Notes under the pieces: model-generated
The model's database searches: none
Seen by the model: the letters and a program-made list of their open reading frames with translations, nothing else
What the model was told of the DNA's origin: nothing
From: an uncultured Pseudomonadota bacterium
GTDB taxonomy: Bacteria; Pseudomonadota; Alphaproteobacteria; Rs-D84
Reading direction: 5' to 3'
Assembly (NCBI GenBank): GCA_949298405.1
Contig: CASFWA010000004.1
Span: forward strand, 1-64,000
Length of the DNA: 64,000 bases
Shown here: one piece after another, positions 1 to 64,000 of the stretch
Position numbering within the stretch: position 1 is the first letter of the stretch
Layout: every line of letters begins with the position of its first letter
Made by a program: the position numbers and the translations under genes

Positions 1-2
1 TA

Positions 3-617
3 AGCGGGTATGCGACAGCGAATACAACGACCAAGACAGACCACGATGCGGCCAGTGATTGTAAGATAAGTTGTTCGGCTGGAACGAGAGTAGCAAGTGC
101 GAACGCGACATGTACAACGCCAAGCGGTAACTGGTATGTTGGTGCACATACGGTAAGTCAAGGTAGTACGAGTAGTGTAAGTAGTTGCTTAACGAACTAT
201 ACGATAAGTGGGACCGCGGCAACAAACCATGATGCAGCAAATGACTGTAAGATAACCTGCTCTGGTGGAAGTTATATTGCAACAGCAAATAATACATCAT
301 GTTCTGCTGTTGGTGCGGGATATTGGGCGGCAGCATCCACTATATCACAAGGTTCTGCTGGTGTAAGAAATGCTTGTGATGCTGGACTGACAACTATCGG
401 TTCTGGTGCAGGTGCTGATGAAGCAGCAGACTGTGGACGTGTCTTGAACTTCAACGGTGAAAAGATTTACCTGCGTAGTGAAAGTAAGACAACACCGTCC
501 TTGAATGTAAGCATTAACGGTACAACATATTATGGAAATATGAGTACTGCTACAAAGGGAAGTCTGCGAATAAAGTCTGGTACAACTACTTATTCAGTAT
601 ATGATGATAGTATGTAA
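3..617 (+). CDS. Cysteine-rich repeat surface/secreted protein, C-terminal part
   Basis: An open frame enters from the left edge and stops at 615-617, so only the last 204 residues are visible. The text is rich in Ser, Thr, Ala, Gly and paired Cys. The motif DCKISC (codons from 57) recurs as DCKITC (from 243) and as DCGRV (from 429), an exact 186-bp (62-residue) period. The last 60 residues lack Cys and look beta-rich, so they may be a separate C-terminal cap or anchor. A Rho-independent terminator follows at once. The repeat (CSAG, ANAT, C, SQGS) matches the repeats of the partial gene at the right edge of the window. An extracellular structural or adhesive role is inferred from composition only; I know no named family. 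Confidence 0.75.
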   Translation, partial: SGYATANTTTKTDHDAASDCKISCSAGTRVASANATCTTPSGNWYVGAHTVSQGSTSSVSSCLTNYTISGTAATNHDAANDCKITCSGGSYIATANNTSCSAVGAGYWAAASTISQGSAGVRNACDAGLTTIGSGAGADEAADCGRVLNFNGEKIYLRSESKTTPSLNVSINGTTYYGNMSTATKGSLRIKSGTTTYSVYDDSM

Positions 618-619
618 TA

Positions 620-648
620 AAAATCCCGCATTGTGCGGGATTTTTTCT
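620..648 (+). terminator. Rho-independent terminator after the Cys-rich repeat gene
   Basis: Stem ATCCCGCA/TGCGGGAT with a short loop, followed by a T run. A-rich sequence upstream makes it potentially bidirectional, so it may also serve the minus-strand gene ending at 720. Confidence 0.85.
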
Positions 649-719
649 GTACTTTATAAAAGAACTTTATATAAGTTGTTTATCTTGTAAGTTGAATTTT
701 TATATACGCTATTTTTTAT

Positions 720-935
720 TTAGCGTTTTTCACCCTGGTGTTTTGCCGCGTTTAGTGCTGTGCGTAAGGATTGTTCAGCAATCTGTCGTATCTTTTGCGC
801 AAATGTGCGCATGTTCATAGCATCTGCGACACTGTCACCAAATATTTGTGCAATATATTCTATCTGGGTTGGTGCAATTACAAATACTTCACTGGTTATA
901 CTTGACGGATTTAAACGATGTACACTTTCTCTCAT
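720..935 (-). CDS. Small hypothetical protein (71 aa)
   Basis: This reading frame gives a 71-residue protein beginning MRESVHRLNP. I chose this ATG over one 15 bases upstream because the sequence GGGGG lies eight bases before it as a ribosome-binding site. The N-terminal half is mixed and the C-terminal half (roughly residues 40-71) is predicted helical and basic. No Cys, signal peptide or membrane segment is visible. I do not recognise a family. It stands alone between the Cys-rich repeat gene and secA, pointing away from secA. Coding status is likely but not certain. Confidence 0.5.
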   Translation of the reverse strand: MRESVHRLNPSSITSEVFVIAPTQIEYIAQIFGDSVADAMNMRTFAQKIRQIAEQSLRTALNAAKHQGEKR

Positions 936-1047
936 GTAAATTACCCCCATAAATAGTCAAAATAAATGCAAAATTAATGGCTAATTTCAAAATTCTCTAA
1001 TTTTGCCACTTGTTTGTCTTTCTTAATGCATTATATCATAAAGTATC

Positions 1048-1076
1048 TTGACCGCAAGGCGCAAAATTGCTATACC
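1048..1076 (+). promoter_or_regulatory. secA promoter (sigma70-like)
   Basis: TTGACC, a 17-base spacer, then TATACC, about 25 bases upstream of the secA ATG. This is a near-consensus housekeeping promoter. Confidence 0.65.
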
Positions 1077-1101
1077 ATTCAAGACAAGATAAGGAAAAAG
1101 T

Positions 1102-3711
1102 ATGTTAAAAAATGTAATCGGTAAAATTCTTGGTTCTGCAAATGACAGAATCGTCAAATCTTATGATAAAATTGTATCTTTAATCAATGATTTAGAGCCT
1201 AAATATCATGCGATGTCTGATGAAGAATTGCGCGCACAGACAGATGTCTTGCGTAAACGCATAGCAGACGGCGAAAAAGAAAAAAATATTCTGCCTGATG
1301 CTTTTGCTGCAGTTCGTGAGGCTTCAATCAGAACAATTGGCTTGCGTCACTTTAATGTTCAGATGATTGGCGGTATGGTTTTGACAAATGGTCAAATCGC
1401 CGAAATGAAAACTGGTGAAGGTAAAACTTTGGTCGCGACCTTGGCGTTATATCTAAAAGCGTTGTATGGTAAAGGTGCTCATTTGATTACTGTAAATGAC
1501 TATTTGGCTTCGCGTGACGCTGAATGGATGGGGCAAGTCTATCGTTTCTTGGGCATGTCCGTCGGTATAATTCAGCATGATATGACCGATGATGAACGTC
1601 GTAATGCTTATGCTTGTGATATTACTTATGTGACTAATTCTGAATTGGGTTTTGATTATCTGCGTGATAATATGAAGTTTTCTAAGGCTCAACAAGTTTT
1701 GCGTCCGTTGTTCTTTGCTATTGTCGACGAAGTGGATAGTATTTTAATCGATGAAGCGCGTACACCTCTTATCATTTCCGGTCCTGCAGAAGATACCAGC
1801 GAACTTTATGAAAAAGTCGATGCTGTTGTTGCTAAGTTAGGTGAAGACGATTTCAAGAAGGATGAAAAAGACCGTCATGTGACCTTAACAGAAACTGGTG
1901 TTGATACTGCGACAAGATTGTTAAAGGAAGCAGGATTATTGATTGGGGATAATTTATATGCTTCTGAAAATGCGGCACTTGTTATGCATATTCAGCAGTC
2001 TTTGTTGGCGCATCATTTATACCAGAAAAATGTTAACTATGTTGTAAGAAATGGTGAAATTCTTATAGTAGACGAATTTACTGGACGTGTTATGACAGGT
2101 AGACGCTTTGGTAAAGGCCTGCACCAGGCAATCGAAGCAAAAGAACATGTAAAAGTTCAACCTGAAAATCAGACGGTTTCCAGCATTTCTTATCAGAATT
2201 TATTCCGTTTATACCCTACTCTGTCTGGTATGACAGGTACAGCTATGACGGAAGCAGCAGAATTTGAAGAAATTTATAAATTGCGTGTAGTTTCTATCCC
2301 AACAAACCGCCCTGTTGCGCGTATCGACCATCATGACGAAATATATCGTAACAAGGAAGAAAAGTATGATGCAATTATAAAGCAAATTGCTGAATGTATG
2401 GAACGCAAACAGCCTGTTTTGGTTGGTACCGTTTCTATTGAAAAATCAGAAGAATTGGCCGCAATAGTTCGTAAAAGACTTGGTATTGAACCTGCTGTTT
2501 TGAATGCAAAACATCACGAGTCAGAAGCGAAAATTGTCGCGCAAGCAGGTGCACCTGGTGCGGTCACTATCGCAACAAATATGGCTGGTCGTGGTACTGA
2601 TATTAAATTAGGTGGTAACGCAGAAGATTTAATTGCTGCGCTTGACCCAGAAGATCCAGAATTTGAAGTAAAGAAAAAAGAAATCTATGAAAGAATAGAA
2701 ACAAATAAAAAACTTGTACTGGAAGTCGGTGGTTTATATGTTATCGGTACAGAACGTCATGAATCACGTCGTATTGATAATCAGTTGCGTGGGCGTAGTG
2801 GTCGTCAGGGTGACCCAGGGGATTCTAAGTTCTTCTTGGCGTTAGATGACGATTTAATGCGCATATTTGGTGCGGCTCGGTTAAACGGTATGCTGACAAC
2901 ACTGGGTTTGAAGACAGGTGAAGCAATTACACACCCTTGGATTACAAAAGCGTTGGAAAAAGCACAGAAGCGCGTTGAAGCAAGATATTTTGAATCTCGT
3001 AAAGAGTTATTAAAATATGACGATGTTATGAATGAACAACGTGGGGTCGTCTATAAGCAACGTGATGATTTAATGGTATCAGAAGACCTTTCACCACTGG
3101 CAAAAGAAATGATTGGTGATGTTGTCGAAATCATCTGTGAAAATAATATCCCAGAAAAATCTCATCCTATGGATTGGAATACCCAAGGAATTCACGATAT
3201 TATGTTGCGTGTATTTGCTTTGGATATCACAGATATAGAAAAATGGAAAACAGATGAAACTATAACAGAACGCAAGGCTTATGAAACTTTATTCAATTTG
3301 GCTATGCGTCGTTATAATCATCAAGCAGAAAAATATGGCCCTGAATTAATGCAAATGGCTTCGCGTCAGATGATGCTGGGGGCTTTGGATGCTGTTTGGA
3401 AACGTCATCTGCAACAAATGGATTATTTGCAAACGGCTATCGGATTGCGCGGATATGCACAGAAAAATCCTTTGTATGAGTATAAGCGCGAAGCATTAGA
3501 GTTATTTAAGAATACGATTAATAACTTTAAGTTGATGTCTGTTTCTTATATTTCAAGAATGGAATTGACACGTGAAGATGTTGCAGCAACAGAAAAAGAA
3601 CGCGCACAACATGATGCAGAACTGAATCAGGCAGGTGAAGCACGTAGAAATGCACCTTGTCCATGTGGGTCTGGATTAAAGTACAAGCATTGTTGCGGTA
3701 AATTACACTAA
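1102..3711 (+). CDS. secA: SecA preprotein translocase ATPase
   Basis: Motor ATPase that drives unfolded preproteins through SecYEG at the inner membrane. The 869 residues match the family length. The Walker A (MKTGEGKT, near residue 103), the DEVDSILIDEART helicase motif and the second nucleotide-binding fold (TNMAGRGTDI) are all present. The C-terminus carries the zinc-binding tail CPCGSGLKYKHCC, which binds SecB or ribosomes in other bacteria. The start has an AAGGA ribosome-binding site, and a good promoter sits just upstream. It is monocistronic, ending in a terminator. It would be the export route for the many signal-peptide proteins in this window. Confidence 0.98.
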   Translation: MLKNVIGKILGSANDRIVKSYDKIVSLINDLEPKYHAMSDEELRAQTDVLRKRIADGEKEKNILPDAFAAVREASIRTIGLRHFNVQMIGGMVLTNGQIAEMKTGEGKTLVATLALYLKALYGKGAHLITVNDYLASRDAEWMGQVYRFLGMSVGIIQHDMTDDERRNAYACDITYVTNSELGFDYLRDNMKFSKAQQVLRPLFFAIVDEVDSILIDEARTPLIISGPAEDTSELYEKVDAVVAKLGEDDFKKDEKDRHVTLTETGVDTATRLLKEAGLLIGDNLYASENAALVMHIQQSLLAHHLYQKNVNYVVRNGEILIVDEFTGRVMTGRRFGKGLHQAIEAKEHVKVQPENQTVSSISYQNLFRLYPTLSGMTGTAMTEAAEFEEIYKLRVVSIPTNRPVARIDHHDEIYRNKEEKYDAIIKQIAECMERKQPVLVGTVSIEKSEELAAIVRKRLGIEPAVLNAKHHESEAKIVAQAGAPGAVTIATNMAGRGTDIKLGGNAEDLIAALDPEDPEFEVKKKEIYERIETNKKLVLEVGGLYVIGTERHESRRIDNQLRGRSGRQGDPGDSKFFLALDDDLMRIFGAARLNGMLTTLGLKTGEAITHPWITKALEKAQKRVEARYFESRKELLKYDDVMNEQRGVVYKQRDDLMVSEDLSPLAKEMIGDVVEIICENNIPEKSHPMDWNTQGIHDIMLRVFALDITDIEKWKTDETITERKAYETLFNLAMRRYNHQAEKYGPELMQMASRQMMLGALDAVWKRHLQQMDYLQTAIGLRGYAQKNPLYEYKREALELFKNTINNFKLMSVSYISRMELTREDVAATEKERAQHDAELNQAGEARRNAPCPCGSGLKYKHCCGKLH

Positions 3712-3716
3712 AATAA

Positions 3717-3742
3717 AACGGGGATTTATACCCCGTTTTTTG
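3717..3742 (+). terminator. Rho-independent terminator after secA
   Basis: AACGGGG/CCCCGTT stem with a six-base loop and a T tract. Confidence 0.9.
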
Positions 3743-3834
3743 TTGGAGTTTTGTAATTTTGTGTCAATAAAAAAATCCTAAAATTTTTAAATATATGGTT
3801 GCGGGGGGTATGGCTTTTTTGCTATCGTTTCGGC

Positions 3835-6800
3835 ATGGAAAATCAATTTGTTCATCTTCGTACGCATTCTAGGTTTTCAATAGGCGCAAGTACGCTGAAA
3901 GTAAAGGATATCCCAGATTTATGCAAGAACTTGGGTATGACTGCTTGTGCGTTGACAGATACGAATTTGATGTCTGGTTGTGCAGAGTTTTCTGATGTTA
4001 TGCCGAAAAATAAAGTACAACCTATAATCGGTATCGAAATATCTTTGAATCATCATACCGCAGACCCTAAAATTTTGCGTGCGGGGTCTTTGTCGCGTAT
4101 AGTGTTATTGGCTCAAAATCACGAAGGTTATTTGAACTTATGTGAATTAAATCGTATAATGTATATGCGCGAAGATAATCATCACTTGGGGCCTTATATC
4201 ACTTTTGAGGAATTAGAATCTCATAAAAACGGTTTGATTTGCTTGTCTGGTGCACAAACAGGGCCTATCGGTATGGCGATATTAAATGCGCAAAATGATC
4301 AGGCCCGTTCTTATGCTAAAAGATTTTTAGATATTTTTGGCGATAAATTTTATATTGAAATTCAACGGCATGGCTTGGAAGATGAAATTAAAACAGAACC
4401 AGAATTCCTTAATATTGCGCAAGAATTAAATATACCAATCGTTGCAACAAATGATGTTTCTTTTGCGGCAAATAGTGATTACGAATCAGAAGATGCGCTT
4501 AGCTGCGTTTTAGGGCAAACAAAAGTAATTGACCCAGATAGACCACGCAAGTCATCAGAACAATATTTTAAATCGCCAGACGAAATGGCAGAACTGTTTT
4601 CTGATTTGCCAGAAGCAATCGAAAATACTGTTATAATATCACAACGTTGCGGATTCTTTGTAAACGTTCACGAAAAACCCTTGCTGCCACGTTTCGGTGA
4701 CGATTTAGAACAAGAATGTCAGATGTTGCGCGACCATACAATGACCGGGCTTGCAAAGAATTTGGCGCAACATGGAATAACAGATACCAAGCCTTATTAT
4801 GAACAAGCAGAGTTTGAATTAGGCGTTATTATCAATATGGGATTTCCTGGTTATTTCTTAATCGTTGCGGACTATATTGATTGGTGCAGGAAAAATGATA
4901 TTTTAACAGGACCTGGTCGTGGTTCGGGTGCTGGGTCTATCGTTGCGTGGGCACTGGGAATTACCCATGTTAACCCGTTAAAATATGGATTGCTTTTTGA
5001 ACGATTCTTAAATCCTGACCGTATTTCAATGCCCGATTTTGATGTTGACTTTGAACCAACAGGTATTGAACGCGTTTTGGCGTATATTTGTGATAAGTAT
5101 GGTCATGACTCTGTTTGTCGTATCATTACTTTTGGCAGTCTGCAAGCACGTGGCGCAATTCGTGATATTGGGCGTGTTTATGGGATACCCTACTCTAAAT
5201 CTGATAGATTGTCTAAATTAATTCCACAAGATGCAAAAACTTTAAAAGTTGCAGTGGATTCTTCACCAGAAATTCAAGAAATTTTGAAGAATGATGAAGA
5301 TATGGATAAAGTAGTTCGTGTCGCGGAAGACTTAGAAGGCTCTTTGCGAAACCTTGGTCAGCATGCTTGCGGGGTTGTTATCGGTGACCGCCCTACTACA
5401 AAAATTGCGCCCGTTTATCGTGATCCAGCCAACCAATTGCCTTCTTGTCAATTTGACGGCCATTATTTAGAGTCCGCAGGTTTGATTAAGTTCGATTTCT
5501 TGGGCTTGGAAACATTAGCAGTTTTGAAATATGCGTTGAAATTAATCCAACAAACACGTGGTATAAATGTTGATCTGGATAAAATACCAACGGATGATGA
5601 AAAAACTATGAAACTTTGGCAGTCTGGTATGACAGAAGGTATATTCCAATTCGATGCCCCGTTCGTACAGCAGACTTTGCGTAAAATGCACCCAACAAGT
5701 TTCTTGGAAATTTCCGCGTTAAATGCATTAAATCGCCCAGGGCCTATTGCATTTATTCCACAATTTATTGCGCGTATGCATGGCGAAGAAAAAGTTGAGT
5801 ATGTGCACCCGCGCGCAGAACCTATATTAAAAGAAACTTATGGTATTATTGTTTACCAAGAACAGGTTATGCAGTTGACGCGTGCTTTGGCTGGGTTTAC
5901 TCGCGGGCAATCAGATAACGTGCGTAAGGCGATGGGTAAAAAAATCGCCAAGATGTTGGATGAGTTAGAAGGCAAATTCTATGAAGGGTGCGAAAAAGAA
6001 CAAACTTTGAACCGAGAAGAAGCAAAAGAACTTTGGGAAAAGTTCAAGGAATTTGCAAAATATGCGTTTAATAAATCGCATGCTATCGCCTATTCTATCG
6101 TTGCAAATCAATGCGCTTATTTGAAAGCTAACTATACCCCAGAATTTATTGCTGCATCTATGTCTAGTAATTTAAATGATACAGACCAATTGTCTTTATT
6201 TGTAGATGACGCAAAAACTAACTTTGGAATTCAAATTATTGCGCCAGATATAAACCTGAGCGAATCTTTGTTTACTGTGCGAGACGGTAAAATTATATAT
6301 GGATTGGCCGCAATTAAAGGTGTCGGAACTGTCGCAACAGATGCGATAGTCGCAGAAAGAAACGCAAATGGTAAATTTAAGAATTTAACTGATTTTGCAA
6401 AACGTTGCGCGTCAATTATGAATAAAAGAATTTTAGAAGCGTTCGCAAAAGTTGGGGTCTTGGATTCTTTGGAACCAAACCGCGCAGCTATATTTATGAA
6501 TGCGGATGCTATATTATCTTATGCATCAAAATCAAAAGATAGTGGTAATACTTTGTCGTTATTTGCAAATACAGTAGAAGATGATGTTGCAGAAGATAGA
6601 CTTAAAAAGAATTTACCTAATACTACACCCTGGACTTTTGGACAGAGATTAGAAAATGAACTGTCTGCACTTGGATTCTATATTTCTGCACATCCTTTGG
6701 ATCAATACAAGCACTTGATAGCGCGCGCAAAACTTACAACAAGCGCGACTTTGGAAAGTGTTGGTGATAGAAAACCTGTACATATTGCCGCTAATGTTAA

Positions 6801-7245
6801 TTCGTTTTCCAGACGCAGAACCAAGACTGGTAAGGATATGATTACTATAAGTGCGTCTGATAGTCATGGTAATATTGATGCAGTTGCGTTCGGTGATGCA
6901 GCAGCAGAATTTGCGCAAATTTTATCCAAAGAAACAGTCGTTTTGATTTCTGGTAAATCTTCTAATCGTGATGATAGGGTTTCTGTTTTTGTTGATTCTA
7001 TTACTCCGTTAACACAATGGGTCGCAAAGATAGCAAATAAAATTACATTGGATATATATGACCAGTCAGTATTGCAAAATGTTAAAAAGGCTTTGGCTGC
7101 TTTGAAGCCTGGGCTTACAAAAGTTGTGCTTAATTTACATACGGGTGATAAAGTTGCCGCGATGGCTTTAAAAGGCGGCGTGGAATTAGGTGCAACAACC
7201 GCAAATGATTTTGTTAACTTGGGAATTCGTGTTGGAATAGAATAA
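3835..7245 (+). CDS. dnaE: DNA polymerase III alpha subunit
   Basis: Replicative DNA polymerase catalytic subunit, 1136 residues, close to the family length of about 1160. It opens with the PHP-domain motif VHLRTHSRFS. The polymerase signature GPGRGSGAGS and the catalytic aspartates in PDFDVDF (near residue 400) follow, then helix-hairpin-helix and OB-fold regions towards the C-terminus. The open frame could begin at TTG 3799, but homology starts at ATG 3835. No clear ribosome-binding site precedes either one. The stop is one base before the rsmH start, so the two genes are probably cotranscribed. Confidence 0.97.
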   Translation: MENQFVHLRTHSRFSIGASTLKVKDIPDLCKNLGMTACALTDTNLMSGCAEFSDVMPKNKVQPIIGIEISLNHHTADPKILRAGSLSRIVLLAQNHEGYLNLCELNRIMYMREDNHHLGPYITFEELESHKNGLICLSGAQTGPIGMAILNAQNDQARSYAKRFLDIFGDKFYIEIQRHGLEDEIKTEPEFLNIAQELNIPIVATNDVSFAANSDYESEDALSCVLGQTKVIDPDRPRKSSEQYFKSPDEMAELFSDLPEAIENTVIISQRCGFFVNVHEKPLLPRFGDDLEQECQMLRDHTMTGLAKNLAQHGITDTKPYYEQAEFELGVIINMGFPGYFLIVADYIDWCRKNDILTGPGRGSGAGSIVAWALGITHVNPLKYGLLFERFLNPDRISMPDFDVDFEPTGIERVLAYICDKYGHDSVCRIITFGSLQARGAIRDIGRVYGIPYSKSDRLSKLIPQDAKTLKVAVDSSPEIQEILKNDEDMDKVVRVAEDLEGSLRNLGQHACGVVIGDRPTTKIAPVYRDPANQLPSCQFDGHYLESAGLIKFDFLGLETLAVLKYALKLIQQTRGINVDLDKIPTDDEKTMKLWQSGMTEGIFQFDAPFVQQTLRKMHPTSFLEISALNALNRPGPIAFIPQFIARMHGEEKVEYVHPRAEPILKETYGIIVYQEQVMQLTRALAGFTRGQSDNVRKAMGKKIAKMLDELEGKFYEGCEKEQTLNREEAKELWEKFKEFAKYAFNKSHAIAYSIVANQCAYLKANYTPEFIAASMSSNLNDTDQLSLFVDDAKTNFGIQIIAPDINLSESLFTVRDGKIIYGLAAIKGVGTVATDAIVAERNANGKFKNLTDFAKRCASIMNKRILEAFAKVGVLDSLEPNRAAIFMNADAILSYASKSKDSGNTLSLFANTVEDDVAEDRLKKNLPNTTPWTFGQRLENELSALGFYISAHPLDQYKHLIARAKLTTSATLESVGDRKPVHIAANVNSFSRRRTKTGKDMITISASDSHGNIDAVAFGDAAAEFAQILSKETVVLISGKSSNRDDRVSVFVDSITPLTQWVAKIANKITLDIYDQSVLQNVKKALAALKPGLTKVVLNLHTGDKVAAMALKGGVELGATTANDFVNLGIRVGIE

Positions 7246-7246
7246 T

Positions 7247-8092
7247 ATGAAACATATACCTGTCTTATTAAACGCAGTTATAAATGCTTTGGGTGATATC
7301 CAAGGAAAAAAGATTGTTGATGCTACTTTTGGCGCAGGTGGTTATTCACGTGCTTTTTTAGAATCTGGCGCAGAAGTCGTCGCATTTGATAGGGACCCTA
7401 ATGTAATTCCAGATGCAGAGAACTTAAAAAAAGAATTCCCTGGAAAATTTAATTTGATACCAAAGCCTTTTTCAAATATATCAGAATTAACAGAACAATT
7501 TGATGCGATTGTTTTTGATTTAGGTATTTCTTCTATGCAAATAGATATTCCTGAACGTGGGTTTTCTTTCCGTGAAGATGGCCCATTAGATATGAGAATG
7601 TCAGAAACAGGAGAATCCGCAGCAGATTTAATCGAAAATTCGTCAGTACAAGATTTAGCAAAAATTTTGCGTAATTATGGAGATGTAAAAAAAGCAGGAC
7701 TTTTGGCAAATGTTTTGAAAAATGAAAGCCCCAAAACTACATTAGAATTGAAAAATTTGATATATAACCCAAAAGATGTTGCGCCGGTATTTCAGGCTTT
7801 AAGAATCGCAGTAAATGATGAAATGGGTGAGTTGGAAAGAGCCTTAAATTCGGTCCCTGATTTACTAAAAGTTGGTGGAAAATGTATATGTGTGACCTTT
7901 CATTCTTTGGAAGATAGAGTTGTTAAAAATACTTTTAGAAAATGGACTTCGCCTGTTGGTGACCCGCACCTGCCGATAGTCGAAGAAGCCAGATTTAAAA
8001 GTGTAAAGACAGAAGTGCCAACAGATGAAGAATTGAATGTAAATCCGCGTGCGCGTAGTGCACATATGAGGGGTGTGATAAAATCATATTGA
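7247..8092 (+). CDS. rsmH: 16S rRNA m4C1402 methyltransferase RsmH
   Basis: S-adenosylmethionine-dependent methyltransferase that modifies N4 of C1402 in the 16S rRNA decoding centre. The N-terminus HIPVLLNAVINAL, the SAM-binding stretch DATFGAGGYSRAF, the DLGISSMQID motif and the HSLEDRVVKN motif are all characteristic. At 281 residues it is slightly short for the family (about 300-315). In most bacteria rsmH opens the dcw cell-division cluster with mraZ and ftsL; here it follows dnaE by one base, so the dcw linkage is broken. Confidence 0.95.
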   Translation: MKHIPVLLNAVINALGDIQGKKIVDATFGAGGYSRAFLESGAEVVAFDRDPNVIPDAENLKKEFPGKFNLIPKPFSNISELTEQFDAIVFDLGISSMQIDIPERGFSFREDGPLDMRMSETGESAADLIENSSVQDLAKILRNYGDVKKAGLLANVLKNESPKTTLELKNLIYNPKDVAPVFQALRIAVNDEMGELERALNSVPDLLKVGGKCICVTFHSLEDRVVKNTFRKWTSPVGDPHLPIVEEARFKSVKTEVPTDEELNVNPRARSAHMRGVIKSY

Positions 8093-8153
8093 CCGACATA
8101 TAGGTATTTTTGTACGATTTAATAAAAGTTAATTATAAGGAAGGTTTTTGATA

Positions 8154-8663
8154 ATGAAAAAAACAGTTTTGTTATTCTTGTGTGCAGTTGTAGCAGCGGT
8201 TTTCTTGGTGCCAGCGGCTATGGCAGTATGTCCTGTATGTACAGTTGCAGTTGGTGCGGGGTTAGAAGGTGCGCGCTTGCTGGGTGTTGATGATGTTATT
8301 ACTGGAATATGGGCGGGTGGTTTGACTTTGTCCTTGTTCTTTTGGACTGCTGGGTGGCTGAAAAAGCATGGTGTAAAAAGTGCTTTTTGGCAGATAGTGG
8401 TTCCTTTTATGTTCTATTATGCTCTGCTTGGAATGATTTATTTGTTGCCAGGAGTCGTTTTCGGTGCAAATACTTTGTGGGGAATTGATAAGTTCTTGTT
8501 GGGAACCATAGTTGGAACAATTGCTTTCTATTTGGGGGCACGTTGGTATATAAAAATAAAACGCGAAAATGGAGGTCATGCAAAATTTGCATTTCAAAAG
8601 GTTATTGTGCCTTTGTTCTTCTTGTTTATAGCAACTGCTATTTTCTGGTTAATTACAAAATAA
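8154..8663 (+). CDS. CPVC-motif polytopic membrane protein
   Basis: A 169-residue protein with an N-terminal signal segment ending near AMA, followed directly by VCPVCTVAVGAG. It then has about four hydrophobic helices (near residues 45-65, 80-100, 110-130 and 145-165). The strong AAGGAAGG ribosome-binding site at 8137-8144 lies nine bases from ATG 8154, which excludes the TTG start six bases upstream. The CxxC at the outer face suggests redox chemistry or metal binding, but this is inference. From memory similar CPVC proteins occur in Patescibacteria (CPR) genomes as conserved hypotheticals. It is followed 12 bases later by a second gene of similar flavour. Confidence 0.75.
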   Translation: MKKTVLLFLCAVVAAVFLVPAAMAVCPVCTVAVGAGLEGARLLGVDDVITGIWAGGLTLSLFFWTAGWLKKHGVKSAFWQIVVPFMFYYALLGMIYLLPGVVFGANTLWGIDKFLLGTIVGTIAFYLGARWYIKIKRENGGHAKFAFQKVIVPLFFLFIATAIFWLITK

Positions 8664-8675
8664 GAGGTTTTAGTG

Positions 8676-9311
8676 ATGAAAACTGCAAAAAATAAAAAAA
8701 TGTCAATGGAAGAAATGATTGAGAAAGTTGATGCGTCTAAAAAGGTAAATCCTTTGGATTTGTCTTCTGACCAAGACTTGTCTATTGCATTGATGAATTT
8801 AATTTCTTTGGAAGAACATTTTTTCTTTAGTGGTGCTAAAACTCAGAAAACAGGTTTTTACGACTTGATAAATACTGTCCGTGATATGCGAAAAGAATTA
8901 ATGGAACGAATCGTAAAAAAATCTACCGCAGAAAATGGTGAAGTATGGTGCATATCTAAACATTTATTGGCGGCGTCCATGAGAGTTATGGAAGTTGGTA
9001 CAAAGGCATTGTCCGCAGGTAATACAAAAGACGCTTATGATTTATTTAATAAGTCTTATGAATTGTATTCTTTGTTCTGGGGCTTGAATATGGACTTGAT
9101 TGATTTGACCGGAGTGAAAAAAGTTGCCTCAGATGTTTATGACAAGGCTATGCTAGAAAAGTTCCAATGTAATGTTGCTGCTGCGTCTAAAACCGCAAAA
9201 AAAGCAGAAAAACAAGAGAATATCAATAAACAAGAACTTAAAGAGTCCAAGTCCGCAGTAAGGCGTTTGGGCGATTGGGTAAAAAATGCAGTAAATTGTT
9301 GTATCGAATAA
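8676..9311 (+). CDS. Conserved helical protein of unknown function (211 aa)
   Basis: Soluble, almost entirely helical protein with no signal peptide. A recognisable core is LSIALMNLISLEEH, then EVWCISKHLLAASMRVMEVG and KSYELYSLFWGLN. The C-terminal 50 residues are lysine-rich. ATG 8676 is preferred over the GTG three bases upstream because of the AGAGG site before it. It lies 12 bases after the CPVC membrane protein and is probably cotranscribed with it. I recall closely similar proteins from Patescibacteria, also without known function. A partner role with the CPVC protein is inferred from adjacency only. Confidence 0.7.
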   Translation: MKTAKNKKMSMEEMIEKVDASKKVNPLDLSSDQDLSIALMNLISLEEHFFFSGAKTQKTGFYDLINTVRDMRKELMERIVKKSTAENGEVWCISKHLLAASMRVMEVGTKALSAGNTKDAYDLFNKSYELYSLFWGLNMDLIDLTGVKKVASDVYDKAMLEKFQCNVAAASKTAKKAEKQENINKQELKESKSAVRRLGDWVKNAVNCCIE

Positions 9312-9319
9312 ATTCTGTG

Positions 9320-9349
9320 TTGATTAATTTGTGGGAAACGTGATAAAAT
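9320..9349 (+). promoter_or_regulatory. Promoter of the secreted Cys-protein operon
   Basis: TTGATT, an 18-base spacer, then TAAAAT, about 20 bases before the TTG start at 9371. Confidence 0.45.
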
Positions 9350-9370
9350 ATAGCAAGAGAGAATAATATT

Positions 9371-11821
9371 TTGAACGTACATATCGCGAATTTTTGTAAA
9401 ACTTCTTTATGTGTTTTGGCTATTTGCTGTTTTGCAAGTAGTGGTTTTTCTGCCCAAGCACCTAATCCTCGCTCTGGGACGGTTCAGAATACTGTCGCGA
9501 CAACTAACGTTGCACCACAACGTGCCAGTGGTAAAGATATTGTAAGTGTTTCAAACAATGGGGCGGCTAATACGATTTCAAGCAGCAGGTCTGCTTCTAA
9601 TACGGTTTCGCGTAGTGCAACACAAAGACCTTCCGCAACAGTTGCCAGAAGTGCGTCAGTGCCAACAAGTCAGAATGTTGTTAATTCTGGGCGTAGTGCG
9701 GTTAGACAGAGTACTGTTTCAAATGGTTCGACAACATCACGTGCTGCGTCTTCAAATGTTGTTAGAAGCGCAACTGCTAATAATACAGCACGTGCAGCGG
9801 CGGCGTCTGCTGTTGTAGGGGCATCGCGTTCATCTATGGCACGTGCAACAGCGGTTTTTGATGATATTTCAAAAATTGGTGGTGGTTATGCCACATGTCG
9901 TGAAGCATATGCAACATGTATGGATCAGTTTTGTGCAAATGCTAATGATACTTACCGCAGATGTTTTTGTAGTTCTAAATATACAGAATTTCGGGATATC
10001 GAAGACGCTTTGAACGAGGCTGTAAATCTTTTGGCAAGATTTGAAGATAACAACCTTAATGCAGTAGATAAAACCGCAGAAGAAGTTGCCGCAATGTACA
10101 GCGCAACAGAAGGTGAAAATGCTATTAAAAATGATACTAGTGCTGCTGCGTCGATGCTTGAAGAAATTGGTGACTTGTTGTCAGGTAATAAAAGTGCTTC
10201 TAGTAGTTATAATAGTGGAACATCGTTGGGTATTTTGTCTTTGGATTTTTCTACGGATTTAGATGATGTTTGGAGTGGTAATTCTAATTCAATATTTGAT
10301 AATTCTGGCGGTGTTGATTTGGCTTCTTTGGAAGGTCTGGAACTTTATAACCAAGCACATAAACAATGTTTGCAGTTAATAGCAGATTCTTGTGAAAATA
10401 ACGCGGTTTTGAGTATGGCAAAAAGCGCGTATGCAATATTAATTACTCAGGATTGTAATACATATGAGAAGAAAATAAATTCTCAGAAAGAAAGTCTGCA
10501 ACAAACCGTTCGTACTGCGGAAAAATATTTGCGTGAAGCGCGTTTAGAAGAATATCGCTCACACAATTCTGCTGATGTTAATGAATGTATTACAAAAGTA
10601 AAGAATGCTTTGACAACTGAGGTTGCGTGCGGTGCAAATTATAAGAAATGTTTGGATTATACCGGTGCTTATATTAATCAAAGTACAGGTGATGCAATTT
10701 ATTCACCGCGTCTATTCCAGTTGCAGAATTTGATAACTTTGGACGGTGCGTCAGATGATGTCTTGGGGCAGAATGCACAGTTTAATTCTTACTTAGATTC
10801 TAAACGTATGTTCGCAGAAACTGCACTAGATACTTGTCGTGATATATCTGATATTGTTTGGGAAGAATTTAAACGCCAGGCTTTGATTGAAATTGCTCAG
10901 GCACAAGATGAAAAAATAGAAGAAGTAAAAATGTCCTGCGTCAGTACAATGGCAGAATGTTATGATACGCAGACTAACGCACTAAAAGATTTTGATACGA
11001 CTACATCCCAGTATTCTGGTGCTATCAGTGCATATGCTGCAAAAGAAATGTGCCAAGACCAGGTTGTAGCGTGTGCATCCTTGTATGGTGATACCGAAGG
11101 CTGTGAATTCGATGGCAATGGCAGATTGACTGTCGGTAATAATGTAAGTGGGTTAAATGCTAATCAGATGTGTGGTTTGACTGCTTTGTTGGCTTTTGTT
11201 GATACGGTTGATACTGTTCGTGTGACAGAAGGATGCGAAACTGCCGTCAATAGTTATGTTCAAGATTTGTGCACGCCAACAAGCGGAACACAAGGGTTCC
11301 CATGGAAATGCAGAACTAAAAATCCTGGAACTATTAATGACGCGGCTAGTAGTAATTTAACCGCTTCGTTGGCAGCGAATATAAAACAATTTGCTATAGA
11401 TAATTGTGGTATACCGGGTCAAGAAAATTCATTTAGCACTTTGCCTGCGCAAACACAACAACAAATAGAACGTATAATCGCTGATGTTGTAGAAGAAATG
11501 GATTATATGATGATGGATATCTGTGAAGAATTGGATGGTTATTGGCTGGATGCAGATAATACAGAAGGTAATTTGTTAAAGGCGTTTTATAGTTCTGTTT
11601 ATGGTGGCAGTACAGATAATACAACATGGGGAAGATGTGTAGAAAACTCAACCATGATTGCTTGTTTGGATTATAATGAAACGGATAAAGAACCTGTTGC
11701 ATCCTATGATTTATCAAAAGATGAGTGTTCTTTTACTGATAACTGGTATAAATCAAAATGTTCTTTGTTAGGCAATGGATATTATGAAAATGGTGTTTGT
11801 TATGTGTCACCTAATAATTAA
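9371..11821 (+). CDS. Large exported Cys-containing protein with CRE-type motif
   Basis: An 816-residue exported protein. The TTG start follows an AGAGAG site and is needed to include the signal peptide (hydrophobic core near residues 10-25, cleavage near GFSA). Residues about 28-160 are low-complexity Ser/Ala/Thr/Asn/Val/Arg. The rest is mostly helical with regularly spaced Cys. CREAYATCMDQFC near residue 175 (Cys spacing 6 then 4) is matched by CREKIYNCLAEYC in the exported protein at 50003-51250. Further Cys pairs (ACGANYKKC, SCVSTMAEC, ECSFTDNWYKSKC) may form disulfides. It sits 12 bases before another exported Cys protein. No known family is recognised. Confidence 0.85.
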   Translation: MNVHIANFCKTSLCVLAICCFASSGFSAQAPNPRSGTVQNTVATTNVAPQRASGKDIVSVSNNGAANTISSSRSASNTVSRSATQRPSATVARSASVPTSQNVVNSGRSAVRQSTVSNGSTTSRAASSNVVRSATANNTARAAAASAVVGASRSSMARATAVFDDISKIGGGYATCREAYATCMDQFCANANDTYRRCFCSSKYTEFRDIEDALNEAVNLLARFEDNNLNAVDKTAEEVAAMYSATEGENAIKNDTSAAASMLEEIGDLLSGNKSASSSYNSGTSLGILSLDFSTDLDDVWSGNSNSIFDNSGGVDLASLEGLELYNQAHKQCLQLIADSCENNAVLSMAKSAYAILITQDCNTYEKKINSQKESLQQTVRTAEKYLREARLEEYRSHNSADVNECITKVKNALTTEVACGANYKKCLDYTGAYINQSTGDAIYSPRLFQLQNLITLDGASDDVLGQNAQFNSYLDSKRMFAETALDTCRDISDIVWEEFKRQALIEIAQAQDEKIEEVKMSCVSTMAECYDTQTNALKDFDTTTSQYSGAISAYAAKEMCQDQVVACASLYGDTEGCEFDGNGRLTVGNNVSGLNANQMCGLTALLAFVDTVDTVRVTEGCETAVNSYVQDLCTPTSGTQGFPWKCRTKNPGTINDAASSNLTASLAANIKQFAIDNCGIPGQENSFSTLPAQTQQQIERIIADVVEEMDYMMMDICEELDGYWLDADNTEGNLLKAFYSSVYGGSTDNTTWGRCVENSTMIACLDYNETDKEPVASYDLSKDECSFTDNWYKSKCSLLGNGYYENGVCYVSPNN

Positions 11822-11833
11822 GGTTGTGAAATT

Positions 11834-12976
11834 ATGAGAAAAAAAATATCTTTAATTTATATTTTAGTAGGTTTGTTATTAGGAACGCCCGCAGAGGCTA
11901 TTAATCTTAATACCGCTGTATGGGGGGCGTGGGGATATGATGGTAGTCAGAATGCTAATGGTTCTGCAGGGGATTTCATTATTGCTGGTGGTATTGGTAA
12001 AGGTGGTATGCATGGAACTTTTAGTGATGAATGGGGGGTGGTTGGTATAGTTGCTAATACCATAGTAGAACATGGCGGTTATTTCTGCCCGTATCAAGTC
12101 CAATGTGCAAATAAAAGAAAAAAGAAAAAAACTTGGACAATGTATTATTGGCCGACCGGTTTTTCTTATGATAAATGTGCTTGGTTGTGCGAAAGTGGAT
12201 ACAGCGGTCAGAATTGTATAGCGCAAACAAGTACACCATTAACTTGTGATGAGACTATTTATAGTACTGCGGATAGTGGAAAGTTCGGGGGAATTAGTTT
12301 AAAAACATCTGGTGGTGATGCAGATCAAAAAGAACAAGAAGTTACTGGCTTTAATCAATGGGGAACAGATCCAGAATGTGACGTTGTTTTGGGGGTTATA
12401 AGATATTTAAATCATGGTGTTGTTGCTGCACCTGTGAAAATATGTTGTGGAAGAAATAATTGGAAAAGTATAGACTCTTATGTAAATTCTGTTGATGTTG
12501 CTGTGGGGCAACAAAAGTTATTGTGTGCTTCAGGTTATACAGCAAACGACACAGGAACGGATTGTGTGCAGATAAATCCAGATGCTTGTGCTACTCAAAA
12601 TATGACTTTCTGTGCAAATTTTCCTCGTGAAAGTTATGACAGTGCTATACATACTTTGGAGGAAACAGAAGAAGGTTGTGTAAAATATTTTTGTTCTGAA
12701 CCAGGAAAGGCATTTCCTGCTTCTGGTGATACATCTTGTGTAGAATGTGACGAAGGTGTAAGAGGTGGTGCAAGTAGAAATAATGGTGTGTGTATGCATT
12801 GTGAAATGGGTCAGTATTTTGATACAAAAACTAGTAGCTGTCGAACAGCTAAAGCTTATTCTAAAACAGATATGCAATATGGAGATGGACAAACGAAAAA
12901 TACCGTAGAAATAGAAAACCAATGTTGGTTAAGTGTTGATCCAGAAGAATATGCTAATTGTGTGAAAGGAAATTAA
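11834..12976 (+). CDS. Exported Cys-rich protein with EGF-like segments
   Basis: A 380-residue protein with a signal peptide (MRKKISLIYILVGLLLGTP, cleavage near AEA). About 26 Cys follow, arranged as short EGF- or TNFR-like units such as CESGYSGQNC and CMHCEMGQYFD. A basic patch (KRKKKK) lies near residue 95. It follows the 816-residue protein by 12 bases and ends at a strong terminator, so the two form an operon. The Cys-unit style resembles that of the repeat proteins at the two window edges. An extracellular or envelope role is inferred. No enzyme motif is visible. Confidence 0.82.
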   Translation: MRKKISLIYILVGLLLGTPAEAINLNTAVWGAWGYDGSQNANGSAGDFIIAGGIGKGGMHGTFSDEWGVVGIVANTIVEHGGYFCPYQVQCANKRKKKKTWTMYYWPTGFSYDKCAWLCESGYSGQNCIAQTSTPLTCDETIYSTADSGKFGGISLKTSGGDADQKEQEVTGFNQWGTDPECDVVLGVIRYLNHGVVAAPVKICCGRNNWKSIDSYVNSVDVAVGQQKLLCASGYTANDTGTDCVQINPDACATQNMTFCANFPRESYDSAIHTLEETEEGCVKYFCSEPGKAFPASGDTSCVECDEGVRGGASRNNGVCMHCEMGQYFDTKTSSCRTAKAYSKTDMQYGDGQTKNTVEIENQCWLSVDPEEYANCVKGN

Positions 12977-13007
12977 AAAAAAGCGCTATTTTTATAGCGC
13001 TTTTTAT
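12977..13007. terminator. Bidirectional terminator between convergent genes
   Basis: AAAGCGCTAT/ATAGCGCTTT stem flanked by A and T runs. It can serve both the plus-strand operon and the minus-strand regulator ending at 13004. Confidence 0.9.
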
Positions 13008-13417
13008 TCTACACCGTTTAATGTCTTTAACATTTTCATTACAATCTTTCTTTGTTCGTCATTCGGTAATTTCCAATAAAGATTTATTAATTGTAAAGAC
13101 TCGTTCTTTGATAGTGGGTCATCATTTTTTTGCTCTGATACACGTGCTATTTTCCCTGTGCGATTAGGTTCTGGCATGTTGCCAGGAAGCCCCGAAAAAA
13201 AGAATGATACAGGTGTTTCAAGTGCGGTGCTTAGTTCAAATAATCTGGATGCAGATATTCTGTTCCCTGCACTTTCATATTTTTGTATCTGCTGAAATGT
13301 AACCCCACATATTTTGGCTAAATCTTTTTGCGACAAACCCATCATTACACGACGCAATTGAACGCGCTGACCAATGTGTTCGTCAACCGCAGTCGGGGTA
13401 AAAGGTTTTCCACTCAT
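13004..13417 (-). CDS. XRE-family helix-turn-helix regulator (PraR-like)
   Basis: A 137-residue DNA-binding protein. Residues about 13-70 form a Cro/CI-type helix-turn-helix (QRVQLRRVMMGLSQKDLA, then VTFQQIQKYESAGNRIS). The following ALETPVSFFFSGLP is typical of a large alphaproteobacterial XRE group that includes PraR of rhizobia. The C-terminal half is a helical region of unknown role. The ribosome-binding site (AAGAGA) is weak. Targets cannot be read from the sequence. It is monocistronic and convergent with the Cys-protein operon. Confidence 0.88.
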   Translation of the reverse strand: MSGKPFTPTAVDEHIGQRVQLRRVMMGLSQKDLAKICGVTFQQIQKYESAGNRISASRLFELSTALETPVSFFFSGLPGNMPEPNRTGKIARVSEQKNDDPLSKNESLQLINLYWKLPNDEQRKIVMKMLKTLNGVE

Positions 13418-13546
13418 TTTTTATCTCTTTTTTTCTTATGAAATACTTCCTATATACATAACATTTATACAATTTTTCTTTTTGTTTTGCAATCAAAAAA
13501 GCCTTATGATACTCTTGATGGGCTGAAATAAAAAATTGGGGGAAAA

Positions 13547-15019
13547 ATGAAGAAACCGTTAGTTTTGTGTATAATGGACGGAGTTGGAATTAACGCCGAT
13601 AATAATCATAATGCAGTAGCAGAGGCTAATATGCCTTTCTTTCAATCATTGATGGAAAAATATCCTCGTTCAGAATTAAGTGCAAGCGGACCAGCTGTGG
13701 GATTACCAGAAGGCACAATGGGAAATTCGGAAGTGGGACATATTACAATAGGTTCTGGTCGTGTCGTAAATCAATTTTTACGCAGATTCCAAATAGAAGA
13801 TTGGAGTACAAATAAACCTTTGCAGAACTTTATAGATTCTGTGAAAAAAGACGGCGGAATAGTTCATCTTGCGGGTTTAATGTCTGATGGGCGTGTACAT
13901 GCAGACATTAACGATATGATGACAATCGCATTGTATGTTTTAAAATCTGGGTTGAAATTATGTATTCATTTTATTGCAGATGGGCGTGATACTTTGCCTC
14001 AATCTGCCCCAGAATATATAAAACTAATAAAAAAACAATTGAAAGAATACATTTCATTAGGTCAAGCTTTCTTTGGTACTTTATCTGGGCGTTATTATGC
14101 TATGGACAGAAATCAGAATTTAGACCGTACGGAACTTGCGTTTAACGCAATTGCAAATGCAAAATCAGAATATACTGCTTCTACAATTGATAACGCTTTA
14201 AAAGATGCTTATGAACGTGGTGAAACTGATGAGTTTATTAAACCTACTGTAATATCTGGTGATATGCCTATTACAGAAAAAGATGGTTTCTTGTTTGGTA
14301 ATTATCGTAGCGATAGAGCACGTCAAATAGTGCGTGCAATTCTTAAAACTAATGCGCATATATTATGTTTTTCGCAATATGGCGAGGGTTTAAATGAGAT
14401 TTGCCCTGCTCTGTTACCAGACATTCCTGTTGAAAACACTTTGGGGGATGTTTTGGCTAAAAATGGGAAAACACAATTGCGTATTGCAGAAACAGAGAAA
14501 TATAATCATGTTACATATTTCTTTGATGCGGAACGCAATATAGATTTACCAGGTGAAAAAAAGATTTTAATTGATTCCCCTGCTGTCGCTACATTTGACT
14601 TGAAACCAGAAATGTCGGCACGTGAAATAACGGATGCTTTATTGCCAGAATTATCAAAGTTTGATGTTGTTATTTTAAACTATGCAAATGGTGATATGGT
14701 CGGTCATACTGGTAATGAAACTGCCGCTATTCGTGCTATGGAATTTTTAGATTTGCAATTGTCGCGCTTGGTACCAGCAGTCTTGGAACTGGGGGGTATT
14801 GTGTTGATTACGGCAGACCATGGTAATGCGGAAAAAATGTGGGATGATGAAAATAATCTTCCTTGGACCGCACATACAACTAACCCTGTAAACTTTATTG
14901 TGGTTTCAAATGAGGATATAGCAGTTGCCAATGGGGGCTTGTCTGATATCGCACCAACTATGCTAAAATTATTGGGGTTACCACAGCCTAGTGATATGAC
15001 AGGGAAAAGTTTAATATAA
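13547..15019 (+). CDS. gpmI: Phosphoglycerate mutase, cofactor-independent
   Basis: Interconverts 3- and 2-phosphoglycerate with two metal ions and no bisphosphoglycerate. At 490 residues it is slightly below the family's usual 510. The N-terminal metal motif VLCIMDGVG, the catalytic serine loop GNSEVGH near residue 63 and the C-terminal metal ligands NYANGDMVGHTGN and TADHGNAE are all present. A GGGGGAAAA ribosome-binding site precedes ATG and a terminator follows. With the phosphofructokinase at 18850 it suggests an Embden-Meyerhof route, which many Alphaproteobacteria lack. Confidence 0.97.
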   Translation: MKKPLVLCIMDGVGINADNNHNAVAEANMPFFQSLMEKYPRSELSASGPAVGLPEGTMGNSEVGHITIGSGRVVNQFLRRFQIEDWSTNKPLQNFIDSVKKDGGIVHLAGLMSDGRVHADINDMMTIALYVLKSGLKLCIHFIADGRDTLPQSAPEYIKLIKKQLKEYISLGQAFFGTLSGRYYAMDRNQNLDRTELAFNAIANAKSEYTASTIDNALKDAYERGETDEFIKPTVISGDMPITEKDGFLFGNYRSDRARQIVRAILKTNAHILCFSQYGEGLNEICPALLPDIPVENTLGDVLAKNGKTQLRIAETEKYNHVTYFFDAERNIDLPGEKKILIDSPAVATFDLKPEMSAREITDALLPELSKFDVVILNYANGDMVGHTGNETAAIRAMEFLDLQLSRLVPAVLELGGIVLITADHGNAEKMWDDENNLPWTAHTTNPVNFIVVSNEDIAVANGGLSDIAPTMLKLLGLPQPSDMTGKSLI

Positions 15020-15021
15020 AC

Positions 15022-15050
15022 AAACGGCGATTTTATTCGCCGTTTTTTAT
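15022..15050. terminator. Terminator between gpmI and tadA (convergent)
   Basis: AACGGCGA/TCGCCGTT stem with a T tract on the plus strand. Its position between convergent genes suggests it works both ways. Confidence 0.88.
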
Positions 15051-15491
15051 TTTCCTGCGTCCTTGAAAGAACGTTTTTAGAAATTGTGCAGATTCGTCTG
15101 CGTATTCGTTAATTTGATGTACTTTAGGCTTCCATAAGTGTTTATCTGTTTCGTATATTTTAGAATTGTTTAAAATGCCCCCACCCTTTAAATCGGCTGC
15201 AGCAAAATATATGTTGTTAATTCTTGCAAAAGATATTGCGGTTGCACACATGGCGCAAGGTTCAAGGCTTACATATATATCACAACCATCTAAGAATTTG
15301 GATTTTAGTTTCTTGCATGCCTTATTTATTGCGACTATTTCTGCATGTAGGGTTGGATTGTGCTTCTTTTGTACTTGGTTCTCACCACGAGCAATTATTT
15401 TACCGTCTTTCACAATTACTGCACCTATTGGCACATCACCATGTGATTGTGCACGAATTGCTAAATTTAAGGCTTGCTTCATAAACGACAT
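15033..15491 (-). CDS. tadA: tRNA(Arg) adenosine-34 deaminase
   Basis: Converts A34 of tRNA-Arg(ACG) to inosine. The zinc-site motifs are HAEI and PCAMC, in the order and spacing of the CDA-fold deaminases, in a 152-residue protein. I take ATG 15491 as the start; a GTG at 15500 and an ATG at 15482 are also possible because no ribosome-binding site is evident. It is divergent from rsmD with only 17 bases between the two ATGs, so its promoter must overlap rsmD or be very compact. Confidence 0.93.
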   Translation of the reverse strand: MSFMKQALNLAIRAQSHGDVPIGAVIVKDGKIIARGENQVQKKHNPTLHAEIVAINKACKKLKSKFLDGCDIYVSLEPCAMCATAISFARINNIYFAAADLKGGGILNNSKIYETDKHLWKPKVHQINEYADESAQFLKTFFQGRRKIKNGE

Positions 15492-15508
15492 GTTATACAC
15501 TTTATAAT

Positions 15509-16072
15509 ATGAATTCTAAATTGCAAATTATTTCAGGAAGATTTCACGGACGTAAATTAAACCTGTCCGCGGATGCACGCCCCACACAAAATAGAGCGCG
15601 CGAGGCTTTGTTTAATATGCTGGCTTCTGGTATTTTGGAACCAGCAGAAAAATATAATGTTTGGGATGTGTTCGCAGGTAGTGGCGCCTTGGGAATAGAG
15701 TTTTTATCAAGATATCCTAATTCAGAGGTTTTGTTTACAGACATTTCCGAAATATCAATAAAAACTATTAGAAAAAATTTGTCCGAATTAAAAATCGGAA
15801 CAGAAGCAAAGGTTGAAAAAATAGATGCGCTTAGTGCAGTAAGCAAATCCGCTGATAAGATAGATGTGGCGTTTGTTGATGCGCCATATTCTTTGACCGA
15901 ATTAGGACAGAAATTTTTAGAATTGTTTTCAAAAAAGGCAAAAATCGGTGCAATAGTTATATGGGAACAGGAAAATTCTAGTTTTGTTGAACCCGGCGAC
16001 GAATGGGTGGTTTTGAGAAATAAAATATACGGCAGAGCCAGATTTTTAATTTTGCAATTAGCAACCAAATAA
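15509..16072 (+). CDS. rsmD: 16S rRNA m2G966 methyltransferase RsmD
   Basis: SAM-dependent methyltransferase acting on G966 of 16S rRNA. The N-terminus LQIISGRFHGRKL, the substrate segment RPTQNRAREALFNML and the SAM-binding VFAGSGALGIE are typical. The catalytic motif is DAPY rather than the usual DPPY/F, an unusual substitution. No ribosome-binding site precedes ATG; TATAAT abuts it directly at 15503-15508. It is 17 bases from the divergent tadA start. Translation may be leaderless, driven by an element further upstream. Confidence 0.92.
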   Translation: MNSKLQIISGRFHGRKLNLSADARPTQNRAREALFNMLASGILEPAEKYNVWDVFAGSGALGIEFLSRYPNSEVLFTDISEISIKTIRKNLSELKIGTEAKVEKIDALSAVSKSADKIDVAFVDAPYSLTELGQKFLELFSKKAKIGAIVIWEQENSSFVEPGDEWVVLRNKIYGRARFLILQLATK

Positions 16073-16077
16073 AAACC

Positions 16078-16106
16078 TTGATTTTTCAATATTTTTGGTA
16101 AATAAT
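16078..16106 (+). promoter_or_regulatory. rplY promoter
   Basis: TTGATT, a 17-base spacer, then AATAAT. The same layout (TTGACT-17-AATAAT) occurs before rpsP, so both may be regulated alike. Confidence 0.45.
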
Positions 16107-16114
16107 ACGCCCTG

Positions 16115-16136
16115 CGTGGCACCCTTGGAGGTCACG
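16115..16136 (+). promoter_or_regulatory. Hairpin in rplY leader
   Basis: CGTG (115-118) pairs with CACG (133-136), and ACC (121-123) with GGT (130-132), with a two-base bulge and a six-base loop. It lies about 30 bases upstream of the ribosome-binding site. It could be a ribosomal-protein autoregulatory element, which is inference. Confidence 0.4.
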
Positions 16137-16168
16137 AAAAATATAAAATTTATAAAAAGGACTAAAAA

Positions 16169-16786
16169 ATGGCAATTAATTTAAAAGCAGAAATTCGCAA
16201 CGTTGCTGGCAAGGGGGCCGCTCGTAGCATTCGTAATAACAAAAATATCCCTGCCGTTATATACGGTGAGAAGAAAGCACCTGTTGCAATCGAATTGAAT
16301 GGTCGCGACTTTAACATGTTGTTAAAAACACCTAGTTTGCGTACGAAATTATTTAAAATTGAAACTTCTAATGGGACAGAAGATGCTATGTTGATGGATA
16401 TTCAGTATCATCCAGTTTCTGATGCGGTTATTCATGCTGATTTTAAACGCATCGATGTTAATAGCCCAGTAAATGTAAGCGTCCCTGTGGAAGTTATCAA
16501 CGCGGAAATCTCAAAGGGTTTAAAATTGGGCGGCGTTTTGAACTTTGCTGTTCGTAAAGTTGCTTTGCGTGGTTTAGTAGATAAAATACCAGAAAAGGTT
16601 ATTATTGATTTAGCTAATCTTACAATCGGTGATTCTGTTCACGGTTCCGATTTGGTATTACCAGAAGGTGTACAGTTAGGTTTGCATCAGGCTGAATTAG
16701 CTTTTGCTACAATCGGTGGTAAAATGCCAGAGGAAGCAGATAATGCAAAAGTTGCTGCACCAGCAACAGATAGTGCAAAGAAATAA
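16169..16786 (+). CDS. rplY: Ribosomal protein bL25 (CTC form)
   Basis: 5S rRNA-binding protein of the large subunit in its long form: an N-terminal L25 domain of about 95 residues (VAGKGAARSIRNNKNIPAVIYG) plus the C-terminal TL5/CTC domain, 205 residues in total. The AAGGA site and ATG are well placed. Pth often follows rplY in other bacteria but is absent here; the gene is alone between a leader hairpin and a terminator. The last 20 residues are a disordered Ala-rich tail. Confidence 0.96.
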   Translation: MAINLKAEIRNVAGKGAARSIRNNKNIPAVIYGEKKAPVAIELNGRDFNMLLKTPSLRTKLFKIETSNGTEDAMLMDIQYHPVSDAVIHADFKRIDVNSPVNVSVPVEVINAEISKGLKLGGVLNFAVRKVALRGLVDKIPEKVIIDLANLTIGDSVHGSDLVLPEGVQLGLHQAELAFATIGGKMPEEADNAKVAAPATDSAKK

Positions 16787-16800
16787 GCTTTATTATTTAT

Positions 16801-16831
16801 AAAAAACTGCTCTTTAAGAGCAGTTTTTTTG
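16801..16831 (+). terminator. Terminator after rplY
   Basis: AAACTGCTCTT/AAGAGCAGTTT stem with a long T tract. Confidence 0.92.
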
Positions 16832-16850
16832 TTATTTTTTTCCTGTGGTC

Positions 16851-16879
16851 TTGAAATCGTTTTTAGTATTCACTATATG
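16851..16879 (+). promoter_or_regulatory. dnaK promoter
   Basis: TTGAAA, a 17-base spacer, then TATATG. CTTGAAA also matches the -35 of heat-shock sigma32 promoters, but no CCCCAT-type -10 follows and no CIRCE element is visible. Confidence 0.5.
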
Positions 16880-16914
16880 CTATCTTAGCAAAAGATTTTG
16901 AAGGAGTGAAACAA

Positions 16915-18807
16915 ATGGGAAAAGTATTAGGTATCGATTTGGGAACTACTAATTCAGCCATGGCTTTCATGGATGGAAGTGAACCAAAAATTATTGAAAA
17001 TTCAGAAGGTCAGCGTACTACACCTTCTGTAGTTGCACTGACATCAAATGGTGAACAGTTGGTCGGTATTACCGCAAAAAACCAGGCTGTCACAAATCCA
17101 GAAAATACAATTTATGAAATTAAACGTTTGATGGGATTGCGCTATGATAGTCCTGCTGTAAAAGAAATTGCAGCACGTGTTCCTTATAAAATTGTCGCTG
17201 GTGATAACGGTGACGCTTGGGTGGAAATGGAAGGTAAAAAATATGCACCTTCTCAGATATCTGCTATGGTTTTAGCAAAATTGAAAAAAGATGCAGAAGC
17301 TTATCTTGGTGAAACAGTAACAGATGCAGTTATTACTGTTCCTGCATATTTTAATGATTCTCAACGTCAGGCTACAAAAGATGCTGGGCGTATCGCGGGC
17401 TTGAATGTTTTACGTATCGTTAACGAACCTACGGCCGCTGCTTTGGCGTATGGCTTGGATAAAGATAAAAACGGTACAATCGCTGTATATGACTTGGGTG
17501 GTGGTACTTTCGATATCTCTATCTTGGAAATCGTAGACGGTGTTTTTGAAGTTAAATCTACAAATGGTGATACTGCACTTGGTGGGTCTGACTTTGATGC
17601 TCGTATTTTGAAATACTTAATCGATGAATTTAAAGCGCAGACAGGTATCGATTTGTCCAATGATAAACTTGCACTGCAACGTTTGAAAGAAGCGGCAGAA
17701 AAAGCAAAAATTGAATTGTCTTCAAAAACTTCTGCTGATATTAACTTGCCTTTCTTAACCGCAGATGCAACTGGGCCAAAACACTTTAATACATCTTTGA
17801 CACGTGCAAAGTTGGAATCTTTGGTTGATGATTTGATTCAGAAAACAATCGAACCTTGTCGTAAAGCGTTAAAAGATGCTGGCTTAGATAAATCTCAGAT
17901 TAATGAAGTTATCTTGGTTGGTGGTCAGACACGTATGCCAAAAGTAGTTGAAACAGTTAAAGAATTCTTTGGGCGTGAACCTCATAAAGGTGTTAACCCT
18001 GATGAAGTTGTTGCGTTAGGGGCGGCAATTCAAGGTGGTGTTTTGAAGGGCGATGTAAAAGATGTTTTGTTGCTGGATGTCACACCGTTGTCTTTGGGTA
18101 TCGAAACATTGGGGGGGGTATTTACTCGCTTGATTGACCGTAATACAACAATTCCTACTAAGAAGTCACAAGTATTTAGTACCGCAGAAGATAATCAGTC
18201 CGCCGTTACAATTCGTGTGTTCCAAGGTGAACGTGATATGGCAGCAGATAATAAACTGCTTGGTCAGTTTAATTTGGAAGGTATTGCACCTGCTCCACGT
18301 GGTATGCCACAGATTGAAGTATCTTTTGATATCGATGCTAATGGTATTGTTCATGTGTCTGCAAAAGATAAAGGTACTGGTAAAGAACAGGCGATTTCTA
18401 TTAAATCTGATGGCGGTCTATCCGAAGAAGAAATCAAACGTATGGTTGATGAAGCGGCCGCTAATGCAGATGCAGATAAGAAAAAACGCGAATTAGCAGA
18501 AGCAAAAAATAATGCAGAAACTGCTATCTTCAGTATAGAAAAGTCTTTGAAAGAACATGGTGATAAAATCAGCGAAGATGAAAAGAAAGCCATTGAAGAT
18601 GCAAAGAAAGAACTTGCTGATGAATTGGCAAAATCTGATGCAACCGCAGAATCTTTGAAAAATAAGACAGAAGCATTGGCAGAAAAAGCAATGAAACTTG
18701 GCGAAGCGGTTTACAAGGCTTCACAGGAATCGGCGGCTGCACAAGGTGGCGAATCAAAGTCTAATGACGATGGTACGCGTGATGCAGATTTTTCTGAAAA
18801 GAAATAA
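16915..18807 (+). CDS. dnaK: Chaperone DnaK (Hsp70)
   Basis: ATP-dependent chaperone, 630 residues, normal length. The N-terminus [16 protein letters not shown], the phosphate loops ([22 protein letters not shown]) and the substrate-binding domain with its helical lid are all complete. The AAGGAG site at 16901-16906 fixes the start at ATG 16915, not the GTG nine bases upstream. The gene stands alone: dnaJ, usually directly downstream, is not in this window. The C-terminal tail ends in acidic and Ser-rich residues rather than the EEV of eukaryotic forms. Confidence 0.98.
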
Positions 18808-18820
18808 AATTATAAACATT

Positions 18821-18854
18821 AAAAAATCCCACCATTTGGTGGGATTTTTTTATT
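18821..18854. terminator. Terminator between dnaK and pfkA (convergent)
   Basis: AAATCCCACC/GGTGGGATTT stem followed by a T run. It can act on both strands. Confidence 0.9.
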
Positions 18855-19929
18855 TTGTTTCACCTATATAAATTCCCATGTCTACTGCGATTTGTAATAA
18901 TGGGTCATCTGGTGATACGTATGCATCTGATGTCTTTACACCTGGAATTCTTGGATCGTCTGTTATTTCACCAGCATTGAAGAATTCATTTAAACCGACG
19001 GTTGTACATCTGCAATCCTTTATAGCGGTCATTACATATGTTTCATTATTTGCAATTGCTTTAATTGCACAATCCGCCATTCTTGTTGCAAGAAGTCTGT
19101 CCGCGGCTGTTGTGTCACCTACCCTTTGTGTGTGTTCTGGAAATGCAGGTCTGTTAACTATTCCTGCGGCAGTTAATTTTCTGGAAATCATATCCGCAGG
19201 ACGTCCAGAGTGACCGCGTAAAGAGATTCCTTCGGAAACAAGTATTATTCCATAATCTGAATCTGCTTCTTTTATATGAGAAATTAGTGAGTTTATGTCA
19301 AATTTTATTTCAGGAATTAAGATTGCATTTGCTCCTATTGCAATGCCTGCATTCAGTGCAAGTTGCCCGCAATCACGCCCCATGGTTTGTACAACAAACC
19401 ATCTGTGATGACTGCGTGCAGTTAACATAAGTTGGTCACAAAATGTTGTTAATTGCTGTACAGCAGTATTAAAACCAATAGTTTTATCTGTTAGTGGTAT
19501 ATCCATGTCAATTGTTTTTGGAATACAAATTAATTGTAAATCTGCATAAATTTCTTTGTTGCACCATGCAAGAGATATACTGCCGTTGCCACCAATTAAA
19601 ATCAATGCATCTAATTTTAGTTCTAATAAAGATTTACGCAGGTTGTTGTTGAATTGTTCTACCTTGCCACGTTCAATAGCCGTTTCAAAATTTAGCGCAT
19701 TCGCACGACCATTGTGTAAAAAACTTCCCGCCAAACGGGCATTTTCTATGGGAAGCGTATTTTTATCAAATTTTATAAATTGTGGTGGCGCGGAACTTAA
19801 ACCATCTGTGCCGTCTAAAATCCCAATAACTTGCCACCCACGTAGGCTGGCAGCACGATAAATACGTTGAATCACGGTGTTTAAACCGGAACAATCGCCG
19901 CCGGTTGTCATAATCCCTATTCTCTTCAT
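18850..19929 (-). CDS. 6-phosphofructokinase family protein, altered active site
   Basis: PfkA-superfamily enzyme of 359 residues; the reaction would be phosphorylation of fructose 6-phosphate. Family motifs: TGGDCSGLN at residues 9-17, TIGFNTA near 150, MGRDCGQLA near 186 and TQRVGDTTAADR near 270. The usual GGDGS is GGNGS (113-117), so the metal-binding Asp is Asn. The usual TIDND is TIDMD (139-143), keeping the catalytic Asp. Gly is kept at the position that favours ATP, and PKT has the Lys associated with pyrophosphate-type or mixed enzymes. Donor specificity is therefore open. A GGGGAAG site supports the start. Confidence 0.85.
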   Translation of the reverse strand: MKRIGIMTTGGDCSGLNTVIQRIYRAASLRGWQVIGILDGTDGLSSAPPQFIKFDKNTLPIENARLAGSFLHNGRANALNFETAIERGKVEQFNNNLRKSLLELKLDALILIGGNGSISLAWCNKEIYADLQLICIPKTIDMDIPLTDKTIGFNTAVQQLTTFCDQLMLTARSHHRWFVVQTMGRDCGQLALNAGIAIGANAILIPEIKFDINSLISHIKEADSDYGIILVSEGISLRGHSGRPADMISRKLTAAGIVNRPAFPEHTQRVGDTTAADRLLATRMADCAIKAIANNETYVMTAIKDCRCTTVGLNEFFNAGEITDDPRIPGVKTSDAYVSPDDPLLQIAVDMGIYIGETK

Positions 19930-19970
19930 TTTCTTCCCCTGTTAGTTCATAAAATTATACCATAAATAAG

Positions 19971-19997
19971 TTGACAAAGAAATTATATTTGTAATAA
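19971..19997 (+). promoter_or_regulatory. Promoter of the LysM protein gene
   Basis: Perfect TTGACA followed after 15 or 16 bases by TAATAAT, about 45 bases before the ATG. Confidence 0.5.
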
Positions 19998-20041
19998 TTT
20001 GTCCAAAGCAATTATTATAATAATTTTAGGAGAATACAGGT

Positions 20042-21184
20042 ATGTCAAAAAGCAGCAACAAAGCAAACAACAAGAAGGTTAAAGTTTCTACTGATGAATT
20101 GATAGACAGTGCAATTGCACAGCAAAATAATTGGATGGAAAATCGCCGTAATTTTGCAAGACGTTTTTTGAAAACTTTAAATATTTTTGCACGCCCCGCC
20201 CCTAAGAAAGATGATGATGGTGTTGCTATTGTACAAGATAAACAACAACGCAAAACAGGACTGGCCGCGTATTGGTTCCCTATATTTTGTGCTTTGTTGG
20301 TAATATTTGTCGCTGTTTGGGTGGCTTTCGTTCGAACAAGTGCCACACCAAAGGTTGTTGTTGCAGAACCTGTGCCAGAACCTGTCGTTCGTGCAGTAGA
20401 AGAATTTTCTTCACCTATGTTTGATATAGTTAGAATAGAACCCGAAGGAACAATCGTAGTTGCAGGTCGTTGGTTGGCAGATAAAAATATATCAATAGTT
20501 ATTGACGGTAAAGTTGTTGCAACAGAACGTACGGATTCAAATGGTGAATTTGTATATGCGCCAACTCGTGCATTTGATGCCGGCAACTATACAATATCTT
20601 TAATCGGTGTCGACCCAGATGTTAAATCAGAAGAAAATGTTTTTATCTATATTTCACCACGCGGATATAGGAATTCTGTTTCTTTATTGATGACAAAAGA
20701 TGGCAGTACTTTGTTGCAAGCGCCAACTATGCTGACAGACGGTGATCTAGTTGTTTCTAAGATAGATTATTTAGATACAGGACGTATCGTCGTCACAGGT
20801 GACGCATTGCCTAGGTTGCGCGTTTCTTTGTCTTTGAATGATAAATATCTGGGGTTCGCAAAAGTTTCAGACCATAAACATTTTGGTCTGGGGGCAGATG
20901 TGGGTGAATTAAAAGTAGGTAAAAAATATACATTAACAATTCGTTTGCACGACGGTGACGGTCGTACTATTGCGCAGGTTGGACATACTTTTGTTATGCC
21001 AGAAATGACGGGTTACGACGATACTTATTACACAGTCAGAAAAGGTGATTGCTTGTGGATTATTGCACGCAACTTTTTACGCAAAGGTGTATTATTTAGC
21101 ATAATTGCGGAACGTAATAATATTGAAAATCCAGACTTGATATTTCCTAAACAGTTATTACAAATCCCAGTCGGAGAAAAATAA
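20042..21184 (+). CDS. Membrane-anchored LysM protein
   Basis: A 380-residue protein: a basic cytoplasmic N-terminus, one membrane helix near residues 78-98, a Pro/Val/Glu linker, Ig-like beta segments (FDIVRIEPEGTIVVAGR, then DGKVVATERTDSNGEF), and a C-terminal LysM (YYTVRKGDCLWIIARNF to PDLIFPKQLLQIP). LysM binds peptidoglycan, so the protein should span from the inner membrane to the cell wall. This layout is common in Alphaproteobacteria, where it is annotated as a LysM peptidoglycan-binding protein. An AGGAG site precedes ATG. It is followed after three bases by a small helical gene. Confidence 0.9.
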   Translation: MSKSSNKANNKKVKVSTDELIDSAIAQQNNWMENRRNFARRFLKTLNIFARPAPKKDDDGVAIVQDKQQRKTGLAAYWFPIFCALLVIFVAVWVAFVRTSATPKVVVAEPVPEPVVRAVEEFSSPMFDIVRIEPEGTIVVAGRWLADKNISIVIDGKVVATERTDSNGEFVYAPTRAFDAGNYTISLIGVDPDVKSEENVFIYISPRGYRNSVSLLMTKDGSTLLQAPTMLTDGDLVVSKIDYLDTGRIVVTGDALPRLRVSLSLNDKYLGFAKVSDHKHFGLGADVGELKVGKKYTLTIRLHDGDGRTIAQVGHTFVMPEMTGYDDTYYTVRKGDCLWIIARNFLRKGVLFSIIAERNNIENPDLIFPKQLLQIPVGEK

Positions 21185-21187
21185 AAA

Positions 21188-21469
21188 ATGAATGAAAAAC
21201 GCCAGAGTTTTAATAAATACAAAGAAGGCAAATCAGAACTAGAATTAAATATGGAAAATATGATTGCCTTGCTGACTTCTTTGGAATCTAGCGCAAAATT
21301 GTGCGGAAGTTATATAATCGCAAGACAAGTAGAACAATTAAAAAAGTCCGCGATAAAAAATAACGGCAATAAAAAAATATTAAAATCTATTCGTGCTAAA
21401 TATGAAGAATATAAACAACAAATAAAGCAGATAGAAGATTCTAAAAAAGCAAATAGTAAAATTAAATAA
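21188..21469 (+). CDS. Small helical protein (93 aa)
   Basis: Starts three bases after the LysM gene stop and ends at a terminator, so it shares that operon. The sequence is highly charged and predicted to be two long helices, possibly coiled coil (LEQLKKS-type stretch near residues 47-55; KYEEYKQQIKQIEDSKK at the end). There is no signal peptide and one Cys. I do not recognise a family. Translational coupling to the LysM protein suggests a shared envelope role, which is inference. Confidence 0.7.
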   Translation: MNEKRQSFNKYKEGKSELELNMENMIALLTSLESSAKLCGSYIIARQVEQLKKSAIKNNGNKKILKSIRAKYEEYKQQIKQIEDSKKANSKIK

Positions 21470-21498
21470 AAAGAAGGGGCAATCGCCCCTTCTTTTTA
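21468..21498 (+). terminator. Terminator after the LysM operon
   Basis: AGAAGGGGC/GCCCCTTCT stem with A and T flanks, four bases before the minus-strand tRNA-Gly 3' end. It may also terminate the tRNA transcript. Confidence 0.9.
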
Positions 21499-21502
21499 TT
21501 TC

Positions 21503-21576
21503 TGGTGCGGGCGAAGGGAATCGAACCCTCGTCTTCAGCTTGGGAAGCTGACGTGCTACCATTATACCACACCCGC
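21503..21576 (-). tRNA. tRNA-Gly(CCC)
   Basis: 74 bases including an encoded CCA. The acceptor pairs GCGGGTG with CGCCCGC, the T-loop is TTCGATT, and the anticodon stem-loop TCAGC-TTCCCAA-GCTGA gives anticodon CCC. Confidence 0.95.
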
Positions 21577-21709
21577 AATTTTTATGGCTCGATTTTATAT
21601 CTTTAATAATGAAAAGTCCAGTAGAAAACGTCGAAGCGTTTTTCCTGTTGCTTTTTATGCTTTTCAGTCCTACCGTATCCTATGCCTAAACAAAAAGGGA
21701 GACTTAATT

Positions 21710-22963
21710 ATGGCAAATGAAAATATGAATCCGTTATTGGCAGCACAACAACGCGTAAAGGTAGCATGCGATAAGTTGGGCTTGAATGCGGATGTTTATG
21801 AAATTTTAAAAAATCCTCAACGTATGTTCGAGGTCTCGATTCCTGTTAAAATGGATGACGGTTCTATAAAGGTATTTACAGGTTATCGTGCTCAACACAA
21901 CACCGCAATAGGACCTTCTAAGGGTGGTGTTCGTTTTCATCCGGCAGTTAGTAAAGATGAGGTTGCTGCACTGTCTATTTGGATGACTTTTAAATGTGCT
22001 GTCACAGGTATTCCTTATGGTGGCGGCAAAGGCGGTATAATCGTTGACCCAAAAACTTTATCTCAGGGTGAATTAGAACGTTTATGTCGTGGATACGTAG
22101 ATGCTATCTATCCTATCCTGGGCGAAAAGAAAGATGTTCCTGCACCAGACGTAAATACAAATGGGCAAATTATGGCCTGGATGATAGACGAATATATTAA
22201 ACTATCTGGTGAAGCTTCTTTCGGTACGTTTACAGGGAAACCAGTAGAGTTGGCTGGTTCTTTGGGACGTACAAAAGCAACAGGTCTGGGTATTTCTATC
22301 ATAATGTCTGAAGCCTTGAAAAAGCAAGGCAAAGAAATGAAAGGTGCGCGTATAGCAATTCAAGGTTTTGGAAATGTAGGTAGTTTTACTGCTAAATGCA
22401 GCAGTGAAATGGGGGCAAAAGTTATTGCTATTGCAGAATGGAACACTATTTTGTTTAATGAAAACGGGTTAGATATAGATGCTTTGTTGAAATATAAAGC
22501 AGATAATAAAGGTAGTATAAAAGACTTCCCAGGTGCAAAAGAAATTAAAGCCGAAGAATTCTGGGCTTTGGATGTTGATGTATTATCACCATGTGCTATG
22601 GAAAATACTATCAATAAAGATACTGCACCATTGATAAAGACAAAGTTGGTCGTTGAAGGTGCAAATGGCCCTACAACCCTGGAAGGCGAAGAAATATTGT
22701 TGGCAAACGGTGTGACCGTTGTACCAGATATTTTGGCAAATGCGGGTGGTGTGACAGTTTCTTACTTTGAATGGGTCCAAAACCGTTATGGTTATTATTG
22801 GGGCGAAGAAGAAGTAGAACAGAAAGAAGAAATCGCGATGAAAAACGCTTTTGACGCAATTTATAAAATTAAAGAGGAATATAATGTTCCTATGCGTGAA
22901 GCAGCTTATATGCACTCTATCAAAAGAGTTGCAGCGGCTATGAAATTACGCGGTTGGTGTTAA
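21710..22963 (+). CDS. Glutamate dehydrogenase (RocG/GudB type)
   Basis: Glu/Leu/Phe/Val dehydrogenase family, 417 residues; reversible oxidative deamination of glutamate to 2-oxoglutarate and ammonia. The substrate and catalytic lysine region is GYRAQHNTAIGPSKGGVRFH, followed by GIPYGGGKGGI and PAPDVNTNGQIMAWM. The Rossmann loop is IQGFGNVGS. The length and N-terminus match the NAD-linked catabolic group rather than the 450-residue NADP type. The frame is open to 21584, but AAGGGAG at 21695-21701 and the family alignment favour ATG 21710. The 130 bases before it show no clear element. Confidence 0.93.
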   Translation: MANENMNPLLAAQQRVKVACDKLGLNADVYEILKNPQRMFEVSIPVKMDDGSIKVFTGYRAQHNTAIGPSKGGVRFHPAVSKDEVAALSIWMTFKCAVTGIPYGGGKGGIIVDPKTLSQGELERLCRGYVDAIYPILGEKKDVPAPDVNTNGQIMAWMIDEYIKLSGEASFGTFTGKPVELAGSLGRTKATGLGISIIMSEALKKQGKEMKGARIAIQGFGNVGSFTAKCSSEMGAKVIAIAEWNTILFNENGLDIDALLKYKADNKGSIKDFPGAKEIKAEEFWALDVDVLSPCAMENTINKDTAPLIKTKLVVEGANGPTTLEGEEILLANGVTVVPDILANAGGVTVSYFEWVQNRYGYYWGEEEVEQKEEIAMKNAFDAIYKIKEEYNVPMREAAYMHSIKRVAAAMKLRGWC

Positions 22964-22964
22964 A

Positions 22965-22998
22965 TAAAAATCCCCGATACTTCGGGGATTTTTATTTT
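22965..22998 (+). terminator. Terminator after glutamate dehydrogenase
   Basis: AAAATCCCCGA/TCGGGGATTTT stem with a T-rich tail. Confidence 0.9.
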
Positions 22999-23015
22999 TA
23001 AAATATACAAATTAT

Positions 23016-23044
23016 TTGACTTTTCTTATTTTTTATACAATAAT
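23016..23044 (+). promoter_or_regulatory. rpsP operon promoter
   Basis: TTGACT, a 17-base spacer, then AATAAT. This implies a leader of about 140 bases before rpsP. Confidence 0.5.
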
Positions 23045-23086
23045 TACTTCGCAAATCCCAAAGATTGCCATTAATATAGCACCAGT

Positions 23087-23133
23087 ACGCGGTATGCGTG
23101 TGGAACATCAACCGGCGAGTTTCGCTCTTGATG
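23087..23133 (+). promoter_or_regulatory. Structured leader of the rpsP operon
   Basis: Two stems. ACGC (87-90) pairs with GCGT (96-99). CATCAA (106-111) pairs with TTGATG (128-133), enclosing GCGA (115-118) pairing with TCGC (122-125). The long leader and the position before a ribosomal-protein operon suggest an autoregulatory RNA or attenuator; I do not recognise a described class. Confidence 0.45.
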
Positions 23134-23190
23134 AATGATTTTTATTGTGGCTTTTGGAGGAAAATAAAAAAAATTTAAGGAGCAAAAAAT

Positions 23191-23628
23191 ATGGCAACAG
23201 TTATTAGATTGGCACGCTTTGGTGCAAAAAAACGTCCTTATTACCATGTAGTGGTTACAGATTCTCGTAATGCACGTAATTCTGGTAATGTTTTGGACAC
23301 AGTTGGTAAATATGACCCAATGCAACCAAAAGACAGTGAAAAACGCGTTGTTTTGGATGTTGATGCTGTTAAATCTTGGATGGCAAAAGGTGCAAAGCCT
23401 TCTGACCGTGTTTATAAATTCTTGGCAAATGCAGGTTTGGTTGAAAAGAAACCAATTCCTGTTCAAACAAAAAAACATTTGCAGTCCGAAAAAACTTTGA
23501 TGAAAATCAAAGATAAACAAGAAAAATTGGCTAAAATAGCTGAAGAAAAAGCGGCTGCAGAAGCAGCGGCAAAGGCTGCAGCAGAAGCACCTGCTGAAGG
23601 AACTTCTGCTGAAACAGTTGCTGAATAA
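23191..23628 (+). CDS. rpsP: Ribosomal protein bS16
   Basis: Small-subunit protein, 145 residues. The N-terminal domain (MATVIRLARFGAKKRPYYHVVVTDSR in separate blocks, then GKYDPM) is standard. The C-terminus is extended by some 50 residues of Lys/Glu/Ala-rich helix, as in several Alphaproteobacteria. The strong TTAAGGAG site fixes the start. It heads the rpsP-rimM-trmD-rplS operon. Confidence 0.97.
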   Translation: MATVIRLARFGAKKRPYYHVVVTDSRNARNSGNVLDTVGKYDPMQPKDSEKRVVLDVDAVKSWMAKGAKPSDRVYKFLANAGLVEKKPIPVQTKKHLQSEKTLMKIKDKQEKLAKIAEEKAAAEAAAKAAAEAPAEGTSAETVAE

Positions 23629-23643
23629 TTTTTGCTTTAACTA

Positions 23644-23677
23644 ACCCGGGTGTAATTATACATCCGGGGTTTTGTAG
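23644..23677 (+). terminator. Hairpin/attenuator between rpsP and the next gene
   Basis: A ten-base stem (CCCGGGTGTA with TACATCCGGG, one G-T pair) followed by TTTT. Because the operon continues downstream, it may be a partial terminator that reduces expression of rimM, trmD and rplS relative to rpsP. Confidence 0.65.
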
Positions 23678-23690
23678 AAGGTTATTAAAT

Positions 23691-23933
23691 TTGGCAGATA
23701 AAAAATTAGAATTTTGTCCGTACGATAAAATCGTCCCTTTTAAATGCGATATGACTTATCGTATGGGTGAATTTTATAGACAAATGCAATTTGCTTTTGA
23801 TAGAAAACAGGAAAAATATTTCCTCGTTTCTGAGAGAACTATATGTGAATGTGACCCGGAAATTTGCCCAAAATATGTTCTGCATATGATGTGCAATTTA
23901 ACTAAGTATAAACAGAATGAAAGAATTAAATAA
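23691..23933 (+). CDS. Small Cys-containing protein in the rpsP operon (80 aa)
   Basis: TTG start nine bases after GAAGG; the stop lies 17 bases inside rimM, so the two are coupled. Two Cys groups are visible: EFCPYD and KCD near the N-terminus, and CECDPEICPKY followed by MMCNL near the C-terminus. This pattern is compatible with a small metal-binding protein. I do not recognise the family. It is not part of the canonical rpsP-rimM-trmD-rplS operon of other bacteria. Confidence 0.65.
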   Translation: MADKKLEFCPYDKIVPFKCDMTYRMGEFYRQMQFAFDRKQEKYFLVSERTICECDPEICPKYVLHMMCNLTKYKQNERIK

Positions 23934-24381
23934 AATCTTGGTTGGAAAAATTGTCGCACCACAAGGTATTCGTGGCGAGGTGCGTGTTCAAACTTATACG
24001 CAAAATCCAACGGATTTGAAAGCTTTAAAATTATATAGCGATAAATTAGCAGATAATTCTTTTCATTTTGTGCGTCAATTAAATCCAAAATCTACAGTTG
24101 TAATAGCAAAAATAGACGGGGTAAATGACCGTAATGCTGCGGAATTGTTACGTGGCATAGAACTGTTTATTGATCGCGCAGATTTACCAGAATTAAAAGA
24201 TGGTGAATATTATCAAGCAGATTTAATAGGTATGAAAGTTGTTCGTAATGATTTAGTTTTGGGTGTTGTTGACAATATTCAAAACTATGGTGGTGGCGAT
24301 ATATTAGAACTTGATAACGGTGACTTGATTTCTTTCGTCGGTGCAGATGTTGATTTGAAAAATAAAATTATAAGGTTTTAG
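23917..24381 (+). CDS. rimM: 16S rRNA processing protein RimM
   Basis: Assists maturation of the 30S head and binds uS19. At 154 residues it is near family length. The N-terminal GKIVAPQGIRGEVRVQ and the PRC-barrel part (EYYQADLIGMKV, then GGGDILEL) are clear. The start overlaps the preceding small gene by 17 bases. It lies in its usual place between rpsP and trmD but is separated from trmD by an extra gene. Confidence 0.95.
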   Translation: MKELNKILVGKIVAPQGIRGEVRVQTYTQNPTDLKALKLYSDKLADNSFHFVRQLNPKSTVVIAKIDGVNDRNAAELLRGIELFIDRADLPELKDGEYYQADLIGMKVVRNDLVLGVVDNIQNYGGGDILELDNGDLISFVGADVDLKNKIIRF

Positions 24382-24392
24382 AGGTCGAAGAT

Positions 24393-24737
24393 ATGGTAAA
24401 AAAAATCAAGATGATGTACAAAACCTTTGTCCTGGAAACTGTATCAAATGTATATGTTCCGAAAGAACCAGTCGTTGCAAAACATGGTGCGTATCGCTAT
24501 TGTTGCTGTGTGCATGTGTGCGATAAATTTTTAACCTACCCTGTGGATAAATGGGGGCGCAGAATAATCCCGGTTGGTTCGTCTTGTCCGTATGTCAAAA
24601 TTGATACTGCGTTGGCTAATGGGCATTCGGTGCCTTGTTCTGGTGCTTTTGTTTATGTAAATGGAGAATTTTCGACTTTACGCAAAGGAATGCGAAACAT
24701 ATATGATGTATATGTCGGCGCAAGAGAACGAGATTAA
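24393..24737 (+). CDS. Hypothetical protein between rimM and trmD (114 aa)
   Basis: A 114-residue basic protein beginning 11 bases after rimM and ending three bases before trmD, preceded by a GAGG site. It contains the unusual cluster YRYCCCVHVC near residue 38 and two more Cys further on, which could bind metal. No signal peptide or membrane segment is seen. I do not recognise a family. Its tight position inside the trmD operon points to expression with translation genes; any role in the ribosome or tRNA is inference. Confidence 0.7.
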   Translation: MVKKIKMMYKTFVLETVSNVYVPKEPVVAKHGAYRYCCCVHVCDKFLTYPVDKWGRRIIPVGSSCPYVKIDTALANGHSVPCSGAFVYVNGEFSTLRKGMRNIYDVYVGARERD

Positions 24738-24740
24738 ATT

Positions 24741-25421
24741 ATGCATTTTAATATATTGACTATCTTCCCTGAAATGTTTCCTGGAACCTTGTCTGGTGGG
24801 GTGGTTGGTCGTGCCTTGGAAAAAGGTATTTGGTCTTTTGATGCTATAAATATTCGTGATTTTGCAATAAATAATTATGGCAGCGTTGATGATGAACAGT
24901 TCGGTGGCGGTGTCGGCATGGTTATGCGACCAGATGTACTGGGTAATGCGTTAGATTCTGTTAAAAACAGAGGAAAAATTATATATTTTTCACCTCGTGG
25001 ACCAACGCTTAATCAGCATATGGTCAGAGAATTTGCGAATGATAAAAATGCAACTTATACCCTGCTCTGTGGTCGTTATGAAGGAATTGACCAGCGAGTT
25101 ATAGAAGAATATGATATAATGGAATTATCTATTGGTGACTACATTCTGTCAGGTGGCGAAATTGCCGCACAGGTTTTTGTTGACAGTGTTGTTCGTGTGA
25201 TGGATAATGTCCTGGGTGGTGGCGTTGAGGCAACCGCCAATGAAAGTTTCGAAATCGGGGGGCTGGAATGGCCGTTATATACCCGCCCGTCGGCATGGCG
25301 TGGACGAAATGTCCCAGAAGTCCTGCTGTCCGGTCATCACGGCAATATAGAAAGATGGCGGAAACAACAATCGGACGAAATAACAAAACAACGTCGTCCG
25401 GATTTAATAAAGGAAAAGTAA
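24741..25421 (+). CDS. trmD: tRNA (guanine-37-N1) methyltransferase
   Basis: SPOUT methyltransferase that makes m1G37 and prevents frameshifting. At 226 residues it is slightly short for the family. The trefoil-knot SAM motifs [23 protein letters not shown] and [13 protein letters not shown] are intact. The start lies three bases after the upstream small gene, and rplS follows after one base. Confidence 0.97.
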
Positions 25422-25422
25422 A

Positions 25423-25815
25423 ATGAGCATTATTAAAAAAATTGAAGCAGCGCAAGTTGCAAAACTGAAAGGGGATAAAAAAATCCCTGCATTTAAATCT
25501 GGTGATACAGTAAAAGTACACGTAAAGATTAAAGATGGTGATAAATTCCGTATTCAGGTTTTTGAAGGCGTTGTTATCGCGCGTGATGGCGGCGAAGGAA
25601 ATAATGCATCCTTTACTGTACGTCGTGAATCTTATGGTGTTGGTGTAGAACGTAAGTTCCCATTGTACAGCCCTGCAATTGAAAAAATTGAAAAGGTACG
25701 TACAGGTAAGGTTCGCCGTGCAAAATTGTTCTTCTTGCGTGGATTGTCAGGCAAAAAAGCACGTATCGTTGAAGATTTGTCTGCTAATGCTGCTGAAAAG
25801 AAAGACAACAAATAA
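25423..25815 (+). CDS. rplS: Ribosomal protein bL19
   Basis: Large-subunit protein at the 30S interface, 130 residues. Family blocks [29 protein letters not shown] and [19 protein letters not shown] are present. The AAGGAAAAG site overlaps the end of trmD. It is the last gene of the operon and is followed by a terminator. Confidence 0.97.
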
Positions 25816-25833
25816 TCATTGTATTATTTATGT

Positions 25834-25863
25834 TAAAAAAACCGCAGGTTCTGCGGTTTTTTT
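25834..25863. terminator. Terminator between rplS and the phosphoesterase (convergent)
   Basis: AAAACCGCAG/CTGCGGTTTT stem with T run; probably bidirectional. Confidence 0.9.
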
Positions 25864-26386
25864 AACGTGAAAATTCACGTGCTTTTGTAATGAACGGATT
25901 TACCAATGGAACAGGCTTATAGTCCGTTTTTTCTACACATACATTTATACACTGTTGATGATTTTCAAAGTCATAATCTTGTATGTGTATATGACCGTGG
26001 TAATTAACAATTGGTGGATTGTTTCCAAATTCTTCAAGCGGTTCATGAGATAATAGTATGTATTGTTCTGCATCGTATATAGGATGAGGAAAGACTTTTT
26101 CAAAACCACAAGATAACCACCATGTTTCCGAATGCCCCCTATCATGATTGCCCATGATAAGAAATTTACGACCGTGCATTTGACTTAGAACTTTTGCAAC
26201 TTTTTCTTTCGTTGCACCGTACATTATATCGCCTAACCAATAGCATATGTCTTGTTTGCCGACAGTTGCATTATATCTTTCAATTAATGCATTGTTCATT
26301 TCTTGCACGTCATTGAATGGCCGTTTGCCATTGATAATTATTCTTTCAGAGTCAAAATGAGGGTCGGAATATATAAACTTTGCCAT
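25862..26386 (-). CDS. Metallophosphoesterase, phage-like type
   Basis: Calcineurin-like phosphoesterase, 174 residues. Metal motifs in order: SDPHFD (the first His/Asp pair), LGDI, GNHDRGH, SHEP and HGHIH. The stretch RPFNDVQEMNNALIERYN is typical of small phosphoesterases carried by phages and mobile elements. The AAAGGAG site overlaps the end of the AbiEii gene 12 bases upstream, so the two are cotranscribed. The substrate is unknown; it might act on a nucleotide product of its neighbour, which is speculation. Confidence 0.88.
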   Translation of the reverse strand: MAKFIYSDPHFDSERIIINGKRPFNDVQEMNNALIERYNATVGKQDICYWLGDIMYGATKEKVAKVLSQMHGRKFLIMGNHDRGHSETWWLSCGFEKVFPHPIYDAEQYILLSHEPLEEFGNNPPIVNYHGHIHIQDYDFENHQQCINVCVEKTDYKPVPLVNPFITKAREFSR

Positions 26387-26398
26387 GTTTTAACTCCT

Positions 26399-27325
26399 TT
26401 ATAGTGTCTTTAAATTATTGTTTAGTTGAATTAAATTGCGAATGATGCTTTGCCAACTTTCAGGATTCTTTAAGAATAATTCTGATATTTTGGCATAATC
26501 TTCACCCAGACGCGTTAATGTCGCATCTTCTGGAATCAGCTCTACTTCTGCAGTAGATGTCAGCGGTGGTATGCCTTTTGTTGTGTATTTGGTTTGATAA
26601 TTCGATATATCAAATAAAAATTCTTTTGTTTCGTTTAAATTTACATGGTCTGCAATTCTGGCAACGTCATAGTAGTGACGCGAGAATGTTTTCCTTAATC
26701 TTGGCATTTCTGTCTTTGCAGTGGAATGTAAAGCAAATACTTTGTCCCAGAATGTTTGCTCGTACCGTACTGTTGGTATGTCCCCCATTTCCTGCTTGAT
26801 AGAATACGGAACAACTGAACGATGTTGAATTTTATTTTCACTATATTTACGAGGAATGATTTCAAGGCATAAATGCCCCATTTCTGGTCCGAATGCAGAT
26901 TTATATAATAAATGTAAAGTCGGAGAAGATAAAAATTGTTCTTTGTTTTCTAATGCACGCCAATCTCGGTCTGTAGCAATCATAAATTGCTGGTCTTGGT
27001 TTATGATGTAATTTACTTTTGGCTTTAATACGTCAAAAACAAAGGTTTTAAATTGTTTCTTAAAGTTTGTTAATTGCTTTTTAGAGTGTTCGTCTGGTAA
27101 ATCTTCAAAATCTGCACATGCTAAATCAATGTCTTGACCGATACGTTGTGAAAAATTATAAGATTTAGTTATAGAACCACCCCCAGCAAAAACAAATTGT
27201 TTGCTGATATATGGGTCATTGAACAATTCTTCTAAAATGGCGCATTCTATATAGTCTTTCTCCGCCATTCTGGGGTTGCTTGTTCGTTGAAATGCTTTAT
27301 ATGTATCTGTGCTTATCTTTATCAT
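26399..27325 (-). CDS. AbiEii/AbiGii-type nucleotidyltransferase
   Basis: A 308-residue protein of the family that includes the AbiEii toxin of abortive-infection and toxin-antitoxin systems. The nucleotidyltransferase signature is FAGGGSITKSY followed by RIGQDIDLA (the DID metal-binding pair). The preceding EKDYIECAILEELFNDP is also typical. No AbiEi antitoxin gene is adjacent; a phosphoesterase follows instead. I prefer ATG 27325 to GTG 27346. No ribosome-binding site is present, while TAATAT lies seven bases before ATG, so the mRNA may be leaderless. Confidence 0.85.
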   Translation of the reverse strand: MIKISTDTYKAFQRTSNPRMAEKDYIECAILEELFNDPYISKQFVFAGGGSITKSYNFSQRIGQDIDLACADFEDLPDEHSKKQLTNFKKQFKTFVFDVLKPKVNYIINQDQQFMIATDRDWRALENKEQFLSSPTLHLLYKSAFGPEMGHLCLEIIPRKYSENKIQHRSVVPYSIKQEMGDIPTVRYEQTFWDKVFALHSTAKTEMPRLRKTFSRHYYDVARIADHVNLNETKEFLFDISNYQTKYTTKGIPPLTSTAEVELIPEDATLTRLGEDYAKISELFLKNPESWQSIIRNLIQLNNNLKTL

Positions 27326-27332
27326 AGTGATT

Positions 27333-27362
27333 ATATTATTGCACACAAAACTAGTTTGTCAA
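27333..27362 (-). promoter_or_regulatory. Promoter of the AbiEii-type gene
   Basis: Minus-strand TTGACA (27357-27362), an 18-base spacer, then TAATAT (27333-27338), seven bases before ATG. Confidence 0.6.
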
Positions 27363-27377
27363 CAATTTTGTCAACAA
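27356..27377. promoter_or_regulatory. Tandem operator-like repeat TTGTCAACAA
   Basis: Two identical decamers at 27356-27365 and 27368-27377, each with palindromic ends TTGT/ACAA and separated by two bases. They cover the -35 box of the AbiEii promoter. This looks like a repressor site, though no regulator is assigned. Confidence 0.5.
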
Positions 27378-27392
27378 GTGTTATTTAATAAT

Positions 27393-27421
27393 TTGACATT
27401 AGTTTATTGCAATTGTAATAT
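27393..27421 (+). promoter_or_regulatory. Promoter of the DUF2155 gene
   Basis: TTGACA, a 17-base spacer, then TAATAT, ending seven bases before ATG 27429. The transcript would be leaderless. Confidence 0.65.
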
Positions 27422-27428
27422 GGTTAGC

Positions 27429-27788
27429 ATGAAAAAAGTTCTTAATTTTTTGGCGTTTTCTTCTTTGTTTGTCGGTGGGTTTGTGTTAGATGCAAATGCC
27501 TATGTGGATAAAAATAGTGCTGTCATTCGTATTATGAATAAAGCGGCAGGAAAAGTACAGACTGTCACCCTGCCCGTTGGCAAAGAAGCAGAATTTGAAA
27601 AATTATCTTTGATAATAAGAACTTGTAAGCAAACAGACCCTTTCCAAGCAGAAAACTTTTTTGCTTTTGTTGAGATGTCAAAAAAATCAGAAGGTAAAAT
27701 TTTTAGTGGGTGGATGAATGCCAACGAACCTGGCGAAAACCCCGTGCAAAACGCAGATTATGATGTATGGTTAGTTAAGTGTGAATAA
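27429..27788 (+). CDS. DUF2155 periplasmic protein
   Basis: A 119-residue exported protein with a signal peptide (hydrophobic core near residues 5-20, cleavage near ANA). The core IIRTCKQTDPFQAENFFAFVEM and FSGWMNANEPG to YDVWLVKCE matches DUF2155, a family found in Alphaproteobacteria with no known function; two Cys may form a disulfide. The upstream frame is open to 27309 but the promoter's -10 box overlaps an ATG at 27420, so ATG 27429 is chosen. It is the first gene of a run ending at tsaD. Confidence 0.85.
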   Translation: MKKVLNFLAFSSLFVGGFVLDANAYVDKNSAVIRIMNKAAGKVQTVTLPVGKEAEFEKLSLIIRTCKQTDPFQAENFFAFVEMSKKSEGKIFSGWMNANEPGENPVQNADYDVWLVKCE

Positions 27789-27814
27789 TTTTTTATTATG
27801 TGGGAGGCTAAAAT

Positions 27815-28120
27815 ATGAATTTCTTAAAAAGATATCTTAAAATTTTTATTGGTATCGCAGTGCTGATTTTCGTGGTTGTTGTTTTCTTTTTGACTCAGCG
27901 TTCTGGGGATTTGGAAGGTGCTAATTTAAAAAAATGGCGTAGCGCGGATATCGAAAGACGTGTTGCCGCGGTGAAAATTTTAGTTGCGTCGGACGAGCAT
28001 TCTGAATTACTTGTACAATGCGTTGACAAGATTGCCTCTTTGCCCGAATCTGGGGAAATGGCTGTAAAAGATGCAGTATCACTATGCTATACTGGTATAC
28101 AACTGAAAGAAAACAACTAA
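27815..28120 (+). CDS. Single-pass membrane protein of unknown function
   Basis: 101 residues. One membrane helix (IFIGIAVLIFVVVVFFL, residues 10-26) is followed by a helical domain of about 70 residues with two Cys. The helical part (DIERRVAAVKILVASDEHSELLVQCVDKI) has a HEAT-repeat look, which is inference. The GGGAGG site is strong. The next gene begins one base after its stop. I do not recognise a family. Confidence 0.75.
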   Translation: MNFLKRYLKIFIGIAVLIFVVVVFFLTQRSGDLEGANLKKWRSADIERRVAAVKILVASDEHSELLVQCVDKIASLPESGEMAVKDAVSLCYTGIQLKENN

Positions 28121-28121
28121 T

Positions 28122-28814
28122 ATGCGTTTGGTTTTTGTATTAGCATTATTTTTATCTGCATGTTCTTTTGGCGCAGATTATGAATCTGTTGGAAAAAAAT
28201 ATCTTGGCACACCATATTTAACTGACCCATTGGGCGAAGAACAAAAACCAGATACAGGACCATTAATTAGATTTGATGGTTTTGATTGTGTGACTTTTGT
28301 GGAAACTGTGCTGGCTGACGAAAACGAAGAAAAACTTACAAAAATAAGATATAAAAACGGACAAATCTCATTCTTTAACAGAAATCACTTTATAGAATCT
28401 GATTGGCTAAAAAATAATGCCGATATAGTCGAAAATGTTAGTTCTGTATATGGTCAAACAAGTATCCGCACAGTGATTATTGATAAGCAAAAGTGGTTCA
28501 AAAAAGTTCATGGTATGGATTATAATTGCCCCGTTGAAACAGTAAATATAGAATACATCCCATATAAAAACTTGAAAAATTTAAAATTAGATGAAGTTTT
28601 AATAGTGTTATTTATTGCTGGAAATTCAGGAAAAAGTGATAAAATAGGTACAGACTTGGCGGTCACACATATGGGTTTTTTATTGCCTGACGGTAGATTA
28701 AGACACGCGTCTTCTGCTGCTGGCAAGGTTGTAGATGTTGATTTTATGGATTATGCCGCTAAGCAGAAAAAGAATAACAATAACTTGGGTATAACATTGG
28801 TGAAAATAAAATGA
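28122..28814 (+). CDS. DUF1460 lipoprotein, putative amidase-like
   Basis: 230 residues. The signal peptide ends in a lipobox (LFLSAC), so it is a lipoprotein. The family core is KYLGTPYLTDPLGE, FDCVTFVETVLA with the likely catalytic Cys near residue 56, KIRYKNG and SDWLKNN, and VTHMGFLL with the likely catalytic His near residue 186. DUF1460 belongs to the NlpC/P60-like papain fold and includes N-acetylmuramoyl-alanine amidase-like enzymes. It overlaps tsaD by four bases (ATGA). Confidence 0.85.
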   Translation: MRLVFVLALFLSACSFGADYESVGKKYLGTPYLTDPLGEEQKPDTGPLIRFDGFDCVTFVETVLADENEEKLTKIRYKNGQISFFNRNHFIESDWLKNNADIVENVSSVYGQTSIRTVIIDKQKWFKKVHGMDYNCPVETVNIEYIPYKNLKNLKLDEVLIVLFIAGNSGKSDKIGTDLAVTHMGFLLPDGRLRHASSAAGKVVDVDFMDYAAKQKKNNNNLGITLVKIK

Positions 28815-29938
28815 GTGAAGAAAAAATTATTCGTTTAGATATGGGACAACTGGAAGGCGACGCACATAAAGGAACCAACCGTGCTGTATTGTGTTTGGGT
28901 ATCGAATCTTCTTGTGATGAAACTAGTGCCGCAATAGTTGATTCTGATAGAAATATTCTTTCACATATAATTTATTCACAAATACCAGAACACCAGAAAT
29001 ATGGTGGTGTTGTACCGGAATTAGCAGCGCGTGCACATATATTAGCCATAGACGAAGTTATAAAACAAACATTAGAAAAAGCAGGAAAAACTATTTCTGA
29101 TATAGATGTTGTTGCAGCTACTGCAGGTCCTGGGTTAATTGGTGGGGTTTTGGTGGGCTGGATGGCTGCAACAGGTATTGCACAATCAACAAATAAGCCA
29201 CTAGTCGCTGTTAATCATTTAGAAGGTCATGCCCTGGTTCCACGTTTACATGCATCTGCGGCTAATGGTAAAGATGGCGCAATATCTGTGGAATTCCCAT
29301 ATTTGTTAATGTTGGCTTCTGGTGGACATTGTCAAATATTATTAGTTCGAGGGGTTGGTGAATATGAATTAATTGGTCAAACCTTGGATGATAGTGCTGG
29401 CGAGGCTTTTGATAAAGTCGCAAAAATGTTAGGGCTTGGTTATCCTGGTGGGCCTGTTGTTGATAAACGTGCAGGAATGGGTAATCCAAAAGCATTTAAT
29501 TTTCCGCGTCCATTATGCGATAAGCCAGGATGCGATTTTTCATTTAGCGGTATAAAAACAGCAGCAAGAACATTTTTAGATAAGCAACCTGCCCCATATT
29601 CAGAAGAACTTATAAATGATTTTTGTGCGTCTTTTCAAGCAGCTGTTGTTGATTGCATAATTAATCGTTTAACTAATGCTTTGAATGATGTACGTGTTAA
29701 AAATATCAATCCGAAAACTTTGGTAGTCGCCGGTGGCGTGGCTAAAAATAGTGCTATTCGTGCGGCCATGGAAAAGTTAGCGGCAGAAAATGCGATGTTA
29801 TTTGCTGCTCCTCCGATGAATTTGTGTACGGATAATGGGGCGATGATTGCTTGGGCCGGTATTGAAAATTATAAATTAGGTCGTATTGTTCGCGAACCTG
29901 TTGCACCGCGCCCGCGTTGGCCATTAACAGAAAAATAA
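28811..29938 (+). CDS. tsaD: tRNA N6-threonylcarbamoyladenosine synthase subunit TsaD
   Basis: Transfers threonylcarbamoyl to A37 of ANN-decoding tRNAs with TsaB and TsaE. The ASKHA fold motifs LGIESSCDETSAAIV, the metal ligands HLEGH and LVVAGGVAKNSAIR are present. At 375 residues it carries about 25 extra N-terminal residues (MSEEKIIRLDMGQLEGD) compared with the usual start. It is translationally coupled to the DUF1460 gene. Its partner tsaB lies at 59223 in the same window. Confidence 0.95.
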   Translation: MSEEKIIRLDMGQLEGDAHKGTNRAVLCLGIESSCDETSAAIVDSDRNILSHIIYSQIPEHQKYGGVVPELAARAHILAIDEVIKQTLEKAGKTISDIDVVAATAGPGLIGGVLVGWMAATGIAQSTNKPLVAVNHLEGHALVPRLHASAANGKDGAISVEFPYLLMLASGGHCQILLVRGVGEYELIGQTLDDSAGEAFDKVAKMLGLGYPGGPVVDKRAGMGNPKAFNFPRPLCDKPGCDFSFSGIKTAARTFLDKQPAPYSEELINDFCASFQAAVVDCIINRLTNALNDVRVKNINPKTLVVAGGVAKNSAIRAAMEKLAAENAMLFAAPPMNLCTDNGAMIAWAGIENYKLGRIVREPVAPRPRWPLTEK

Positions 29939-29968
29939 AAAAACTGCTTATAATAAGCAGTTTTTTAT
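29938..29968. terminator. Terminator after tsaD (convergent)
   Basis: AAAACTGCTTA/TAAGCAGTTTT stem with T run. Confidence 0.9.
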
Positions 29969-29973
29969 TTTGT

Positions 29974-30975
29974 CTAACGATTTTTTTCTTCTGTTAAGGC
30001 AAAATTATTAATAATACTCATTTCTTTTTGTTTTTTTAAAATTGAGATACCTTTTTGAAAGTCTTTATTATCTTTTACTTTTGTATATAAATTTTTTATT
30101 TTTTCTATTTCTTGTTTTATTATTTCAATGCGAATTTTTGTTGCTAATTTAGGATTGTGCAAAAATTCACTTGCCGAATTTTTAAAGTTATATAACGCAT
30201 TTCGCATGTTTTTAATTTCTGGTTTGTTCTTTACGTTTACATGTTGTTTTTTAGGTAATGCATCATATTCTTTTATAAGTCTGTCAATGTCCAGCCAGCC
30301 AAGACGGGCGAAATCTACATTAAACATGTAGTCCGCGTTCTGATATTTTGAATCAGCAAAATCTATAATCGATAAAGTTTTTGTTTCTCTGTTAAAGAAT
30401 ATGTTGTGTTCATTCATATCACCATGCGCAAAAACTATACTTGCATCATTATCAGACGCGACATCAAACCAATCTTTTGCATCTTGTACAATTTGCATAT
30501 CTTCCTTGGAAATATATTTTGATAACTTATCAATAAGAACCGGAATGGATACTTCACCTAGATATTCAACACTTGTAAAACTGTCAAAAGTTTCTTTCTG
30601 CGTAAGAACTTGTTTTGATTGATTTATATCATTTATAAAATGTGCAATCCCTTTATAAATAATATCTACTTCCTTTTTTGTAAGAGTTTCAAAAAAAGAT
30701 GATGATAATGGTTTGCCGGTTGCACGTTCTTCTACGACAAAATATTCTTTTGAAGAAATTTCTAGTGTGCGCGGCACAAAATAATTCTTGTTGTTTGCGG
30801 CAAGAACTTTATCTGATGTATCTTTTGCCTGAATCTGTTTGCCTAGCCATGTGTTTAATATCTTTGAATTAGAAGTGTCCACAGGGCGTTTTATGACCAA
30901 ACCATCTGCAAGATATACAAGTGTTTCCCTGGGGGCATTTGTATTTATTTGTTGCAAATTATCCAGTTTGCTCAT
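29974..30975 (-). CDS. APH-fold phosphotransferase-like protein
   Basis: 333 residues with a protein-kinase-like APH fold. The catalytic loop FAHGDMNEHNIFF (near residue 185) keeps the HGD..N pattern and the metal-binding SIIDFADS follows. The N-terminal lobe includes VIKRP and YFVVEERATG. The last 80 residues are a lysine-rich helical extension. The substrate is unknown; family members phosphorylate aminoglycosides, choline, homoserine and other small molecules. A GGAG site supports the start. A second, degenerate member lies at 52511. Confidence 0.8.
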   Translation of the reverse strand: MSKLDNLQQINTNAPRETLVYLADGLVIKRPVDTSNSKILNTWLGKQIQAKDTSDKVLAANNKNYFVPRTLEISSKEYFVVEERATGKPLSSSFFETLTKKEVDIIYKGIAHFINDINQSKQVLTQKETFDSFTSVEYLGEVSIPVLIDKLSKYISKEDMQIVQDAKDWFDVASDNDASIVFAHGDMNEHNIFFNRETKTLSIIDFADSKYQNADYMFNVDFARLGWLDIDRLIKEYDALPKKQHVNVKNKPEIKNMRNALYNFKNSASEFLHNPKLATKIRIEIIKQEIEKIKNLYTKVKDNKDFQKGISILKKQKEMSIINNFALTEEKNR

Positions 30976-31026
30976 AATATAAACTCCATATTTAAACTAA
31001 TAATAAATATTATATCATAAAAAGCC

Positions 31027-32265
31027 ATGCAAAAACCAGAACCTTTTGTACAACCAGATATGATTTTTAGCGTTTCTGACGCGTCTGCGTTATTAAAAAA
31101 TGTTGTTGAAACTGCTTTTCCACGCATCAAAATTCGTGGTGAATTATCCCAGATAACACGCGCAACTTCTGGGCATATGTATATGACAATAAAAGATTCA
31201 AATGCTGCGATATCTGTAATTATTTGGCGCGGAACCCCTATTCCGTTTAAATTGGAAGATGGATTAGAAGTTATTATAACTGGTCGATTTACTACTTACC
31301 CAGCACGTAGCAATTATCAAATTATTGTTAGTGAAATAGAAATGGCAGGCGTTGGCGCGATATTAAAGATGCTTGAAGAAAGAAAACGCAAACTTGCCGC
31401 AGAAGGTTTGTTTGATGCGTCTAAAAAGAAACCTTTGCCACGTTTCCCCGAGACGATTGGTATTGTGACAAGTCCTACAGGGGCAGCCTTTCAAGACATC
31501 CAAAACAGATTACGCGAAAGATTTCCGGTAAAAATACTTTTGTATCCAGCAACCGTACAAGGTGCAACAGCCGCAGCAGAAGTTGCAGCAGGTATAGAAT
31601 ATTTTAATCGTGCAAAAAACGTTGATGTAATAATAGTTGCTCGCGGTGGCGGCGCATTAGAAGACCTTTTGCCTTTTTCTGAGGAAATTGTTGTTCGTGC
31701 TGCGGCGGCAAGCGAAATACCTTTGGTTTCCGGGGTTGGGCATGAACCGGATTGGATGTTGATTGATTTCGCCGCAGATGTTCGGGCACCTACCCCAACT
31801 GGTGCTGCAGAAATGGTCGTACCAACAAAACTTTCTTTGATTCAAGAATTAGATAATTTATGGCATAGATTGTCTAACAATTTTACAACAAGACTGACAA
31901 ACGCGAAATCAAGATTAGAATCCATAAACATAAAAAGCCCTAAACAATTAGTTATGGAACAAACTCAGCGTTTGGATGACGTGTCTAGAACAATGAATTT
32001 GATAATAAACAGTAAATTAATGACAGCAAAACAAAAAATGGAAGTTGTCGGAAACTTTCAAAATATTTTGCAGACCAGAATCTCGTTGTCCAATCAATCT
32101 ATAACTCATCTGGGGCAAATGTTAAATTCGCTTAGTTATAAAAGTGTCTTGCAACGTGGTTATGCAATAGTTCGCGATAAAAACAATCAAATAATTAGTC
32201 GAAAATCTGAAAATCTGAAACCTGTGACAATTGAATTTGCAGATGGTGTTTTAAACCTTGATTAG
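31027..32265 (+). CDS. xseA: Exodeoxyribonuclease VII large subunit
   Basis: Catalytic subunit of the single-strand nuclease ExoVII, 412 residues. It has an N-terminal OB-fold (KIRGELSQITRATSGHMYMT), a nuclease domain (VDVIIVARGGGALEDL; VSGVGHEPDWMLIDFAADVRAPTPTGAAE), and a coiled-coil C-terminus. There is no ribosome-binding site; TATCAT ends eight bases before ATG, compatible with a leaderless mRNA. Its 3' end overlaps the 3' end of convergent recN by 15 bases. The small subunit XseB is not in view. Confidence 0.96.
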   Translation: MQKPEPFVQPDMIFSVSDASALLKNVVETAFPRIKIRGELSQITRATSGHMYMTIKDSNAAISVIIWRGTPIPFKLEDGLEVIITGRFTTYPARSNYQIIVSEIEMAGVGAILKMLEERKRKLAAEGLFDASKKKPLPRFPETIGIVTSPTGAAFQDIQNRLRERFPVKILLYPATVQGATAAAEVAAGIEYFNRAKNVDVIIVARGGGALEDLLPFSEEIVVRAAAASEIPLVSGVGHEPDWMLIDFAADVRAPTPTGAAEMVVPTKLSLIQELDNLWHRLSNNFTTRLTNAKSRLESINIKSPKQLVMEQTQRLDDVSRTMNLIINSKLMTAKQKMEVVGNFQNILQTRISLSNQSITHLGQMLNSLSYKSVLQRGYAIVRDKNNQIISRKSENLKPVTIEFADGVLNLD

Positions 32266-33903
32266 CGTTCTTGCTGTTGCAAGTGCTTCCGGTGTAATTT
32301 CTGCGCCGCTAATGATCCTTGCGATTTCATTTAATCTATTTTCACCTGTTGTTTCAGATATGCGGGTGACAGTTTTGTCGGACACAACAGATTTTTCTAT
32401 TTTGAAATGCCTGTCAGCAAAACCGGCAACTTGTGCAGAATGTGTTATTACCAACGCCTGAGAATTCTTTGCCAGTTTGTTAAGACGCAAACCAACCGCA
32501 CTGGCTGTCGAACCACTAATTCCTGTGTCAACCTCATCAAATATAAATGTATGAGAAGAATCACAGCTTGTCAGAACTACGCGCATCGCTAACATTAAAC
32601 GCGCTAATTCACCGCCAGATGCCGCTTTGTGTAATGGTGCAAATGGCATACCTGGATTTGTTTTAATCATAAAAAGAATTTCGTCACAACCTGTGGAACT
32701 TGGGGTTGACGGTGTTATTTCTATCTTGAAATCCGCCTGCCCCAATTTTAAATCTGGCAGTTCAAATAGTATACGATTACGCAATTCTTCCGCTGCTTTT
32801 TGACGCGAAATCGTTAATTTTTTTGCATTCTCTTTAAAAATAGACTCTTTCTGTACAACGTCTGTTTTTAATTTTTTTAATTCTGCATCAGAATTGTCTA
32901 TCGCATTTAGTTGTGCTGTCATTAGTTCCAGTTTTTGTGGTAATTCGTCCGCGGAAACTCTATGTTTGCGCGCCGCTGCGCGTATTGCAAATAGGCGTTC
33001 TTCTATTGCATCTAAATTATCTACATCAACTTCATTCGGTTTTAGTTCGCTTATGATGTTTGATATAGTTTGCGCCGTTTCATAAAGTGCATCTATTTGT
33101 TCTTGATAAGGATTCGGTTCTGTTTTTATCTTTTGCAATATATGAGCCACAGAAAATATTTGCCCGTCCAGACTTTCGCCGCGTGGATTTAATGCGTTTA
33201 TAGCGTCTGTTAGAATTGCTGCATCTTTTTCTGCGTTCATCATCATTGTACGCTTGTTAGATAATTCTTCTTCTTCGCCAATTCGTACATTCAAAGATTG
33301 CAATTCAGATACATTATGTTGAAGAAAATCACGTTCTGATGCAGATTTCTCCAATATTTCATTTAGTTCTTTTAATCGTTTTTCAGCATTGTGATATTCT
33401 TCATAAGATTTTTTTACATCTTCTAATAATTTTATATTGTTAGAATCATATGCTGTCGCAAAATTGTCCAATGCATTACGATGTGTGGCAGGATTTAATA
33501 ATGTATGGTTTGCAAATTGGCCGTGTATTTCTACAAGTTCATCGCCTATTTGTTTAAGCGTTTTTATAGATACAGGTATATCGTTTACCCAAGCGCGACT
33601 TTTGCCGTCTGAGTTCAATGTCCTGCGCATAATTAAAACATCGTCGTAGTCAATTCCGTTCTCGTCTAAAATTTTATGCAAGGTTTCATTAATTGTATCA
33701 AATTCTGCAACAACTGATGCAGTGTCACATCCGTGACGTACCAAGCCTGCGTCGGAACGTGCGCCAAGCGCCAATGCCAATGCGTCTAATAAAATACTTT
33801 TCCCTGCGCCCGTTTCACCAGTTAAAATGTTTAAACCCGAACCGAAACTTAAATTCAGTTTTTCTATTAATACTATGTTCGAAATATTTAAACTGGTTAA
33901 CAT
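32251..33903 (-). CDS. recN: DNA repair protein RecN
   Basis: SMC-like ATPase in double-strand-break repair, 550 residues. N-terminal LTSLNISNIVLIEKL and Walker A TGETGAGKS, a long central coiled coil, then the ABC signature ASGGELARLMLAMR and Walker B FIFDEVDTGISG. The open frame extends to 33951, but homology begins at ATG 33903, six bases after a perfect TATAAT. No ribosome-binding site is seen, so the transcript is probably leaderless. It follows the split addA genes. Confidence 0.96.
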   Translation of the reverse strand: MLTSLNISNIVLIEKLNLSFGSGLNILTGETGAGKSILLDALALALGARSDAGLVRHGCDTASVVAEFDTINETLHKILDENGIDYDDVLIMRRTLNSDGKSRAWVNDIPVSIKTLKQIGDELVEIHGQFANHTLLNPATHRNALDNFATAYDSNNIKLLEDVKKSYEEYHNAEKRLKELNEILEKSASERDFLQHNVSELQSLNVRIGEEEELSNKRTMMMNAEKDAAILTDAINALNPRGESLDGQIFSVAHILQKIKTEPNPYQEQIDALYETAQTISNIISELKPNEVDVDNLDAIEERLFAIRAAARKHRVSADELPQKLELMTAQLNAIDNSDAELKKLKTDVVQKESIFKENAKKLTISRQKAAEELRNRILFELPDLKLGQADFKIEITPSTPSSTGCDEILFMIKTNPGMPFAPLHKAASGGELARLMLAMRVVLTSCDSSHTFIFDEVDTGISGSTASAVGLRLNKLAKNSQALVITHSAQVAGFADRHFKIEKSVVSDKTVTRISETTGENRLNEIARIISGAEITPEALATARTLIKV

Positions 33904-33909
33904 GCGTGA

Positions 33910-33939
33910 ATTATATCCAGGTTGGCATTGTGTTTTCAA
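33910..33939 (-). promoter_or_regulatory. recN promoter
   Basis: Minus-strand TTGAAA (33934-33939), an 18-base spacer, then TATAAT (33910-33915), six bases before the recN ATG. Confidence 0.7.
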
Positions 33940-33943
33940 GTTT

Positions 33944-34387
33944 TTAATCACATTTTTCTAAATAAAAATCATGTAGCCATAAAATATAGCATTGAATTTT
34001 GTATGCCGGATATGCATCTTGTAACAAAGTTTTATATTCAAGAACCTGTGAAATATACTTGTCGTGATTAATTTGTTTGTTCGTATCTGTTTTATATTCT
34101 AATACAATAATCGTTTTTGATTCTTTATCAATATTTAACCGGTCAATTCGTCTGCTTACGAAATTGCCATCGATATAACCTGCTATTGGTACTTCTGTCT
34201 TAGAATCTTTATTAAAAAACGGCAATAACTCATTGTGTTTTTTAATCTTTTTTATTAATTCGGGGTCGCCCTTTTCGGTGCTATCAATGGTTATCTGTTG
34301 TAATTTTTTATGAATTTGTGCGCCTGTTTCTATGGCGTATTTTTTCTGTTCTTGTTCAAGCAATAGTTTATATAGATTATTTGTCAT
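33944..34387 (-). CDS. PD-(D/E)XK nuclease domain of AddA as a separate protein
   Basis: 147 residues corresponding to the C-terminal nuclease domain of AddA. TGAQIHKKLQQI matches the domain's opening helix, and RRIDRLNI with VLEYKTD matches the catalytic core (usually IDRL and DYKT; Glu replaces Asp here). ATG 34387 lies inside the stop region of the helicase gene (overlap ATGACAAATAA), giving translational coupling. In other Alphaproteobacteria this domain is fused to the helicase. Whether the split is real or a sequencing frameshift cannot be decided here. Confidence 0.8.
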   Translation of the reverse strand: MTNNLYKLLLEQEQKKYAIETGAQIHKKLQQITIDSTEKGDPELIKKIKKHNELLPFFNKDSKTEVPIAGYIDGNFVSRRIDRLNIDKESKTIIVLEYKTDTNKQINHDKYISQVLEYKTLLQDAYPAYKIQCYILWLHDFYLEKCD

Positions 34388-37034
34388 CTGTAATCCTGAT
34401 TTTATCGTTTTCTGTGTAAGCGCCTGGAACCGAAGATAGTGTATTCCATAGTGTTGTATGCCACGCCATTTCAGGCGGATTCTTATAAGGAGTATATCCA
34501 TAAATGTACAATCTGTCACGCGCCCGGGTCATCGCAACATATAAAAGTCTGTAATATTCTGCAAGTTTTGTTTCCATAAATAATTCAGATGCAACTTGTT
34601 GAGTTTCGCAGCCTTCTGTTTTTCTTGGAGTCCAAAGCCATGGCTCTGGCATACCTTCGCCAGCCTGTTGCTGTGAATTTGTTAGCATTTTTTTTGGAAT
34701 AGGAAAAGTTGTTTCTGTTTCTGGCATACGTATTGTATCTATTAAAAATATTACAGGTGCTTCTAGCCCTTTGCTGCCGTGAATAGTCACAATCCTTACC
34801 CCAGAAGCGGCGTTCATGTCGCGTTTTATTTCACTGCCACCGGTAATGAACCATTTTAAAAAGTTTTTTAAAGTTCCTGGTTGTGTTCTCTCGTACGACA
34901 AGCATATTGTCATAAACTCTTCTAATGGGTCTATGATTTGGCTGCCTAGGGCTTCTATCATACTTGTACGGACACCGTATTTATTCAACAGGTTAGAAAA
35001 GAAAGAATAAGGACTGGCGATTTTTGCATTTTCTACAATAGCCGACAGATTGGAATAAACTTCCGGAAACGTGTCCTTTAAAACATCAAACACGGTTATT
35101 AAATTTTCTTTTTTGTTCCGGCTTTTTCGCGCAATATTTTCACCGTTTTTTATTTTGCATATTTTAAAAATATCCTCTTCTTTCAATCTGAAAATCGGAC
35201 TTTTTAATACGCAACATAAACTATAATCGTCGTTCGTGTTTAAACAAAAACGCACAAGGTTTAGCAAGTCTCTTATGGCAGGAAAGTCAGGCAATATGAT
35301 TCTGTCACTACCAGCAACTTCGATGCCGCGTTTTTTTAGTTCTTTTACCAACGGGGGAACCATCGGTTTTCTTCTTTGAACCAAAACCATGATTTCTTTT
35401 GGTAAAAATTGTTTTGTTTTTATTAACGCTTCTATGTCGTCGGCAATTTGACGCACATAATCAGCAACTGTTTGGCCACTTTCTTTCTTTGATATTAGTT
35501 TGTTTATTTCTACCAAACCGCCTTTATCTGTTCTGTATACTTTGTGTTCATTGTTAGAGAACCCAGTTTGTGCGGCCAATTCCGTGTTCCCAAAGAAAAA
35601 GTCGACAGTACGCAATATTGGTTCAAGCGACCTAAAACTTTGTTCCAAAGGAATTTCTTTTATAATCCTCATATTTTGCTGGATTTGTTCTGAAATTTCT
35701 TCGCGGCTTGACGCAAACGCTTTTGGGTCTGCACCTTGAAAACCATAAATAGACTGTTTTGTGTCGCCTACCACAAATATAGACTTAGGTAAATTTGTTG
35801 TGTCGCCTTCTGCAAAAAAATCACCAGACAACATGCGGACGATATCCCATTGGGTTGGACTTGTGTCTTGGGCTTCGTCTATTAAAATTTGATTCAAAGA
35901 AATGTTTAATTGCGACAAAATCCAACCCATATTTTCCGGAGAAGAAAACAGTTTTTTCGTATAAAGAATTAAATCTTCGAAATCCAAAAGATTTTTTTGC
36001 CTTTTTAATTCTTGATACCTTTTTGCAAAAGCAGCAGATAAGTCGAACAAAGATAAAGAATCTTTTGCGATTTGTTGAGCAATGTAAAACTGGTTTTGTC
36101 TAAAAACGCGTTCTTGTTCGTCAACCAAATATTCTTTTTTTGATACGTTTTGAGTTTTACTACCATCGTCATTTAAATACGCTTCTTTATATTCTTCAAA
36201 ATTTATAGTTTTATCAATGTATTTTTGTGTTAAGTTTATAATTTGTATAAGATATTTTGCCGGTTTTTTTGAACTATTTACTTCTTCAGAGGCTATACGC
36301 ACGATGTTTTTCAGTTTTTCTTCTGAAAATTCTATCCGAACAGGATTGTTTAAACCTAAAAAATATTCAGTTGTATCAATAAAGTATTTGCGGTATTTGC
36401 TAATGTCGTTTAGGTTAAAAAAGTATTTATATTGTTCGCTTAATATTTGTAGCAGGTCGTTTATGTATGTGTCAGATATCCTGGTCACAATATGTGCAAA
36501 TGCATCTATTACATATTTATCATTTGAGGTATTTATTAGTTTTGTAAAAGCATCCTGTTGCAAAACGCGTTGGTTCGCGTCGGACACCAGTGACCACGAA
36601 GGCGATATGCCTGCTTCTAATGGGAAACGATGTAAAATTTCTTCGCAAAAGCCATGAAGAGTTTTTATTTTTAATATTTCGGGATTGTCTATGTATTTGA
36701 AAAAAATTTCCCTGGCATGGGCGACATCTTCATCTTTTGGCGGATTGTTTAAAGAAATGTCTTTTAAAAGTTTTTTTAGTTCTTCATCAGACGACATCGC
36801 CCAATTACGTAATTCCTTTAATATACGATTGCGCATTTCACCTGCGCCAGCATTTGTATAAGTAAGACACAATATACCAGAATTATATAAATCTTCTGTT
36901 CTAAATAAAGTTCTTAGTAATCTTTGTACCAAAACACTCGTTTTACCAGTGCCTGCATTAGCCTGTACCCATACATTTACCGCTGGATTGGCGGCCTCGT
37001 TTTGTTCAGGTGAAAGTGATTGGTCTTTTTTCAT
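34377..37034 (-). CDS. addA: AddA-type UvrD-family helicase lacking its nuclease domain
   Basis: Superfamily 1 helicase of the AddAB recombination complex, 885 residues against about 1150 in relatives. Motifs: Walker A ANAGTGKTSVLVQRLL near the N-terminus, DEAQDTSPTQWDI, VGDTKQSIYGFQGADP, VTIHGSKGLEAPVI, and YVAMTRARDRLYIYG near the end. It stops just after the helicase core, and the missing nuclease is encoded by the overlapping next gene. An AAGGG site precedes the start. AddB, usually adjacent upstream, is not in this window. Confidence 0.9.
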   Translation of the reverse strand: MKKDQSLSPEQNEAANPAVNVWVQANAGTGKTSVLVQRLLRTLFRTEDLYNSGILCLTYTNAGAGEMRNRILKELRNWAMSSDEELKKLLKDISLNNPPKDEDVAHAREIFFKYIDNPEILKIKTLHGFCEEILHRFPLEAGISPSWSLVSDANQRVLQQDAFTKLINTSNDKYVIDAFAHIVTRISDTYINDLLQILSEQYKYFFNLNDISKYRKYFIDTTEYFLGLNNPVRIEFSEEKLKNIVRIASEEVNSSKKPAKYLIQIINLTQKYIDKTINFEEYKEAYLNDDGSKTQNVSKKEYLVDEQERVFRQNQFYIAQQIAKDSLSLFDLSAAFAKRYQELKRQKNLLDFEDLILYTKKLFSSPENMGWILSQLNISLNQILIDEAQDTSPTQWDIVRMLSGDFFAEGDTTNLPKSIFVVGDTKQSIYGFQGADPKAFASSREEISEQIQQNMRIIKEIPLEQSFRSLEPILRTVDFFFGNTELAAQTGFSNNEHKVYRTDKGGLVEINKLISKKESGQTVADYVRQIADDIEALIKTKQFLPKEIMVLVQRRKPMVPPLVKELKKRGIEVAGSDRIILPDFPAIRDLLNLVRFCLNTNDDYSLCCVLKSPIFRLKEEDIFKICKIKNGENIARKSRNKKENLITVFDVLKDTFPEVYSNLSAIVENAKIASPYSFFSNLLNKYGVRTSMIEALGSQIIDPLEEFMTICLSYERTQPGTLKNFLKWFITGGSEIKRDMNAASGVRIVTIHGSKGLEAPVIFLIDTIRMPETETTFPIPKKMLTNSQQQAGEGMPEPWLWTPRKTEGCETQQVASELFMETKLAEYYRLLYVAMTRARDRLYIYGYTPYKNPPEMAWHTTLWNTLSSVPGAYTENDKIRITDDK

Positions 37035-37175
37035 TTATACCCTTGCTTTATTTTAGGGATTTTAGTATAAATTTCTCTGAACTGCAAGAATATATAAGGA
37101 ATGTAAAGCATAACTTTTGTTGCGGGGACCTTTTAATTGTTCTAATGTTTATTTAGAAAATACGGGGGGATTTAT

Positions 37176-39101
37176 ATGGATATTATGCAAATGTTTATAA
37201 TCGGCAGTAGTATATTGGGCGGTCTGTTGATTATTTCGTTAATAGTGTTGTTTTTTGTGTCTAGACGCTCTCAGAAAGTAATGGAATCTTTATTGCTGTT
37301 GATGACAAAACCAGAACGCGCAAAAATTCATGATGCGGTACGTGTTTTGCAAACAATATTGGCAGATGAAATATCTAAAATAGAATCAAGTTTTCAGAAT
37401 ATTAGTTCTACATTAAACTCTCAGATAGCGTCAGCAAATGAATTAAAAACTGCTTTGTGCGAACAAAATGAAAAATTACTGGCTTCCGCGGATGATGCAA
37501 CAAAGAAAATGGCTATAATGTCTCAAAGGCTTGATAACACGGTGTCTGATTTACGTGGTGTTGTAGATTCAAGCAATTGGCAAAATGTTGAAATGGCAAC
37601 CGATAGATTTTCGGCAACGGTTAATGATTTGATGACCAGAATTGATACCACTACCCAAGATACAACAGATAGAATCGGACAAATTCAAGGACATGTAGAT
37701 ACTTGGGTCGCATCTGGTGAAAAATTATCACAAGAATTAAAGTCTCAGTTTAATGCTAATGAAGAACAAATGAAAACAGTAAACGCAGAATATGAAACAA
37801 TGCAACAGCGTTTAACTGATTTGGCAAAAACAACCGCAGACGGATTCGAAAATGTAAAAAACGCAGCGACAGATTATGAAACATTGATGGGACAAAATGA
37901 TAAGTTGCTAGACAGTCATTTGACTAAAATGGATTCTTTCAGCAAGCAATCCAAGAAACAACTTACAACGCAAATGAATACATTAACAAATACCGCAAAT
38001 GTTGTTGGTGGGCAAGTTCGTTTGGCTGAATCATCCATAGAAAAACAAATTAGAAAACTTGCTGATGTTGTAGAAAAACTGATGAGTACCGCAACCGCTA
38101 CAGAGGCATCTGTTAGAAGCATCTCTACAGAACTAGCAACTCTTACTAACCGCTTTAACAATGAAATAAAAGAATTTGCAACGGGGGTTGTGACAGAACT
38201 TAAAACGGTTTCTGGTGTTGCAAATACAACATTAGAAAACACAAGAAATGCAGCGGGCGCTTTCTCGGAGTCAGTAAAAGCGATGGCAACGGGTGTGCGT
38301 GAAACCTTGATAGAAATGAACACGGCGCATACTCAACTATCAGGTCAGTCTGCCAATTTGATAAAAATGTCTGCGGAAACGACCGCGCAATTACAACCGT
38401 TATCAGAACTTATAGAAAAATATTATTCTGCCCTGCCAGATTTATCACAAACTTCTATGGCAACTGGTGAAAACTTAGAAAAAATTGTAGCTTCGTTAAA
38501 CGAAAAGATAAGTTTAATGAAGTCAACTGTATCGGAATCTACGACAACTATTGCCGATTCTGCTGGTAAGTTAGAAGATTTAGCAGGTCAATCGCGTCAG
38601 CAAATGATTGATTTAATGTCAGACTATGCAAAGGCAGTAAATACTATGCAGACGCTAAATAAGCAAATGATGGTTGCACGTGCTACTGCACCTATGGAAG
38701 CAATAAGTACTGCGACTGCCGCGTCTTTTGGACGCATTAGTAGTCAAGATTTCTTGAAACAAAGTGAACGCATGTTTGAAAAGATGCATGAACAGTCACT
38801 TGATTTAACTAGGGCTATCGGTGCAGAAATTCCTGATGTAGTCTGGAAGAAATATCATGCTGGGGATAAAACTATATTTTCTAAATGGCTAGCCAAAATG
38901 ATGGCCGCAGCCGACAAAAAACAAGTTCGTGATATGTTGAAGTCTGACGCAGTATTTCGTTCCCAGGCAGCCCAATTCGTACGCAGTTTTGATAAAGTTC
39001 TAGCCGGGGCACAACAGGCAGATAATTCTGACAAATTAGCCGCGACTTTAATAAAAACAGATTTGGGGCAAATATACGTCGCCCTTAAAGGACATATTTA
39101 A
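37176..39101 (+). CDS. Membrane-anchored long coiled-coil protein
   Basis: 641 residues: one N-terminal membrane helix (residues 7-28), then about 450 residues of Ser/Thr/Gln/Ala-rich helix with repeated patterns resembling chemoreceptor or apolipoprotein coiled coils. A conserved C-terminal domain follows (QDFLKQSERMFEKMHEQ, then GAEIPDVVWKKYHAGD and FRSQAAQFVRSFDKVL). I recall the C-terminal domain from other Alphaproteobacteria without a known function. The GGGGGG site precedes ATG. It is monocistronic. A structural or polar-localisation role is a guess. Confidence 0.85.
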   Translation: MDIMQMFIIGSSILGGLLIISLIVLFFVSRRSQKVMESLLLLMTKPERAKIHDAVRVLQTILADEISKIESSFQNISSTLNSQIASANELKTALCEQNEKLLASADDATKKMAIMSQRLDNTVSDLRGVVDSSNWQNVEMATDRFSATVNDLMTRIDTTTQDTTDRIGQIQGHVDTWVASGEKLSQELKSQFNANEEQMKTVNAEYETMQQRLTDLAKTTADGFENVKNAATDYETLMGQNDKLLDSHLTKMDSFSKQSKKQLTTQMNTLTNTANVVGGQVRLAESSIEKQIRKLADVVEKLMSTATATEASVRSISTELATLTNRFNNEIKEFATGVVTELKTVSGVANTTLENTRNAAGAFSESVKAMATGVRETLIEMNTAHTQLSGQSANLIKMSAETTAQLQPLSELIEKYYSALPDLSQTSMATGENLEKIVASLNEKISLMKSTVSESTTTIADSAGKLEDLAGQSRQQMIDLMSDYAKAVNTMQTLNKQMMVARATAPMEAISTATAASFGRISSQDFLKQSERMFEKMHEQSLDLTRAIGAEIPDVVWKKYHAGDKTIFSKWLAKMMAAADKKQVRDMLKSDAVFRSQAAQFVRSFDKVLAGAQQADNSDKLAATLIKTDLGQIYVALKGHI

Positions 39102-39102
39102 T

Positions 39103-39131
39103 AAAAAGGCTTCTTTAATGAAGCCTTTTTA
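39103..39131. terminator. Terminator between convergent genes
   Basis: AAAAAGGCTTC/GAAGCCTTTTT stem with T run, overlapping the 3' end of the minus-strand gene. Confidence 0.9.
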
Positions 39132-39728
39132 TTTTGTCTTTATTTGTTCTGATAAGAACTTTAATAATTTTGAACTAATTATAGTTTCTGACGCACTACA
39201 TTTTGCCAAAAAATCTATGTCGACATCAGCGCGCAAAAAGTCTTCGGGATTACATGTGTTTTTTTGTCTGACTAATTTATCGTTTGGCATATTTGCGCGG
39301 TTCTGTATGGTTTGTAGGTTGTTTTCTGGCGGAATAAAATAAATTGTCTTAAAGTCATAGTGTCTGCTTAATTTATTGGCTTTGAACCAATCAATCATTT
39401 GGCGTATGTATTTAGGTTGAATTACGTCGTATACTAAATTTTTGCTTAAATTATTATATATTTCAAATTCAGGAACCCCATACAGCCATTTAGGCTGGCC
39501 AGGCATCCAAAATTCTTCATTTACCCATAATAATGTTGCTAATTTTTCTGTAGAAAAATATTGTTCGTCTCGGAAATAATAATCGTGTCCGTCTTTTTCG
39601 CCTTCTCGCATTGGTCTGGTGGTCGCGGATTTTAAACTATAAAACAAATTGGGCGGCAAATAGTGTTTAATAAAATAACTTTTCCCGCTACCAGAAAGCC
39701 CCGTACAAAAAAGAACAATGTTTTTCAT
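39129..39728 (-). CDS. Guanylate-kinase-like P-loop protein
   Basis: 199 residues. Walker A TGLSGSGKSYF and the GMP-binding block SATTRPMREGEKDGHDYYF strongly recall guanylate kinase. The central and C-terminal parts diverge: the usual LDID.QG block is replaced by NLVYDVIQPKYIRQM. It may be a specialised nucleotide or nucleoside kinase instead of the essential Gmk. An AAAGGA site precedes ATG. It lies downstream of rpoD on the same strand, separated by the rpoD terminator. Confidence 0.75.
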   Translation of the reverse strand: MKNIVLFCTGLSGSGKSYFIKHYLPPNLFYSLKSATTRPMREGEKDGHDYYFRDEQYFSTEKLATLLWVNEEFWMPGQPKWLYGVPEFEIYNNLSKNLVYDVIQPKYIRQMIDWFKANKLSRHYDFKTIYFIPPENNLQTIQNRANMPNDKLVRQKNTCNPEDFLRADVDIDFLAKCSASETIISSKLLKFLSEQIKTK

Positions 39729-39750
39729 ATTAATAATCCTTTGTCGTTAA

Positions 39751-39776
39751 AATAAAAACCCGCAATTAAGCGGGCT
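39751..39776 (-). terminator. Terminator after rpoD
   Basis: On the minus strand, GCCCGC/GCGGGT stem with a TTTTTATTTT tail. Confidence 0.85.
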
Positions 39777-39783
39777 TTATATG

Positions 39784-41865
39784 TTAATCTTCTAAGAAAC
39801 TACGTAATTTACGTGCACGCGTTGGATGCTTTAATTTGTTTAAAGCCTTTTGTTCAATCTGGCGTATACGTTCACGCGTAACCCCGATATATTCCCCAAC
39901 CTCTTCCAAAGTACTTGTTTTGTTGGTACTCATACCGAAACGTTGACGCAAAACAGTTTCTTCTTTTGGGTCTAATTCTGATAGTATCTGTGTGACAATC
40001 TTTCTTAAATTCTTTTGTGCGGCAGATACAAACGGATTCTTTGCAGTTTCATCAGCAATAATTTCAATACGACTGCTATCGTCTTCTGTACCAACAGGCG
40101 CTTCTAATGATATAGGTTTCAGATTTACTTTCATCGCCTTGTGAATCTTGTCTACTGGTAAATAAATTATCTTAGATAATTCTTCCGCAGTAGGCTGACG
40201 CCCGTATTTGTGCATAAACTGTCTTGTCGCACGCTGTATCTTGTGTATGTTGTCAATCATATGAACTGGGATACGTATTGTGCGCGCTTGGTCCGCAATA
40301 CTACGTGAAATCCCCTGTTGAATCCAGTTCGTTGCATAAGTTGAAAACTTGTTGCCTAAACGATAATCAAACTTATCAACGGCTTTCATCAATCCGATGT
40401 TGCCATCTTGAACCAAATCAGAGAAATCTAAGCCAAGACCACGATTGCTGGACTTCTTTGCAAACTTTATAACCAAGCGCAAGTTTGCTTCTATCATTTC
40501 ACGTTTAGCACGTGCAGCCTCAGTTTGACCACGACGAACTAACTCGACTACTTTTTTATATTCAGCAGTTGGTTGACCTGTTTCTTGGGCAATTGCGGTA
40601 ATATCTTCTTGAATCTTTAATATGTCTTTTTCATGTTTCTTTGCAAATGCTACCCATGCAGGATTCTTGTGCTTAGCCAAATTTTTAACCCAATTACGGT
40701 TCAATTCGTTGCCCGTATATTCTTCCAAGAAATCTTCGCGTTTTATTTTGTTTGCCATTGCTAACCGCAATAACTTACCTTCTAGCCCCATAAGCAACTG
40801 GTCGCGCTTTGTTAATTGTTCTAAAATTTCTGCAATACGGTCGTCGTTTAAACGTATCTTGCTGACATGTTCAAACAATTCCAAGCGCATTTTTGTATAT
40901 TTCTTTTCTAATGTTTCATCTGGTTTAGAAGAAGTTAAAAGATTTTCTAAGCGCTTGGCTTGCAATTTCTGCATATTATTAAATATGCGTTTAATTTTAC
41001 TAAACAAATCCATAACCATAGGCATTAACGCTTCTTCCATTACTGGAATAGGAACGCCAGATGTACCACGAGGTGTATCTTCTTTTTTGATACCATCTTC
41101 ATCCTCGTCATCTTCGTCCTCCTCATCATCGTCTGTTGTGGTGGTTTCCTCTAAGTCGTCTAAATCGTCATCATCTAATTCGTCTACGTGTTCAACGCCT
41201 TTGGATTTTAATGCTTCTGACAATGCCGCCAAAGATTTTTGTTCGGAATCACTGGAATACATTACTTCCAGGTTGACGATATAGCGAAGTCTAATATCTT
41301 CATTTAATAATTGTTGATACCAGTCTAACATGGCCTTTATAGTCATTGGACTTTCGCATAGACCGTAAACCATTAATCTTGATGCGGCTTCAATTCGTTG
41401 GGCAATTGCAACTTCCCCAGCCGCGGTTAATAATTGTACTGTGCCGATTTGTTTCAAGTAAGATTGGACAGAATCTTGAACCCCAAGAACTAAATTACCA
41501 GTTTGACTGCGTTCTAATTGTTTTGCATAATGTTCATAATCATCTTCGTTAACATCAACTTGCTCTGCATCCGCATTCAACAAGTTACGAGTCTTATCGC
41601 GTGGTTCATCAGAATCGTCGTCATAATATTTTTCCATGTCCTGCGAGAAACTATCTGTTTCCAGAATTTCCAGACCTAAATCTTGTTGAAAGAAATCTAG
41701 AACTTCATCTTGTTCTTCTGCTGGGACTTCGTCCGCTTCGGTGGCATTATTAAAATCCATCTGAGACAGATAACCAACCTCCATAGCAGAGGTTGCAAGT
41801 TTCTGTAAATTTTCCGGCAATGAATCAATCAATAACTTGGTTGCTTCGTCCAATTTCTTAGCCAT
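39784..41865 (-). CDS. rpoD: RNA polymerase primary sigma factor RpoD
   Basis: Housekeeping sigma70, 693 residues. Region 1.1 is divergent and acidic. The non-conserved region holds a very acidic stretch ([13 protein letters not shown] near residue 250). Regions 2-4 are canonical: [70 protein letters not shown] before ATG 41865 is better placed than for TTG 41871. It is downstream of trcR by 37 bases. It should read the TTGAxx/TAtAAT promoters listed here. Confidence 0.98.
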
Positions 41866-41902
41866 AAACAAACCCTTGAATTTATTAAGTTATTATAAAA
41901 GT

Positions 41903-42421
41903 TTATTTTTTTGCCTTAGCAACTGCATCATGCAAAGCAGATTCAGATACCAATCCTAAAACAATAGGACTTTGAATTTGAATCATAGAATAAGATTTGT
42001 GCGTTTTGTTGCGAACAGACGCAACTGTTGGATTTGTACTACGCATTAAACGCGCAACCTGCCCGTCAGACAATTCTGGATAATTCTTTAAAATCCATAA
42101 AATACCACCCAGACGATTTTGACGATGAAGTTTCGGCGTATAACCAACACCCTTTTTATTCTGTGCCTTCTGTGCAACAACAATTTCTTCACGTAAAGTC
42201 AAACGCGCATTAGGGTCTGCTTCACATTTTTCAATATCTTCACGAGTTAATTGCCCATTTAAAATAGGATTCAACCCTTGGATTTTATAAGTTTCTGCAT
42301 CGGCAATATTTTTTACTTCTAATTCATGTAAACCACAGAAATCTGCGATTTGTTCAAATGTTAAGGCTGTATTTTCAATCAGCCAAAGTGCCGTGGATTT
42401 TGGCATATATGGATAGTTCAT
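41903..42421 (-). CDS. trcR: Cell-cycle regulator TrcR (DUF1013)
   Basis: 172 residues. MPKSTALWLIENTALTFEQIADFCGLHELEV, GLNPILNGQLTREDI and RLGGILWILKNYPELSDGQVARLMRSTNPTV match DUF1013, known as the alphaproteobacterial transcriptional regulator TrcR. The helix-turn-helix region lies near residues 20-40. The start is fixed by AGAGGA seven bases upstream of ATG 42421; an ATG two codons earlier sits too close to it. This gene is a useful class marker. It precedes rpoD in the same direction. Confidence 0.92.
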   Translation of the reverse strand: MNYPYMPKSTALWLIENTALTFEQIADFCGLHELEVKNIADAETYKIQGLNPILNGQLTREDIEKCEADPNARLTLREEIVVAQKAQNKKGVGYTPKLHRQNRLGGILWILKNYPELSDGQVARLMRSTNPTVASVRNKTHKSYSMIQIQSPIVLGLVSESALHDAVAKAKK

Positions 42422-42486
42422 GAACATTCCTCTTGTTGCTGGGGGCAATATACACCAAAATCGCCCTAGATTCAAGACTTTTTTAT

Positions 42487-42523
42487 ATAAATTTGTGTTT
42501 GATAGATTCAGACACAAATTTAT
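42487..42523. repeat. Perfect 12-bp inverted repeat between cysS and trcR
   Basis: Arms 42487-42498 (ATAAATTTGTGT) and 42512-42523 (ACACAAATTTAT) with a 13-base loop. It overlaps the cysS stop. There is no T run on either side, so it is not a standard terminator. It could be an mRNA-stability hairpin or an operator for trcR. Confidence 0.7.
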
Positions 42524-43971
42524 TTGTTATTATATAACCTGTTTATGCTTTTTTTTACTAATTTCGCACCTTCTTTTGTGTCAACTACCGACCAGCCTGC
42601 TGATTCTATCTTGACACGAAATTCATCTGCCAAAGCCCAATTCTTTTCAATTTTTGCTTTTGTACGTGCTTCTGCTAATTCTTGTAATTCTGCGGGTGCC
42701 GTTTCTGACTCGGTTTCAATTTGCTTTTTTGCTCTATCAATAAATTGTAAACCCAGCAATCTATCAATAAATTCAAATAACTTTATCTTAGTTGCAGCGT
42801 TTACTTCTGACTTTTTTAATAATTCTTGAATGTAGACCAAGGCTTCTGCGGTTTTCATGTTGTCTGAAACAGCATCAAGAATCTTGTCATGCCATTCTTT
42901 AAACTGCTTTTCATCTACATCACCAGGTGTTTTTTCTTGCAGTAATGCAGCAACGCGTCTTACGATGTTTTTATAACCGGCTGCTGCGGCGTCTAATGCT
43001 TCCCAAGAAAAAGCAAGTTGTGTTTGAAAATGCCCAAGCGAAATTAAATATCTATACGCCATTGGGTCATAACCACGTTTCCTTAATGCATCTAAGCCTA
43101 AAAACTCACCATTTGACTTACTCATTTTTTCGCCGCTTTTATCAACCAAGAAACTAAAATGTACCCAATAACGAACCCAAGGGGCACCTGTTATTGGTTC
43201 TGATTGCGCAATTTCATTGGTGTGATGAATTCTAGACAAATCTTCACCACCGGTGTGAATATCAAAATGGTCACCTAATAATTTCATACTCATAGCACTG
43301 CATTCTGCATGCCAACCAGGGAACCCAATACCCCAGGGACTATCCCATTCCATTTGACGTTTTGCGTCTTTTGGCGAGAACTTCCATAATGCGAAATCAG
43401 AAGGGTTGCGTTTTTTGTCGTTAAATTCCACACGTGCACCCGCACGATTACCAGAAACACTGCCGCCGGTTAATTGCCCATATGCAGGAAATTTACTTGT
43501 GTCATAATAAATGCCGTCGTCTTCGATTTTATAGGTAAACCCTAAATCTTCCAGTTTTTTTACCAATTCAATTTGTTCTTTTATATAATCTGTTGCATGT
43601 GGCATGTATGTCGGACGCATCAAATTTAAATCATCAAAATCACGCAAAAACTCATCTGTATAAAATTTTGCGATATCCCATACAGATTTGTTATCACGAT
43701 TTGCACCCTTCTCCATTTTATCTTCACCGCTATCTGCATCGTCACTAGTTAAATGCCCCACATCAGTAATATTCATAACATGTGTGACATCATACCCATT
43801 TTCTAAAAGCATTCTTTTTAATATATCATTATGTGTCATAGTTCTTAGATTACCAATGTGCGCATAATGATAAACTGTTGGACCACAACCGTAAAAACCG
43901 ACCTTGCCTTCTACTAATGGTTTAAATTCTTCGATTCTTCTAGACATTGTATTAAAAAGTTTTACGGTCAT
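42520..43971 (-). CDS. cysS: Cysteinyl-tRNA synthetase
   Basis: Class I synthetase, 483 residues. The zinc and active-site motifs CGPTVYHYAHIGNLRT (HIGH) and KMSKSNG are present, as are GFPGWHAECSAMS and FDIHTGGEDL. The start at ATG 43971 follows AAGGGG; the open frame runs 15 bases further. Demand for Cys-tRNA should be high given the Cys-rich exported proteins. The gene ends in a 12-bp inverted repeat. Confidence 0.97.
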   Translation of the reverse strand: MTVKLFNTMSRRIEEFKPLVEGKVGFYGCGPTVYHYAHIGNLRTMTHNDILKRMLLENGYDVTHVMNITDVGHLTSDDADSGEDKMEKGANRDNKSVWDIAKFYTDEFLRDFDDLNLMRPTYMPHATDYIKEQIELVKKLEDLGFTYKIEDDGIYYDTSKFPAYGQLTGGSVSGNRAGARVEFNDKKRNPSDFALWKFSPKDAKRQMEWDSPWGIGFPGWHAECSAMSMKLLGDHFDIHTGGEDLSRIHHTNEIAQSEPITGAPWVRYWVHFSFLVDKSGEKMSKSNGEFLGLDALRKRGYDPMAYRYLISLGHFQTQLAFSWEALDAAAAGYKNIVRRVAALLQEKTPGDVDEKQFKEWHDKILDAVSDNMKTAEALVYIQELLKKSEVNAATKIKLFEFIDRLLGLQFIDRAKKQIETESETAPAELQELAEARTKAKIEKNWALADEFRVKIESAGWSVVDTKEGAKLVKKSINRLYNNK

Positions 43972-44157
43972 AATTTTCCCCTTCAATGTGATTTTATTTT
44001 TTTGTTAATCTTTATGGAATTTTATAAATTAAGCCATAGATGGCTAAGGAATATTTTTAGCGACAACAGCAACAACAACAAATATTAAATTTATATAAAA
44101 TCATATTAATAATTATATTTAAAAAAGATTACTGTGTCAAACAGATAAAATAAAAAA

Positions 44158-44246
44158 TGGCGGAGCGTATAGGACTCGAACCTATGGACCGCTATAACAC
44201 GGTCACGGATTAGCAATCCGCTGCATTACCACTCTGCCAACGCTCC
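44158..44246 (-). tRNA. tRNA-Ser(GCT)
   Basis: 89 bases with encoded CCA. Acceptor GGAGCGT/ACGCTCC, discriminator G, long variable arm, anticodon loop TTGCTAA giving GCT. Confidence 0.96.
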
Positions 44247-44307
44247 GCTGTGGTTGTGTCTGTCATTATATAGAAACTGTTTAACAAATGCAAGCCTGAA
44301 AATAATA

Positions 44308-44340
44308 AAAAAATCCCCAGTTTTATGGGGATTTTTCTTT
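44308..44340 (-). terminator. Terminator after accDA
   Basis: Hairpin ATCCCCA/TGGGGAT with flanking A and T runs between accDA and tRNA-Ser on the minus strand. Confidence 0.85.
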
Positions 44341-46083
44341 TTAGTGCTCTTCTGTTTTATGCTCTGGCTGATATATTTCTACATCTCGCGTCATTGCAAT
44401 AAATTTTTCTGCGCGTCGTTGCGACATTTCTTCCACAGGTATTTTCTGTAAATCTTGAATATGTTCCGCAACCGCAGTAGATAGCAATTCCATAGTTGTT
44501 TGCCAGTCTGTATGTGCCCCACCTGCAGGTTCATCTATTATCTGGTCGATAACATTCAAATTTGACATGTCGCGCGCAGTAAGTTTCATCGCTTTTGCTG
44601 CGGCTGCTTTATATTTGTTATCTTTCCATAAAATACTTGCACAGGATTCAGGCGCAATAACGGAATAAATAGAATTTTCCAGCATTAATACCCTGTCGCC
44701 TGTACCTATTGCAATTGCGCCCCCGCTGCCGCCTTCACCAACATTTACTGCAACATATGGTGTTTTTATATCCAACCCTGTTGCAATAGAAGATGCAACC
44801 GCTTGCGATTGACCACGTTCTTCCGCCGCACCCCCAGCAAACGCACCAGCTGTATCAAACAATGAAATCAGAGGTAATTTAAATTTTTCTGCTAATCTCA
44901 TTAAGCGTTGGGCTTTGCGATAACCTTCTGGATTTGGCATACCAAATCTGTGGAATTGACGCGTTTCAATTGTTCTGCCCTTTTCTTGTCCTATTATAAC
45001 AGCAGGTATTCCACGCCAAAAACCTATTCCACCACACATGGCGGGGTCTTCACCAAATAATCTGTCCCCTGCAAGATATGTCCAATCATCCACAATTCCA
45101 TTTATATAATCTAAGAAATGCGGACGGTTTTCATTTCTTGCTAGTAAAACTTTATCATAAGCGTCATTTTCACCCATACCACGAACTTTTTTAGAATCTG
45201 CCGCCGGGGTAATAACGTTTATATTCTTTGGTTCTCTTGATTGCTTGGTTAATACAGCAAGTATCTTTTCTAATTTACCTTTTAACTCGTCACGAGGCAC
45301 AACCATATCAACCATACCGTGTTCGTATAAATAGTCTGCTGTTTGGAAGTTTGCAGGTAGTTTTTCACGAATATTTTGTTCGATTACTCGCCTGCCCGCA
45401 AAACCTATACGCGCACCCTTTTCAGCAATATGAATATCCCCGAGCATAGCAAAAGATGCAGTCACACCACCAAAAGTTGGGTCTGTTAACAATACTATGT
45501 AAGGAATTCCATTTGCATGCAATTTGTTTACCGCAACTGTTGTACGCGCCATTTGCATTAATGACAAAACGTTTTCCTGCATACGCGCACCACCACTGCA
45601 AGTCACCATTATAAACGGCTGTTTTAATTCAATTGCGTGCTCCATACTAGCAACGATACCATCACCGGCCGCACGTCCCATTGAACCCAACATAAAATCA
45701 CCGTTTAAAATACAAATAGTAGTTGGAATCCCGCCAATTATTCCATCCGCAGTCGTTATTGCATCATTATAACCTGTTTCCGCACGCGCTTCAGATAATC
45801 TTTCTTTGTACGGCATACGGTCTACAAAATTTAGTGGGTCGTCCGATACTGTCGGTAGCTTTATCTTTGTCCACTCATTATTATCAAACAACAAATCAAA
45901 TCTTTGTTTCGGTGTCATTATAAAAGCACGACCACAACGTGGGCATATATAATGATTTGTTTTATAATCTTTGTAATATACCAATCTCCCACACGCCTCG
46001 CACTTAATCCACATTAAGCGACGAATGCGTTCATAACGTTCACGGTTACGATTCTTGATACCAGATTTTTTACCAAATAACAT
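44341..46083 (-). CDS. Acetyl-CoA carboxylase carboxyltransferase, fused beta-alpha
   Basis: Forms malonyl-CoA from carboxybiotin and acetyl-CoA, the first step of fatty-acid synthesis. The 580 residues begin as AccD: zinc finger CEACG...CPRCG (residues 28-51), SGGARMQENVLSLMQ, and DPTFGGVTASFAMLGD. From about residue 290 they continue as AccA: RPHFLDYINGIVDDW, FGMPNPEGYRKAQRLM, DTAGAFAGGAAEERGQ and GEGGSGGAIAIG. The N-terminal helical segment of AccA is shortened. Most Proteobacteria encode accA and accD as separate genes. It lies three bases after the IHF/HU gene. Confidence 0.93.
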   Translation of the reverse strand: MLFGKKSGIKNRNRERYERIRRLMWIKCEACGRLVYYKDYKTNHYICPRCGRAFIMTPKQRFDLLFDNNEWTKIKLPTVSDDPLNFVDRMPYKERLSEARAETGYNDAITTADGIIGGIPTTICILNGDFMLGSMGRAAGDGIVASMEHAIELKQPFIMVTCSGGARMQENVLSLMQMARTTVAVNKLHANGIPYIVLLTDPTFGGVTASFAMLGDIHIAEKGARIGFAGRRVIEQNIREKLPANFQTADYLYEHGMVDMVVPRDELKGKLEKILAVLTKQSREPKNINVITPAADSKKVRGMGENDAYDKVLLARNENRPHFLDYINGIVDDWTYLAGDRLFGEDPAMCGGIGFWRGIPAVIIGQEKGRTIETRQFHRFGMPNPEGYRKAQRLMRLAEKFKLPLISLFDTAGAFAGGAAEERGQSQAVASSIATGLDIKTPYVAVNVGEGGSGGAIAIGTGDRVLMLENSIYSVIAPESCASILWKDNKYKAAAAKAMKLTARDMSNLNVIDQIIDEPAGGAHTDWQTTMELLSTAVAEHIQDLQKIPVEEMSQRRAEKFIAMTRDVEIYQPEHKTEEH

Positions 46084-46086
46084 TTT

Positions 46087-46365
46087 TTACTCGTTCATTT
46101 CTTTTGTTAGTTCGCGGCTTGGTTTAAACAATATAGTCGTACTTGCTTCTAAATGCATTGGTTGCCCAGTGCATGGATTATAACCAACTTTTGTCGCCCT
46201 TGCGCGCGGTTGAAACGTCCCGAATCCACGAATTTCTATTCTGTCACCAGCAGCAACTGATTCTATCATTTGGTCTGCAACTGTATCTAGTATTGCAGCC
46301 GCATCTGAAACACGCATATGTTTGAACTGTACCTGAATAGACCTTACTATATCTGAACGCTTCAT
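46087..46365 (-). CDS. HU/IHF-family DNA-bending protein (IHF beta-like)
   Basis: 92 residues. MKRSDIVRSIQVQF, then GDRIEIRGFGTFQPRARA and the beta-arm tip GYNPCTGQPM match IHF-beta more than HU. A Cys replaces the usual Lys/Arg in the NPxTG turn. The AAGGA site is clear. It is cotranscribed with accDA (three-base gap). Such proteins shape promoters and recombination sites. Confidence 0.9.
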   Translation of the reverse strand: MKRSDIVRSIQVQFKHMRVSDAAAILDTVADQMIESVAAGDRIEIRGFGTFQPRARATKVGYNPCTGQPMHLEASTTILFKPSRELTKEMNE

Positions 46366-46492
46366 ATTTTATTCCTTTTTTCTTTAACTCCTATTATTTA
46401 TATCTTAGCACATTTTATCAAGAATAAAGTTTTTTATTATCTTATCATCATATAAGAATGCTTACCTGTTTATAAAATCTATGGTCGACGCA

Positions 46493-46498
46493 TATAAT
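46493..46498 (+). promoter_or_regulatory. -10 box for peroxiredoxin gene
   Basis: TATAAT 35 bases before ATG; no good -35 element, so an activator may be needed. Confidence 0.35.
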
Positions 46499-46532
46499 CT
46501 ATTCTGAAGCACTATATAAAAAGGAGAAAAAT

Positions 46533-47279
46533 ATGTGTGATTTTTGTAATGACGACTCTTTCTTGGCTGAAACTATACAGGTGCCTTTAATTGGCGACCC
46601 TGCACCAGATTTTATTGCAAATACGACTAATGGCAAAGTTAATTTTCCATCGGATTACGCCGGCAAATGGGTGATTCTGTTTTCTCATCCTGCTGACTTT
46701 ACCCCGGTTTGTACAACCGAGTTTATGACATTTCAATCTATGATGACCGAATTTCAAAAGTTAAACACAGAAATAATAGGATTGTCTATCGGTACTTTGA
46801 CGGGGCATCTTGCGTGGATAAAATCAATTAAAGACATAGATTATCATGGCTGGAAAGGAATGAATATCACTTTCCCTATAATAGATGATATGAATATGGA
46901 AGTCGCACAGAAATACGGCATGATACATCATAATGCGGCAGACGGAAAAACGGTACGTGCCGTTTTTATAATTGACCCACAAGGAGTAATAAGAACTATC
47001 CTTTATTACCCGTTAACAACAGGACGTAATTTTAATGAAATAAAGCGCGTTTTGATTGCTTTGCAAACAACAGACAGGTTTCATGTATCTACACCCGCAG
47101 ATTGGCAACCTGGTGACGATGTTGTTATCCCCGCCCCGTCAACAACTTCTGATATGAACAAGCGCATTGAAGACAAAGATAAAAACTTAGATGTTAAAGA
47201 TTGGTATTTGACATTTAAAAAGTTAAGTAAAGATGATGTGTTTAATAATACAACAAAGAACACAAAAAAGACCAAATAA
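46533..47279 (+). CDS. Peroxiredoxin (Prx6/archaeal type)
   Basis: Thiol peroxidase, 248 residues. The peroxidatic Cys is in SHPADFTPVCTTEF near residue 60. The long C-terminal arm (WQPGDDVVIPAP) is typical of the Prx6/archaeal branch. No Cys is visible after the peroxidatic one, so it would be a 1-Cys enzyme, but the N-terminus has an extra CDFC motif (residues 2-5). An AAGGAG site precedes ATG. With rubrerythrin at 54507 it suggests defence against peroxide in a low-oxygen habitat. Confidence 0.94.
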   Translation: MCDFCNDDSFLAETIQVPLIGDPAPDFIANTTNGKVNFPSDYAGKWVILFSHPADFTPVCTTEFMTFQSMMTEFQKLNTEIIGLSIGTLTGHLAWIKSIKDIDYHGWKGMNITFPIIDDMNMEVAQKYGMIHHNAADGKTVRAVFIIDPQGVIRTILYYPLTTGRNFNEIKRVLIALQTTDRFHVSTPADWQPGDDVVIPAPSTTSDMNKRIEDKDKNLDVKDWYLTFKKLSKDDVFNNTTKNTKKTK

Positions 47280-47280
47280 A

Positions 47281-47308
47281 AAACGGCGGGAAACCGCTGT
47301 TTTTTATT
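47281..47308. terminator. Terminator after peroxiredoxin (convergent)
   Basis: ACGGCGG/CCGCTGT stem (one G-T pair) with a T run; shared with the convergent ATL gene. Confidence 0.8.
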
Positions 47309-47648
47309 AAAAGACCAATGGAAAATCCTTAATGTCCAGTGGTACCCCATCCCTGTCTGGATTCCATTGATATTGTTCCATTTTAACTTTTTTATCTTTA
47401 TCAAACTTTACGCCTTCTGATTTTAATTGTTTATATTGTTCATCAAAGAAACCGGAACATAAACTACCATCTTTAAAAACAACGCGATGCCACGGCAAAT
47501 GCCAACTATTCTTATTATTTGAAGCATAACCAACAAACCGCGCCATGCGTGGGCGACCTATCATATTAGCAATCTGACCAAATGTCGCAACGCGACCAGA
47601 TGGAATTTTTGCGACAATATCATAAACTTGTTCGTTAAAGGTTTTCAT
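47307..47648 (-). CDS. Alkyltransferase-like protein (ATL)
   Basis: 113-residue MGMT-like protein. The active-site motif is PWHRVV, with Trp where alkyltransferases have Cys (PCHRV), which defines the ATL group. ATLs bind O6-alkylguanine and hand it to nucleotide excision repair without removing the alkyl group. The helix-turn-helix region is GRVATFGQIANMIGRP. The gene begins 21 bases downstream of the 3' end of tRNA-Ser(CGA) on the same strand and has no ribosome-binding site, so it may share the tRNA transcript or be leaderless. Confidence 0.92.
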   Translation of the reverse strand: MKTFNEQVYDIVAKIPSGRVATFGQIANMIGRPRMARFVGYASNNKNSWHLPWHRVVFKDGSLCSGFFDEQYKQLKSEGVKFDKDKKVKMEQYQWNPDRDGVPLDIKDFPLVF

Positions 47649-47669
47649 TGTAAATATATCTTAGAAATC

Positions 47670-47759
47670 TGGCGGAGACGAAGGGATTTGAACCCTTGAT
47701 ACAGTTGCCTGTATACACGATTTCGAGTCGCGCGCATTCAACCACTCTGCCACGTCTCC
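47670..47759 (-). tRNA. tRNA-Ser(CGA)
   Basis: 90 bases with encoded CCA. Acceptor GGAGACG/CGTCTCC, discriminator G, long variable arm, anticodon loop CTCGAAA giving CGA. Confidence 0.96.
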
Positions 47760-47804
47760 GGCGAGAGCAATTATACATAAAGCGTCTGATTTTGCAAGAA
47801 GGTT

Positions 47805-48959
47805 TTATACATCAAAATTATATGCCTTAACAGACTTTACGATTGCATTTACTAATTTATCTTGATGTGCAGAACTATTTAGCAATTTTTCTTCTTCTGC
47901 ATTAGATAAATGCCCCAATTCTAACAACGCACCTGGAACAGTAGAACGCAATACTGCAAATGGAGCGTGTCTTACATCTGGCCCCGGTTGTTGTGTAATC
48001 TTCATTGTTTTAAACTGTTTCGCACACCCATTTGCATATTCAACAGACATTTCGGCAACTGCATGTTGCTGTAAAGCGGACAAAGCAATTCTAATATCTT
48101 TTGAAAATTGTTCAAAACCATCGACCTCTATCTTATCTGCCGCATTTTCAGAGTCCGCCAACTTTTGTGCTTCTTCGTCAGACGCCTTTTCAGACAAGGT
48201 ATAAATAGAAAAACCCTTCATGGCACGACTGGGGTTAGCGTTTGCATGTAAAGATAAGAATAAATCAGCGTGCTTCTTTTCGCCGATTGACGCGCGTTGT
48301 GCCAATTTTAAATAAGTATCATTACTACGCGTCAAATAAGTTTGAAAACCCGCTGCATCCAGTTTCGTTTTTAATTTCTTGGCAACCGATAAAACAACAT
48401 TCTTTTCTTTTGTCCCGTTTTTACCTATGCAACCAGGGTCTTTGCCACCATGTCCCGCATCAATCACAACAATATACTTCTTTGCTGGTGCTGCCTTTTG
48501 CGTTTGTTTGCTGGTCTCTGCAACTGCTGGTGCAGATTGCCCCGCCACGAAATCCAACACTAAACGATAATCATTGTCACCATTAGGAGATAAAATCATT
48601 ATCTGGTCTTTCGGAATTCCGCTTACAGACTTTGATAAATTTGCAATAATTTGCAACTTGTCACCAACTTGCGCCTGGGTAATTGAATTCACAATCGTTC
48701 CAGAGGCTAATGCTGGCACTAAATTCGCATTTGCAGACGTATTTGACAAAGTTATTATTATCTGATTAGCAGGATAGGATAAAGAATAACTGGGACGCTG
48801 CGAAGTTTCTATAACTAAACGTGTTTTATTGCCTGGCTGAACACCCGTCCTTACAGTACGCAAAGAATTAGGCGCAGCAAATGCCATTCGCGGCAAAAAA
48901 GCGACAACGGCCGTCCCGACACCGGTTATTTGTAAAAGCGTTCTTCTGGATATTTTCAT
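47805..48959 (-). CDS. N-acetylmuramoyl-L-alanine amidase (AmiC-like, Tat-exported)
   Basis: Cell-wall amidase that splits septal peptidoglycan, 384 residues. The N-terminus MKISRRTLLQITGVG is a twin-arginine signal, as in E. coli AmiA and AmiC. An AMIN-like beta domain (residues about 35-140) and a linker precede the Amidase_3 domain. Zinc and catalytic residues: VIDAGHGGKD, GTKEKN, LSLHANA and ALLELGHLSN. There is no ribosome-binding site, and TATAAT ends eight bases before ATG. Confidence 0.93.
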   Translation of the reverse strand: MKISRRTLLQITGVGTAVVAFLPRMAFAAPNSLRTVRTGVQPGNKTRLVIETSQRPSYSLSYPANQIIITLSNTSANANLVPALASGTIVNSITQAQVGDKLQIIANLSKSVSGIPKDQIMILSPNGDNDYRLVLDFVAGQSAPAVAETSKQTQKAAPAKKYIVVIDAGHGGKDPGCIGKNGTKEKNVVLSVAKKLKTKLDAAGFQTYLTRSNDTYLKLAQRASIGEKKHADLFLSLHANANPSRAMKGFSIYTLSEKASDEEAQKLADSENAADKIEVDGFEQFSKDIRIALSALQQHAVAEMSVEYANGCAKQFKTMKITQQPGPDVRHAPFAVLRSTVPGALLELGHLSNAEEEKLLNSSAHQDKLVNAIVKSVKAYNFDV

Positions 48960-48967
48960 TTTGATTA

Positions 48968-48996
48968 ATTATATCAAAAAATGAATTTTTATTCAA
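48968..48996 (-). promoter_or_regulatory. Amidase gene promoter
   Basis: Minus-strand TTGAAT (48991-48996), 17 bases, TATAAT (48968-48973), eight bases before ATG. Confidence 0.65.
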
Positions 48997-49024
48997 GTTA
49001 GAACAAGAATAAAAACCTTTTAAC

Positions 49025-49053
49025 TTGAAGATTTTATATTTATCCTGTAATCT
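49025..49053 (+). promoter_or_regulatory. Promoter of the glycosyltransferase gene
   Basis: TTGAAG, 17 bases, TAATCT; a GGGG site and ATG follow. Confidence 0.5.
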
Positions 49054-49073
49054 TTGAACAAAAGGGGATTTTT

Positions 49074-49958
49074 ATGCAAAACAAACCACTGATTTCTGTT
49101 GTCGTTCCTATGTATAACGCAGAAAAATTTATTTCAAAATGCTTGGAACACTTGGTTCATCAAACTTATTCTAATTTAGAAATTATTATTGTAGATGATG
49201 GAAGCTCGGACAATTCTGTCACAGAATGTAAAAAATACGCAAAGGCAGATAAGCGCATTAAAATTATTCAACAGAAAAACGCAGGACCAGCAGTTGCATC
49301 AAATACAGGGCTAGAAAATGCAAGTGGTGAATATGTACATTTTCACGACCATGACGATTATGTAAATTTAGATTATTTCGAGAAAATGGCAAACGCAGCA
49401 ACACTAACCGAAGCCGATATTTTATGTAGTGAAGTTAATCAGCCAGAATATAACTTTCCTAAATTTGAAGCGATTGAAATTTGCACTTCTATGAAAGACA
49501 AAATTCTGAAAACACGTGCTAACAAATTCAATCCTGCATGGAGATATTTATATAAAAAAGATTTCCTTCTAAAAAATAATTTGAAGTTCGACCCTAAATT
49601 ATTTGGCGCACAAGACCTGTTCTTTACAAAAACCGCAATTGTTTTGGCAGATAGCGTAGCAACTGTTCCAGGCGCAGTATATAATGTCGTTGATACAGAA
49701 ACTGCACTAGGTAAATCCAAGACAAAATTAAAGCAAAGAAATTCTTCTGAAGATATATTGCAAGCACAGAAAAATCTGCACGATTTATTAATCAAACATA
49801 ATGCACTGGAATTAATGAATACTCCTGAATTGCCTTTTGTTATAGAAGAATTAAAAATCTTTAATTTATGTATAACGCGTAAACATATTTTCCCGAACAA
49901 AATCAGATACTATCTATTCGGAATAAATGTCGGAACAAGGCATATTTTAAAGAAATAA
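49074..49958 (+). CDS. Family 2 glycosyltransferase
   Basis: 294 residues, GT-A fold. ISVVVPMYNAEKFISKCL, IIIVDDGSSDNS and the metal-binding HFHDHDDYV (near residue 96) are typical of GT2 enzymes that build surface polysaccharides. The acceptor and sugar are unknown. No membrane helix is visible. It is monocistronic with a good promoter and terminator, not inside a polysaccharide cluster, so it might glycosylate one envelope component. Confidence 0.9.
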   Translation: MQNKPLISVVVPMYNAEKFISKCLEHLVHQTYSNLEIIIVDDGSSDNSVTECKKYAKADKRIKIIQQKNAGPAVASNTGLENASGEYVHFHDHDDYVNLDYFEKMANAATLTEADILCSEVNQPEYNFPKFEAIEICTSMKDKILKTRANKFNPAWRYLYKKDFLLKNNLKFDPKLFGAQDLFFTKTAIVLADSVATVPGAVYNVVDTETALGKSKTKLKQRNSSEDILQAQKNLHDLLIKHNALELMNTPELPFVIEELKIFNLCITRKHIFPNKIRYYLFGINVGTRHILKK

Positions 49959-49985
49959 AAAAACGCCCTTTTGGGGCGTTTTTGT
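49957..49985. terminator. Terminator after the glycosyltransferase
   Basis: AAACGCCC/GGGGCGTTT-type stem with A and T flanks; convergent genes share it. Confidence 0.88.
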
Positions 49986-50002
49986 TTATGATGTTTATTA
50001 AA

Positions 50003-51250
50003 TTATTTACTGATACAATTTGCAAAACTTTGCGCAACCAATGATGTTTCTTGTGTTGTCATTGTTGCAACAGGAATAATAAAGCATCTTGCACTGTCAC
50101 GAATAATAAATACTTTTGTACCACGCGTATAAGCAGTTTGCATATTATCCATTTGCGCACTGGTTAAAAACGCGTTCTGTGTTGTAGATGGATTAGATAG
50201 TGCAGCCTGAATTACTTGATATGCAGTATTATAATCATTCAATTCCGACATAGATTGAACTTCCATATAAACACTCCAATTTTCATATGGGTTTTCTACA
50301 TTCGGTGCAGCCGTTGGAAATGCGACGCCTGTCGCCAAAGCAGCAACAGTCTGCAAGGTCGTCGGTTGCGATGAAGAACTTGATGAAGTATGCGAGACTG
50401 TGTTTAACTGCAAATCGTCACCACAAGCCAGATTCATTCTGTTTGTATAACTTGCCAAAACTGCATCTACTGCCGCCTGCCAATCTTCACCCTTTTGATT
50501 TAAGTCTAAATTAATAATTTTTTCTGCCCAGCCCCAAATGTTTGCGCCAACATTACCCGCGTTTGCAAAGCGCGTCACCATTTCAGCAGAACCACCAGGC
50601 ACCCCTGCACCACAAGCATCTGTTAATTGTGTGGTTAACATACTAGTCGTTTCATTGCCGTACGCCAATGCAACAGAATGGCACGCCATAGCGGCCTCTA
50701 ATTCTTGACGACGTTGTAAACATAAGTCAGAATGCGACTTTGATAATTGGTCTGCCATGTTAGCCATTGATAAATATGACATAACCTCTTGTTGTACATA
50801 TGGTGGGCATAAACGAGCAGCAGTATTCAAACCACCCGTTCCCGTTCTTGTGTTTGTGTTATATTGTGGTAATAAAACAGATGTGTCTTTTTGTAAACAC
50901 AATAGAGCATAATTATATAATTCACTTTCGGTTGCATATTGACAACGTCCAGTCCTTTGCCCAGGAACAACAGTCACATCACCGCAATATTCAGCCAAAC
51001 AATTATAAATCTTTTCACGACAAGCAGAATCAACATCAGGTTGTGTCACCATATAATAAGTATTTCTTTGATTTTGGTTATATGCATTTGCTAAACCTTG
51101 ATAACCACGACCAGTTGTAGTTGTCACAGTATTTATGGATACACCACGCGAAACATCAGATGCACCAACAGTCCCTGCTGATACAGCAAGACAGTCCGAT
51201 ACGCATACAATCGCAGCAAACAAACCACCTATTAAGAATGCTTTTTTCAT
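50003..51250 (-). CDS. Exported Cys-containing protein with CRE-type motif (415 aa)
   Basis: Signal peptide (MKKAFLIGGLFAAIVCVSDC, cleavage near CLA). ATG 51250 follows AGAGGGA; the open frame extends 51 bases upstream. CREKIYNCLAEYC near residue 70 has the same first three residues and the same Cys spacing (6 then 4) as CREAYATCMDQFC in the 816-residue protein at 9371. The body is helical with scattered Cys and a Ser-rich spacer near residue 310. The N-terminus after cleavage is Thr/Ser/Gly-rich. It is divergent from prfB. No known family is recognised; envelope or secreted location is inferred. Confidence 0.83.
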   Translation of the reverse strand: MKKAFLIGGLFAAIVCVSDCLAVSAGTVGASDVSRGVSINTVTTTTGRGYQGLANAYNQNQRNTYYMVTQPDVDSACREKIYNCLAEYCGDVTVVPGQRTGRCQYATESELYNYALLCLQKDTSVLLPQYNTNTRTGTGGLNTAARLCPPYVQQEVMSYLSMANMADQLSKSHSDLCLQRRQELEAAMACHSVALAYGNETTSMLTTQLTDACGAGVPGGSAEMVTRFANAGNVGANIWGWAEKIINLDLNQKGEDWQAAVDAVLASYTNRMNLACGDDLQLNTVSHTSSSSSSQPTTLQTVAALATGVAFPTAAPNVENPYENWSVYMEVQSMSELNDYNTAYQVIQAALSNPSTTQNAFLTSAQMDNMQTAYTRGTKVFIIRDSARCFIIPVATMTTQETSLVAQSFANCISK

Positions 51251-51367
51251 AAAAATCCCTCTCGTTAACGAAATTTTAGCATATTGCAAAAAAAAAGGCA
51301 ATCGTTCATTTAAAATCTTAATTACAAAAAAGTTGATTTAACAAGATAAATTGATACCATATCTGTC

Positions 51368-52439
51368 ATGATTATGATAAACGAAATTTTAACACAAATT
51401 TCAGACGACATTTCTGCCGTCAGGGGGTTCCTTTGACCCGGAAAAACTTGAAACAGAAATAAATTCTCTTACAGAGAAAACTAATAACCCAGATTTATGG
51501 AACAATCCAGACAATGCGCGTACATTGCTGCAAAAGAAGGCTAATTTAGAAAAGTCTTTAAACGAACTGTGCAATCTAGAATCAGAATATAAAAATCTAT
51601 CTGAATTATATGAAATCGCACCAGAAGACCCGGACGTTGTAAAAGCCATAGAAAAACTTAGCGAAGATGCTCATAAAGCAAAATTTATAACTTTATTTAG
51701 TGACCCTGCTGATAATAATGGGGCGTTTTTGTTTATTCAGGCGGGTGCAGGTGGTACAGAAGCGCAAGATTGGGCACAAATGCTATCCAGAATGTATGCA
51801 CGATGGGCGGAAAGGCATGGGTTTTCTTGTGAAATAATCGAAGAACACGAAGGTGATACCGCAGGCATAAAAAACATAACATACAGAATTTCTGGTGACC
51901 GTGCTTATGGTTGGTTAAAAAACGAAATAGGCGTTCACCGTTTGGTTAGAATCTCTCCTTTTAATGCAAACGGTAAAAGACAAACAAGTTTTGCATCTGT
52001 TGATGTTTGGCCTGATGTAGATGACTCTATTGAAATAGAAATTAATGAAAAGGACTTGCGTATAGATACATACCGTTCGTCTGGCGCAGGCGGCCAGCAT
52101 GTTAATAAAACAGATAGTGCAGTTCGTATAACTCACTTGCCTACTAACACTGTGGTAACTTGCCAAAACGAACGCAGTCAGATTCAAAATAAAGAAATGG
52201 CTATAAAAATGCTGCGCAGTAAATTATATGAACTAGAACTACAAAAACGTGCAGAAGAAGAAAATGCTGCACTTGCAGCACAGAAAAAGATTGAATGGGG
52301 CAGCCAGATAAGGAACTATGTACTCTACCCTTACCAATTAGTAAAAGATGTTCGTACAGGCGTTGAAAAAACAGACGCGAACGCTGTTCTTGATGGTGAT
52401 TTAGACGATTTTATGCTGGCACTATTACAAAGAAATTAA
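51368..52439 (+). CDS. prfB: Peptide chain release factor 2, programmed +1 frameshift
   Basis: RF2 recognises UAA and UGA stops. The frame from ATG 51368 reaches TGA at 51434-51436; a +1 shift at CTT (51431-51433) continues from 51435 to the stop at 52439, giving 356 residues. The slippery site AGGGGG TTC CTT TGA C is the classic RF2 autoregulatory site, with the internal Shine-Dalgarno three bases before CTT. The recognition motif SPF (ISPFNANGKRQTSF) and catalytic GGQ (SSGAGGQHVNKTDSAVR) are present. No ribosome-binding site precedes ATG. Confidence 0.96.
51422..51437 (+). promoter_or_regulatory. RF2 frameshift site
   Basis: AGGGGG-TTC-CTT-TGA-C. When RF2 is scarce the ribosome slips from CUU to UUU and continues in the +1 frame. 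Confidence 0.95.
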
Positions 52440-52452
52440 AAATGCTTTCTTC

Positions 52453-52498
52453 TTGACAAATAAAAAAGTTGACTTAAAATATATTTGACAACTAATTA
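52453..52498 (+). promoter_or_regulatory. Overlapping promoters before the APH-fold gene
   Basis: Three -35-like boxes: TTGACA (52453), TTGACT (52469) and TTGACA (52485), with TAAAAT 16 bases after the first and TAATTA 18 bases after the second. Confidence 0.4.
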
Positions 52499-52510
52499 AA
52501 GAAGAAAGTT

Positions 52511-53323
52511 ATGAAAGATTTACAATTTGAATATTATTTACCTGTAATTAAAAAGGCCTTCGCAGAGGTATATGGCGTTCGTTTCCCGAATGTACGTGGG
52601 GCGTTAAACAGTGTTGTTATTGCCAATACCAATGATGGCGAATATGTTTGTAAATTTAATCATCGCGATTTAGCAATAAAAAATATGGAAGTCAGCCGTA
52701 TTTTTAATGAAAACGGTATAAAGGTTCCAGAAATCAAAGTATATTCTTATAATAACCAATGCTTTGAAGCATACAAAATAATCCCCGGGAAAACTTTATT
52801 CGAGCATATAGGTTATGGGTTACCAGAAGAAAAAATCAAAGCAGTATTTAGAGAATTGCTTAATCAATTTGCAAAAATGTCTAAAATAAACCCCGATATA
52901 ATATTTAGTCAAAAATACAAGCACGCTTATCAAGTGGCAAAAACAAATATTTCTGATGTTAACAACCGTATGTTGGGGCTTGTTTTTAGTGGAGCAGTCA
53001 GACTAATGAACACAACATCCAAAGAACAACATGGTTTATATCATTGCGGTATAACCCCCAAAAACATTATTCTTGATAACAACGGAAATTTTTTGTCGCT
53101 TTTAGACCTAGATGAAGTAGCAATTGCAGACAAAAGTTATGCTTTTGGGGCTATGGCTACAAAATATCAACAATTGGGTTTTGACATTACAGAATTACTT
53201 GATTTATACGAAAGCGCAACTAATCAATCCCTTGACCGCAAACGGATACGTTTTATGGCCGACTTGAATAATTTAGGCAAACGTCTGTTATGGAAACATG
53301 CACACCCAGGACGCAGCAAGTAA
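52511..53323 (+). CDS. APH-fold protein with degenerate catalytic loop
   Basis: 270 residues with the outline of an aminoglycoside/choline kinase fold: VCKFNHRD in the N-lobe, YKIIPGKTLFEHIG at the hinge, and LYHCGITPKNIILDNNG followed by LLDLDEVAI. The loop normally reads HGDxHxxN; here the second and third positions are Cys and Gly, so the catalytic Asp is missing, while the Asn and the second Asp motif remain. It may be a pseudokinase or use another residue. A related, intact member is at 29974. It lies between prfB and tRNA-Arg. Confidence 0.7.
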   Translation: MKDLQFEYYLPVIKKAFAEVYGVRFPNVRGALNSVVIANTNDGEYVCKFNHRDLAIKNMEVSRIFNENGIKVPEIKVYSYNNQCFEAYKIIPGKTLFEHIGYGLPEEKIKAVFRELLNQFAKMSKINPDIIFSQKYKHAYQVAKTNISDVNNRMLGLVFSGAVRLMNTTSKEQHGLYHCGITPKNIILDNNGNFLSLLDLDEVAIADKSYAFGAMATKYQQLGFDITELLDLYESATNQSLDRKRIRFMADLNNLGKRLLWKHAHPGRSK

Positions 53324-53375
53324 AAATTTGTTATTCTTGCTTTTCACAATGTATTGCATAATAATAGTCCTCGTA

Positions 53376-53452
53376 GCACCCATGGCCTAACTGGATATGG
53401 CGTGTCCCTCCGAAGGACAAGGTTGCAGGTTCGAATCCTGCTGGGTGCGCCA
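53376..53452 (+). tRNA. tRNA-Arg(CCG)
   Basis: 77 bases with encoded CCA. Acceptor GCACCCA/TGGGTGC, anticodon loop CTCCGAA giving CCG, T-loop TTCGAAT. Confidence 0.96.
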
Positions 53453-53577
53453 ATATAATTAATATAAGGAAGTAAACTCTTAGCGTCTCTATAGAATAAT
53501 ATTTTTTCAAGAAAAAAATCCTTTTTTACAGCAGGTTTTTATATATAATATTTTTAACGCGATACCGGAGTATTTAA

Positions 53578-54057
53578 ATGGAACTAATTATAAAGTTTTT
53601 TATATTGACGCTTTTATTATCCGCATGCAACAGTATTTATGTTAAGCCTGATTCTATTGATACATCGCAGACATTCTATGCATCACGCGGTGGATACGGG
53701 ATGCAACGAAGTGTTAAAGAACACCTGGAAAAGCGCGGGATAAAAGTACTTGTAGGCAAAGCCACGGCCAGTAGAGATTTTATTACAGACGATATCAATA
53801 TCGAAATAGATTCCTCTTCCATTCCAAAAGGCACTCGTTATATTGTTAAAGTAAGTGAACGCAGAGAAAAGTTTAATCCGTTCTGGTGTCCTTTTAACGG
53901 TTTCTGGTGGTGGAATTTTAATATGTCTATCGCAGACCAACAAACTGGCGAAGAATTAATGTCTTGGCGGGGACGCGGTTGTCAAAACAGTTCTTTACGT
54001 ATGTTGGATGATATTCTTGATGAAATGGAGGTCAAAGGAAATGGACAAAACAATTAA
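53578..54057 (+). CDS. Putative lipoprotein (159 aa)
   Basis: N-terminal signal with lipobox LLLSACNS, so probably an outer- or inner-membrane lipoprotein. A basic region follows (QRSVKEHLEKRGIKVLVGKA). Then an aromatic segment, NPFWCPFNGFWWWNF, and a terminal GEELMSWRGRGCQ. The CGGAG site is good. Its last 17 bases overlap the start of the next gene. I do not recognise a family; the layout (small alpha/beta domain after a lipobox) resembles DUF4136-like lipoproteins, only loosely. Confidence 0.78.
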   Translation: MELIIKFFILTLLLSACNSIYVKPDSIDTSQTFYASRGGYGMQRSVKEHLEKRGIKVLVGKATASRDFITDDINIEIDSSSIPKGTRYIVKVSERREKFNPFWCPFNGFWWWNFNMSIADQQTGEELMSWRGRGCQNSSLRMLDDILDEMEVKGNGQNN

Positions 54058-54466
54058 ATCTATTATCGATATTATAAAATCTTGTGATGATTTGCAATTG
54101 TGTACTTTTGGTTTAGACAAATACCCTGAAACACGTCATGTTATGAATGGAATGAATCAGAATATAGATTCTATTGACCTGCATTTCTTGACTATGAAAT
54201 CTTCACCAAAATTTAAACAACTAGAAAAAAACAATAACTGTTGTTTATATTATTTCAATCCCACAACCAGATACACAGTACGTTTGTTCGGACAAATAAA
54301 AAGTATAGACGACCAAAATGAAAAAAATAAATATTGGCAAGATAAATATTCTAATTTCGGTTTTTCTGGTGCCACAGACCCCAATTTTGCCCTACTCCAC
54401 TTTATACCAGAATCTTATAAATTTTATATTGGTGAAGAATTATATACTGGTAAAATAGAACAATAA
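54041..54466 (+). CDS. Pyridoxamine-phosphate-oxidase-like split-barrel protein
   Basis: 141 residues. LQLCTFGLDKYPETRHVMNG, LHFLTMKSSPKFKQLEKNNNCCLYYFNP and VRLFGQIKSIDD match the FMN-binding split barrel of the general-stress / PNPOx-like family. It likely binds a flavin, F420 or haem cofactor. ATG 54041 after AAAGGA is inside the upstream lipoprotein gene, giving translational coupling. A terminator follows. The substrate is unknown. Confidence 0.82.
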   Translation: MDKTIKSIIDIIKSCDDLQLCTFGLDKYPETRHVMNGMNQNIDSIDLHFLTMKSSPKFKQLEKNNNCCLYYFNPTTRYTVRLFGQIKSIDDQNEKNKYWQDKYSNFGFSGATDPNFALLHFIPESYKFYIGEELYTGKIEQ

Positions 54467-54493
54467 AAAAGCGGGATAAAATCCCGCTTTTAT
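54464..54493. terminator. Terminator (convergent with rubrerythrin)
   Basis: AAAGCGGGAT/ATCCCGCTTT stem with T-rich tail. Confidence 0.9.
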
Positions 54494-54506
54494 TAACTAA
54501 TTTATA

Positions 54507-55133
54507 TTAGTCATCGATTTTTGCATATTCGCAGAAACCTTCATTCGTATCACAGCGAGATATTGTGCCTTCGCTGATGAAATATCCCTGTGGATGCAAG
54601 CATGCAGGGCATACTTTTGGGGCTTCTGTTCCAATGTGCCACATACCGCAATTTGTGCAACGCCACATAACAATCTTGTCCTGTTTGAATAATGTACCAG
54701 ATTCAATTGCATCAATCAAAGCACGATAACGTGATTCGTGATAGCGTTCTGCATAACCGATATTTTTCAAAACTTCCGCGATTGAATCGAAACCTTCTTG
54801 TGCAGCAATTTGTGCAAACTTTGGATACATTACTGTGTTTTCTTCATGTTCGCCAAATGCCGCGGCCTGCAAGTTTTCCAAAGTTGTACCGATTTTACCT
54901 GCTGGGAAAGATGCTGTGATTTCTAAATCACCACCTTCTAAAAACTTAAACAAACGAGAAGCATGTTCGCGTTCCTGTTCAGCAGTTTCCAAAAAGATTT
55001 TTGAAATCGCCTGATAACCTTCGTCTTTTGCCTTGGACGCAAAGAAACTATAACGATTACGAGCCTGAGATTCACCTGCAAATGCTATTAACAAGTTCTT
55101 TTCAGTCTGAGTACCCTTTAATGACAATGCCAT
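54507..55133 (-). CDS. rbr: Rubrerythrin
   Basis: Non-haem diiron peroxidase of anaerobes, 208 residues. The ferritin-like domain has paired iron-ligand motifs AGESQARNRY and ETAEQEREHA, then GEHEENTVMYP and YAERYHESRY. The rubredoxin domain has WRCTNCGMWH and VCPACLHPQ. A further 20-residue tail with two Cys follows the rubredoxin. The AAAGGAGA site is strong. It reduces hydrogen peroxide with electrons from rubredoxin or NADH systems. Confidence 0.95.
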   Translation of the reverse strand: MALSLKGTQTEKNLLIAFAGESQARNRYSFFASKAKDEGYQAISKIFLETAEQEREHASRLFKFLEGGDLEITASFPAGKIGTTLENLQAAAFGEHEENTVMYPKFAQIAAQEGFDSIAEVLKNIGYAERYHESRYRALIDAIESGTLFKQDKIVMWRCTNCGMWHIGTEAPKVCPACLHPQGYFISEGTISRCDTNEGFCEYAKIDD

Positions 55134-55211
55134 TTTTTATTCTCCTTTATGGGTTATTTGTGATTATGCCAAAAATCTTAACAGATAAAATTGTAAAAAG
55201 CAAATCTTTGA

Positions 55212-56733
<1,522 letters not shown>

Positions 56734-56771
56734 TTAAAAACTTGCAATTTCCACCGTAAATATTATATAAT

Positions 56772-57095
56772 ATCTGCTGTCGCAAAAGCGATGATGATTC
56801 TGAAACCGTTGCGGAATAGTCGTTTTGGACTGGGGGGCGGTACCCCACAGCTCCACCAATAAGATATACGGGGCTGACATAGTTTCGACAGGCGCAGTAA
56901 AGGCAAATCGGCTGAATCCGACGTGGTGTCGTAAAAGACCAAATAAAAACTGAATGGCGATAGAATCGCTGCGAACGACAATGTTCGCCTTGCAATGGCT
57001 GCCTAATACGGCACAGGATATAGTTGGCAATTGTTAATTATATCCAATTTAGCCTATTGCGGGGCTGCTGGGTGCCCGGCAACAGAAACCCAGCC
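56772..57095 (+). ncRNA. ssrA: tmRNA, circularly permuted (two-piece) gene
   Basis: The acceptor piece comes first and ends in CAGCTCC-A-CCA (CCA at 56856-56858). After an 11-base spacer the coding piece starts with GGGGCTG at 56870. These two strands pair as the alanyl acceptor stem, including the G3-U70 identity pair. The tag frame begins at GCG 56971 and encodes ANDNVRLAMAA then TAA (57004-57006). The T stem is TGGGG/CCCCA with loop GGCGGTA, which is not the usual TTCGA type. A stem GCTGGGT/ACCCAGC closes the 3' region. Outer ends are approximate. Permuted genes of this order are typical of Alphaproteobacteria. Confidence 0.93.
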
Positions 57096-57124
57096 TTTAT
57101 AATTTTAAGAAAAAGGGAATAAAT

Positions 57125-57355
57125 ATGTTTGGAAAAATTAAAAAGATATTCTTTACGGGTATTTTTGGAATCTTATATCTATCTTTCATTGCTCAATTAG
57201 TTTATATTTTAGGTTGGGTTCCAGGTATCGAAAACAAATTAATGTATTTAGGTTTGTTGTCTTTTGAATGGTTAGTTTTGATTTCAGCACGTTATCTATC
57301 AAAACGTTCCAGCAACAATGCTCAATACAACGGCTTTGGTTCTCGTCGTCGTTAA
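57125..57355 (+). CDS. Small two-helix membrane protein (76 aa)
   Basis: Two hydrophobic segments (near residues 9-30 and 38-57) flanked by basic ends; the C-terminus is Ser/Asn/Arg-rich and ends in RRR. An AAAGGGA site precedes ATG. It follows the tmRNA gene on the same strand and ends at a terminator. No family recognised. Confidence 0.75.
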   Translation: MFGKIKKIFFTGIFGILYLSFIAQLVYILGWVPGIENKLMYLGLLSFEWLVLISARYLSKRSSNNAQYNGFGSRRR

Positions 57356-57376
57356 TGGTATTGAAAAAATCCTTTA

Positions 57377-57403
57377 AAAGTCCCCGATGTTGGGGATTTT
57401 TTT
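57377..57403 (+). terminator. Terminator after the small membrane protein
   Basis: TCCCC/GGGGA stem with six-base loop and seven Ts. Confidence 0.85.
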
Positions 57404-57410
57404 ATAGTTC

Positions 57411-57438
57411 TTGAAAAGTTATAAAAATATCTTATATT
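57411..57438 (+). promoter_or_regulatory. Promoter of the Lon-like gene
   Basis: TTGAAA, 16 bases, TATATT, nine bases before ATG 57448; no ribosome-binding site. Confidence 0.55.
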
Positions 57439-57447
57439 TAAATCACT

Positions 57448-59205
57448 ATGAAACAATATATTTTACCCTTTAGAGATTTAGTAGTTCACCCAGGTTTAAC
57501 AGTACCTGTTTATATAGATAACCCTATGTCAGTTGCTTGTATAGAAGCCGCAACTAATGCAGGTCAGAAAATTGTTATAACTGCTCAGCACAGTTGGGGT
57601 TATCCTTGCGAACCTGATGACATTTATGATATCGGTACAATCGGTGATATCGCACAAGTCTTGCGTATGCCAGACGGTGCTTTGCACGCAATAATTCGTA
57701 CTACAGATGCAGTTAAATTAACTGACATTAGTGTAGAAGACGGTTTGTTTACTGCAAATGTTACACCAATCGAAATGCTTGATGATGCATCTCTTGAACA
57801 AACACTTGCATTACGCGATAAAATCGCGGAAAATGTACAGGTTTTATCAATCGCTAAGAAATTCAAAATTGATAAATTACGTACAATAATACAAAATTAT
57901 CCTTTGCCTGCGTTTATTGACTCTGTAATTCAAACTACTGGTATAGAAACAGAAGATGCAGTTAAAATATTACAGGCTCCATCTTGGCGTGAAAAGTTAA
58001 TGATTTTATTAGAACAAATTAACTTGATGGCAGAAACCGCAAAAATAGAAGATTCTATTAATCGCCGTATTCATCAACAAATGGAAAATGGTCGCCGTGA
58101 AGCAATTTTGCAAGAAAAGATGCGTGCTATTCAGCGTGAAATGGGTGAAGACAGCGAAGAAATGGATACAGAAAACATCCGCAAACGCATAGAACGTTCC
58201 AGCATGTCCGCAGAAGCAAAAGAAAAAGCACTTTCTGAATGGAAACGTATGCGCAGTATGTCACCAATGTCTAATGAAGGCGGTTTACTGAAAACTTATT
58301 TGGATGAATTGCTTGCCATGCCATGGAACAAGTCAGACAAAGTATCAATAGATTTAAAAACAGCACGAAAAGTCTTAGATTCTCAACACTCTGGTATGCA
58401 AGGTGTTAAAGAACGCATACTTGAACATATTGCCGTGATGAAAAAGACAGGTGGCAATCAAGGCAGCATATTATGCTTTGTTGGGGAACCTGGTGTTGGC
58501 AAGACTTCTTTATGCAAATCTATTGCCGAGGCACTTGGTCGCAAATATCACAGAATTTCGTTAGGTGGAATTTCTGATGAAGCGCATTTCAGGGGGCACA
58601 GAAAAACTTATATTGGTGCACAAGCGGGACGCATTATGGACGCACTGAAACGTTGTAAAGCGAACAACCCTGTTATCGTATTAGATGAAATTGATAAGAT
58701 GGGACGCGACTGGCGTGGCGACCCTGAATCTGCCCTGCTGGAAATATTAGACCCAGAACAAAACAAGTCTTTCCGCGACCATTATTTGGAAGTTGACTTC
58801 GATTTGTCTAACGTTCTATTCATTGCAACTGCGAATAGTTTGAATATGTCTAATGCTTTGAAAGACCGTATGGAAATAATAGAAATTCCTGGGTATAGCG
58901 AAGACGAAAAAGTGCAAATTGCTCGTGAACATTTAATTGAACGCGCTGCACATGACACAGGTTGGGACATGAACAATATTATAATAAGCGATGATGCTTT
59001 GCGGCATTTGATTAGAAATTATACTTCTGAACAAGGCGTGCGTGAATTACAACGCGAAATCACAGCGATTTTACGACGTTCTTTACTTGAACATGATGGG
59101 GAAGACGTAAAGACTGAATTTACCCCACAAAAAATAGATGAACTTTTATCTGTAAGAAAATCTGCTTCTATTGCGAAACGCATAGGCTTTGGTGTTCGTG
59201 CTTAA
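57448..59205 (+). CDS. Lon-like AAA+ ATPase lacking the protease domain
   Basis: 585 residues with the architecture of Lon up to the end of the ATPase. The N domain opens with ILPFRDLVVHPGLTVPVYI. A coiled coil (REAILQEKMRAIQREMGE) leads to the AAA+ module: Walker A CFVGEPGVGKTSL, the family stretch SLGGISDEAHFRGHRKTY, Walker B VIVLDEIDKMGRDW and sensor FIATANSLNMSNAL. Full Lon is about 800 residues; the roughly 200-residue protease domain with the Ser-Lys dyad is absent. The protein ends at RIGFGVRA, where the protease domain would begin, and tsaB follows 17 bases later. It could act as an unfoldase or chaperone. Leaderless start is likely. Confidence 0.93.
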   Translation: MKQYILPFRDLVVHPGLTVPVYIDNPMSVACIEAATNAGQKIVITAQHSWGYPCEPDDIYDIGTIGDIAQVLRMPDGALHAIIRTTDAVKLTDISVEDGLFTANVTPIEMLDDASLEQTLALRDKIAENVQVLSIAKKFKIDKLRTIIQNYPLPAFIDSVIQTTGIETEDAVKILQAPSWREKLMILLEQINLMAETAKIEDSINRRIHQQMENGRREAILQEKMRAIQREMGEDSEEMDTENIRKRIERSSMSAEAKEKALSEWKRMRSMSPMSNEGGLLKTYLDELLAMPWNKSDKVSIDLKTARKVLDSQHSGMQGVKERILEHIAVMKKTGGNQGSILCFVGEPGVGKTSLCKSIAEALGRKYHRISLGGISDEAHFRGHRKTYIGAQAGRIMDALKRCKANNPVIVLDEIDKMGRDWRGDPESALLEILDPEQNKSFRDHYLEVDFDLSNVLFIATANSLNMSNALKDRMEIIEIPGYSEDEKVQIAREHLIERAAHDTGWDMNNIIISDDALRHLIRNYTSEQGVRELQREITAILRRSLLEHDGEDVKTEFTPQKIDELLSVRKSASIAKRIGFGVRA

Positions 59206-59222
59206 AAAACAAGGTAAAAAAG

Positions 59223-59774
59223 ATGATTCTTATAATCAATACATCCGGTAAAGATTTGGAGTTTTTATTAGATGATACTTATAAAAAAGTTGAAACAGAA
59301 AAACAATCTTTGTCCTTACCTATCGAAACAGAAAATTTCTTAAAAGAATCTGGTGCAAAATGGTCCGACATTTCTGCAATAGGAGTTGTTGTTGGACCAG
59401 GCAGTTTTACGGGCATTAGACTTGGCATTGCATATGCAAAAGGACTTGGTATGGGGTTAAATATACCTGTTATACCAGTAAATGCTTTTGAAATATATCT
59501 TGCTGCTACGCCTGACGCTTTTGTAGCTATTGATTCTGGTAAAGGTGACTTTTTTGTTGCAGCAAATGGTTTAGCCCCCTGCACTATGACTATTGACGAA
59601 ATCGAAACAAAACAAATGGAATGGGCAAGAACTGTTGGGCACAAACCGTTTGATTTACACAATGCTTTATCAGTTATAAAAACGAAAATAGAAAAAAATG
59701 ATTTTCAACCTGCTGTACCTATGTATCTAAGACCAAGTTATGCAGAACAAAATTCTAAATGTACACAGAACTAG
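59223..59774 (+). CDS. tsaB: tRNA threonylcarbamoyladenosine protein TsaB
   Basis: Pseudo-ASKHA partner of TsaD in t6A synthesis, 183 residues (short for the family). IINTSGKDLEF, GVVVGPGSFTGIRLGIAYAKGL and FVAIDSGKGDFF are diagnostic. AAGGT precedes ATG. Its last 16 bases overlap rimI. TsaD lies at 28811. Confidence 0.93.
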   Translation: MILIINTSGKDLEFLLDDTYKKVETEKQSLSLPIETENFLKESGAKWSDISAIGVVVGPGSFTGIRLGIAYAKGLGMGLNIPVIPVNAFEIYLAATPDAFVAIDSGKGDFFVAANGLAPCTMTIDEIETKQMEWARTVGHKPFDLHNALSVIKTKIEKNDFQPAVPMYLRPSYAEQNSKCTQN

Positions 59775-60145
59775 AAAAACTTCATAAATCTTGCTTTCCT
59801 AATAAGCCGTGGTCGGCATCTGATTTTGCAGACTTAAAAAAATCTGGCTGTGCTATTATAGCAAGCCAAAATGGGTTCGTCGTTTGGCGTGTTGTTGCAG
59901 ACGAAGCAGAAATAATAACAATAGGTGTACATCCTGACGCCAGAAAAAATGGTATCGCTTGCGCTATGCTGACATTGGTTGAAAACGATGTAAAAAAGCG
60001 TGGGGGTAAAAAAATATTTCTAGAAGTTGCAGAAAATAATGTCCCTGCGCGCAACCTATATGAAACAAACGGATATACGCAAATAGGTATTCGCCCCAGA
60101 TATTATGACGGTGTAGATGCGATTATGATGGAGAAAATTCTATGA
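59759..60145 (+). CDS. rimI: Ribosomal-protein alanine acetyltransferase-like GNAT
   Basis: 128 residues of the GNAT fold. EIITIGVHPDARKNGIACAML forms the acetyl-CoA pocket, and LEVAENNVPARNLYETNGYTQIGIRPRYY is typical of RimI, which acetylates the N-terminus of bS18. The start lies inside tsaB, the usual neighbour. The stop overlaps the next gene's ATG. Confidence 0.9.
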   Translation: MYTELEKLHKSCFPNKPWSASDFADLKKSGCAIIASQNGFVVWRVVADEAEIITIGVHPDARKNGIACAMLTLVENDVKKRGGKKIFLEVAENNVPARNLYETNGYTQIGIRPRYYDGVDAIMMEKIL

Positions 60146-61227
60146 TTGAATATGAATATCTACCAACTGATGCACACTTAATTAAACGCGTACCAGCAAG
60201 TATTCAAGCAGAATTTTCTTGTGTTCGTGTAGATTCTGTGCCCATTGATACACCCGTTATTGTTGCTTTTGGCGGTGAATTAACAAATTCTGATAAAAGT
60301 GCGAATTCTTATGCAAAAATGTTAGATAGATTATTTAAAGAAAATGGTGTGTCTGGAATCGGTATTTATTCTGTAATATATGATTTCGGAACTTCTGATT
60401 CTAAGCTTGAAAGAATCAACCTATTTAAAAAAGCAGGCAGAAAAATAAATTATTTTGATCTTGCATATGCAAAAAATCAAAATAAAAATATGCTTAAATT
60501 AATGAAAGAAAAAGAACCTGTACCAAATTATATTAAAAAACTATTTGATATTTTATTATTACCCAGAATTTCCGATTCAAATGGAAAAAAATTATCTCTG
60601 AAAGAAGCAAAATTTCGTATAAGTAAAATAAAATTTTATGCCCACAGTCACGGTGCAACAACTGTCTGGCAACTTGGACATTTAATGCATGAAACCTTGT
60701 TGCGTCTTGGATATGATATAAAAGACGTAAAAGGAATAGAAAAAAATTTATTGGTCATTCAACATGGACCCGTTGCACCTTTGATAAAAAACAATTTTAA
60801 CACGATATCTTTTTCTTCTGCAGAAGACTCTTTGATGAATCAATATGATAAATTTTCTAAATATCTTTATGAAAATTCTGCTGATATTGTCCCAAGTTTT
60901 TTTAATAAACCATACAGAAATATATTTGTTGCAGGTCGTTTAAAAATAAAATCACTTCAAGAACATGACCATAAAGGTTTATTAAAAGAAGATAGCACAG
61001 ACGAATTCTTAACAGAAGACGGTAAAATTATATTTTCTGCCGAAAGAAATGCTTTATTAAATGCTGCGAAACACTCTATTGAGGGTGGTAAAATACCAAG
61101 TGTTGAAAACTTAGTTTCTGGAAACGGTATAGATTTTCAAGAATTAAAAGCAAATGGTAATGCTATTTATAAATTTATGCTTAAAGATTTCCATCAACAA
61201 AATCTAATACCCGAGCATCAAAAATAA
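60142..61227 (+). CDS. Putative alpha/beta-hydrolase-like protein with HSHG motif
   Basis: 361 residues, overlapping rimI by four bases after a GGAG site. VIVAFGGELTNS near residue 40 could be the first strand and oxyanion region, and KFYAHSHGATTVWQLGHL near residue 168 resembles a nucleophile elbow (HSHG in place of GxSxG). Conserved His and Asp for a triad are not obvious to me. The protein is rich in Lys, Asn and Ile and has no signal peptide. Its 3' end overlaps the 3' end of the convergent helicase gene by 47 bases. No named family is recognised. Confidence 0.7.
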   Translation: MIEYEYLPTDAHLIKRVPASIQAEFSCVRVDSVPIDTPVIVAFGGELTNSDKSANSYAKMLDRLFKENGVSGIGIYSVIYDFGTSDSKLERINLFKKAGRKINYFDLAYAKNQNKNMLKLMKEKEPVPNYIKKLFDILLLPRISDSNGKKLSLKEAKFRISKIKFYAHSHGATTVWQLGHLMHETLLRLGYDIKDVKGIEKNLLVIQHGPVAPLIKNNFNTISFSSAEDSLMNQYDKFSKYLYENSADIVPSFFNKPYRNIFVAGRLKIKSLQEHDHKGLLKEDSTDEFLTEDGKIIFSAERNALLNAAKHSIEGGKIPSVENLVSGNGIDFQELKANGNAIYKFMLKDFHQQNLIPEHQK

Positions 61228-62455
61228 TATCTCGCGGTCTTAAAGGAACAGATATATGCATATCGGTTGCATTCCTCGTTCTTGATAAAGCAACATAAGT
61301 TTGACCATGTGCAAATGCTCCACGAGAAATATCAACAATAACTGCATCCAAAGTTTTTCCTTGTGCTTTATGTATCGTCATAGCATAACCAAGATTTAAC
61401 GGAAACTGTTTAAAACTGCCCACTTCATTTTCAATTAATCTATCGTTTTCATCACGCACATATTCTATCTTGGCCCACTTTTCTGGTTTTACAGAAACAA
61501 CATCATGAGATAAATTTAGTAATTCAACTTGTATTTCTCTACTGCCTAAATTTCTAACAATCCCCATAGAACCGTTATGCCACTTATCCCCGTTCTTTAC
61601 AAAAACAACTAATGCACCAACTTTTAATATTAAACTCATCGGTGCGGGTGTATCGCGTTCTTGAAAAGCACCAGTCAATTCACCATTATAAGCAACTTCT
61701 GGTGCATTAATTTGTGCCAATCTATCTGAATTTATGCGCTCTGCCACCGCGCGGAATGGTGTGATTATAACCGCATTTTCTCTTTTAGACGTATCTTCTA
61801 TTTTACAACAATTAAAAAATTCTAATGCGGACAAATCATTACCACGCAATCTTTTTAAATTCTCTAACAAACCCGCATCTGATTGACGATATACCAAATC
61901 AAAATCATACCGTAAAAATTTAGCCCGTTTATACACATTACTATCAAAAAAATAAGCATTAGCATGCTCATAAGCCTGCTGATAATATTCCATCGCTTCA
62001 CGCGTAATAACCGGTGGCAATTGAAACAAATCCCCAATTGCAACAACCTGTAATCCACCAAAAGGCGCATTATTATGTCGCGCACTTCGTGCTAAAATAT
62101 CTATTGCATCTAATAAATCTGGTGCAACCATAGATATTTCATCTATTACTAAGACGTCCGCCGCGTTTAAAATATTTCGCGGTTTCGCTTTTAATTTCAA
62201 AAGTTCCGGCATTATAAAATCACGTGGTTGAATTTGAAACAAAGAATGAATTGTCTGTCCACCAACATTTAATGCAGAAACGGCTGTCGGGCATGCACAT
62301 ACTATTCTTTTTTTTGATACAGATTTCATATAATTTACAAAAGTAGACTTTCCTGTTCCAGCCTGTCCTAAAATTAAAACATTCGAATTAGTGCGTTCTA
62401 TTGTATTAAACGCTGACATCTGTACATCATTTAAGATAGATATATTTACCACCAT
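61181..62455 (-). CDS. Pif1/RecD-like superfamily 1 helicase
   Basis: 424 residues. Walker A LGQAGTGKSTF, Walker B VLVIDEISMV, motif III GDLFQLPPV, YRQ, and the C-terminal TIHKAQGKTLDAVIVD and YVALSRTR match Pif1-type 5'-3' DNA helicases. Such small forms are scattered in bacteria and often associated with accessory DNA. The open frame starts at 62515; ATG 62455 matches the homology, with TATTAT five bases upstream and no ribosome-binding site. Its 3' end overlaps the HSHG gene. Confidence 0.9.
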   Translation of the reverse strand: MVVNISILNDVQMSAFNTIERTNSNVLILGQAGTGKSTFVNYMKSVSKKRIVCACPTAVSALNVGGQTIHSLFQIQPRDFIMPELLKLKAKPRNILNAADVLVIDEISMVAPDLLDAIDILARSARHNNAPFGGLQVVAIGDLFQLPPVITREAMEYYQQAYEHANAYFFDSNVYKRAKFLRYDFDLVYRQSDAGLLENLKRLRGNDLSALEFFNCCKIEDTSKRENAVIITPFRAVAERINSDRLAQINAPEVAYNGELTGAFQERDTPAPMSLILKVGALVVFVKNGDKWHNGSMGIVRNLGSREIQVELLNLSHDVVSVKPEKWAKIEYVRDENDRLIENEVGSFKQFPLNLGYAMTIHKAQGKTLDAVIVDISRGAFAHGQTYVALSRTRNATDMHISVPLRPRDIIFDARVLDFVDGNL

Positions 62456-62547
62456 AAAAATAATATTGTCATAGTTAGAAATAAAAATAAAGTACATAAT
62501 AAAAATCGCTTGCATATATTTTAAAATAAATATATAATGCTCGCCGT

Positions 62548-62624
62548 GGGTTAGTAGCTCAGTTGGTTAGAGCGGAGCGCTCATAACGCTTTGGTCGTGG
62601 GTTCAAGTCCTACCTAACCCACCA
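62548..62624 (+). tRNA. tRNA with CAT anticodon (probably tRNA-Ile2)
   Basis: 77 bases with encoded CCA. Acceptor GGGTTAG/CTAACCC, anticodon loop CTCATAA giving CAT. It is paired at position 1-72, so it is not initiator. The anticodon arm and variable region (CTTTGGTCGTGGGTTCAAGTCC) resemble tRNA-Ile2, whose C34 becomes lysidine, more than elongator Met. Confidence 0.85.
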
Positions 62625-62628
62625 CAAA

Positions 62629-62659
62629 AAACACGCACATAATTGCGTGTATTTTTTAT
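62629..62659 (+). terminator. Terminator after the CAT tRNA
   Basis: ACACGCA/TGCGTGT stem with a T run. Confidence 0.85.
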
Positions 62660-62737
62660 TTTATTTCTTTAATTTTATTTTTCTCTTGCACGACATGCAC
62701 TATTTTTTCTAAGATGATATACAAAAGAGGGGAAGAT

Positions 62738-64000
62738 ATGGGAAAAAGACACAATTTCCTTGGTTTTTTGGCATCTTTATTCATGGTATTTTTTGTGGGC
62801 AACGCTTTTGCTGACGGTTATACCTGTCCTAGTTTAAAGAAATACACATCATGTAATGCCAATTATTACCTAAACGGAACAGACGTAGGGAACGCCTGTG
62901 TACAATGCCCAAGCGGCAGCGGTTGGCAATCTACAACTTCTGCAGGTAATACATCAACATCATGTACATGTCCTGATAGATACTGGCAATCACAAGGTGA
63001 TTACAATGTTGTTTCCGGTGAAACTTGTGTCTTGGCATCTGTGACATGTTCTGCGGGGACATATTTAAAAGCAAACGCAACTTCATGTACAGCATGTCCT
63101 GCTGGTTCTTACTGTAAAGGCGGAACATTTACCTCAAGTTCAAGCAATCAAGGTATAAGTACATGCCCAAGTGGTTATCCAAATTCTGCAGCAAGTTCTG
63201 ACGCAATAACAGACTGTTATAGTAATACAAAATCGCGTGCATGGACAGGCAGTCAAACTCCTTGTACGAAACCATCTAACTGCGCGACAGTACAGTGTAA
63301 TACTTGTTCAAAGTCAGCATGTGATTATGTTGCATATTCTAACCCTGCTGGAACCGGTGACGGCACTATAAAAAGCGGATGTAGTACAAATAACGCATCT
63401 TGCCAACAAACGGTAAAAAGCGTAACGGCAAATTCTGGATATTATGCAAACGGAACAACCTGTTCTCAATGTCCATCAGGTTATCGCGACGGTTCCGGTG
63501 CTAGTTCTATAAATGAATGCGTTGGTGAATTTACTAAAACTGGTACACAGCAACCGCCAGCCACTCCTTCTGGGTGCAGCAGTATAACAACAGGAACTTG
63601 TTCTCCTGGTAGTTGTTCGTACACAAAGAAATATAGTGGAACTATCGTTTCTGACTGTACTCCTACTAATTGCACAAAACCAATTACTGGCGTGACAGCA
63701 TCTGCAAATTACTATAGCAATGGTACAACTTGCATGGCTTGTTTATCTGGCTATTCTTCACCAGCAGGTGCAACATCGCCAACACAATGTACAAAATCTT
63801 GTAGCGTTAACTGTGTAAAACCATCTTGTCCAGAGCATTCTGCGTCTTGCAGTTTTGGTTCAGAAACCGCAACTGGAACAATGAATCAGGTAACGCAAAC
63901 ATGTAGCGCAAGTGCCCCTACCTGCTCTATGACATTTACTTGCGAAACGGGTTATCAAAAGAGTGGTAACTCATGTATTCCAAACACTTATGAAGTATCA
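62738..64000 (+). CDS. Cysteine-rich repeat surface/secreted protein, N-terminal part
   Basis: Open from ATG 62738 (GAGGGG site) to the right edge; 421 residues visible, no stop. A signal peptide (FLGFLASLFMVFFVGNAFA) is followed by Cys-rich units of roughly 50-60 residues with GCC2/TNFR-like patterns (CPAGSYC, CSQCPSGY, CMACLSGYSS). The unit CSAGTYLKANATSC...DC aligns with the 62-residue repeat at the left edge, so both belong to one family. Thr, Ser, Gly and Asn dominate. It is preceded by tRNA and terminator, so it has its own promoter. Surface exposure is inferred from export and composition. Confidence 0.85.
   Translation, partial: MGKRHNFLGFLASLFMVFFVGNAFADGYTCPSLKKYTSCNANYYLNGTDVGNACVQCPSGSGWQSTTSAGNTSTSCTCPDRYWQSQGDYNVVSGETCVLASVTCSAGTYLKANATSCTACPAGSYCKGGTFTSSSSNQGISTCPSGYPNSAASSDAITDCYSNTKSRAWTGSQTPCTKPSNCATVQCNTCSKSACDYVAYSNPAGTGDGTIKSGCSTNNASCQQTVKSVTANSGYYANGTTCSQCPSGYRDGSGASSINECVGEFTKTGTQQPPATPSGCSSITTGTCSPGSCSYTKKYSGTIVSDCTPTNCTKPITGVTASANYYSNGTTCMACLSGYSSPAGATSPTQCTKSCSVNCVKPSCPEHSASCSFGSETATGTMNQVTQTCSASAPTCSMTFTCETGYQKSGNSCIPNTYEVS

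What the first reader, a model, noticed from the sequence alone, without database searches (positions are those of the whole stretch)
25862..27377. AbiEii-type nucleotidyltransferase paired with a phosphoesterase
AbiEii toxins normally sit next to an AbiEi antitoxin. Here the partner is a phage-like metallophosphoesterase, 12 bases downstream in one operon, inserted between the rplS operon and DUF2155. A system in which the phosphoesterase reverses or neutralises the nucleotidyl transfer would be a new toxin-antitoxin or defence arrangement.
Basis: inference. Interest (0 to 1): 0.7.

Follow-up and report, generated by a model that had tools for sequence, protein, structure and literature searches.

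The report
Toxin-like transferase paired with phage-like phosphoesterase
In a group of tiny-genome gut bacteria, a probable RNA-modifying toxin has lost its usual antidote gene and is instead always found with a phage-like phosphate-cutting enzyme, which may undo what the toxin does.

Summary
In a Ca. Enterousia-like alphaproteobacterium (0.9 Mb genome), an intact AbiEii/MenT-type nucleotidyltransferase gene (26399-27325, minus strand) is followed 12 bp later by an intact metallophosphoesterase (MPE, 25862-26386), between rplS and DUF2155. The pairing is not chance: of 201 genomes of the order, 33 carry this AbiEii and all 33 carry the MPE directly downstream; neither gene is found complete without the other. 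At 16 of 22 empty sites rplS lies directly beside DUF2155, and presence of the pair changes at least 18 times on a 55-genome tree. Outside the lineage, 15 of 18 related AbiEii loci have the usual AbiEi-type (DUF6088) gene upstream; 22 of 22 carriers tested lack one anywhere. Catalytic residues of both enzymes are invariant, but the serine that MenA-type antitoxins cause to be phosphorylated is kept in all 14 such relatives compared and in only 6 of 33 MPE-paired proteins. Best reading: a toxin-antitoxin variant in which a phage-like hydrolase replaced AbiEi. That it erases the nucleotidyl adduct is plausible but untested. It is not in a defence island and is confined to one lineage. New variant of a known kind, worth a bench test.

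The parts
26399..27325 (-). AbiEii/MenT-type nucleotidyltransferase gene, 308 aa from ATG 27325 (GTG 27346 lies upstream of the predicted transcription start)
   Evidence: PF08843 and PADLOC AbiEii; fold matches JHP933, MenT4, MenT3; D65, D67, K195, H217, D220 invariant in 24 MPE-paired homologues
25862..26386 (-). Metallophosphoesterase gene, 174 aa, phage-like (PHROG 547)
   Evidence: D8xH10, GD53, GNHD 79-82, H114 and HGH 130-132 invariant in 24 homologues; fold match 1xm7
27335..27362 (-). Promoter of the pair: TTGACA, 16 nt, AATAAT; AbiEii ATG 9 nt further on, suggesting a leaderless message
   Evidence: TTGACA found at the same place in 31 of 32 relatives
26394..26398 (-). AGGAG ribosome-binding site of the MPE
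   Evidence: read directly from the sequence
25842..25856 (.). CCGCAG-GTT-CTGCGG hairpin flanked by A-run and T-run between rplS and the MPE; looks like a two-way terminator
   Evidence: read directly from the sequence; not listed by the scan
25423..25815 (+). rplS, flank of the insertion site
27429..27788 (+). DUF2155-type gene (name from the finding), other flank of the insertion site; start inferred

Best explanation
The two genes form one toxin-antidote-like module. The AbiEii protein is a MenT-type nucleotidyltransferase that most likely adds nucleotides to an RNA end (the tRNA 3'-CCA end, by analogy to MenT1 and MenT3) and can stop translation. In this lineage the usual AbiEi-type (DUF6088) antitoxin has been replaced by a phage-like metallophosphoesterase made from the same operon. 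The phosphoesterase keeps the transferase harmless, most likely as an enzyme that hydrolyses the added nucleotides. Shown here: the pairing, joint presence and absence, absence of AbiEi, intact active sites, loss of the phospho-acceptor serine in most members. Inferred: toxicity, the RNA target, and the erasing reaction.
For: 33 of 33 carriers of this AbiEii have the MPE directly downstream. Empty sites are clean at 16 of 22 non-carriers. At least 18 presence/absence changes on the flank-gene tree, at least 10 forced by well-supported branches, both genes together each time. Outside the lineage 15 of 18 AbiEii loci have an upstream DUF6088 gene, which PADLOC calls AbiEi, while 22 carriers have none. 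Catalytic residues of both proteins invariant. MenT3 S78/MenT1 T39 position: Ser in all 14 relatives of the AbiEi-type set, but Gly 19, Ser 6, Asn 4, Cys 4 in 33 MPE-paired proteins. Both genes under purifying selection, dN/dS 0.03-0.15. Precedent for an enzymatic antitoxin: ATfaRel, PMC11782079.
Against: No toxicity, RNA target or hydrolysis was tested. The pair is confined to one lineage. Adjacent genes can be lost by one deletion, so joint loss shows linkage more than dependence. Two genus members (G132, G166) carry a distant AbiEii with neither AbiEi nor MPE beside it, so AbiEii may not always need an antidote. Six of 33 MPE-paired proteins keep Ser. MenT1 T39A can still be neutralised by binding (PMC11375011), so loss of this residue does not exclude another antitoxin mode.
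Confidence: 0.42

Rival explanations
1. The MPE is the antitoxin but works by binding the transferase, or by acting on the transferase itself (for example as a phosphatase), not by erasing an RNA adduct.
For: MenA1 and other MenA antitoxins work by binding and by induced phosphorylation (PMC10435456, PMC11375011). The operon order and SD-led MPE would suit excess antidote.
Against: All MPE metal-site residues are invariant, which a pure binder would not need; the usual phospho-acceptor is absent in 27 of 33, so a phosphatase would lack that substrate.
Confidence: 0.2
2. Both proteins are effectors of one anti-phage module: the transferase marks RNA and the phosphoesterase cuts it or a nucleotide product.
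For: AbiEii is an abortive-infection family; patchy distribution with many joint changes is typical of defence genes. A phage MPE, Gp48 of mycobacteriophage A10ZJ24, disrupts host DNA (PMC12287305); its relation to this family was not tested.
Against: Fixed housekeeping locus, no other defence genes beside it; the AbiEii would then have no antidote.
Confidence: 0.12
3. The pair is an RNA 3'-end repair module: the phosphoesterase cleans damaged ends and the transferase rebuilds them.
For: The genus has no recognisable CCA-adding enzyme, so 3'-end repair might be useful.
Against: tRNA genes encode CCA (32 of 33 sampled), most genus members lack the pair, and AbiEii relatives pair with AbiEi antitoxins.
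Confidence: 0.08
4. The two genes are neighbours by one old insertion and have no functional link; they are lost together because they are adjacent.
For: All copies sit at the same or a locally rearranged site, so single deletions or exchange over shared flanks could move both.
Against: Divergence is deep (AbiEii down to 36% identity) with purifying selection on both and no solo copy or remnant seen at empty sites.
Confidence: 0.13

Closest known systems
AbiE (AbiEi-AbiEii) type IV toxin-antitoxin systems, including DUF6088-AbiEii pairs
   Same: The transferase belongs to the AbiEii family and has the same catalytic residues; the nearest relatives outside the lineage are DUF6088-AbiEii pairs.
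   Different: No AbiEi/DUF6088 gene; a phosphoesterase lies downstream instead of an antitoxin upstream.
MenAT systems of Mycobacterium tuberculosis (MenT1, MenT3/TglT, MenT4)
   Same: Predicted fold matches MenT3 and MenT4; D65, K195 and D220 correspond to MenT3 D80, K189 and D211.
   Different: The phospho-acceptor position (MenT3 S78) is Gly, Asn or Cys in 27 of 33, Gly in the window copy; partner is an MPE, not MenA.
toxSAS systems with the hydrolase antitoxin ATfaRel
   Same: Conceptually similar: an enzyme that removes the toxin's product serves as antitoxin (PMC11782079).
   Different: Unrelated toxin and hydrolase families; erasing not shown here.
PHROG 547 phage phosphoesterases
   Same: The MPE belongs to this family; closest relatives outside the lineage are on two viral contigs, 46% identity.
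   Different: No AbiEii beside the viral or 26 cellular relatives examined.

Membership tests
AbiEii / DUF1814 nucleotidyltransferase family | Sequence match to the family profile above the curated cut-off | tested here: met
   PF08843 63.3 bits against a cut-off of 22.5
AbiEii / DUF1814 nucleotidyltransferase family | Catalytic DxD, Lys and Asp residues | tested here: met
   D65, D67, K195, D220 invariant
AbiEii / DUF1814 nucleotidyltransferase family | MenT-like fold | tested here: met
   Model pLDDT 92; best PDB matches JHP933, MenT4, MenT3
AbiE type IV toxin-antitoxin system | AbiEi antitoxin gene encoded with AbiEii | tested here: not met
   No DUF6088/AbiEi in 22 carrier genomes; control G188 found
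AbiE type IV toxin-antitoxin system | Toxicity of AbiEii neutralised by its partner | not testable with these tools
   needs expression tests
MenAT system | Ser/Thr phospho-acceptor two residues before DxD | tested here: not met
   Gly63 in the window protein; Ser in 6 of 33 relatives
MenAT system | Transfer of nucleotides to tRNA 3' ends | not testable with these tools
   needs biochemistry
Calcineurin-type metallophosphoesterases (PHROG 547) | Family profile match and complete metal-binding motifs | tested here: met
   PHROG 547 E 9e-35; motifs invariant in 24 homologues
Anti-phage defence island gene | Located among other defence genes | tested here: not met
   Flanks are rplS, trmD, rimM and DUF2155, tsaD

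The most novel reading that the evidence does not exclude
A toxin-antitoxin arrangement whose antidote is a phage-derived phosphoesterase that removes the nucleotides a MenT/AbiEii toxin adds to RNA ends, having replaced the AbiEi antitoxin.
Probability: 0.33. Interest if true: 0.82.

Novelty: new variant of a known kind. Interest (0 to 1): 0.62.

Why it matters
AbiEii/MenT toxins are widespread, and studied MenA antitoxins bind them or drive their phosphorylation (PMC11375011). A natural replacement of AbiEi by a hydrolase would be an enzymatic way of controlling this toxin family, would suggest a role for a large phage phosphoesterase family without assigned function, and gives a two-gene test case for enzymatic detoxification. 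It occurs in a genus reported to have a low prevalence of defence systems (PMC11834463).

Tried and rejected
AbiEii in IMG/VR by profile: none. AbiEii in phage records: one distant unannotated hit. No AbiEii beside 26 cellular and 2 viral MPE relatives. 'MPE without AbiEii' in G145 is a contig end inside the MPE; G203 has a divergent MPE fragment at another locus. AbiEii matched no solved structure by sequence, only by fold. A literature search for AbiEii with metallophosphoesterase returned only one phage-genome paper, which I did not read. Leaderless expression is weak evidence, since 5 other of 56 window genes look alike in the scan. That the pair replaces the missing CCA-adding enzyme was given low weight because tRNA genes encode CCA and most genus members lack the pair.

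Full report
What is there. The window lies in a 0.9 Mb genome close to Candidatus Enterousia. On the minus strand an AbiEii-family nucleotidyltransferase (26399-27325) is followed by a metallophosphoesterase (MPE, 25862-26386) after 12 bp. Family matches are well above cut-off and the predicted folds are confident (pLDDT 92 and 88). The best solved fold matches are JHP933, MenT4 and MenT3/TglT for AbiEii and the uncharacterised Aquifex protein 1xm7 for the MPE.

Is the pairing real? In 201 genomes of the order, 33 carry a close AbiEii and all 33 carry the MPE directly downstream (gaps of 2-24 bp in the loci measured). One further genome has an MPE cut by a contig end and one a divergent MPE fragment at another locus. 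Three have only a distant AbiEii: two without AbiEi or MPE beside them, one with an AbiEi-like gene. Among 22 genus members without the pair whose locus was read, 16 have rplS directly beside DUF2155; four are rearranged, one is cut by a contig end and one is ambiguous. On a tree from six flanking genes (55 genomes) presence/absence changes at least 18 times, at least 10 forced by well-supported branches, for both genes together. AbiEii, MPE and flank trees agree only in part, so some local exchange has occurred. dN/dS is 0.03-0.15 for both genes in three close pairs. Because the genes are adjacent, one deletion can remove both, so this is strong evidence of linkage and weaker evidence of dependence.

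What do relatives pair with? In a 385-genome survey of the class, AbiEii hits outside the order fall in 18 loci of 15 genomes. Fifteen of the 18 have a DUF6088 gene directly upstream by profile search; a further one (G053) has a DUF6088-like open frame visible but not scored; one is cut by the contig end, and one showed none in the stretch held. Three plasmid relatives also have DUF6088. PADLOC models call the two DUF6088-type proteins tested AbiEi. None of 22 carrier genomes has a DUF6088 match anywhere, while the control genome G188 does. MPE relatives in 399 Pseudomonadota genomes (26 loci in 15 genomes) and on two viral contigs have no AbiEii beside them. The closest MPE relatives found outside the lineage are the viral ones (46% identity; profile scores about 156 against at most 86 for cellular loci), so a phage source is likely but not shown.

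Active sites. The AbiEii residues matching MenT3 D80, K189 and D211 (PMC10435456) are D65, K195 and D220, invariant in MPE-paired and other relatives. The position of MenT3 S78 and MenT1 T39, the residue phosphorylated in the presence of MenA antitoxins (PMC11375011), is Ser in all 17 rows (14 distinct genes, 12 of them with a DUF6088 gene seen) of the comparison set. In 33 distinct MPE-paired proteins it is Gly 19, Ser 6, Asn 4, Cys 4. The sequences are related by descent, so this is not a test on independent samples. All MPE metal-binding motifs are invariant in 24 homologues.

Expression anatomy. A TTGACA box lies at the same place in 31 of 32 relatives scanned (in the exception, L003, the script probably chose a wrong ATG), and the AbiEii ATG lies 4-10 nt after the -10 box, which suggests a leaderless message; the MPE usually has a Shine-Dalgarno-like site. 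Five other window genes look leaderless in the same scan, so the contrast is only suggestive.

Mechanism. I favour a toxin with an enzymatic antidote. The tRNA-end target is borrowed from MenT1 and MenT3 (PMC10435456; PMC11541572, abstract) and was not tested. An enzymatic antitoxin has a precedent in ATfaRel (PMC11782079). The genus lacks a recognisable CCA-adding enzyme and encodes CCA in its tRNA genes. If AbiEii extends CCA ends, exact removal would matter because over-trimmed ends could not be rebuilt; this is inference. Rivals are a binding antitoxin, a two-effector defence module, an RNA-repair pair, and mere adjacency.

Verdict. Observation confirmed; interpretation partly supported. 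By anatomy a new variant of AbiE/MenAT-type systems; not a member of AbiE as defined, because AbiEi is missing.

Noticed in passing
genome G000 and the 34 same-genus genomes searched: None of the 35 genus genomes has a match to the CCA-adding enzyme head domain PF01743, while most genomes of sister families do; 32 of 33 sampled tRNA genes of G000 encode CCA.
   Followed up: partly
L187:14652-14726 (G000:C1:214652-214726): The tRNA-Phe gene of this genome ends in CC followed by TTAG instead of CCA, although 29 relatives checked encode CCA. Cause unknown; an insertion or an assembly error are possible.
   Followed up: partly
L075:3351-4334 and L076:1477-2529: Two genus members carry a different, distant AbiEii with no AbiEi or MPE beside it, near a gene that looks like tsaC/sua5 (gene name by eye).
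   Followed up: partly
window 29974-30975: A choline kinase/APH-like phosphotransferase gene lies between tsaD and xseA; relatives often have other small genes there.
   Followed up: no
L161:952-3468: One of the two closest viral MPE relatives lies beside a gene matching the RdRP family PF05183.
   Followed up: no
window 24393-24737: A small gene between rimM and trmD; relatives have different small genes at this place, as if it were a variable spot inside a ribosomal-protein operon.
   Followed up: no
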